Shown here: positions 1 through 32,446 of the stretch, in pieces | How positions within the stretch are numbered: the stretch's first letter is position 1 | Layout: every line of letters starts with the position of its first letter | Assembly: GCA_902794155.1 (NCBI GenBank) | Contig: CADBGN010000028.1 | Coordinates: 1 to 32,446 of the forward strand | Source of the DNA: an uncultured Bacteroidia bacterium | GTDB taxonomy: Bacteria; Bacteroidota; Bacteroidia; Bacteroidales; F082 | DNA length: 32,446 nucleotides | Reading direction: 5' to 3' | Program-made: the position numbers and the translations under genes | Notes under the pieces: generated by a model | Databases searched by the model: none | Seen by the model: the letters and a program-made list of their open reading frames with translations, nothing else | What the model was told of the DNA's origin: nothing

Positions 1-486
1 CCACAAGGTCTCGATGTAGTCGTTGGTGAAGGTGATGTAGGGATCGTTGAGGTTGACCCAGTAGCCCATCTTGCGGGTGAGGTCGTCCCACATGTCCTTG
101 TATTTCATCACCTCCTCGCGGCAGGCGCGGTTGTAGTCATCGACGCTGATCTTCTTGCCGATGTCTTCCTTCGTGATGCCGAGTTTCTTCTCCACGCCCA
201 GTTCCACGGGCAGGCCGTGGGTGTCCCAACCGGCTTTACGCACCACATGTTTGCCTTTCAGGGTCTGGTAGCGGCACACTACGTCTTTGATGGAGCGGGC
301 CATCACATGGTGGATGCCCGGGGTACCATTGGCACTCGGTGGACCTTCGAAGAAAACGAAAGCGTTATCTTTATCACGGTTATCCAAACTCTTCTGGAAG
401 GTGTTGTCAGCTTCCCAAAACTTACGGATTTCATCGGCTGTCTCGGTGAGATTCAGCTGTTTATATTCCTTGTAGTTGTTTTTCAT
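1..486 (-). CDS. ileS: Isoleucyl-tRNA synthetase, N-terminal part (runs off left edge)
   Basis: Cytoplasmic enzyme that charges tRNA-Ile with isoleucine. Only the first 162 codons are in the window, and the frame stays open to base 1. The protein starts MKNNYKEYKQLNL. It carries the class I synthetase signature region PPSANGTPGIHHVMAR, where GIHH is the HIGH-type ATP-binding motif, followed by GWDTHGLPVE, which is diagnostic of the Ile/Val/Leu group. The sequence between these motifs resembles Bacteroidetes IleRS more than ValRS or LeuRS. The ATG at 486-484 is chosen because a Bacteroidetes -7 element (512-519) sits about 26 bases upstream. The KMSKS and anticodon-binding regions lie outside the window. 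A repeat-rich spacer separates it from the upstream polyprenyl synthetase gene on the same strand. Confidence 0.95.
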   Translation of the reverse strand, partial: MKNNYKEYKQLNLTETADEIRKFWEADNTFQKSLDNRDKDNAFVFFEGPPSANGTPGIHHVMARSIKDVVCRYQTLKGKHVVRKAGWDTHGLPVELGVEKKLGITKEDIGKKISVDDYNRACREEVMKYKDMWDDLTRKMGYWVNLNDPYITFTNDYIETLW

Positions 487-511
487 ATACTATGAATCCT
501 AATTTAGCGTG

Positions 512-519
512 CAAAGATA
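512..519 (-). promoter_or_regulatory. Probable ileS promoter (-7 element)
   Basis: On the minus strand this reads TATCTTTG, an exact match to the Bacteroidetes -7 consensus TAnnTTTG. It implies transcription starting near 506 and a leader of about 20 nt before the ileS ATG. No clear -33 TTG was seen. Confidence 0.6.
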
Positions 520-570
520 CGAATTATTTTGTTTCCGCTATAGAAATAACGAATAATACCCTCTACAGGC

Positions 571-690
571 CTCATCGTGAATCCCTGTTACTAACCTCAT
601 TGCGAGAACCTACTACTAGTCTCATCGCGAATACCCACTCTAGCCTTAGCCTCATCGCGAAAACCCACTCTAGCCTTAGCCTCATCGCGG
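571..690. repeat. Degenerate tandem array, 25- and 30-bp units
   Basis: Five successive units begin with CTCATCGCGA or a one-base variant, at 571, 596, 621, 651 and 681. The first two units are 25 bp and degenerate. The units at 621-650 and 651-680 are 30 bp and differ at a single base (AATACCC versus AAAACCC). The fifth start runs straight into the three-hairpin element that follows. The array lies in the roughly 290-bp spacer between the polyprenyl synthetase stop and the ileS promoter. An open frame crosses it, but it looks like chance because it consists of the repeat itself. Confidence 0.8.
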
Positions 691-769
691 GCGCAGACCC
701 GCGATCTCCTAAGCGAAAGGGTGACCATATCGCTCAGGAGATGGCGGGTCAAGCCCGCCATGAGGCTAA
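676..769. repeat. Three-hairpin palindromic element, copy 1
   Basis: Outer arms TTAGCCTCAT (676-685) and ATGAGGCTAA (760-769) are perfectly complementary. Inside them lie three hairpins. The first pairs CGCGGG (686-691) with CCCGCG (698-703). The second pairs ATCTCCTAAGCGA (704-716) with TCGCTCAGGAGAT (730-742), with one mismatch. The third pairs TGGCGGG (742-748) with CCCGCCA (754-760). The result is a cloverleaf-like fold. It is not a tRNA, since the arm sizes and conserved bases do not fit. A related copy lies at 9342-9437. Its position just after the polyprenyl synthetase stop codon would allow a role in transcript ending, but there is no T tract. Confidence 0.8.
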
Positions 770-779
770 AAAACGAGGG

Positions 780-1616
780 TCATTCCTCCCTTTCCGCGCA
801 AAACACAGTCAAATCACGCAAAGTCTCAGTGATTTTCGAAGGCTCAAAACCTTCCAAAGCCTTCATGGTCTTTTCGTAATAAACGGGAAGTAGCGCTTGT
901 GCTTGTTCTACGTTCTCTCCATCGAGCATGTCATCACGCAGTTGGAAGAGGATGCCGAAATTCAGGCCAAATTCGGCGATTTGCTGGACTTGTTCGGGTG
1001 TTGCATCCACCGAAAGGGCACCGGCGACGCAGCAGGAGCGCAGCAGAGTGGCGGTTTTTCTTGTAATGATGTCCAAATATTGGGTTTGTAGGGCTGTCAC
1101 ATCGTAGCAGCCGCTTTCAATGCGGTTGCCATTGCGGCTGCCGTGGTACGACAGCTCAACAGACCCCTGCAGCAGCTCGCCTTCGCTCATGGCGGCGGCG
1201 GTGCGCAGCATCTCTTGAAGGATATTGTATTCGTTGGGTTGGCTGAGGAGGAGCATGGCCTTGGCCAAGAGATAGTCGCCAGCCAGCACCGCCGAGTGGT
1301 TGCCAAACTTAGCTTTCACCGAGGCCTTGCTTCGGCGTTGGTCGGCATCGTCCACCACGTCGTCGTGGATGAGCGTCGCGCTGTGCACCATTTCAACGAA
1401 GGTGGCTGCGCGTTGTGTCCGCTCGTTGACCTCGCCAAAGAGCTTCGCGCTGAGCAACACCAAGATGGGGCGTAGGCGTTTGCCCCGCGACTCCTGCACA
1501 TAGCGCATAATGTCGTCCATGGGCTCGGTGTCGGCCTGCATGGTTTGCTCAAAATAGATCTCAAACTGTACCAAATCGGCGGCGATGGGGGTAATGATGT
1601 TGTTCAGGTTTTTCAC
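780..1616 (-). CDS. Polyprenyl synthetase family protein (trans-isoprenyl diphosphate synthase), short form
   Basis: Condenses isopentenyl diphosphate onto an allylic diphosphate to build a polyprenyl chain, probably for menaquinone; the chain length cannot be read from sequence. The first aspartate-rich motif DDVVDD is at residues 85-90 and the second, DDMLD, at 228-232. RGKRLRP (residues 44-50) is the usual diphosphate-binding region. I chose the GTG at 1616-1614 because the family N-terminus aligns from there (KNLNNIITPIAADL). The upstream ATPase stop overlaps this start as GTGA. A minus-strand TACTTTTG directly before the GTG could make the transcript nearly leaderless. The protein is 278 aa against about 320 aa for typical members. 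The region after the second DDxxD motif looks shortened, but the C-terminus ends naturally in a charged tail. Confidence 0.88.
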   Translation of the reverse strand: MKNLNNIITPIAADLVQFEIYFEQTMQADTEPMDDIMRYVQESRGKRLRPILVLLSAKLFGEVNERTQRAATFVEMVHSATLIHDDVVDDADQRRSKASVKAKFGNHSAVLAGDYLLAKAMLLLSQPNEYNILQEMLRTAAAMSEGELLQGSVELSYHGSRNGNRIESGCYDVTALQTQYLDIITRKTATLLRSCCVAGALSVDATPEQVQQIAEFGLNFGILFQLRDDMLDGENVEQAQALLPVYYEKTMKALEGFEPSKITETLRDLTVFCAEREE

Positions 1617-2905
1617 GAGGCAAAAGTATGAAAATTTGTTTGATTCAATAGCCAATCTGTGGCAGCCATTACATGGATCTCTCCTTGCTCCGTGGAGATG
1701 GTTTTTTCTGTATCTAAAGTAATCAAGGTCATACGGTTACACCCCAAGGCCTTTGATGCATCTTTCAGCCCTTTTATTTCTCGCTTTTCTGTTTTTGGGT
1801 TGGAGATGTTATACGACACTTGGATTATTTCTTGCACATTGCCATCTTTTGCTATCACAAAATCCACTTGGCTTTCACGGTCTTTGTAATAGAACACGTC
1901 TGTATAGTCCGATTTTGTGCGCCTTAAGAGTTCTACCAAAACGATATTCTCAAGTCTCCAGCCTAAATTGTCTGGAGCGAGAGTCCCATCTTTGTCAGAT
2001 GCGAATGCCGTGTCAACAACATAGACCTTTTCGTTCAATACCCTTTCGGCGCTTTTGTATGAAAACTTGTTCACCCCGACTAATAAAAAAGCTTGCTTCA
2101 GATAGGAATAGTACTTTTCTGCCGTGTGGTCAGATATACCAAAGAGAGCGGCAACTTTAGTGGCCACAAATTCCTGGCAGTAATTATCCGACAAATAAAT
2201 GGCCATCTGTCGCAATACTTCCGCATGTTTTAGTTTGAATCGTTTCGCGATGTCTTTTTTGATGATAGAGTCCAAAAGATCTTGAATATATTCGTGCCTA
2301 TTGGTTTCGTTGAATAGTTCTGGAAACCCTCCATATCTCATATACTCTTCTAAAGCCTTAATTCTTAATGCTTTGCATTTTGTTGTCATAGATATTGTAT
2401 TGACATGTTTCATCAAGCAGTATTCCGAAAAAGAAAAAGGATACAATTCTACTTTATGATGTCTGCCGGTGAGATGGGTCATCAACTCGTTGCTGAGCAG
2501 CTTGGCATTGGAGCCCGTCAAGAAGACATGCATTTTTTTTCTAAGCAAGCGGTTAACAAACAGAGGCCAACCGTCAATGTTTTGGATTTCATCAAGAAAT
2601 AGGTGTTTGAAATCACCGTAGATTCGGTATAGGGCGTCAAGTACCGTATTGAGGTCTTCGGTTTTTAACGATACCAGCCTTTCATCGTCGAAATTGACAT
2701 AGGCATAATGAATCCCAGCCTGCTGTAAAACTTTGTAACACAAAACGGATTTACCGCTTCGTCTGACTCCGATGACTACTTGTGCAAGTTTGCTGTCTAA
2801 ATGAAGTTGAGGCTCCTCATAACGGTCGCAAAGCGAAGCTAAATCTGTTTCTGACAGTTCTTCTTGCTGGTCGAGCAAGATTTCTTGAAGGGTTTGTGCG
2901 TCCAT
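1613..2905 (-). CDS. AAA family ATPase with C-terminal DUF4143 domain
   Basis: A 430-residue P-loop ATPase of the AAA_14/DUF4143 group, widespread in Bacteroidetes and of uncertain function. The Walker A motif GVRRSGKS is at residues 46-53, the Walker B motif LFLDE at 102-106, and a sensor-like LTGSN at 129-133. The C-terminal half has the DUF4143 pattern, including a hydrophobic LVELLRR and VDFVIAKDG, which resembles a PD-(D/E)XK-like core in this family. The ATG at 2905-2903 is preferred over an in-frame upstream start near 2956, because the upstream one would lie inside the promoter and repeat array. The predicted transcript starts about 16 nt before this ATG. The stop overlaps the GTG of the polyprenyl synthetase. 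Family genes are often toxin-antitoxin-like or mobile accessory genes, but that role is not shown here. Confidence 0.88.
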   Translation of the reverse strand: MDAQTLQEILLDQQEELSETDLASLCDRYEEPQLHLDSKLAQVVIGVRRSGKSVLCYKVLQQAGIHYAYVNFDDERLVSLKTEDLNTVLDALYRIYGDFKHLFLDEIQNIDGWPLFVNRLLRKKMHVFLTGSNAKLLSNELMTHLTGRHHKVELYPFSFSEYCLMKHVNTISMTTKCKALRIKALEEYMRYGGFPELFNETNRHEYIQDLLDSIIKKDIAKRFKLKHAEVLRQMAIYLSDNYCQEFVATKVAALFGISDHTAEKYYSYLKQAFLLVGVNKFSYKSAERVLNEKVYVVDTAFASDKDGTLAPDNLGWRLENIVLVELLRRTKSDYTDVFYYKDRESQVDFVIAKDGNVQEIIQVSYNISNPKTEKREIKGLKDASKALGCNRMTLITLDTEKTISTEQGEIHVMAATDWLLNQTNFHTFAS

Positions 2906-2926
2906 GGCAAAGCGGTTTTTCTGCTG

Positions 2927-2956
2927 CAAAAATACATAAACTTCGATAGATGACAA
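2927..2956 (-). promoter_or_regulatory. Probable promoter of the DUF4143 ATPase gene
   Basis: On the minus strand, TTG (2956-2954) is followed after 19 nt by TATTTTTG (2934-2927), which matches the Bacteroidetes -33/-7 arrangement. The first copy of the 32-bp-spaced repeat (2938-2955) fills the spacer exactly. A protein bound to that repeat would therefore cover the promoter. Confidence 0.65.
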
Positions 2957-3051
2957 TTTTTTTTCATGTAAACTTCGATAGATGACAGGTTTTTTTCATG
3001 TAAACTTCGATAAATGGATGTTTTTTCCAAGTTAAACTTCGATATTTGATG
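2938..3051. repeat. Four direct repeats with an exact 32-bp spacing
   Basis: AAACTTCGATA starts at 2938, 2970, 3002 and 3034, a period of exactly 32 bp or about three helical turns. Copies 1 and 2 share AAACTTCGATAGATGACA, copy 3 reads AAACTTCGATAAATGGA, and copy 4 is the most degenerate. The intervening bases are T-rich (TTTTTTCATGT). The array lies upstream of and overlapping the ATPase promoter, like an operator or iteron cluster. The copies decay with distance from the promoter. Confidence 0.85.
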
Positions 3052-3053
3052 AG

Positions 3054-3086
3054 TTGTAAAAAAATGCACGATATTTGCTATTTTTG
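3054..3086 (+). promoter_or_regulatory. Probable promoter of the macroglobulin-family gene
   Basis: TTG at 3054-3056 and TATTTTTG at 3079-3086, separated by 22 nt, resemble the Bacteroidetes -33 and -7 elements. The predicted start near 3092 gives an unusually long leader of about 175 nt before the ATG at 3267. That leader contains the nested inverted repeat. Confidence 0.5.
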
Positions 3087-3100
3087 CGTTTAATAAGGGA

Positions 3101-3227
3101 TTCCCCTGCGGGGAATGGAGGTTGATCATAATTATAAAAGCGGCGGCAGATAGAGTCTGCAAACTGTAAACACTTCAAGCCGCCGCGGTATACAAAATGT
3201 GCGGGAACTCCATTCCCCGTAGGGGAA
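3101..3227. repeat. Nested inverted repeat in the macroglobulin leader
   Basis: The left arm at 3101-3120 (TTCCCCTGCGGGG then AATGGAG) is complementary to 3208-3227 (CTCCATT then CCCCGTAGGGGAA) over 20 bp, with a single position that becomes a wobble pair in RNA. Inside it, GCGGCGGC (3140-3147) pairs with GCCGCCGC (3179-3186). A third small stem, GCAGA/TCTGC (3146-3160), competes with the inner one. The outer arm is itself a small palindrome. It may be a structured 5' leader or a miniature inverted-repeat element. No coding content is seen here. Confidence 0.75.
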
Positions 3228-3266
3228 ACTCAAAACTCAATAGAATAACAAAGTAAAACAAACAAT

Positions 3267-6221
3267 ATGAAACACCTCGGAATCATCATCGCAATAGTGG
3301 CCCTGGTGGCCATCGGCGTGTTGGCTTTTGCCATGCCAAGCAAGAATCCCGGCAGTCCCGACAATCCCAAAACCCCGAAAAACAATTATGAGAATATGTG
3401 GAAAAACGTAAAGGAAAACCTTGAAAAAGACCTGCCGGAATCGGCTGAAAAAGAACTGAATGCCATCGAGGAGAAGGCATTGAAGGACAAAAACCAAACC
3501 CAATTGCTGAAGACCTGGCTCTATCGGCAAAACATCATGCTGAGAACCGTAGAAGAAGACCCCGAACAGGCTTTCATCAAATACCTTGAGTCCAAAGTCG
3601 GCCAGCTGGATGCCGTTCACGACGCCCTCCTGCACGAGGAAATCGCCAAAGCCTACGCCAATTATCTGGAGTCGAACGAATGGAACATCAACGAAAATCT
3701 GCCCATCGATGGTGATATTTCCAAGGTGGAGATGAAATATTGGGACAAGGAGAGTTTCAAAACACGTATCAACACGCATTATGATGAGGCTTTGAAACCC
3801 GTCGAGGCACTGAAAAAAGCCAAGACGGAAGATTTCATGGTGCTGTTTGAAAACAAGAACAACAACGAGGAAAACATCGAATACGAGGCTTCCTTATTCG
3901 AGTTCATGTTCCACCGCGTGGCGAAATACTATCAGGAACAGGCCGATGCCGACGATGTGGAGGGCGAGACCGATGCCTGGTGGTTGCCCGCCAAGGACTT
4001 CGTGAAGGCTGATCTCGGAACTGCCGATAACCCACTTACGAAATGCCTGAAGATCTATCAAGACCTTATTGCTTTTAACCTCAAGAGTTCGAATGAGGAT
4101 GTGCTGATTTACAACGACTTCAATCGCTTTGGCTTCGTCAACGGCATCCTTGACAAGGATGAGCAATACCAAGCCGCTATGGAGGACTTGAAGGCACAGC
4201 ATAAGGACAACCCGCTTTCCGCCGAGATTACCTCCCTAATTGCGCGCAGCATGATAAACCAATACGAGAGCAACAGCAGCGACAGTGCCTATTTCGACCA
4301 CTACAAAAAAGCCAAGGCGATGTGCGAGGAAGCCATCACCAAGTTCCCGAAGTCGAAAGGCGCCAAAAACTGCCAAAACCTCATCAAGCGCATCGAGGAA
4401 CCGCAAATCGACATCACGCTCAACTCGGTACAACTGCCCAACGAGGCCATTCCCACTGTCTTGGAATACAAGAATACGACTGCACCTTATTACAGAATCG
4501 TGAAAGTTAGCGAGAAAGAATTGAGCAACTTGAACAATATGCAAAAGGAAGATTTGCTCAAGGAGTTGAACAAAAAATCGCCAGTTGCGGAGCAGGATCT
4601 CATCTTGGCCGCTGAAACCGACTATCGCAGTCACAGCACCCTGATTGCCTTGCCTGCCTTGGAGAAAGGCATCTACTATCTGACCGCCACCACCAAACAA
4701 GGCATCAAGAGCGAGGATAAAACGCTGGTACTCAATTTCCAAGTCTCCAACCTCGGTTACATCGTTGACCAAAAGGACGAAAAAGTTATCGTGGAACTCT
4801 ACCGCCGCGAGTGGGACTACAAAGCCCGAGAATACAAGACCATCATTTTAACGACGGTGAAGTCCGACAAAAACGGTCGAATCGTACTTGACGGCAAGGT
4901 AAAAGGCGATAATTCCTTCTGTATCAACCTGCGTAAGGACGATGACAACCTGCTTTCAGAAAGGTACTTCCGCCTCAATGAGCAGTACAGAAACAAAAAC
5001 GAAATCTACGAAACAAAACTCTTCACTGACCGTGCCATTTATCGTCCCGGACAAACTGTTTATTTCCAAGGTATTACCACGCGCCGTCAAGGCGAAGACT
5101 TGAGCCTTGTGAACCATTATTCGGAGACAGTTTCCTTCCGCGATGCCAACTGGCAAGAGATTTCCTCGGCCAACTTTAGCACCGATGAATACGGCTCATT
5201 CAGCGGCTCTTTCGTCATCCCCACTGACAGGCTGAACGGCGTGTTCCATCTCAACGCCAACCAAGGCAACGCAACCATCCGCGTAGAGGAATACAAACGT
5301 CCGACCTTCGAGGTTACTTTTGAGCGTCCGAAAGAACAATACAAGCTCAACCAAGAGGTGACAGTGCATGGCGATGTGAAGGCATACGCCGGTTTCGGCT
5401 TGGACGATGTGGAATACAGCTATCGTGTCATACGCAAGACTTCCTTCCCTTGGCGTTGCTGGTGGTGGTGGTACCCGACCATCGAGGACGAGCAAATCAC
5501 TTACGGCAAGGCCCGCACCGATGAAAACGGCAAGTTCGCCGTCATCTTCAACCTGAAGCCCTCGAAGACCATCGCGCCCGAGAAACAGCCTATGTTTACC
5601 TACGAAATCGAGGTGACTGCCACGAGCAAGCAGGGCGAGACCCACGCCGACACCTACAGCATTCGCGCGGGCTACAACGAAATCGCCATCAGCACCGACT
5701 TGCCCCGCACCATCGAGAAATCGGACCTCGGCAAGTACCAAATCACCGTGAGCAACCTCAGCTGGCAACCCGCCAAGAGCCGCATCTCGCGGAAGATTTA
5801 CCGCTACGACGACAAGGCCAAGATTAATTATTTTGAAGCAATGCAACATTTGGAAATCTTTGACCGACAAATGCTTAGCGATGGACAATTGAACAGTCTC
5901 TTCCCCGAATACAGTTTCTATGACAAGCGAAACAAGATTTTGGTCGATGAGGCTGTAATTATGGTGGACGACAAGGCCAAATTCTTGGAAGGCAAGACTT
6001 TGGAACCTGGAGAATATGTGGTTGAACTCAAGAGTTTGGACGATCCTTTGGCCGTTACGACGGAGGAATTCACCCTTTACGAAAACGAGGCCAAAAAGAT
6101 GCCTTATACCGCTATGGTTTGGAGCGATGTGGACAAATCGACCGCCGTTGCTCCACGGCGACGAAATCCGTATGGACAAGAAAATCACCGTCAGCAACGC
6201 GGTGCAAAACTTTACTTATAA
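3267..6221 (+). CDS. Alpha-2-macroglobulin family protein, N-terminal portion (frameshifted)
   Basis: N-terminal half of a giant envelope protein of the bacterial alpha-2-macroglobulin family, thought to trap or inhibit proteases. It starts with a short basic stretch and one hydrophobic segment (residues 3-24), which is a signal peptide or membrane anchor; there is no lipobox cysteine. A charged helical region of about 350 residues follows. Beta-sandwich MG domains come next, with the MG2 signature YRPGQTVYFQG at residues 592-602. The frame matches the family up to about VWSDVDKST (6120-6146). The remaining residues to the stop are arginine-rich and unlike the family. The rest of the gene continues in another frame from about 6150. 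The change is either a real disruption or an assembly error. Confidence 0.85.
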   Translation: MKHLGIIIAIVALVAIGVLAFAMPSKNPGSPDNPKTPKNNYENMWKNVKENLEKDLPESAEKELNAIEEKALKDKNQTQLLKTWLYRQNIMLRTVEEDPEQAFIKYLESKVGQLDAVHDALLHEEIAKAYANYLESNEWNINENLPIDGDISKVEMKYWDKESFKTRINTHYDEALKPVEALKKAKTEDFMVLFENKNNNEENIEYEASLFEFMFHRVAKYYQEQADADDVEGETDAWWLPAKDFVKADLGTADNPLTKCLKIYQDLIAFNLKSSNEDVLIYNDFNRFGFVNGILDKDEQYQAAMEDLKAQHKDNPLSAEITSLIARSMINQYESNSSDSAYFDHYKKAKAMCEEAITKFPKSKGAKNCQNLIKRIEEPQIDITLNSVQLPNEAIPTVLEYKNTTAPYYRIVKVSEKELSNLNNMQKEDLLKELNKKSPVAEQDLILAAETDYRSHSTLIALPALEKGIYYLTATTKQGIKSEDKTLVLNFQVSNLGYIVDQKDEKVIVELYRREWDYKAREYKTIILTTVKSDKNGRIVLDGKVKGDNSFCINLRKDDDNLLSERYFRLNEQYRNKNEIYETKLFTDRAIYRPGQTVYFQGITTRRQGEDLSLVNHYSETVSFRDANWQEISSANFSTDEYGSFSGSFVIPTDRLNGVFHLNANQGNATIRVEEYKRPTFEVTFERPKEQYKLNQEVTVHGDVKAYAGFGLDDVEYSYRVIRKTSFPWRCWWWWYPTIEDEQITYGKARTDENGKFAVIFNLKPSKTIAPEKQPMFTYEIEVTATSKQGETHADTYSIRAGYNEIAISTDLPRTIEKSDLGKYQITVSNLSWQPAKSRISRKIYRYDDKAKINYFEAMQHLEIFDRQMLSDGQLNSLFPEYSFYDKRNKILVDEAVIMVDDKAKFLEGKTLEPGEYVVELKSLDDPLAVTTEEFTLYENEAKKMPYTAMVWSDVDKSTAVAPRRRNPYGQENHRQQRGAKLYL

Positions 6222-9200
6222 GGTGACCGAAGGCGACCGTGGCGGCCTCAATTTCCGTTATGTCCTTGTGAAGGAAAACGCTTTCAGAACTTCGGACGAT
6301 CATATTTCCGTGCCTTTCGACAATTATGATTTGGACGTGAAATTGGCCACCGTGCGCGACAAACTCAGTCCCGGAGCCGAGGAAACTTGGGAAGTGACCG
6401 TCAGCGACTACAAGAAAAAGCCTTTGGAAGCTGCTTTGCTGGCAGGAATGTATGATGCCTCGTTGGATGAATTTGCCCGCAATTACTGGAGTTTCAGTAT
6501 GTCGCCTTGGGGCCCACGCAGTTACAGATTTTCCACCTGTGCGCACGACTTCACCTCGTCCAACACCAGTTTGGAATATTTCTATTTCGTCGAACTCTTC
6601 AACTTCAGCCTGCCTTCCGATGCGCCTTTCTTTGATTTCGGCTATGGATTTGGAATGCGCCGTTATAGAAAAGGTGGGCGTGTGCTTTATGATTATGTTG
6701 AGGAATCAGTACCTATGATGGCTGGTGCAGTGATGGAAAAATCCTCTAATACAGTGGATTACGAAATCCCAATGGTGGCACAAAACGCTGCGGATGAAGA
6801 AATGGTTGAAATAAAGAAACAAGAAGGTTCCTATCCTTATGAATCAGGAGGCCAAAACGAAAAAACCGAAGAACCTGTCGAGCCAACCCTCCGCGAGAAC
6901 TTTAACGAGACGGCCTTCTTCTTCCCGCAACTGCGCACCAACAATGATGGCAGCGCGACCTTCAGCTTCACCATGCCCGACGCCCTCACGCGCTGGCGCC
7001 TGATGCTGATGGCCTACACCAAGGACCGCAAGACGGGCAGCAAGGACTACACCTTCACCTCCTCGAAACCCGTGATGATCATGGCCGACATGCCGCGCTA
7101 TATGTACGACAACGACGAGCTGTGGTTCGTGGCCAACGTCATCAACACGGGCGACGAGCCTGTCACGCCCAAGGCGAAACTCGAAATCTTTGATGCGGGC
7201 ACGATGAAACCTGTGAATTTGATAATAAATGACGGCCCTTCGACCCTTCGACAAGCTCAGGGCTCAGGGACCTGCACCATCCCGATGGAGACCATTCAAC
7301 CCGGTCGTAGCAAGGAAGTGCGCTGGAAGGTGAAGGGACAATATGATTTGAGTCTTTTGGCCTTCCGCTTCACGGCCTACGCGGGACAGTTCAGTGATGC
7401 CGAGCAGCACCTCCTGCCCGTGCTGAGCAGCGAAATCTTCATGACGCAGACCCTGCCCATCACCGTGAAGGCCGAGACCGAGAAGACCTTCGACGTTCCC
7501 CTTGGCAGCCTCATTGCGGGCGAAGACCCGCAATCTCTGCCAAGGGACATCCATAATCACGAGCGCGACTACAGCCTGACGCTCAACTTCAGCACCAACC
7601 CCGTGTGGTATGCCGTGCAGGCCCTGCCTTACCTGGCCAATGTCAGCACCGACCGCGCCGAGACCGCCTTCTATGTGTTCTACGCCAACACGCTCTCGTC
7701 CTACATCGCCGACCACATCCCGAACCTCTTGAACTACATCAAGAAATGGCAAATCGAGACACCCGATGCCTTGCTCTCGCAACTCGAGAAGGACCAAGAC
7801 CTTAAGGCCATCATGCTGCAAGAAACGCCGTGGGTGCTCGAGGCCAAGAGCGAGACGGAACAACGCAGCCGCATCGCCACGCTCTTTGAGATCAACACCA
7901 TTCGTAACCAACAGACCAACGCTTTGAAGCTCATCCAGCAAAAGCAGAAGTACAACGGCGGCTGGTCGTGGATGGACGGTATGCCCGAAAGTCCCTACAT
8001 CAGCACCTATATTTTGAGTGGCTTTGGCAAGTTGCAGAAGATGGGTGCTTGGAGTTCGCTGAGCAAGGCCGACCAAAACACCGCCCAAAGCATCTGCGAC
8101 AAGGCTGTGCGCTACCTTGAATATGAGGTGGCAGAGACCTACCTGTATATGAAGGCCCACAGCAAAGGCAAGGATTGGCCTATCGGCTCCAGCACCTTGA
8201 ATGAGCTCTATGCCTTGAGTTTCTTCAAGGAGCAGAATTCTGACAGGGACTTCGCCAAAGCCAAGGATTATTACCTTAAGAGCCTCGATAAGGAGTGGAC
8301 TTCGTTCAACTTCAACCAACGTTCGAAGGGTGCTTTGGTGCTCAACCGCAACGGTAATGAAAAGACCGCCAAGCTGATGATCCAGAGTTTCAAGGAAACC
8401 GCTCAAAAGAACGAGCAAATCGGCATGTACTGGCCGAAGAAATACTTCTCGTTTGAGTCGCACATTGCCACCCACGCCAACATCATGGCTGCCTTCGCTG
8501 AAATCGACCAAGACCAGGAAATGATCGACCAATTGCGCGTATGGCTGCTCACCCAAAAGCAGACCACAATGTGGGAAAACTCCGCCTCCACCGCCGATGC
8601 CATCTATGCCCTACTCATGCGTGGCAGCGACTGGTTCGAGGAAGGCAAGGAAGTCACCCTGCGCTTCGGCAACACGCCCATCAGCACTGAGGGTGGCGTG
8701 GCCGGCACGGGCTTCATCCAACGCCGTTGGAACGCCAACGAGGTGACCGAGGACATGCGCCAACTCAATGTCAACAACCCGACCAATCACTTGGTCTGGG
8801 GCGGATTGTTCCGTCAGTATTTCGTTCCGATTGACGAGGTGAAGAGCGACGAGTCGGGCTTCACCATCAAGCGTGAGCTGTTTGTGGAGACGGTGACGGA
8901 TAAGGGTAAGAAGTTGGTACCTGTGGAATCTAAGGTCCCTGAGCCTGTCGAAGGGCCGACATTAAAGGTAGGTGATAAGCTCACCGTGAAGATCACCTTC
9001 ACCAACCAGCAAGACATGAGTTTCGTCTTCGTCAAGGACCTCCGTGCCGCCGGTTTCGAACCGATAGAGCAGGTCTCGCACTACGAGTACAACGACCAGA
9101 TGAGCTACTACCAGAGCAACACCGACACCGACATGGAATTCTTCATTGAGTTCTTGCCCAAGGGCACACACCAGCTGGAGTACAGCATGTTCGTCACTAA

Positions 9201-9300
9201 GGAGGGCTACCTCAACAACGGCTACGCCTTGATCCAGTGCCAGTATGCGCCGGAGTTCAGTGCGTATTCTGATGGGATGCGGGTGAAGGTAGGCGAGTAA
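6172..9300 (+). CDS. Alpha-2-macroglobulin family protein, C-terminal portion (frameshifted)
   Basis: C-terminal half of the same gene, in the +1 frame relative to the first half. Family-like sequence begins near 6150 (LLHGDEIRMDKKITV). The frame is open from 6016, but 6016-6145 is a shadow. I list the first ATG inside the family-like part. The alpha-2-macroglobulin domain (FPQLRTNNDGSATFSF, then MPDALTRWR), the YAVQALPYL region and GGWSWMDG of the alpha-toroid domain are all clear. Where thioester-bearing relatives have CxEQ, this protein reads RAET (7654-7665), so no thioester can form. Three palindromic repeats are inserted in frame (7234-7272, 7500-7545, 8934-8957). Selection evidently kept the frame through those insertions, so the upstream frame break may be recent or artefactual. 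Confidence 0.85.
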   Translation: MDKKITVSNAVQNFTYKVTEGDRGGLNFRYVLVKENAFRTSDDHISVPFDNYDLDVKLATVRDKLSPGAEETWEVTVSDYKKKPLEAALLAGMYDASLDEFARNYWSFSMSPWGPRSYRFSTCAHDFTSSNTSLEYFYFVELFNFSLPSDAPFFDFGYGFGMRRYRKGGRVLYDYVEESVPMMAGAVMEKSSNTVDYEIPMVAQNAADEEMVEIKKQEGSYPYESGGQNEKTEEPVEPTLRENFNETAFFFPQLRTNNDGSATFSFTMPDALTRWRLMLMAYTKDRKTGSKDYTFTSSKPVMIMADMPRYMYDNDELWFVANVINTGDEPVTPKAKLEIFDAGTMKPVNLIINDGPSTLRQAQGSGTCTIPMETIQPGRSKEVRWKVKGQYDLSLLAFRFTAYAGQFSDAEQHLLPVLSSEIFMTQTLPITVKAETEKTFDVPLGSLIAGEDPQSLPRDIHNHERDYSLTLNFSTNPVWYAVQALPYLANVSTDRAETAFYVFYANTLSSYIADHIPNLLNYIKKWQIETPDALLSQLEKDQDLKAIMLQETPWVLEAKSETEQRSRIATLFEINTIRNQQTNALKLIQQKQKYNGGWSWMDGMPESPYISTYILSGFGKLQKMGAWSSLSKADQNTAQSICDKAVRYLEYEVAETYLYMKAHSKGKDWPIGSSTLNELYALSFFKEQNSDRDFAKAKDYYLKSLDKEWTSFNFNQRSKGALVLNRNGNEKTAKLMIQSFKETAQKNEQIGMYWPKKYFSFESHIATHANIMAAFAEIDQDQEMIDQLRVWLLTQKQTTMWENSASTADAIYALLMRGSDWFEEGKEVTLRFGNTPISTEGGVAGTGFIQRRWNANEVTEDMRQLNVNNPTNHLVWGGLFRQYFVPIDEVKSDESGFTIKRELFVETVTDKGKKLVPVESKVPEPVEGPTLKVGDKLTVKITFTNQQDMSFVFVKDLRAAGFEPIEQVSHYEYNDQMSYYQSNTDTDMEFFIEFLPKGTHQLEYSMFVTKEGYLNNGYALIQCQYAPEFSAYSDGMRVKVGE
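7234..7272. repeat. In-frame palindromic repeat, family B, copy 1
   Basis: Begins GGCCCTTCGAC and ends AGCTCAGGG plus CTCAGGGACC, with an internal duplication of CCTTCGAC. It is translated as GPSTLRQAQGSGT without interrupting the frame. It shares arms with the elements at 8934 (opposite orientation) and 28115. Confidence 0.8.
7500..7545. repeat. In-frame palindromic repeat related to the three-hairpin element
   Basis: Outer arms CCTTGGCAG (7500-7508) and CTGCCAAGG (7537-7545) are perfectly complementary. Inside them ATTGCGGG (7513-7520) pairs with CCCGCAAT (7527-7534). The core CTCATTGCGGGC, then GACCCGCAATCTC, differs from the intergenic elements by only a few bases. It is translated in frame as roughly GSLIAGEDPQSLP. 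Confidence 0.75.
8934..8957. repeat. In-frame palindromic repeat, family B, copy 2
   Basis: Reads GGTCCCTGAGC, then CTGTCGAAGGGCC. This is the reverse orientation of the copies at 7234 and 28115. It is translated in frame as VPEPVEGP. Confidence 0.8.
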
Positions 9301-9341
9301 GGGGTGTGTCGGAGACACGCTACATCACCGTAGTGAGACTC

Positions 9342-9437
9342 AAAGCCCTCATCGCGGGCAAGGACCCGCGATCTCCTAAGCGAAAGGGATCCCCAATGCG
9401 TAGGAGATCGCGGATGTTCCTCCGCGATGAGGGCTTT
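9342..9437. repeat. Three-hairpin palindromic element, copy 2
   Basis: Outer arms AAAGCCCTCATCGCGG (9342-9357) and CCGCGATGAGGGCTTT (9422-9437) are perfectly complementary over 16 bp. Inside them CGCGATCTCCTA pairs with TAGGAGATCGCG (up to 9412), and CGCGGA (9409-9414) pairs with TCCGCG (9421-9426). The hairpins share bases, so alternative folds compete. It lies between the convergent macroglobulin and nuclease-like genes, where it could end transcripts from both sides. The first half (CTCATCGCGGGC to AAGCGAAAGGG) is nearly identical to copy 1, while the second half differs. Confidence 0.8.
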
Positions 9438-9446
9438 TGGGTGGGT

Positions 9447-10745
9447 TTAGTCGACAACCAGCTTCACCGTCTGTCCCCAACCTCCATCATGCTTGATGCG
9501 CAGCAGATAAAACCCCTTCGTCAATCCTTGCAGCCCCAACTCATGCTGCTGCATTCCCTCGCCAAAAGCAACGGCATCGCGTTGCAGCAACTGCCCTTGC
9601 AGTGAGTACAGCTCAAACTGCACCTGCCCCTGTGAGGGGTTGAAGAAGCTCACGACAGCTTTGTCGGAGGCCGGGTTGGGCGCTACGCTGGCATAGAGGC
9701 TTTGTGCCTCGTTGTCTTCCACCCCAAGATGTACGTCTACGGCGATCTTCATCGTCACGGGGAGGTGGTCGGAGCCGTCGAAGAGGGCCTCGGCGACAGC
9801 GGTAGGCACCGCAGTGTTGCTGCCTTGGTTGACGCTTTGGTTGTAATGGCGACCGTCGTTGCCCACAGCGTGGTAGGAGTTGTTCACATAGCGCATGTGG
9901 TTATAAGAGAACTTGATTTCGTCGGCCATAAGGATGAAGTCGAAGCGGTCGTCCAAGCCACCGGCCGAGAAGCATTCATCAGAGTAGCTGCGGGTTGACT
10001 GGGTGTGGTAGGCGGCAAACTGGCCGTTGCAGTTCCATTCGCCCACGCCTGCCGAACCTAAAGGGTCAATGAAGAGGACCTCAGGGTTGCTATAAGTCTG
10101 GGTGAGCAGGCGGTAGCCGCTCTCGGAAGCGCCATACATGTTAAAGTCGCCCATAATCAAGGCGTTGTCGTGGGGATAATGCTGATTGAGGTAGTCCATG
10201 GCGGTCTGTATTTGGGCGCGACGCGAGGCTTCAAAGCCTTGTCCCGCCTTGAGGTGGGCCACGATGCAGATCAGTTTGACGGTGTCACCGGCAGCCAGGC
10301 TCTTGGTCTTCAAGTACAGCTCGTAGACGTCGGTGTCGCGTGGGTTGGTGCGCAAGGCGATGTGCTTTTTTAGTCCCAACTTGCGCGAGTCATAAAAGAT
10401 ATGGTTGATGATGTTCTCTCCAGCGTAGTTGATGATGTTGTCCGATTGCCAATAGTTGGCTCCGTTGATGTTGAGGTTGTGTCGGAGGAAGTTGTTTTGC
10501 AAGGCGGCCGTGGCGCCAAATTCACAGACGGTGAAGATGTCGGGTTTCACGTAATCCACGATGGTGCGTATGCATTCGTCCTTGCGTTGGGTGTTGTTGT
10601 TGGTCTCATAGCAGTCGGCAAAGCCGCTGTTGTAGTTGCCATAATACAACAAGTTGTACTGCATCACGGTGAGGGTGTCCTGTGCCCATGATGGCAACGC
10701 TATCCAAAACAAAAATAGGAATATGAAAAGGCTTTTGTACTTCAT
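9447..10745 (-). CDS. Secreted endonuclease/exonuclease/phosphatase family protein with T9SS sorting domain
   Basis: A 432-residue exported protein. A signal peptide (residues 1-21, ending PSWA) is followed by an endonuclease/exonuclease/phosphatase fold. Visible active-site elements are MQYNLL near residue 28, CEFG at 74-77, the GDFN motif at 199-202 and SDH at 325-327. These are metal-dependent phosphodiester hydrolysis motifs. The substrate could be nucleic acid or another phosphodiester, and the sequence does not decide. Residues from about 350 form a T9SS type A sorting domain, starting APNPASD and ending GFYLLRI...VKLVVD. The protein is therefore probably secreted across the outer membrane and surface-attached or released. 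The ATG at 10745 is chosen over an in-frame TTG two codons upstream. Confidence 0.88.
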   Translation of the reverse strand: MKYKSLFIFLFLFWIALPSWAQDTLTVMQYNLLYYGNYNSGFADCYETNNNTQRKDECIRTIVDYVKPDIFTVCEFGATAALQNNFLRHNLNINGANYWQSDNIINYAGENIINHIFYDSRKLGLKKHIALRTNPRDTDVYELYLKTKSLAAGDTVKLICIVAHLKAGQGFEASRRAQIQTAMDYLNQHYPHDNALIMGDFNMYGASESGYRLLTQTYSNPEVLFIDPLGSAGVGEWNCNGQFAAYHTQSTRSYSDECFSAGGLDDRFDFILMADEIKFSYNHMRYVNNSYHAVGNDGRHYNQSVNQGSNTAVPTAVAEALFDGSDHLPVTMKIAVDVHLGVEDNEAQSLYASVAPNPASDKAVVSFFNPSQGQVQFELYSLQGQLLQRDAVAFGEGMQQHELGLQGLTKGFYLLRIKHDGGWGQTVKLVVD

Positions 10746-10765
10746 TTTCAAAGATATTTATGCAG

Positions 10766-10773
10766 CAAAAATA
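10766..10773 (-). promoter_or_regulatory. Probable promoter of the secreted nuclease-like gene (-7 element)
   Basis: The minus strand reads TATTTTTG, an exact TAnnTTTG match 20 nt upstream of the ATG at 10745. It lies back-to-back with the plus-strand promoter at 10780-10811. Confidence 0.55.
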
Positions 10774-10779
10774 GAAAAA

Positions 10780-10811
10780 TTGGCGCGATATTTGAATAAA
10801 TCCTATCTTTG
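10780..10811 (+). promoter_or_regulatory. Probable promoter of the first lipoprotein gene
   Basis: TTG at 10780-10782 and TATCTTTG at 10804-10811, separated by 21 nt, match the Bacteroidetes -33/-7 pattern. Transcription would begin near 10817, giving a very short leader before the ATG at 10826. Confidence 0.65.
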
Positions 10812-10825
10812 CACCGAATTTTACG

Positions 10826-11308
10826 ATGGGAATAAAGATAAGAATCGGTATATTTGCATTGGCCGTCTTGGTATTGTTGGCTGCAACATCTTGCCAAAAG
10901 CAGGAGAAATATGCTGCTTCACCTTTGATTGGTCATTGGGGTTGCGAGCAATACATTAGTTGCCGAACCGACAGCACGGGCTATGAGAAGTGGGACACGC
11001 TGCAATATGAAGTGGGCTTGGGTCGAGGCTATGAGGTTTATTTCTATGCCGATGGTTCAGGCAAGCTTTTGCTTAACGACAGTCCGGCTTTGATCAAGAG
11101 GTTCAACTGCGACTTTGACTTTGATTCAATTAGTCGTACACTTACCATTTACAACACCTCTTGGATCATTACCATGTTCTCGGATGCGACCAGTGCCGAC
11201 ATGGTCATTGAGGAGTTGACGGACAACCATATTTGGGCTTCGTGGACCAACTATTTTTCTGAACCCGTACCTTTCTTTGAACGCTTTTATTTGGAACGAA
11301 TCGAATAA
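10826..11308 (+). CDS. Small lipoprotein, lipocalin-like
   Basis: A 160-residue protein with a lipoprotein signal peptide. The hydrophobic run ends LLAATSC, so Cys23 is the likely lipidated residue. The mature part begins QKQEKYAASPLIGHWGCEQY. The GHWGCE motif followed by beta-strand-rich sequence resembles the lipocalin-like small lipoproteins common in Bacteroidales, but no specific function is recognised. It probably forms an operon with the next gene, 18 bp downstream. That gene encodes a related lipoprotein with a matching GTWGVEKIEYY segment and a similar ending (FYLERIE versus AYLKRIS), so the two look like a diverged tandem duplication. Confidence 0.75.
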   Translation: MGIKIRIGIFALAVLVLLAATSCQKQEKYAASPLIGHWGCEQYISCRTDSTGYEKWDTLQYEVGLGRGYEVYFYADGSGKLLLNDSPALIKRFNCDFDFDSISRTLTIYNTSWIITMFSDATSADMVIEELTDNHIWASWTNYFSEPVPFFERFYLERIE

Positions 11309-11326
11309 CACTTAAACAATAAAAAA

Positions 11327-11905
11327 ATGAAGAAATTAGCTTTAATGATGACATTGGCCATTGCGGCAATGCTGTTCACCTCTTGCAAGAAAGTGGACTA
11401 CAAGAGTTTCGTCGGCACTTGGGGTGTCGAAAAGATTGAGTACTACAACATCGACTATGCGGGCAATCCGATTGCATCCTCTATGGAATCACATTCTTTT
11501 GATGCTAACGACCCCGACAATAGTATTCAATTGATTTTCAAAGAAGATAAAACCGGTGAAATGCGCGATAGCGCCCGAGACACTCTTTGGATTGAAAATG
11601 AAGAAGGGGAATATGTCGACTATATCTATTGCCCTGATACCGTGTTGGTGTATCCGTTTGTTTTTTCGTATGACAATAGTGATCACGCACTCTACATGAA
11701 CATAGACTATGGTGAATACATGCGTACTTTCAGAATGGTTATCTATGATATGACAAATAACTCTTTCACCTATGAAAACGAATACGATAAGGACTTTATT
11801 GAGAGAGCTTATTTGAAACGTATCAGCAAGACGGCTACCAAGTCGCCAAGTCGCCAAGCCGTGACGCGTCCGCATAAGCCAGGTTCGTTATTGGGTGGCA
11901 GATAA
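11327..11905 (+). CDS. Small lipoprotein, paralogue of the preceding gene
   Basis: A 192-residue protein with a lipoprotein signal peptide (LFTSC, Cys20), followed by GTWGVEKIEYY, an acidic middle section and beta-strand-like sequence to ERAYLKRIS. It resembles the preceding gene at both ends of the mature domain. The last 26 residues (from about KTATKSPSRQ) are basic, low in complexity and have no counterpart in the paralogue. They are encoded by a repeat with AAGTCGCC in tandem inside ACGGCT/AGCCGT arms, which suggests the reading frame was extended by a repeat insertion. A strong terminator follows 8 bp after the stop. Function unknown. Confidence 0.72.
   Translation: MKKLALMMTLAIAAMLFTSCKKVDYKSFVGTWGVEKIEYYNIDYAGNPIASSMESHSFDANDPDNSIQLIFKEDKTGEMRDSARDTLWIENEEGEYVDYIYCPDTVLVYPFVFSYDNSDHALYMNIDYGEYMRTFRMVIYDMTNNSFTYENEYDKDFIERAYLKRISKTATKSPSRQAVTRPHKPGSLLGGR
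11831..11862. repeat. Palindromic and tandem repeat inside a lipoprotein gene end
   Basis: ACGGCT (11831-11836) pairs with AGCCGT (11857-11862) and flanks two copies of AAGTCGCC. It encodes part of the extra basic tail of the second lipoprotein. The match is short, so this is weaker than the other repeats. Confidence 0.5.
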
Positions 11906-11912
11906 TAAAAAA

Positions 11913-11940
11913 ACGACCGTGATTCACGGTCGTTTTTTTT
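11913..11940. terminator. Bidirectional intrinsic terminator
   Basis: A 9-bp perfect stem, ACGACCGTG (11913-11921) with CACGGTCGT (11925-11933), encloses the 3-nt loop ATT. An A tract precedes it and eight T residues follow. It serves the lipoprotein pair on the plus strand. Because of the A tract it also serves rlmI on the minus strand, whose stop codon abuts it. Confidence 0.9.
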
Positions 11941-13144
11941 ATTCTACAATTAGCATTAATCCTTTCAGATACGCCCCTTCGGGGTGGAAGATATTAATGG
12001 GATGATCAGCGGGCTGTGAAAGCTGTTCGACAATCCTTACATTACGTTTGGCCTCAATCGCAGCAGCGGTGACGATGCTCTGGAAGGTGGCCTTGTCGAC
12101 GGCTTGCGAACAACTGAAGGTGAACAATAGCCCGCCCTTGGCGATGCGCTTGATGGCCTCGGCGTTGATGTATTTGTAACCACCCAAGCCGCGATGCCTG
12201 TCCTGATGCCGCTTGGCAAACGCCGGCGGGTCGAGGATGATGAGGTCGAAGGCGCCCTCGCGCATCTGCGTTACGTATTCTTTCATGTCGGCCACGTGGC
12301 AGGCGTTCTCCTCTTTCGAGTAGCCGTTCAGCTCGAGGTTGGCCTCGGCCATGGCGATGGCTTTTTTAGAGGCGTCGACAGTAATGGCTCTGCGGGCCCC
12401 TCCTTTAAGTGCTGTGACGGAGAACCCTCCCGTGTAACCAAAGGCATTGAGCACGGTTCTGCCTTGTGCAAAACGTCGTACCAACTCACGGTTTTCGCGC
12501 TGGTCTAAGAAGAAGCCCGTTTTCTGTCCTTCTTCCCAGTTGGGCAGGAAACGGCTGTCGTTTTCTAGAATTACTTCGTCCATTTTGCCACCGAAGAGAT
12601 AGCCATCTTCCAAGGTGGCGTCTTCCTTGCCCATGCGTTGCATGGCTTCGGCGCTTTTGTTATAGATGGCCTGCACGCCTAGGTCGGGTATGAGTTTGAG
12701 AGCACGGACAATTTCATGCAAGTGGAGAGCCATGCCTTCGGTTTGGGCCTGTACCACGGCGGTGTGACCATAAATATCAACGATGAGGCCAGCCAAATTG
12801 TCGCCTTCTGAGTGGACGAGACGAAAACAGTTGGTGAAGGGTGAGTCGGTGAGTCCCATGGTCTTGCGCACTTCAAAGGCTTGTTTGAGACGGTCAAGGA
12901 AAAACCATTCGTCAATTTTTTGGTTCTCGAAGCTGAGCATTTTCACAGCGATACTGTCCGACTCACAGAGGCCGGTGCCGAGGATATGGCCGTCGTAGTC
13001 GGTCACGGTCACAGTGTCGCCCGCCTGTAGGCCTTTGGCAGCATCGTGGATGGCGCCCGAGAACACCCAAGGATGAAAGCGGCGCAAAGCTTCCTCTTTG
13101 CCAGGGTTAAGCCTTACGACAGGGTAAAGTGGCGTTTGTTCCAT
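11939..13144 (-). CDS. rlmI: 23S rRNA (cytosine-C5) methyltransferase, RlmI-like
   Basis: SAM-dependent methyltransferase that by homology methylates a cytosine of 23S rRNA (C1962 in E. coli). An N-terminal PUA-like RNA-binding region (residues 8-75, with HPWVFSGAI) precedes the catalytic domain. GQKTGFFLDQR is at 207-217, the SAM-binding FGYTGGFS at 235-242, DPPAF at 305-309, and the SCS catalytic cysteine motif at 344-346. Length is 401 aa, close to the usual 390-400. The ATG at 13144-13142 is chosen because a -7 element (13163-13170) lies just upstream; an in-frame TTG further upstream would overlap the promoter. The gene is divergent from adenine deaminase. Confidence 0.93.
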   Translation of the reverse strand: MEQTPLYPVVRLNPGKEEALRRFHPWVFSGAIHDAAKGLQAGDTVTVTDYDGHILGTGLCESDSIAVKMLSFENQKIDEWFFLDRLKQAFEVRKTMGLTDSPFTNCFRLVHSEGDNLAGLIVDIYGHTAVVQAQTEGMALHLHEIVRALKLIPDLGVQAIYNKSAEAMQRMGKEDATLEDGYLFGGKMDEVILENDSRFLPNWEEGQKTGFFLDQRENRELVRRFAQGRTVLNAFGYTGGFSVTALKGGARRAITVDASKKAIAMAEANLELNGYSKEENACHVADMKEYVTQMREGAFDLIILDPPAFAKRHQDRHRGLGGYKYINAEAIKRIAKGGLLFTFSCSQAVDKATFQSIVTAAAIEAKRNVRIVEQLSQPADHPINIFHPEGAYLKGLMLIVE

Positions 13145-13162
13145 ATTGTTCGGATTTTGATG

Positions 13163-13170
13163 CAAAGATA
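13163..13170 (-). promoter_or_regulatory. Probable rlmI promoter (-7 element)
   Basis: The minus strand reads TATCTTTG, an exact consensus match 19 nt upstream of the ATG at 13144. Confidence 0.6.
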
Positions 13171-13204
13171 GGTTTTTTCTTTTTACGATATGAAACCGAT
13201 TCCG

Positions 13205-13212
13205 TAACTTTG
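13205..13212 (+). promoter_or_regulatory. Probable adenine deaminase promoter (-7 element)
   Basis: TAACTTTG matches TAnnTTTG and lies 22 nt before the ATG at 13235. No clear -33 TTG is visible. Confidence 0.55.
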
Positions 13213-13234
13213 CGCCAAAATTGAAACCATTTCT

Positions 13235-14866
13235 ATGAACAACTCTTTCACTATTGGGGGTCAGATTGTCGACCTTGTCAACTCAAGGCTTTTCTCAGGC
13301 GTGGTCGTCGTTGAGGACGGCAAGATTGCAAAGATTGAGGAACAACCTGTAGGCAACACGCAATACATCATGCCCGGCTTCATCGATGCCCATGTGCACA
13401 TCGAGAGTTCTATGCTAGTGCCTTCGGAGTTTGCCCGTTTGGCTACCTGTCACGGCACCGTGGCTACCGTCAGCGACCCTCACGAAATTGCCAACGTACT
13501 GGGCAAGAAAGGTGTGCAATATATGATCGAAAATGGCAAGAAGGTGCCATTCAAGTTCTTCTTCGGTGCGCCGAGTTGTGTGCCCGCCACGGCTTTTGAG
13601 ACATCGGGCTGTGTGCTGAATGCTGCCGATGTTGAGGAACTGTTGGCCTCTTCTGACATTCATTACCTGTCTGAAATGATGAACTATCCTGGGGTACTCT
13701 CCAACGACCCCGAGGTAAGGGCTAAGATTGCTGCTGCCAAGCGCTATGGTAAACCTATCGACGGCCATGCACCTGCCTTGACGGGTCACAACCTGCAGAC
13801 GTATGTCGGGGCGGGTATCTCAACTGACCATGAATGCTATACCTTGGCCGAGGCCTTGGAGAAGATCAGCCTGGGCATGAAGATCCTCATTCGCGAAGGC
13901 AGCGCAGCCAAGAACTTCGAGGCTTTGATTCCACTAATGGCCACGCACCCCAACAAGCTGATGTTTTGTTCCGACGACAAGCATCCCAACGAGTTGGTGA
14001 AAGGTCATATTGATGAACTGGTGCGTCGTGCCATCGCCTTGGGTTACAATGTGATGGATGTGCTGAAGGCAGCATCTCTTAATGCCGTGAAGCATTATAA
14101 CCTGAATGTGGGCATGCTTCAGAATGGTGACGATGCCGATTTCATTGTAGTTGATGATTTGCGCAACCCTGTTGCCAAGCAGACCTATATAAAAGGTGTG
14201 TTGGTAGCCGAGAACGGTGTGTCGAACATAAAGTATGTAGAGACTGGTACACCCAACATCTTTGAACGCCCCTACCTTTATGCCCAAGACCTCTTCGTTT
14301 CCGATAATGGAAAGAAGATCAAAGTGATTGAGTGTTTGGATGGTCAGATTATCACCAAATGCTTCACGACTGAACCTAAAGTGGAAAACGGTGGCATCGT
14401 TAGCGACGTTGACCGCGACATCCTGAAGATGGTGGTGGTCAACCGTTATCAGCCTTACACGCCCGCAGTTGCTTTTATCAAAGGCTTCGGATTGAAAAGA
14501 GGCGCTTTGGCCTCGAGTGTGGCCCACGACAGTCACAACCTTGTGGCGGTGGGTGTCAGCGACAAGGACATCCTTCATGCCGTCAACTTGCTTATCGAAC
14601 ATACGGGTGGCGTGACGGCATACTGTGGTACTGAGATGCTAGCAGTGCCCCTGCCTGTTGCAGGATTGATGAGCAATGAAGATGGGTATGAGGTGGCAGC
14701 AGCCTATCAAAATGCCGATGCTTTGGCCAAACGCTTAGGGTCAACGCTTTATGCGCCCTTCATGACCTTGGCGTTTATGGCCTTGCTTGTCATCCCAGAG
14801 TTGAAACTCAGCGACCAAGGTCTATTTGACGTCAACACGTTCAGTTTCACTTCGGTTTATGAATAA
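13235..14866 (+). CDS. ade: Adenine deaminase
   Basis: Cytoplasmic metal-dependent amidohydrolase converting adenine to hypoxanthine and ammonia in purine salvage. The protein has 543 residues, within the usual Ade range. The metal-binding signature [13 protein letters not shown] is at about residues 47-59, with the paired histidines H53 and H55. Further Ade-type segments are [25 protein letters not shown] and the C-terminal domain with [14 protein letters not shown] after the HxH pair separates adenine deaminases from dihydroorotases and ureases. The start is supported by a -7 element 22 nt upstream. The gene stands alone and converges with rodA; no terminator was recognised in the 50-bp gap. 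Confidence 0.95.
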
Positions 14867-14916
14867 TAGTTTTGTGGTTCTCACACCATATTTGGGTTGA
14901 AAGTCACAAAGCAAAA

Positions 14917-16188
14917 CTACAATATATTTAATCTATTGGCGTCCTGTTTAACGAATATAGCAAGCATCATGGTAAAGGCCAGCATGCTTGAGCCGCCGTA
15001 GCTTAAGAAGGGGAGGGGGATGCCGATGACGGGTACCAAACCTATGGTCATGCCGATGTTGATGGCCACATGGACAAATAGGATACCTGCGATGCTGTAG
15101 CCATATACGCGGCTGAAGGTAGAACGTTGTCGTTCTGCCAAGACGATAATCCTAACTAACAATGCCACATAGAGCAATACCACAATGGCTGTGCCCATGA
15201 AACCGCCTTCTTCTCCTACGGTGCAGAAGATAAAGTCGGTGTGTTGTTCGGGGACGAAGTCATATTTGGTCTGTGTGCCTTGCAGGAAACCTTTGCCTGA
15301 GAATCCGCCCGAGCCAATGGCAATCTTTGACTGGTGAACGTTGTAACCTACGCCTTGGGGATCGTCGAGTTGGCCAAGCAGCACGAGGATGCGGTTGCGT
15401 TGGTGCTCTTGCAACACCTTATTAAAAGCATAGTCAACCGAAAAAACAAAAACGAACATGCAAGCAAAGACGGCAAGCATTTTGACAAGACCTTTCTTTT
15501 TGGTAATCAGATAATAAGTCAAGAAAACGACGAGCAGACTACCTAAGATAATATACATGATGGTTTGGCTCCAAACCAGGGTGAGGACAAACAAAAGTAT
15601 GGCCAAAATGCCGCCTACCATCACCAATCCTGTTCCGGGGAATCCCTCGCGATAGAGCACAAAGATGAAGGAGACGAATACTATGGCTGACCCTGTGTCG
15701 TTTTGTAACAGCACCAGTGCCATGGGAGCGAGTACAATCAGAGCTGCAATAATTTGATTTTTGCGCTTTTGCAGGTCGACGTCCAATCGCCCAAGGTAGC
15801 CCGCCAATGCCAAGGCAGTGCCCATCTTGGCAAACTCGGAGGGCTGGAACTTGACACCTGCACCGAGGTCAATCCAAGAAGTAGCGCCTTTAGTGGCCTT
15901 GCCGTATACCAATACTACGAACAAGCTGGCTAGGAAGAAGAAATAGATCCACAGCGAGAAAGCGTTGAAAAACTTGGCATCGACCAAAAGGATGACGAAA
16001 CCTATCAGAAGGGAGGCGCCAATCCAAATGAGTTGTTTACCGTAAACTTGTGACAGGTCAAAGATGCTAGGGTGCATCTCGTCGTATTTGGCCGAAAAGA
16101 TGCTGAACCAACCGATGATGACCAATGCAAAGTAGATAAGAATGGTCAACCAGTCGATTTTCCCTATGATGCTATTCCTTTCGTTCAT
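14917..16188 (-). CDS. rodA: Rod-shape peptidoglycan glycosyltransferase RodA
   Basis: Inner-membrane SEDS-family peptidoglycan polymerase that works with the PBP2 transpeptidase in lateral wall growth. It has 423 residues and about ten hydrophobic segments. Family markers include KGATSWIDLG, FQPSEFAKMG, LLQNDTGSAIVF with the conserved aspartate, the extracellular QSKIAIGSGGFSGKGFLQGTQTK, FVPEQHTDFIF and the C-terminal GIPLPFLSYGGSSML. The QSKIAIGSGG loop and its pairing with mrdA mark it as RodA rather than FtsW. Its ATG overlaps the mrdA stop as ATGA, so translation is probably coupled. Confidence 0.95.
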   Translation of the reverse strand: MNERNSIIGKIDWLTILIYFALVIIGWFSIFSAKYDEMHPSIFDLSQVYGKQLIWIGASLLIGFVILLVDAKFFNAFSLWIYFFFLASLFVVLVYGKATKGATSWIDLGAGVKFQPSEFAKMGTALALAGYLGRLDVDLQKRKNQIIAALIVLAPMALVLLQNDTGSAIVFVSFIFVLYREGFPGTGLVMVGGILAILLFVLTLVWSQTIMYIILGSLLVVFLTYYLITKKKGLVKMLAVFACMFVFVFSVDYAFNKVLQEHQRNRILVLLGQLDDPQGVGYNVHQSKIAIGSGGFSGKGFLQGTQTKYDFVPEQHTDFIFCTVGEEGGFMGTAIVVLLYVALLVRIIVLAERQRSTFSRVYGYSIAGILFVHVAINIGMTIGLVPVIGIPLPFLSYGGSSMLAFTMMLAIFVKQDANRLNIL

Positions 16189-18050
16189 CGTTCGTTCTTA
16201 TATGATATTCTGCCTTCCATCATGCGTTTTTCCAAGTCTTCACGTACCGTATAGCCTCGGATGTATTTCTCTATCATCAGGCTGGCGATAGGAGCAGCCC
16301 AAGTAGCACCATATCCGCCATTTTCGATGATGACAGCAAGGGCTATCTTTGGGTTGTCGATAGGTGCGAAGGCGATGAAATTGGAGTGGTAATTGCCATG
16401 TGGGTTTTGGGCAGTACCAGTCTTTCCGCATTGCGGAATGTCTTTCAACTCGTAACGGCGTGCCGTGCCTGCGGGACCGCTGAACACTGTTCGCAGACCA
16501 TTTTTCATCGTTCTGACGTGTTTTGGGTCGATGCCTGGGTCCACTTTGGTCGTCATCACTTCAGGGATGGCGGTACTGTCGCCGAAGCATTTGATAAGGT
16601 GAGGCGGGTAATAATAGCCTTCGTTGGCAATCAAGGCGGCGATGTTGCAGAGCTGCAAGGGTGTCACGAGCACTTCACCTTGGCCGATACCTAAAGAGCG
16701 GATGGTGACCGAATTCCATTGGCCGTTGTACATCTTGTCGTAATACTCGCGTTCAGGGATGTTGCCCTTTCGTTCGTAGGGGATGTCAGTGTCGAATTTG
16801 CGTCCGAGTCCCAACTTGTAAGTCATGTCTTTCCAATATTGGTAGCCTTCTTTGATACCGCCGAACTTAGGGTTGTTGATAGTGGCCTTGAACGACTCGT
16901 AGAAGTAGGGGTTGCACGAATTCATGATGGCATTGGCAAAGTCGGGGCTGGAACCATGGCTGTGGGTGCATTTGATGGGCATGGAGGCTTGGCCGCTGCA
17001 ATGGAAACAAGTGGCAGGAGTAATGCTACCGCTTTGCATGGCAATGAGTCCCACAACGGTTTTAAAAGTGGATCCAGGCGGATAGGTGCCGCTGATGGCG
17101 CGATTAAGCAATGGCTTCATTGGGTCGGCTTCCAGTTCTTTATAATGTTTGCCGCGGTCGCGACCTACCAGTAGGTTGGGGTCATAGGTGGGACTGGTGA
17201 CGAAAGCCAAAATCTGTCCTGTGGAAGGCTCTACGGCAACAATAGAGCCTATTTTGCCTACCATCAGTTTCTCGCCGTAGGCCTGCAACTCCGAGTCCAA
17301 ACCAAGATAGATGTCTTTCCCAGCTACAGGTTCCTTGTCGAGCTCGCCTTCCATAAAACTGCCCATTTCGCGGTTGTGCACGTCCACCATCATCACTTTC
17401 AGACCCTTTACCCCGCGTAATTCTTTCTCGTACGACTTCTCGATACCCGATTTGCCGATGTAGTCGCCCTGTCGATAGTAGTTTTCTCCTTCTTTATCTT
17501 TGTCCAGCTCATTCTTGCTGATTTCGCCAATGTCGCCTAAAGTATGGGCTGCGATGGCATTAGGATAGTGGCGTACGGTACGTGTTTGGAAATAAAACCC
17601 TGGGAAACGGTAGAGCACCTCGGCGATGTGTGCATAGTTCTCTTTTGATACTTGGGTCATGAATGGCGATGGCTTGAAATACGACTCCTTTTTTGCTTTG
17701 TCCATCCGATCGATGAAAGACTCTTTGTCGATTTCGAGAAGGTGGCAAAACATAATGGTGTCAAAAGGATTCACGGTGTCTTTGATTTTTTCCATGGCTT
17801 GTCTAGGGACGACCATCAGGTCGTAGACGGCCTCGTTGAACACCAATAGGTTGCCATTACGGTCGTACACCTTGCCTCGGGCGGGATATTGCGTCACGAA
17901 ACGTAGGGCGTTGTTGTCGGCCAACTGCTTGTAGTGTTTGTCGACGACTTGGAGCAAAAACAACCTGATAATAAACACCACCCCTATGGTAATGAAAATA
18001 CCCATTACCAATAACTTCCTGTTTGTCAAAATGTTATTGCTCGTTCTCAT
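16185..18050 (-). CDS. mrdA: Penicillin-binding protein 2 (peptidoglycan D,D-transpeptidase)
   Basis: Monofunctional class B PBP that crosslinks peptidoglycan during elongation, anchored in the inner membrane with its catalytic domain in the periplasm. One membrane segment (about residues 12-34) is followed by the dimerisation region (ARGKVYDRNGNLL). The catalytic motifs are STFK at 327-330, SCN at 378-380 and KTGT at 543-546. Length (621) is normal. It forms an operon with rodA through a 4-bp overlap. In many Bacteroidetes this pair follows mreBCD. Here the gene upstream is divergent, so mrdA-rodA is its own unit, driven from the promoter at 18069-18076. Confidence 0.96.
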   Translation of the reverse strand: MRTSNNILTNRKLLVMGIFITIGVVFIIRLFLLQVVDKHYKQLADNNALRFVTQYPARGKVYDRNGNLLVFNEAVYDLMVVPRQAMEKIKDTVNPFDTIMFCHLLEIDKESFIDRMDKAKKESYFKPSPFMTQVSKENYAHIAEVLYRFPGFYFQTRTVRHYPNAIAAHTLGDIGEISKNELDKDKEGENYYRQGDYIGKSGIEKSYEKELRGVKGLKVMMVDVHNREMGSFMEGELDKEPVAGKDIYLGLDSELQAYGEKLMVGKIGSIVAVEPSTGQILAFVTSPTYDPNLLVGRDRGKHYKELEADPMKPLLNRAISGTYPPGSTFKTVVGLIAMQSGSITPATCFHCSGQASMPIKCTHSHGSSPDFANAIMNSCNPYFYESFKATINNPKFGGIKEGYQYWKDMTYKLGLGRKFDTDIPYERKGNIPEREYYDKMYNGQWNSVTIRSLGIGQGEVLVTPLQLCNIAALIANEGYYYPPHLIKCFGDSTAIPEVMTTKVDPGIDPKHVRTMKNGLRTVFSGPAGTARRYELKDIPQCGKTGTAQNPHGNYHSNFIAFAPIDNPKIALAVIIENGGYGATWAAPIASLMIEKYIRGYTVREDLEKRMMEGRISYKNER

Positions 18051-18068
18051 ACTATTTTTTTCAATTTA

Positions 18069-18076
18069 CAAAAGTA
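18069..18076 (-). promoter_or_regulatory. Probable mrdA-rodA promoter (-7 element)
   Basis: The minus strand reads TACTTTTG, matching TAnnTTTG, 19 nt before the mrdA ATG at 18050. Confidence 0.55.
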
Positions 18077-18179
18077 TAAGTTTTTCTCTATGCTCGAAAG
18101 GGTTGCAAGCTGTTTTTTGAAAAAAAAAGTTTTCTGTCAAAAACAGATAACAAAAATAAGTCAGTTCACATTTTTTCCG

Positions 18180-18187
18180 TATATTTG
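18180..18187 (+). promoter_or_regulatory. Probable promoter of the gldH-wzc-upxY unit (-7 element)
   Basis: TATATTTG matches TAnnTTTG and lies 22 nt before the ATG at 18210. It is the only such element seen before the four plus-strand genes that follow closely. Confidence 0.6.
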
Positions 18188-18209
18188 CGCGGTTTTTTAT
18201 GCATAAAAA

Positions 18210-18671
18210 ATGAAAGGATACCATATATTTACGTTGGCTTTCTTCTTGTGCCTGCTAGGGTGCGGTGAACGGACGAACAACAAGGAATTGTTGCAACGCA
18301 GTTTTTATGAAACCATTTGGGAGCGTTTTGATTATGTGACCACTGATGTTAACATTACCAAGGCGACGACTTACGACTTGAGTTTGCGTATTCGTTTCAC
18401 TGATGATTATCCATACAACGATATCTCGCTGGTTTTTACCGTTTTCGATGAGAACGGTAATCCTTATCGTGCCAAAGGCTACAAATTCAACCTGAAGGAT
18501 AAGGAGGGGCATTGGAATGTTGAAAAGGTGGACGGTTGTTATACTTTTACTCTGCCTATCAACAAAAAACTAATGATTTCCGATCCAGGGAAATACCAAT
18601 TCAGGCTTGAACAGAAAATGCCAATAACACCCGTGGTGGGAGTAAAGGATCTTGCGCTTTTGAATGATTGA
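18210..18671 (+). CDS. gldH: GldH-like gliding motility family lipoprotein
   Basis: A 153-residue lipoprotein. The signal peptide ends LLGC, making Cys18 the lipidated residue. The mature domain has the GldH pattern: WERFDYVT early, a central DDYPYNDISLVF, and the ending DPGKYQFRLEQKMPITPVVGVKDLAL. GldH is required for gliding in Flavobacterium, but homologues occur widely in non-gliding Bacteroidales, where the role is unclear. Gliding should therefore not be inferred from this gene. It is the first gene of a plus-strand run; the next frame begins within its last codons or just after. Confidence 0.78.
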   Translation: MKGYHIFTLAFFLCLLGCGERTNNKELLQRSFYETIWERFDYVTTDVNITKATTYDLSLRIRFTDDYPYNDISLVFTVFDENGNPYRAKGYKFNLKDKEGHWNVEKVDGCYTFTLPINKKLMISDPGKYQFRLEQKMPITPVVGVKDLALLND

Positions 18672-18684
18672 AAAACAAAATAAA

Positions 18685-19482
18685 ATGAATAGTTATATGA
18701 AAAGATTACTAAAAGTTGGATTGGTTGCAGCCTTATTTGCTGTGGCTTTCGCTTCGTGTGTTCCCCAGAAGAAAATGCTTTATCTAAAAGATGCCGAGAT
18801 GATTGCCGAAAATCTCTCGAAAGAATACGTCAACGATCGTTCCATTAATTATAAACTGCAAAGTGGAGACAATCTATACATCCATGTCATCAATACCATA
18901 GACGAACGAGGTGCAGCTTCAATTAATGGTGATATAAGAGGCTACTTGTCTTCAGATGCCAATATCTACCTTCAAACCACTACCATTGATGAGGATGGAT
19001 GTGTTGAATTGCCATTGATTGGAAAGATTATGGTAAAGAACCTAACGGTTGATGAAGCGAAAAATAAGCTACAAAAGGCTGTTGATACCTATATGAACGG
19101 AAGTACGTTGGTTGTCAAATTGGCCAATTTCAATCTGACGCTATTGGGCGAAGTTTCGAGACCCGGAATGTATAAGATTTACCAACAACAAATCAACTTG
19201 TTTGAAGCCTTTTCATTGGCTGGCAATATGACCAATTTTGCCAATAAGAAAGAAGTGAAGATTATCCGCCAAACAAAAAATGGTTCCGAGATTATCTTAG
19301 TTGACATGGGTCAGGCCGATATCCTTTCATCGCCATATTATTACTTGAAACCCAATGATATCATTTACGTGGAGCCGCTTAAAATCAAGCAATGGGGCTT
19401 CACCACCTTCCCCTATTCCACGGTCTTTTCCATTGTCACTTTGGGCGTGACTTTGTATAATATTCTTAAGAAAAGCAACTAA
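18685..19482 (+). CDS. Polysaccharide biosynthesis/export lipoprotein (Wza/OPX family)
   Basis: Outer-membrane polysaccharide export protein, by family the exit channel or periplasmic part for capsule or exopolysaccharide. A lipoprotein-type signal peptide ends AFASC (Cys25 from this start). The poly_export domain follows (YKLQSGDNLYIHVINT, then LPLIGKIMVKNLTVDEAKNKL), then an SLBB-type region (LTLLGEVSRPGMYKI, NLFEAFSLAGN) and a final hydrophobic segment. Three starts are possible: 18664, overlapping the gldH stop; 18685; and 18697, which gives the most typical MKRLLK lipoprotein signal. The next gene is 14 bp downstream and encodes the Wzc partner, a usual pairing. Confidence 0.9.
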   Translation: MNSYMKRLLKVGLVAALFAVAFASCVPQKKMLYLKDAEMIAENLSKEYVNDRSINYKLQSGDNLYIHVINTIDERGAASINGDIRGYLSSDANIYLQTTTIDEDGCVELPLIGKIMVKNLTVDEAKNKLQKAVDTYMNGSTLVVKLANFNLTLLGEVSRPGMYKIYQQQINLFEAFSLAGNMTNFANKKEVKIIRQTKNGSEIILVDMGQADILSSPYYYLKPNDIIYVEPLKIKQWGFTTFPYSTVFSIVTLGVTLYNILKKSN

Positions 19483-19496
19483 AAACATAGAAAACT

Positions 19497-22007
19497 ATGG
19501 CAAACGAAAAACAATCAAATATTCTTCAGCAATCCAGGGATGATCAGGGTGTTGATATAAAACAGCTGATTTTTACGGCTTTGCGTTATTGGTACTTATT
19601 TGTTATCTTTGTTGTAATAGCCTTGGCCGTCGGCTTCGTCATCAACCGCTATTCGACCAAGGTTTTCCAAACCTCGGGCACATTGCTTATCAAGGAGAAT
19701 CGAGGCGTTGATGCTACGGCAATCATGACATCGTGGAGTTATGGTAGCAGCCAAAATGTCGACAATGAGATTGCCATCCTGAAGTCATATTCGCTCACCG
19801 AACGTGTCATCAAGAAGATGGGCATCGAAGTGACCTATTCTGAAAAAGGCCGTATAGCTTCTAAGGAGTTGTACAATAACTCTCCTTTTTTGGTAGATAT
19901 TGAACGTAGTGTGCCACAGGCGGTGGGTTTGGTTTATGAAATCACTTTTCTCGAGAATGGTGATTTCCGCCTCAGTGCCAAGGGTGAGGGCTATTCGAAA
20001 TACGATTTTCTGCTCTGCCAATATATCGAAAACAAATCTGAAGTCAATAACAACCTTGACGACATCATAGACTTCACTGGCGAATATAAACAAGGAGAAT
20101 GGATCGACAATGGATACAACCGCATTCGTATTACATTGAATGAAAATATTGCTCCCAAAAACCTATACAACCGCAAGTTATCGTTCTGGATTAATAGTTA
20201 CCCTGCTCTCGTTTCGCAGATGAGTAGCTTCTCCACGGCTCCCATCAGTAAGATGTCATCCGTGGTTGCTGTAACCATGAGTGGTACCAATAAAAATAAG
20301 ATTGTGGATTTTGTCAATCTTTTGATGAATGAATATGTTTCACGCGGTCTGGAGAAAAAGAATTTGGTTTCCGAGAATACCATCGAGTTTATTGACAATG
20401 AGTTGAGTGGCATTCAAGAGTCGTTGAGTCAGGCCGAGACCGAACTGAAAGATTTTCGTACCAAAAACGACCTCATGAACCTCGACCTGCAAGCTAATCA
20501 GGTGTATACCAATCTTCGTACTTTGGAGAAAGAACGTGCAGAGAAGTCAGTTAACCTCAAGATTTACAAGCGAATGCAGGATTATATCAAGGTTCAAATC
20601 GACGATCCTGAGAACTTGGCTTCGCCCAGTACGATGGGTATCAACGACCCCTTGCTCAACCAGTTGGCTCGTGACCTTGTCACATTGTCGCAGACCAAGG
20701 CCACCAAGTTGCTTACCCAGACCGAGCAACACCCTGAGATTATGAAACTCAACGAACAAATCATTACCACGAAGAGGGCTTTGCTTGAGACCATAAATAA
20801 TTTGGTTGATAATGCCCAGTTGAGTATCAATGAGATTGACCGCCGTATCGGCTCGTTGGAAGTGGAGTCGCGCCAATTGCCCGCCAAGCAACAAGAGTTG
20901 ATCAATTACCAGCGAAATTACAATTTTACCGACGACACTTATAAATATTTGATGCAGCGCCGCGCTGAAGCGCAGATTCTGCGTGCCTCCAATATGCCCG
21001 ATAACGAGATTCTTGATGAAGCGCGTTTGGAAAAGACAAGGAGAATTGCACCGCGTAATGCCATGAACTACCTGATTGCCATTATTATAGGTTTGTTGAT
21101 CCCTGCCTTGTATCTCTTCCTGAAGAACTTCTTCAACTATACAGTCACCGACCGCAAAGACGTGGAAAAACTGACCCATTATCCTATCGTTGGTCAGGTG
21201 GCACAAACCAGCAACAAAGACCCGTTGTTGGTCGTCAACAATCCCAAGTCACCAGTGTCGGAGGCATTCCGTGCCATTCGTACCAATGTTGATTTCATCA
21301 CACAGAGCAAAACGCCTTGTTGTACTCTCGTCACGGGCGATGTACAGAGCCTTGGAAAGACTTTTATCAGCATCAATTTTGCTTCTATCTACGCTCTGTA
21401 TGGAAAGAAAACGGTATTGCTCGGTTTCGATTTGCGTAAACCAAGGCTGTTCCAAGAGTTTGGCTTGAACAATAATGTTGGATTGAGCAGTTACTTGGGT
21501 AATAAGGAGTCTCTGGATGCTGTGATTCAGTCTTCTGGTAAGATTCCGACACTCGACATCATCACCAGTGGACCGATTCCGCCTAATCCTGCCGAATTAA
21601 TCGCTTCGAAAAAGTGCGACGAGTTATTTGAGGAATTGAAGAAACGCTATGATTACATTATCATCGACACGCCGCCTCTTGGCTTGGTTACCGATGCTTT
21701 GTTGCTCATGCGTCATACCGACGCCAACCTGTTCATCGTACGTCAAGGCGTGACCAACAAGAATGCTTTCGGCAGCATCATCAAGGACCTTGAAGACCGT
21801 GGCATGAAGTTCAATATTGTGGTTAATGGTCTCCAAGCGGAGAAGGGTTATGGCTATCGCTATGGTGGTAATCATTATGGTTATGGTTATGGTTATGGTT
21901 ATGGTTATGGCTATGGTTATGGCTATGGTAGCGAATATTATGGAGAGACTGAAGACGGAAGCAAGAAAAAGCATAGACATCATCACCATTCCCAAAAGAA
22001 AGATTAG
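19497..22007 (+). CDS. Wzc-like polysaccharide co-polymerase with tyrosine autokinase domain
   Basis: Inner-membrane regulator of polysaccharide chain length and export. Two membrane segments (about residues 31-52 and 523-545) flank a large periplasmic Wzz/GNVR region with coiled coils. The cytoplasmic BY-kinase domain has Walker A GDVQSLGKT at 614-622, Walker A' LLGFDLRKP at 641-649 and Walker B IIIDTPP around D724. The C-terminal tail is a tyrosine cluster, the site of autophosphorylation in this family. Here it is built from nine YG dipeptides in a row (residues 794-811), then SEYYGE and a Lys/His-rich end (KKKHRHHHH). Walker A has SLGKT where the family usually has a GxGKT/S form. Confidence 0.93.
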   Translation: MANEKQSNILQQSRDDQGVDIKQLIFTALRYWYLFVIFVVIALAVGFVINRYSTKVFQTSGTLLIKENRGVDATAIMTSWSYGSSQNVDNEIAILKSYSLTERVIKKMGIEVTYSEKGRIASKELYNNSPFLVDIERSVPQAVGLVYEITFLENGDFRLSAKGEGYSKYDFLLCQYIENKSEVNNNLDDIIDFTGEYKQGEWIDNGYNRIRITLNENIAPKNLYNRKLSFWINSYPALVSQMSSFSTAPISKMSSVVAVTMSGTNKNKIVDFVNLLMNEYVSRGLEKKNLVSENTIEFIDNELSGIQESLSQAETELKDFRTKNDLMNLDLQANQVYTNLRTLEKERAEKSVNLKIYKRMQDYIKVQIDDPENLASPSTMGINDPLLNQLARDLVTLSQTKATKLLTQTEQHPEIMKLNEQIITTKRALLETINNLVDNAQLSINEIDRRIGSLEVESRQLPAKQQELINYQRNYNFTDDTYKYLMQRRAEAQILRASNMPDNEILDEARLEKTRRIAPRNAMNYLIAIIIGLLIPALYLFLKNFFNYTVTDRKDVEKLTHYPIVGQVAQTSNKDPLLVVNNPKSPVSEAFRAIRTNVDFITQSKTPCCTLVTGDVQSLGKTFISINFASIYALYGKKTVLLGFDLRKPRLFQEFGLNNNVGLSSYLGNKESLDAVIQSSGKIPTLDIITSGPIPPNPAELIASKKCDELFEELKKRYDYIIIDTPPLGLVTDALLLMRHTDANLFIVRQGVTNKNAFGSIIKDLEDRGMKFNIVVNGLQAEKGYGYRYGGNHYGYGYGYGYGYGYGYGYGSEYYGETEDGSKKKHRHHHHSQKKD
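21876..21929 (+). repeat. Hexanucleotide microsatellite encoding (Tyr-Gly)9
   Basis: Nine consecutive TATGGT or TATGGC units in frame with the kinase tail, giving nine YG dipeptides. Seven units are identical TATGGT, so slippage could gain or lose whole YG pairs without breaking the frame. Confidence 0.95.
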
Positions 22008-22018
22008 GAGTAACGCTG

Positions 22019-22555
22019 TTGGCAATGGATAGTCGTGAAGAAAAACATTGGCACGCCCTCTATGTTAGGTCTCGGTCGGAGAAAAAGGTGCTTTCGCAAC
22101 TGGAAGACCAAGGCTACACAGCCTATCTGCCTTTGGTCACTCAGTTGAAGCAGTGGAGCGACCGTAAGAAGAAAGTGGAGGAGCCGCTATTTAAGTCGTA
22201 CGTGTTTGTGTTTTCTAGCGACAAGGAATACATCCCAATTTTGAATGTGTATGGCGTGATTAAGTTTGTCTGCTTTGAGAAGCAAGCCGTCATTGTTCCC
22301 GAAAACCAGATTCTTGCTATCAAGAAGTTTGTCAGCGAGTATGAACGAGGCGAGGAATTCAAGATGCTGAACAGCGAAGATTTGAAGGTGGGACAAAAGG
22401 TGCGGATCATCAATGGCCCGATGAAAGGTCTAACCGGAAGATTGGAGACTATCCGCAACAAGCGCCACTTGATTGTCTATATCAACGTGGTGGGACAGAG
22501 CATCCCGGTCCATATCCCAAGGGCAAAAGTGGAACCTTGTCGGGACGTGGATTAA
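22019..22555 (+). CDS. UpxY-like transcription antiterminator (NusG family)
   Basis: A 178-residue NusG-type protein. The N-terminal NGN domain (HWHALYVRSRSEKKVLSQLEDQGY, shown here in part, then the FKSYVFVF core) is followed by a KOW motif (VGQKVRIINGPMKGLTGRL, about 123-141). In Bacteroides, UpxY proteins bind RNA polymerase at the 5' end of capsule operons and prevent early termination. They are usually the first gene of the locus. Here the gene sits after the Wzc gene (11 bp gap), at the end of the run, and no capsule synthesis genes follow. The initiator could be the ATG at 22019 or 22025. Confidence 0.87.
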   Translation: MAMDSREEKHWHALYVRSRSEKKVLSQLEDQGYTAYLPLVTQLKQWSDRKKKVEEPLFKSYVFVFSSDKEYIPILNVYGVIKFVCFEKQAVIVPENQILAIKKFVSEYERGEEFKMLNSEDLKVGQKVRIINGPMKGLTGRLETIRNKRHLIVYINVVGQSIPVHIPRAKVEPCRDVD

Positions 22556-22582
22556 AAAAGAGTTTGTTTTCAGGATTATTTT

Positions 22583-22590
22583 TATTTTTG
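22583..22590 (+). promoter_or_regulatory. Probable promoter of the coiled-coil protein gene (-7 element)
   Basis: TATTTTTG matches TAnnTTTG, 38 nt before the ATG at 22629, with a possible TTG at 22564-22566 (16-nt spacer, short). It implies the downstream gene is transcribed separately from upxY. Confidence 0.5.
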
Positions 22591-22628
22591 CAACATAATA
22601 CTACGAATCGAAACAAAACAAATAAGTC

Positions 22629-23543
22629 ATGGATTCAGAGAGAAAGAAACAAACAAATCAACCCTTATGGCTGTATGCCCTTTTGGGTTTATTGGCTGTT
22701 GCCTTGGTTTTCTTCATCGTGCGTAATTCTTCTTTGAGAACCGATAAGGAAGCCCTCGAGGCCGAAAAAGAAATGCAACGCCTCGACTTTCAGGCCGAAG
22801 TGGACAGTCTGATGAAGGTGCACAACAATTTGAAGGAAAGCTATGGCGAATTGAGCCAGGAGCTCGCCGAAAAAGACAGTATCATCCAAGCTGATGCCGT
22901 TGAAATCAAGCGTCTACTTGATTCGCAATGGGACTACAACCGCATTAAGAAGAAAGTCACACAATTGCAGGAGATTTCGCAGCGCTATGTGCGCCAAATG
23001 GACTCGCTCTATACCGTCAACCGTGAACTGGTGGCAGAGAACGAGCGCATTCGTGAGGAATACCAGAACGAACGCCGTCAAAACACCAACCTTACCCGTC
23101 AGAAGGAAGAGTTGACCAACAAGGTGAACCAAGCCGCTACGATGAGAATCTCCAACTACAGTGCCCAAGCCGTGCGCTTCAAAGGCAGTGGCAAGGAAAG
23201 CGCTACCGACAGGGCCAGTCGTGCCGAACGCATCAGAATCGACTTCACTGTGGCCGCCAACGAGCTCATCCAGCCTGGAACGAAGTTGTTCTATGTCCGT
23301 ATCGCTGATCCCAAGCGTGCCATCATCAGCAAGGGGTCGGGCGACGAGTATTCCTTCAAGGCTAACGGCGAGACCTTGCAGTTCACCGAGAAGGTGAGGG
23401 TCAACTATGACGGCAAGGAGACCGCTGTTCGTGCTTACTATACTAAGCCTGATGCATACGAACTGATGCCTGGCACCTATTTCATCGATGTTTATGAAGA
23501 AGGTGGCAAGGTCATCGGACAGACTACAGTAGATTTGAAATAA
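22629..23543 (+). CDS. Membrane-anchored coiled-coil protein of unknown function
   Basis: A 304-residue protein I do not recognise by name. A short charged N-terminus precedes one membrane segment (about residues 13-31, LWLYALLGLLAVALVFFIV in part). A long coiled coil of about 120 residues follows, rich in Glu, Lys, Arg and Leu heptads, then a C-terminal beta-rich domain. That domain contains RIRIDFTVAANELIQPGTKLFYVRI and ends YELMPGTYFIDVYEEG...TVDLK. The layout suggests an inner-membrane anchor with the rest in the periplasm. It has its own promoter and terminator, so it is a single-gene unit. Similar proteins are annotated only as hypothetical in Bacteroidales as far as I recall. Confidence 0.7.
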   Translation: MDSERKKQTNQPLWLYALLGLLAVALVFFIVRNSSLRTDKEALEAEKEMQRLDFQAEVDSLMKVHNNLKESYGELSQELAEKDSIIQADAVEIKRLLDSQWDYNRIKKKVTQLQEISQRYVRQMDSLYTVNRELVAENERIREEYQNERRQNTNLTRQKEELTNKVNQAATMRISNYSAQAVRFKGSGKESATDRASRAERIRIDFTVAANELIQPGTKLFYVRIADPKRAIISKGSGDEYSFKANGETLQFTEKVRVNYDGKETAVRAYYTKPDAYELMPGTYFIDVYEEGGKVIGQTTVDLK

Positions 23544-23568
23544 AGGCAAAACATTTCGTGAAATCTTT

Positions 23569-23602
23569 GTAGAGACGCAAGGTTTTGCGTCTCTACTTTT
23601 TT
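23569..23602. terminator. Bidirectional terminator built on a repeat-like palindrome
   Basis: A 12-bp perfect stem, GTAGAGACGCAA (23569-23580) with TTGCGTCTCTAC (23585-23596), encloses the loop GGTT and is followed by six T residues. It lies between the convergent coiled-coil gene and recO. The arm sequence resembles a palindrome dispersed in many bacterial genomes, so this may be a repeat serving as a terminator. Confidence 0.85.
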
Positions 23603-24326
23603 ATTCCAAAACTGTTTTCAGTACCTCGTGTGAATGGAAGTCGTTCATCACAGGAGCATGGAGCCGCATGAACACGATGAGCCCGTCGAGTAAAGAACGG
23701 CGTTGGTTCACATGTAAAGGGATGCGACATGTTTCGTCTATGCCAGCATTGAGCAACTGCGACAGTAGCTGAGCGTCCTCTGCATCGAAATAGTAGGGAT
23801 GCAGGGGGTAGTCATGGCTAAAGGAGCCTTCCATCATGTCAAAGCAATAGCCCGACTCATGATTGGTTTTAGGGTAAAAGCCAAGATGTCGTGTCAGCTC
23901 CAAGGTGAAGAACAAGGGGAAATTGGCATAGTCTTGATGGACTAGGTCGAGCCAGAGTAGCGACTGCGAGATAAAGTCGTAAAGTGGCTCATTTTGTTCT
24001 TGTTCCGTAATGGTTTTTGAAAGCAACTCGCTGACGTACATTAGGATAGCGCTTTTGTTCATCACAAAAGGGATGCTTTGGTAAACTGTGGCGAGCTGCA
24101 CATCTTTCATGTAGCCCAAGCTGCTTTTGTTGGGCTTGCCTGCTTCCACATAATTAATAAGGTGTAGGTTTTGAAACAAGGCGGCGCGGCTCTTCGAGTT
24201 GCGGTTGAAGGCGCCTTTCACCATATAGGAACGCAAGCCAAGGCTTCGGGTGAACACCTTTACGATGAGGCTGGTGTCGCCGTAGCGGATGGATTGCAGG
24301 ACTATGCCTTGGATTGTGTCGTCCAT
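23601..24326 (-). CDS. recO: DNA repair protein RecO
   Basis: Recombination mediator that helps load RecA on gapped DNA with RecR. The N-terminal OB fold starts MDDTIQGIVLQSIRYGDTSL and continues VKVFTRSLGLRSYMVKGAF. The rest is the helical RecO C-domain with PLFFTLELTRHLGFYPKTN, a typical RecO signature. Length of 241 aa is normal. Its ATG overlaps the porZ stop by one base (TAATG), so it is probably translated after porZ from the same transcript. It ends at the terminator at 23569-23602. Confidence 0.93.
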   Translation of the reverse strand: MDDTIQGIVLQSIRYGDTSLIVKVFTRSLGLRSYMVKGAFNRNSKSRAALFQNLHLINYVEAGKPNKSSLGYMKDVQLATVYQSIPFVMNKSAILMYVSELLSKTITEQEQNEPLYDFISQSLLWLDLVHQDYANFPLFFTLELTRHLGFYPKTNHESGYCFDMMEGSFSHDYPLHPYYFDAEDAQLLSQLLNAGIDETCRIPLHVNQRRSLLDGLIVFMRLHAPVMNDFHSHEVLKTVLE

Positions 24327-26647
24327 TAGTTCATGATCAGGATCTTGGTGGCAAACTTGTCAGTGCCTTGCTTGGTGCTGACGAAGATGAGGTAGACGCC
24401 AGGTTCCACCTTCTCACCGTTGATGGTGGTGCAGTCCCACACGGCCTGACCGCCTTCCGAAATCAGCTGGGTGACGAAGGTGCCATCAACGGTAGTGATT
24501 CGTACTAAAGAATTGGAAACCAGTCCTTTGATACCGACGAAGCCATTATATCCAGGTCTTACGGGGTTAGGATAGGCCACCACGTCGGTGATGATGGGGT
24601 CGGGAGTGGCATACTCGCCACGATAGGAGATGACGCCACTGGCTGTGCCGAAAAACACCTCGCCGCTCTTGTCGACAGCCATGGTATTGACGGCGTTATC
24701 AAGCAAGGGGCTGTTGTCAGTGTTGAAGTAATGGATTTCCTTGGGCTTGCCGTCGAACGACATGAGATAGACACCCGATTCGAGACCAAACCAAATTTGG
24801 TTGGCGCCTTCCATGGCAGCCATCGAAAGTACATTGGATCCGTCGAAGAGGTAGTCGTATTGGTCGGTACCGTCATTGCGAGGCACGCGAACTTGGGTGG
24901 CATCAAAGTTGGAACCGTTGAAGATCTTTTTTGAATCTTCAAACAAACAAGGTCCTTTGTCGGTACCAGTCCAAACATTGCCTTTGCTGTCGACTGCGAT
25001 GCAGTTGACCGAACCGAGTAGTTTGCCGTTACCCGTTGCTGTATTAAGGTTGGCCGACTGGTCATCAGTGGGATTGTCGAGGGTGCCGTTGTCATTAAAA
25101 ACGATGACCTCTCCGTTGCGGCGCGTAATCCATTTGTAGTCGTTATGGTCGATAAGCAGTGTGCCGATGTCAATGGCACTGAGGCTACCGCCCAAGTTAT
25201 AAGAATGCCAAGTACCGTTGGGCTCCATCACGGAGAGTAGGTTAGGGGCTCCGGTGTTGGCTACCCAAAGATTGCCTTTGCTATCGAAGGCCAATCCGCT
25301 GATGTTGACGAGACTTGGGTCGCTAGCCCAAGGTTCAAGTGAGCTGTTCTCATGGTTGTAGACTTCCACTAATTCATCATCCTTGAATTTCAAAATGCCG
25401 CTGCCCCAGGTGCCCACGTATGTGACCGAAGGGTCGTTGGGGTTGGTGGCGGTACACACGTAATCGGTGTAGTTGGTGAGGTCAGGAAGGGTGTTTTGGT
25501 TGATGATGGTCCACAAGCCGTCGAAGCGTGCTACACCTTCACGCATGTAACGTTTGCTCCAGTTGGCGGCATGGCCTCCAGTGGCAATCCAAACTTGGTC
25601 GCCGCAGGCCTTGAGCTCGAAGACGTTTTTCGAAGCTGTGCCGTTGGGTTTTACATCCATATTGTTCCAACCATCAGAGGTCTTGATGAGGCCACGTTTG
25701 TTGTCGCCAATCCAATAGTAGCCGTTGTTGTCTAAAGCCGTAGAGAATGGTTCGATACTACCTCCGGGCGAGTGAATGGAGTGTTGGAGATTGAGGTTGC
25801 GGTCGTACACAGAAACATTGTATCGATTGGAAACCAGGAGTCGGTCGTTGTAGGCGCGTATCTCACGTTTCTCGCTGACGTTCTCCTTGTCAAGATAACC
25901 CCAATGATTGCCGTCGAAGACAAAGAGGGTATCGGTATTGAAGCCGCCGTTGTAGTTGAGCAGTAGCTTATCGCCGAACACCTCCATCTCGGTATAGGCC
26001 AAATGGGGATGGATGAGGCTGTTGTCGAAGTGCCAGGCGGCATAGTTGGCCAAATTTTGTGCATCAAGTGAGGCATAATACATGCCGTTGTCGGTGCAGG
26101 CGTAAATGTTTCCGTTGTATTTGGCTACATCGGTGACATTAACCATATCGCCTTGGTTTCCAATATAATAGGTGTCTTTTACCTCTTCTTTTTTCAAGTC
26201 GAAGACCACGATGCCGAAGCCACAAGCCACATATGCCAAGTCGCCATCGAAATACACATGGTTGATGCTCTTGTTGCCCACGATGTTCTTGTCCTTGATG
26301 TCGCTCATGTTGTGGATGTTGCCATCATGGTCGATGAGGTCGACGTTGGCATTGGTGTAGGCCACAAAGAGCTTACGTTGGCTTTCGTTGTATCCGATGG
26401 TGCTGATGCCGATGTCCGACAAACCGTTGATTTTGTTGAGGATATTGATGGAGTTGTCCTGCGTGTCGAAATAAAACAACTCATACTGCGTGGCAGCGTA
26501 GATCTTGCTGCCCACAGGTTCCACACCAATCACTTTCTGGTAAGGCAGGTGGGTACGCCAATTGCCGATGGAAACGCCGTTTTGGGCGATGGCGAAGGTG
26601 GAAACGAGCCATGCGGCTATGAGGAGGGTAAATCTGAGTTTTTTCAT
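24326..26647 (-). CDS. porZ: PorZ-like type IX secretion system beta-propeller protein
   Basis: Cell-surface component of the T9SS attachment complex. In Porphyromonas gingivalis PorZ delivers anionic lipopolysaccharide to the PorU sortase. It has 773 residues, close to the roughly 776 of the P. gingivalis protein. A signal peptide (ending STFAIAQ) precedes the start motif IGNWRTHLPYQKV. Two seven-bladed-type propeller regions follow, with repeated blades such as VYLMSFDG, IWFGLESG and DSKGNVWTGTDKG. The C-terminal type A sorting domain begins AYPNPVRPG and ends GVYLIFVSTKQ...KILIMN. Because of its DSKGNLW-type blades, this family is easily mistaken for two-component regulator propellers; no kinase domain is present. 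It overlaps recO by one base. Confidence 0.88.
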   Translation of the reverse strand: MKKLRFTLLIAAWLVSTFAIAQNGVSIGNWRTHLPYQKVIGVEPVGSKIYAATQYELFYFDTQDNSINILNKINGLSDIGISTIGYNESQRKLFVAYTNANVDLIDHDGNIHNMSDIKDKNIVGNKSINHVYFDGDLAYVACGFGIVVFDLKKEEVKDTYYIGNQGDMVNVTDVAKYNGNIYACTDNGMYYASLDAQNLANYAAWHFDNSLIHPHLAYTEMEVFGDKLLLNYNGGFNTDTLFVFDGNHWGYLDKENVSEKREIRAYNDRLLVSNRYNVSVYDRNLNLQHSIHSPGGSIEPFSTALDNNGYYWIGDNKRGLIKTSDGWNNMDVKPNGTASKNVFELKACGDQVWIATGGHAANWSKRYMREGVARFDGLWTIINQNTLPDLTNYTDYVCTATNPNDPSVTYVGTWGSGILKFKDDELVEVYNHENSSLEPWASDPSLVNISGLAFDSKGNLWVANTGAPNLLSVMEPNGTWHSYNLGGSLSAIDIGTLLIDHNDYKWITRRNGEVIVFNDNGTLDNPTDDQSANLNTATGNGKLLGSVNCIAVDSKGNVWTGTDKGPCLFEDSKKIFNGSNFDATQVRVPRNDGTDQYDYLFDGSNVLSMAAMEGANQIWFGLESGVYLMSFDGKPKEIHYFNTDNSPLLDNAVNTMAVDKSGEVFFGTASGVISYRGEYATPDPIITDVVAYPNPVRPGYNGFVGIKGLVSNSLVRITTVDGTFVTQLISEGGQAVWDCTTINGEKVEPGVYLIFVSTKQGTDKFATKILIMN

Positions 26648-26665
26648 AGAAATGAAATTAGGCGG

Positions 26666-26673
26666 TAAAAATA
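26666..26673 (-). promoter_or_regulatory. Probable porZ-recO promoter (-7 element, one mismatch)
   Basis: The minus strand reads TATTTTTA, one base from TAnnTTTG, 18 nt before the porZ ATG. Confidence 0.45.
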
Positions 26674-26716
26674 CGAATTTATAGGATGATAACGCTGATT
26701 TCGGCGAAATGTTTTA

Positions 26717-26724
26717 TAACTTTG
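26717..26724 (+). promoter_or_regulatory. Probable promoter of the GLUG-like secreted protein gene (-7 element)
   Basis: TAACTTTG matches TAnnTTTG and lies 19 nt before the ATG at 26744, divergent from the porZ promoter. Confidence 0.55.
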
Positions 26725-26743
26725 CAGTGAAAAACTAAACGAA

Positions 26744-28357
26744 ATGAAGAAATCTTTACTATCTATCCTTGCCATAGCTTTGACATTCAATCTGATGGCT
26801 ACCAATGTTTGGGACGGCTCTTCGGAGCCATGGACCCAAGGTGACGGCACGATGAACAACCCCTATCGCATTGAGACTGCGGCCAATTTGGCCTATCTCG
26901 CCGAGAAAGTCAACGAGGGTTATCAATCCTCGGGACAAGGCGTTTTTGAGGATGAGTATTTCCTGCTTACCGACGACCTCGACTTGAACAACCTCGATTG
27001 GACGCCTATTGGCAATGTGAATTATAGCATGAACGGCTTCTATTTTGCAGGTCGTTTCGATGGCTGCTATCATCAGATTGAGAATTTGCGAATCCAGTCC
27101 AATGCCGATTTGACGGGTTTGTTTGCTGCTGTAGGGGGTGAAGACCATTATGTCATGAATCTTTCGGTGAGCGGCACGGTCATTTCCACGGGCATGGGTG
27201 CTGCTGGCGTGGTGGGCGGCATCGCTGGCGATGCTTTGGTCTACCGATGCAGTTTCTCGGGCTCGGTCAGCGTGAACAATGGTGGCACGTTTTGTGGTGC
27301 TGCCGGCGTGGTGGCTGGTGTACAAAACGGTCGTGTGGTGCAATGTTCGTCGTCAGCAACCGTGACGGTGACCAACAGCAACTTTATGGGTGCCGCCGTG
27401 GCAGGCGGTGTGGTGTGCTTTGCGCGTGAAAATGCTTCTATTCAACGTTGTTATAACACGGGCTCCGTCAGTGCCAATGCTGTGCTGATGGGTATTTCTG
27501 GTGGCATTTTGGCCGCCACGGTGGAGTCGGCGGAAGTGCCTATCTATTCTTGCTACAATGTTGGGCAGATTAGTGGTGGCACTTCGGGAGGCATCTTTGG
27601 CATGGTCAGTCCTATCGACCCGACTAAGGGCGAAAATGCAATTAATGTGAGCAATTGTTTCTTTTTGACCTCTGCTGGCGGCAACAATGGCTATGGCACG
27701 GGCATGACTTCCGATGAGATGAAGACCGAGCAGTTCAAGAACCAACTCGACCAAAGCGCACACGCTTTCGTGATGGATAATGGCACCAACAACGGTTATC
27801 CCATCCATGGCTTGGCGAGTTTCATCCTTTATGAAGCTTCCGACATTACCCTGCATTCAGCCAAGCTGTCGGCTTGGATTCACCAGGGCAACGACCATTT
27901 TGCGAGGGCTTATTTCAAGTACCTGAAATGGGATGAAAACGAATGGATAGAGGTGGATGTACCGACCGACGGTTATGTGGAAACTGTGCTTGAAGGTTTG
28001 GAGGAAGACACCTATTATGAATATATGTTTGCTTGCGAGTTTGACGATGGCAGTTGGATCGAATCGGGACAACCGAGGGCATTCCAAACGGGATATGATG
28101 CAATCGAAGAAAACGGCCCTTCGACTGGCTCAGGAGCCTCTGGGACCTTGATCTATCCAAATCCTGCATCGGAGGTGCTTTACATCCAGGGTTTTGAGCC
28201 TATTGTAGTGAAGGTTTTCAATGCTTTGGGCCAGTTGGTGAAGACCATCAAAAACGAGAGTCAAATCAACGTCAGCGATTGGGCAGAAGGCGTGTATGTG
28301 TTGCGTATTGCTGCAGCTGACGGGAAAGTTTTTGATCGGAAAGTGACGGTGAAATGA
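26744..28357 (+). CDS. Secreted GLUG-motif-like protein with T9SS sorting domain
   Basis: A 537-residue exported protein. After a signal peptide (about residues 1-19, ending NLMA) it starts with WDGSSEPWTQGDGTMNNPYRI, the usual opening of GLUG-type beta-helix proteins. Repeated glycine-rich turns follow (GLFAAVGG, GVVGGIAGDA, GAAGVVAGVQNG, GGVVCFARENA, GISGGILA), each with a cysteine-containing strand such as VYRCSFSGSVS and VQRCYNTGSVS-like. A fibronectin-like segment lies around 370-440. The type A sorting domain begins YPNPASEVL and ends GVYVLRI...RKVTVK. A repeat-derived peptide (GPSTGSGASG) forms the linker before the sorting domain. It is a probable surface adhesin or binding protein; the ligand is unknown. 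Confidence 0.83.
   Translation: MKKSLLSILAIALTFNLMATNVWDGSSEPWTQGDGTMNNPYRIETAANLAYLAEKVNEGYQSSGQGVFEDEYFLLTDDLDLNNLDWTPIGNVNYSMNGFYFAGRFDGCYHQIENLRIQSNADLTGLFAAVGGEDHYVMNLSVSGTVISTGMGAAGVVGGIAGDALVYRCSFSGSVSVNNGGTFCGAAGVVAGVQNGRVVQCSSSATVTVTNSNFMGAAVAGGVVCFARENASIQRCYNTGSVSANAVLMGISGGILAATVESAEVPIYSCYNVGQISGGTSGGIFGMVSPIDPTKGENAINVSNCFFLTSAGGNNGYGTGMTSDEMKTEQFKNQLDQSAHAFVMDNGTNNGYPIHGLASFILYEASDITLHSAKLSAWIHQGNDHFARAYFKYLKWDENEWIEVDVPTDGYVETVLEGLEEDTYYEYMFACEFDDGSWIESGQPRAFQTGYDAIEENGPSTGSGASGTLIYPNPASEVLYIQGFEPIVVKVFNALGQLVKTIKNESQINVSDWAEGVYVLRIAAADGKVFDRKVTVK
28115..28147. repeat. In-frame palindromic repeat, family B, copy 3
   Basis: Begins GGCCCTTCGACTGGCTCAGG and ends CTGGGACC, sharing both arms with the elements at 7234 and 8934. 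It is translated as GPSTGSGASGT in the linker before the T9SS sorting domain. Confidence 0.75.
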
Positions 28358-28378
28358 TTGCGAATGGAAATGAAATAC

Positions 28379-28411
28379 AAAGCCTTGCTTTTCAAAGGCA
28401 AGGCTTTTTTT
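28379..28411 (+). terminator. Intrinsic terminator after the GLUG-like gene
   Basis: A 10-bp stem, AAAGCCTTGC (28379-28388) with GCAAGGCTTT (28398-28407), is followed by a T tract to 28411. It ends 2 bp before the 3' end of the oppositely oriented tRNA gene. Confidence 0.85.
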
Positions 28412-28412
28412 G

Positions 28413-28484
28413 TACCCCTACTAGGACTCGAACCTAGATTTAAAGTTTAGGAAACTTCCGTTCTATCCCTTGAACTATAAGGGC
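28413..28484 (-). tRNA. tRNA-Arg (anticodon CCT)
   Basis: The minus strand folds as a full cloverleaf of 72 nt. The acceptor arm GCCCTTA pairs with TAGGGGT, with GU pairs at the end and in the middle. The D arm is GTTC/GAAC. The anticodon arm GAAGT/ACTTT has loop TTCCTAA, so the anticodon is CCT (bases 28451-28449) and reads AGG. The T arm CTAGG/CCTAG has loop TTCGAGT. The discriminator is A. A complete CCA end is not encoded. The -7 element at 28503-28510 supports the transcript start. Confidence 0.93.
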
Positions 28485-28502
28485 ATGGATGTTTTTCCGC
28501 TG

Positions 28503-28510
28503 CAAAGGTA
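28503..28510 (-). promoter_or_regulatory. Probable tRNA-Arg promoter (-7 element)
   Basis: The minus strand reads TACCTTTG, matching TAnnTTTG, 18 nt before the mature tRNA 5' end. Confidence 0.55.
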
Positions 28511-28547
28511 CAACTTTTTCCGAAAAGGAGGCATGTGTTTTTGAAAA

Positions 28548-29309
28548 TCATGCCAAATCGAGCATGATAGGGCAGTGGTCGGAGTGCATCACCTCGGGCA
28601 GGATGCCTACACCAGCGATGCGTTCCTTTAGGTTGTCGGTCACCATGTGGTAGTCGATACGCCAGCCGAGGTTCTTGGCACGGGCACCGGCGCGAAAGCT
28701 CCACCAGCTGTATTGGTTGGGTTCTTTCACTAGCTGTCGGAAACTGTCGATGTAGCCGTCGCTGAGGAAGTCGGTCATCCATTGGCGTTCCTCGGGCAGG
28801 AAGCCAGATGAAGTGTCGTGTTTTCGTGGATTGTTGATGTCGATGTCCTCGTGGCAGATATTGTAGTCGCCGGAGAGCACCAGTTGAGGTCTTTCCTTCC
28901 TCAATGCATTGACATACTTGCGGAAGAAGTCGAGCCATACCATCTTGAAGGCTTGGCGCTCGTCGCCCGTAGTGCCTGAGGGGTGGTAGACGCTCACTAC
29001 TGAGAGGTCGCCGAAGTCGGCGCGGAGAAAGCGACCTTCGTTGTCGTACAAAGGCTCGTTCATGCCATAGACCACGTTGTCGGGCTCTTGTTTTGTGATG
29101 AGGCCTACGCCGCTGTAGCCTTTCTTCTGGGCGGGGAACCAATAGTGGTGGTATCCCATCATCTCAAAGTCCATCAAGGGAATCTGGTCGGGCGTGGCTT
29201 TCAGCTCTTGGAAGCAGAGCACATCGGGTTGGTAGTCGTTGATCCATTGCAACAGGCCTTTGTTGATGGCTGCGCGGATGCCGTTCACGTTGTAGCTGAC
29301 GATTTTCAT
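28548..29309 (-). CDS. xth: Exodeoxyribonuclease III (AP endonuclease)
   Basis: DNA repair nuclease that cuts at abasic sites and degrades from 3' ends. It has 253 residues, the normal length. Motifs in order are MKIVSYNVNGIRAA at the start, FQELKA with the metal-binding glutamate, GYSGVGLI, VVSVYHPSG, LSGDYNICHEDIDINNP, WRIDYHMVT and SDHCPIMLDL at the end. The VNGIRAA and SDHCPI pair distinguishes it from the secreted phosphatase-family protein at 9447, which has the same fold. Only a weak -7-like element (minus-strand TATTTTCG, 29403-29410) is seen upstream, which would give a leader of about 90 nt containing the repeats at 29323-29389. Confidence 0.95.
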   Translation of the reverse strand: MKIVSYNVNGIRAAINKGLLQWINDYQPDVLCFQELKATPDQIPLMDFEMMGYHHYWFPAQKKGYSGVGLITKQEPDNVVYGMNEPLYDNEGRFLRADFGDLSVVSVYHPSGTTGDERQAFKMVWLDFFRKYVNALRKERPQLVLSGDYNICHEDIDINNPRKHDTSSGFLPEERQWMTDFLSDGYIDSFRQLVKEPNQYSWWSFRAGARAKNLGWRIDYHMVTDNLKERIAGVGILPEVMHSDHCPIMLDLA

Positions 29310-29322
29310 TATGTTCTTTTTT

Positions 29323-29389
29323 GACGCGGGACTGAGTGACGCGGGACTACGGGATCCAATGTCTCGTGTCCCGAAGTCTCGTATCCCGT
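29323..29389. repeat. Short direct and inverted repeats between exoA and clc
   Basis: GACGCGGGACT occurs at 29323-29333 and 29338-29348, a 15-bp period. ACGGGAT (29349-29355) is inverted as ATCCCGT (29383-29389), and GCGGGAC at 29341 faces GTCCCG at 29368-29373. The variants GACGCGGGACT, GTGTCCCG and GTATCCCG look like one decayed small repeat family. The remainder of the 170-bp gap is AT-rich. Confidence 0.6.
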
Positions 29390-29480
29390 GTCCATGAGAC
29401 TGCGAAAATAGTGAAAAAGTCGTTTCTTTTCGTTGCGCGCGTTACTTTTTTATATTTTAGCGGCCGAAAAAAGTGAGATT

Positions 29481-31265
29481 GTGGGTAAAGCCAAAGACAA
29501 AATCAACGGATGGATTGACCGCTTCAATGCATGGCGTGCGACGCACATGACCGACCGTCGTTTCATGCTGATACTCAGCATCCCAACGGGTTTCTTGGCT
29601 GGTGCCGCCGCTGTCGTCATCAAGAAACTGGCACACGGCATTCGCGATTTGGTCATCAACGCGCAGTTCAACTATTCCCACCTGCTTTATTTCATTTGCC
29701 CCGCCATCGGTATCTTGCTGACCATCCTGTTCTGTAAGTACATCCTCAAGAAGGACGTCGGCCATGGCATCCCAGGCATCCTTTATGCCATTTCGAAAAA
29801 CAAAGGTAAGGTGCACCATAGCAGCACCTGGTCGAGTATCGTCACTAGCGCCTTGACTGTCGGTTTTGGTGGCTCTGTGGGATTGGAAGGTCCCAGCGTG
29901 TCGACGGGTGGCAGCATAGGCTCCAACATCGCCCAGTTGCTGAAACTGGACTATAAGCACACCATCTTGCTTATCGGCATGGGTGGCGCGGCGGCCTTGG
30001 CAGCCATCTTCCAAGCGCCTATCACGGGTATTGTCTTTGCCCTTGAGGTGTTTATGATCGACTTGTCGCTCAATGCCTTGGTGCCCATCATCTGCTCTTC
30101 GTTTGTCGCCATCCTGACGGCCTATTGGTTTCTTGGGCAGACGGTGGAGTATCCTGCGGTCATCGCCGAGGGCTTCATTCCGAGCAATGCCTTGTTTTAC
30201 GTCGGCTTGGGACTCTTTGCAGGCTTGGTGTCGGCTTATTTCCTCAAGGTGACCTTCAGTGTGGAGAAGCGCTTCAAGAAGGTGCAATCGCCTTGGGTGC
30301 GTTTTCTTGTTGGCGGTACGCTATTGGGTATCCTTATATTCTTGTTTCCAGCACTTTACGGCGAGGGCTATGAAGCCATCAACTCGGCTTTGCGTGGCGA
30401 CTACAGCCCAGTCTTTGGCAACGCGTGGTTTGCGAGGTTCAAGGAATACGACTTGGTGGTCATCATCCTCTTTGCGGGTATGATTCTGCTGAAAGCCTTT
30501 GCCACGGCCTTCACCTTTGGTGCGGGGGGTGTGGGTGGCACCTTTGCCCCAGCTTTGTTTATTGGCGCCTTCACGGGATTGTTTTTTGCTACTTTAGTCA
30601 ACTATTTGGGTATCGGCAATTTGGATCCGGCCAAGTTTGCCCTCGTGGGCATGAGTGGCTTGGTGGCAGGCATGCTTCATGCGCCCTTGACAGGCATCTT
30701 CCTCATTGCCGAAATAACCAATGGCTACGCGCTCATCGTACCCTTGATGATTGTGTCGGCCTTGGCCTACGCCATCAATAGGCTATTTTTCAGCCATTCC
30801 ATCTATACCAATGCCGTGGCAGAGAAAGGTGTTGAGGTGACGCACAACAAGGACAAGAGTATCCTCAACATGATGGCTATCAACCAGTTGATTGAGACTA
30901 ATTTCAGCCCTATAGATCCCAATTGTACTTTTGGTGACCTGTTGCCGTTGGTGGCTTCATCGAAGCGAAACATCTTTCCCGTGGTCGATAAGGAAGGTTT
31001 TTTCTGTGGACATGTGTTGTTTGATGACGTGCGCGCCATCCTCTTCGATTCAAGTCATTACGACCAATCCATACAAAACTACGCTGTGTTGCCCGATTAC
31101 GTCATCCACCTAGAGGAGCCTATGGAAGAGATTGTGCATAAATTCCAAAAATCGGGGAAATACAACATTCCTGTCATTCAAGGGGGGAAGTATTTGGGCT
31201 ACCTCTCTCGCGCCAATGTGTTTTCGGCTTACCGCGCCATGATGAGCGAAATTTCGGAGGATTGA
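29481..31265 (+). CDS. ClC-family chloride channel/transporter with C-terminal CBS domains
   Basis: Inner-membrane protein moving chloride or a similar anion, 594 residues from this start. Selectivity-filter motifs are GHGIPG at 94-99 (the usual Ser is His), GLEGP at 134-138 with the gating glutamate E136, and GGTFAP at 352-357. The internal proton glutamate of E. coli ClC (E203) aligns with V190 in FALEV, the residue found in channel-type ClCs. The C-terminal 130 residues hold two CBS-like segments (NCTFGDLLPLVASSKRNIFPVV and MEEIVHKFQKSGKYNIPV, in part). I prefer the GTG at 29481; an in-frame TTG at 29433 would overlap a promoter-like TATATTTT (29451-29458). Confidence 0.88.
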   Translation: MGKAKDKINGWIDRFNAWRATHMTDRRFMLILSIPTGFLAGAAAVVIKKLAHGIRDLVINAQFNYSHLLYFICPAIGILLTILFCKYILKKDVGHGIPGILYAISKNKGKVHHSSTWSSIVTSALTVGFGGSVGLEGPSVSTGGSIGSNIAQLLKLDYKHTILLIGMGGAAALAAIFQAPITGIVFALEVFMIDLSLNALVPIICSSFVAILTAYWFLGQTVEYPAVIAEGFIPSNALFYVGLGLFAGLVSAYFLKVTFSVEKRFKKVQSPWVRFLVGGTLLGILIFLFPALYGEGYEAINSALRGDYSPVFGNAWFARFKEYDLVVIILFAGMILLKAFATAFTFGAGGVGGTFAPALFIGAFTGLFFATLVNYLGIGNLDPAKFALVGMSGLVAGMLHAPLTGIFLIAEITNGYALIVPLMIVSALAYAINRLFFSHSIYTNAVAEKGVEVTHNKDKSILNMMAINQLIETNFSPIDPNCTFGDLLPLVASSKRNIFPVVDKEGFFCGHVLFDDVRAILFDSSHYDQSIQNYAVLPDYVIHLEEPMEEIVHKFQKSGKYNIPVIQGGKYLGYLSRANVFSAYRAMMSEISED

Positions 31266-31266
31266 T

Positions 31267-31566
31267 TTGTTTCACACAAGAATGCGCAAAACGCCCTACT
31301 TTGCGCAAAAAGCACCTTTTGATGTCAAATTGCAGGCATGCCGCTTCACTGTCAAGCCCGGACTCACTTATGTGCTGAGCGACCATGTGAACCTCGACTT
31401 TAATTTCAACTTTCTCGGTTGGTACTACGAAAACTCCAAGCTGGAGCGTTTGGATAATGGCGTAGTGATGACCCGTAACCATAACGGATTGGTGCTCGAT
31501 ATGCTTGAAGCCACATTGAACGACTATTGGGAAAATGTAGCTGTTGGCATCACCTTTAAACTCTGA
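31267..31566 (+). pseudogene. C-terminal remnant of an outer-membrane beta-barrel protein
   Basis: The open frame of up to 99 codons begins right after the clc stop (TTG 31267 or ATG 31282). From about residue 25 it reads like the last strands of a porin-type barrel: FTVKPGLTYVLSDHVNLDFNFNFLGW, NHNGLVLDML and the ending NVAVGITFKL, with the terminal hydrophobic strand expected for BAM recognition. There is no signal peptide and no first half of a barrel, so it is probably a truncated gene. It could still be translated by readthrough from clc. An 8-bp inverted repeat (TGCGCAAA/TTTGCGCA, 31283-31307) marks the point where barrel similarity starts. It ends before a strong terminator. Confidence 0.6.
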
Positions 31567-31591
31567 TAATCATACCTGATGTCGAAATAAT

Positions 31592-31629
31592 AAAAGAGTC
31601 GCAATCTTAACGGTTGCGACTCTTTTTTT
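31592..31629. terminator. Intrinsic terminator, bidirectional
   Basis: A 13-bp perfect stem, AAAAGAGTCGCAA (31592-31604) with TTGCGACTCTTTT (31614-31626), encloses a 9-nt loop and is followed by further T residues to 31629. The A tract on the left lets it also work for the minus-strand gene ending at 31709. Confidence 0.9.
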
Positions 31630-31708
31630 GTGGTTGTAAAATCAAAGTCTTTATGGATAATAATTACAATACACAATTGGATTGTAACTAAAAAGCACTC
31701 ACTTCAGA

Positions 31709-32446
31709 TTACTCAACCACGATCTTTTGTGTCTTGGTGTTGACACCGTTGACGAGCTGGATCATATAGACACCTGCGGGTGCTTTGAAGCCGACCTGGC
31801 AGCTGCCGTTGACGCTCTGTGTGTTGACGAGGCGGCCGGTGACATCGTAAACGTTCATAATGGCATTGCCTTCGTTGTTGATGATGAGCTTGCCGTTGCT
31901 AAAGAAAGCGAAGTCATTGTCGCTGTTTGCGTCTCCGCAAACGAACAACAGCTTGAAACGGTTCTCGTAGTCCGTCGACTTGGCCTCGAAGCTGTAGCTC
32001 GGGTTGGCGAGGAGGTCGGTCTCGATGCCAGTCAAATTATCAATAAGGTGGAGATAATCGAAGTTGACTTCCTGAGCAGCGAAGCTGAGGGTGTAGTTGC
32101 CGTTCTTTTCAGCCTTGAAGTTGACGGGCATCTCGCCCATCTCGGTAGCGTTGACGATGGCGTAGTCCTTGTCTTCCTGCGGGATATAGACCTTGGTGTG
32201 GTGTTTGTTGAGTTGGAACTTGGGCAGCAGGTGGCCTCCGTCGAAACGCACGATGGCGCGGTCGATGGTGGCACCACGTTTGTTGGTAAGGTTCATGACT
32301 AACTTGTCAAGGGGTACATAAGGAGCGTGCCACTCCGAGAAGGTAATCGTTTGGCCTTCTTCAGTGGCCACCACGAAGAAGCCTTGCATTGGCATGATAG
32401 GCATGCCTTCGTCGGCAGGGGTTATTTCCGTACCCTCTTCGTTCAT
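31709..32446 (-). CDS. T9SS-secreted protein, C-terminal part (continues past right edge)
   Basis: The last 245 codons of a larger protein. A Met codon coincides with the window edge, but the sequence there (EEGTEITPADEGMPIMPMQGFFVV) reads as mid-protein: no signal peptide, and the typical repeat-domain phrase MPIMPMQGFFV. Residues onward (NLTNKRGATIDRAIVRF, FKAEKNGNYTLSF, LHLIDNLTGIETDLL) match the beta-rich domain often found before the sorting domain in Bacteroidales surface proteins. The final part (IMNVYDVTGRLVNTQSVNG, PAGVYMIQLVNG, TQKIVVE) is a T9SS type A sorting domain. Cargo function cannot be determined from this fragment. The terminator at 31592-31629 lies downstream. Confidence 0.82.
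   Translation of the reverse strand: MNEEGTEITPADEGMPIMPMQGFFVVATEEGQTITFSEWHAPYVPLDKLVMNLTNKRGATIDRAIVRFDGGHLLPKFQLNKHHTKVYIPQEDKDYAIVNATEMGEMPVNFKAEKNGNYTLSFAAQEVNFDYLHLIDNLTGIETDLLANPSYSFEAKSTDYENRFKLLFVCGDANSDNDFAFFSNGKLIINNEGNAIMNVYDVTGRLVNTQSVNGSCQVGFKAPAGVYMIQLVNGVNTKTQKIVVE

Follow-up and report, generated by a model that had tools for sequence, protein, structure and literature searches.

A 32-bp direct-repeat array at the promoter of a DUF4143 ATPase gene, a probable autoregulatory operator within a portable single-gene cassette

A DUF4143 ATPase gene of an uncultured Bacteroidia bacterium carries at its promoter four direct repeats with an exact period of 32 bp, which probably constitute an autoregulatory operator read by the winged helix of the ATPase itself, with repression as the probable outcome and with gene and array forming a portable single-gene cassette. 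The gene is located on the minus strand of the stretch of 32,446 nucleotides analysed here (the window), which belongs to genome G000 (3.28 Mb, 205 contigs). The comparative evidence for this reading is strong and comprises the geometry of the array, its wide occurrence in the family, the private sequence of each array, the co-variation of this sequence with the winged helix and the insertion of gene and array as a unit, all of which were computed.

As read directly from the window sequence, the 11-mer AAACTTCGATA starts at 2938, 2970, 3002 and 3034, giving four cores (2938–2948, 2970–2980, 3002–3012 and 3034–3044, minus strand) within a predicted operator array (2937..3049, minus strand) of four copies of TATCGAAGTTT(A). 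A repeat search returned a 49-nt unit with in-register spacings of 32 and 32, while Tandem Repeats Finder reported 2937–3044 with a period of 32 and a score of 151; the self-repeat score upstream of the ATPase gene, used below for the whole family, is 53. The predicted promoter of the gene (2927..2956, minus strand) contains a -33 element TTG (2956–2954) and a -7 element TATTTTTG (2934–2927), and this arrangement of TTG, 19-bp spacer and TATTTTTG matches the Bacteroidota -33/-7 promoter consensus. The description in the earlier note is borne out by direct reading and by both programs with respect to the four repeats at exact 32-bp spacing, and also with respect to the best-conserved copies lying at the promoter (copies 1 and 2, the units nearest to it, have the most sequence in common) and to the position of copy 1 between the -33 TTG and the -7 box, where it occupies the 19-bp spacer. 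The exact 11-mer occurs six times in G000, four of them in the array, and the two single copies outside it are at chance level, since the reversed 11-mer pattern used as a control also occurs twice. Two further repeats are found elsewhere in the window, namely nine TTATGG hexamers (21875–21929) within the range of an 836-aa ORF (19497–22007), which are possibly a variable coding repeat, and a 30-bp tandem repeat (617–689; 2.4 copies, 95% matches) within a short ORF.

The ATPase (1613..2905, minus strand, ATG at 2905) is a protein of 430 aa with an AAA_14 match (E 5.1e-33, 114.3 bits against a Pfam cut-off of 27) and a DUF4143 match (E 5.2e-17, 62.5 bits against a cut-off of 28.1), and its residues 34–422 are matched by the PADLOC profile PDC-S01 (E 3.8e-100). 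An AlphaFold2 model (13 sequences, mean pLDDT 85.7, pTM 0.86), together with operator co-variation, points to a winged-helix segment at residues 223–300 (2006..2239, minus strand), in which the predicted helices 228–240 and 248–255 are followed by a putative recognition helix (259–271) and by wing strands at 275–280 and 292–296. In the alignment columns of the nuclease-like motif, D348 is kept in the window group, while E is replaced by Q, and K by S, C, A or T, in 30/30 rows, so that the D ... E-x-K signature of an active PD-(D/E)XK nuclease is absent from all of them; E-x-K is kept in 28/28 rows of a second subfamily, the homologues of paralog L015.

The array sequence is specific to the gene rather than to the genome. 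Many paralogs in G000 carry upstream arrays of the same geometry and unlike sequence (e.g. TTGCAAAAAGTTGCAA, TCTCAAAAAGGTGTA, TCGAATATAATCGA and TATCGAAGTTTA), and the core of the L015 array occurs three times in the entire G000 genome, always within its own array, while TATCGAAGTTT is common to orthologues in Prevotella, Muribaculaceae and other Bacteroidales. The window gene thus has at its own promoter an array of gene-private sequence, as would be expected of an autoregulatory operator. The occurrence of TATCGAAGTTT arrays at other DUF4143 genes, for which the earlier note proposed to look, holds, among the homologues compared, for the closest orthologues only; the trait shared more widely is the spacing and position of the repeats. 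A scan of 295 genomes of the order for TCGAAGTT-N22-26-TCGAAGTT matched four, compared with 23 for the reversed control, and the three matching genomes besides G000 have a period of 30 and units unlike those of the window, as in chance matches. The exact window sequence is thus rare within the order, and it is therefore the geometry, not the sequence, that serves as the common marker. With the TCGAAGTT pair present in 4/295 genomes, the view that the array is a widespread promoter sequence or a repeat of the genome at large was rejected.

For the geometry, G000 offers 23 DUF4143 matches. Self-similarity was scored in the 250 bp upstream of each gene plus 30 bp, with at least 22 as the threshold for an array, and genes were excluded if they lacked a start methionine near Walker A or had less than 200 bp upstream, which retained 115 genes from 122 loci in the main set (21 G000 genes, 66 genes of other genomes within the family and 28 homologues of the window protein), 22 from 27 loci in further genomes and 29 from 30 in the L015 group. 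In the main set, which includes as its 66 family genes the best-scoring among the matches listed and not a random draw, 52/115 genes score at least 22 and 44/115 have a period of 31–34 bp (9/21 in G000, 19/66 among the best-scoring listed family genes and 16/28 among the homologues), compared with 19/119 and 0/119, respectively, for control promoters of other G000 genes (Fisher p 1e-16 overall and 5e-10 for the 66 best-scoring listed family genes alone). Downstream flanks of DUF4143 genes reach the threshold in 6/112 cases and the 31–34 bp period in 3/112, while dinucleotide shuffles of the upstream regions do so in 3/1370 and in none. The L015 subfamily has repeats in 28/29 genes, with a period of 32, 33, 65 or 66 bp. 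Sixteen further genomes, reached via the loci of the pattern scan described below, contain DUF4143 matches in eight, and nine of the 22 genes score at least 22, with periods of 32 (four), 33 (three), 34 and 23 (8/22 at 31–34 bp); these arrays come from Flavobacteriaceae, Aquirufa, Treponema, Solobacterium and a Lokiarchaeon (Asgard archaea). Pooled, 82 of 159 distinct genes have repeats, in a sample biased by two groups that had been selected for homology to genes with arrays, and all 82 periods (22–23, 31–34, 44, 64–66 or 75 bp) are close to whole helical turns, 68 being at 31–34 bp against 5 expected under a uniform spread.

The array geometry is a wide trait of the family, not a universal one, as about half of the members tested have no array over the threshold. 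The annotated collections hold ATPase homologues in 22 phage and 246 plasmid records, all below 60% identity, and among 12 plasmid or phage homologues chosen for taxonomic spread from 50 of these 268 records none has an array over the threshold, the nearest being L313 (score 15.5, period 33). The Calditerrivibrio gene L319 (score 37.9, period 28), with a short AACGTTGA-like unit, was not counted as an array. A palindromic operator in the array-less genes was also considered and is not supported, inverted-repeat scores of at least 12 being found in 25/79 of them compared with 22/119 controls; the plasmid and phage genes have such scores in 3/12. Two DUF4143-type ATPases are located near restriction genes, one in Treponema saccharophilum pTS1 (L314, 784–2019) between hsdR and a DNA methyltransferase gene in a restriction-modification locus, and one in Enterococcus gilvus (L315) near a restriction subunit S gene.

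A blind scan for a pair of ATCGAAGTTT copies 27–37 bp apart in a collection of 84,980 species genomes returned 50 stretches, 24 of which are from Bacteroidales or unplaced Bacteroidia and are all spaced by 32–33 bp. The array is followed immediately, in the same orientation, by an orthologous ATPase frame in 12/24 of these loci (L045 and L078 being cut by a contig end and L053 having no Walker A) versus 0/26 of the others. In the other 12 Bacteroidales loci, tblastn with seven orthologues recovered nothing beyond the first 57–78 residues in L046, residues 380–430 alone in L067, a distant paralog (25%) on the opposite strand and nothing else in L076, and no ATPase match in the remaining nine, among which L047 is uninformative on gene loss because its contig ends 200 bp behind the array. 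Such loci show that arrays commonly persist after the loss of their gene. At L342 (genome G410) the array persists, the ATPase was not found and a 967-aa ORF is present instead, while in the single record L046/L346 a second ATPase cassette interrupts the first after 57–78 residues. The array copies differ among the closely related ATPases L203, L205 and L209 (about 3 in L203 and 7 in L209), and copy number therefore seems to change fast. A phage origin was rejected, since 0/12 viral stretches with the pattern, one of them having no frame of 150 aa to which the test could be applied, have an ATPase directly behind it, and their patterns are read as chance or coding matches; L094 has a weak ATPase-profile match (E 5e-6) about 1.9 kb from the pattern, and no close relative of the ATPase was found in a peptide-pattern scan of viral contigs.

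The protein that reads the array was sought by co-variation among 30 array-bearing homologues of the window protein that reached a repeat score of 18 or more (29 of them different, as L056 and L191 are the same DNA) and, in the L015 group, among 28 of 29 rows with a score of at least 19; array-less homologues, partial proteins and the minus-strand paralogs of L046, L076 and L077 were left out. Operator similarity appears to track the winged-helix segment more than other parts of the protein. In the window group its partial rank correlation with the winged helix (223–300), given the rest, is 0.33 (0/500 permutations as high), compared with 0.01 for the AAA part (232/500), 0.05 for the N-terminus (125/500), 0.12 for the linker (34/500), 0.19 for the C-terminal part (10/500) and 0.11 for the recognition-helix stretch alone (50/500), where the permutation counts are guides and not true probabilities because related rows are treated as exchangeable. 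With the same reservation, the independent L015 group gives 0.20 for the winged helix (2/500), 0.12 for the N-terminus plus AAA part (46/500) and about 0 for the others, its best single columns being scattered across the protein and not located at the recognition helix.

A scan of all columns in the window group, made without a prior and before the structural model was built, ranks residue 259 first (0.46; next 0.34), and D259 (codon 2129..2131, minus strand) is the opening residue of the recognition helix as modelled by AlphaFold2. At least two TATCG are found upstream in 15/16 rows with D259, which fall into two separate tree clades, and in 0/14 rows without D. In the sixteenth D259 row (L197) TAGCG is present three times instead, and of the two rows with N at this position one carries three TATGG and the other five TAAGG. 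The pairing of residue and bases is not exclusive, as three TAGCG are likewise found in L204 (tyrosine) and three TAAGG in L211 (proline). The co-variation suggests that the ATPase itself reads the array to control its own gene, and together with the arrays of the orthologues and the geometry of the paralogs it favours one of the two possibilities raised in the earlier note, namely that the gene's own product reads an operator whose sites lie on one face of the helix.

The array and the gene appear to have been inserted as a unit, a portable single-gene cassette. Comparison of the junctions with relatives places the inserted segment of about 1.44 kb, comprising the ATPase coding region and the array, at about 1629..3064 (minus strand), and the last codons and stop of the ATPase (1613–1628) come from the flank, outside the insert. 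The comparison set consists of 29 stretches from the same genus that surround the orthologue of the polyprenyl-synthetase gene (30 of the 35 matches are covered as loci, one being that of the window itself); the polyprenyl-synthetase and MG2 genes, between which the insert of the window lies, are adjacent in 23/29, and a match to the ATPase is absent from all 29. An 80%-identical ATPase in G383 occupies a different place, the flanks of which are separated by 16 bp in G445 and by 32 bp in G430. In G374 this place is taken by a different DUF4143 ATPase and the array belonging to it, in G444 (the L046 record) by another ATPase that has a TTCCGAAAATTTC array and interrupts the first ATPase, in G426 by an ATPase without an array and in G410 by an array without its gene. 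Considered over L337–L348, this site (that of L191) is near-empty in G445 and G430 and contains elsewhere four different DUF4143-type ATPases, three of them with arrays; with its varied inserts in G383, G374, G444 and G426 it is therefore an insertion hot spot. Next to the cassette, the window contains an element of about 127 bp (3101–3227) with an outer inverted repeat (TTCCCC-TGC-GGGGAATGGAG / CTCCATTCCCC-GTA-GGGGAA) and an inner GCGGCGGC/GCCGCCGC stem, and this element could represent either a miniature mobile element or some small RNA. For its outer motif G000 contains 12 matches, of which two lie in the window and two, with similar spacing, at C113; a related element is present at the equivalent place in L225 and L232, and Rfam at gathering thresholds gave no match at 3101–3227.

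The sign of the regulation is suggested by the position of the arrays. A TAnnTTTG box is found near the start in 71/80 arrays of the Bacteroidota sets, and in 60 of these 71 the repeat region reaches into the -33/-7 spacer or past it, which favours repression, as do the several L015-type rows in which copies flank the -7 box on both sides, a placement typical of repression. The repeat region stops upstream of -33 in the other 11, which would equally fit activation, and an operator at which the ATPase activates its own promoter, or an array that stores inactive ATPase with transcription control as a secondary effect, is accordingly a rather unlikely reading that still carries some weight. The predicted fold, which may resemble that of STAND ATPases, proteins that switch by assembly, and the copy number that varies between close proteins such as L203 and L209 would suit it, while the majority of arrays at the spacer and the copies on both sides of -7 speak against it. 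A separate host regulator, the unlinked partner that the earlier note named as its other possibility, is improbable as the reader of the array. It is disfavoured because the paralogous promoters of one genome have no common sequence; moreover, the same array recurs across families together with orthologous ATPases, and operator similarity follows the winged helix of the ATPase.

There is equally little probability that the array serves as an end of the cassette in recombination or transposition, which the ATPase would recognise much as in Tn7, and that it is located at the promoter only incidentally. Gene and array are inserted jointly, one site is occupied by different ATPases, and the outermost copy is only 15–20 bp from the insertion boundary in the window and 9–29 bp at the G383 site, all of which would suit this explanation; however, copies of the binding site at both ends, as in Tn7-like elements, are not seen, a 3′ near-match being present in 2/48 arrays only, in both cases single and A+T-rich, the junction comparison revealed no readable target duplication or inverted ends at the window insert, and the nuclease-like motif of the window group has neither E nor K. 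Promoter duplication by slippage, without a dedicated binding protein, is highly improbable: the promoter-proximal units do contain a -33-like TTG and the copies are amplified in some rows (L209), but all 82 periods are near whole turns while the repeats of control promoters scatter, the core is conserved across families, and arrays are also present in Asgard archaea, the promoters of which differ from the bacterial type.

For the preferred reading, an autoregulatory operator, we infer the biochemical part, namely binding, cooperativity, repression, trigger and role in defence, as follows. The winged helix, which follows the AAA+ core and precedes the C-terminal PD-(D/E)XK-like domain, would read one site of 11–12 bp per 32 bp, so that successive protomers would lie on the same face of the DNA, three turns apart, with AAA+ cores able to touch. 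Occupied copy 1 would most likely block RNA polymerase, because it sits between the -33 and -7 elements, and the ATPase would stay scarce until a trigger, perhaps nucleic acid from an invader or an altered nucleotide state, releases the array and allows a burst of the putatively STAND-like ATPase. Gene and array would move jointly as a single-gene cassette, and many such cassettes could be present in one genome without cross-talk because each has its own site. It is possible, though doubtful, that the bacterial and archaeal PDC-S01/DUF4143 proteins make up a huge repertoire of mutually orthogonal modules that read themselves, cassettes of about 1.4 kb each with a private address at its own promoter, in which a STAND-like ATPase rests aligned on the DNA with a protomer every three turns, keeps its gene silent and acts as a sentinel until freed by invading DNA, and in which the pairing of winged-helix residues, above all position 259, with operator bases could be read as a recognition code. 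If these proteins are sequence-specific readers with a self-encoded address, every array-bearing gene brings its own binding site, which would make biochemistry immediately possible, provide many natural protein–operator pairs for learning the recognition code, and hint at how more than 20 paralogs coexist within one genome.

PDC-S01, the PADLOC profile of which is matched by the window ATPase, is described in PMC12988326 as an ATPase fused to the PD-(D/E)XK superfamily and as the fourth most common defence system across prokaryotes, with 10,358 occurrences in rumen genomes according to PMC13356809; it is thus reported among the most abundant candidate defence genes, most of which await validation (PMC12988326). 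The main texts of both papers make no mention of promoter, direct or tandem repeat, operator, autoregulation or winged, and no description of arrays of this kind was found in the searched literature, which covered few subscription papers; relative to this searchable literature the private array and its reading by a winged helix appear to be new. In an expression study, the Thermus thermophilus DUF4143 ATPase TT_P0211 rose 6.6-fold with a plasmid, with Argonaute required and together with genes near CRISPR arrays, a rise that fits, weakly, induction by foreign DNA. RptR, as described in PMC12255303, represses a defence island by binding three direct repeats in its promoter, and is thus similar in the defence locus and in repression via promoter direct repeats, although repression would be the expected outcome in the present case and PDC-S01 is a candidate system. 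RptR is, however, a regulator of its own, a small homodimer whose TAGCTA site is conserved (PMC12255303), whereas here the ATPase itself would be the regulator and the site differs gene by gene.

The window ATPase was also compared with SSO1545-type archaeal AAA+ proteins, with STAND/NLR ATPases (CED-4, RPP1 and Avs5) and with ORC/Cdc6. To our knowledge, the winged helices of STAND proteins are not generally known for sequence-specific reading of DNA, while ORC-type proteins read replication origins and not their own operator. Plasmid iterons are whole-turn direct repeats read, with autoregulation, by the winged helices of Rep proteins, which are not AAA_14/DUF4143 proteins, and the window array resembles them in its whole-turn direct repeats and, presumably, in its reading by a winged helix and in autoregulation.
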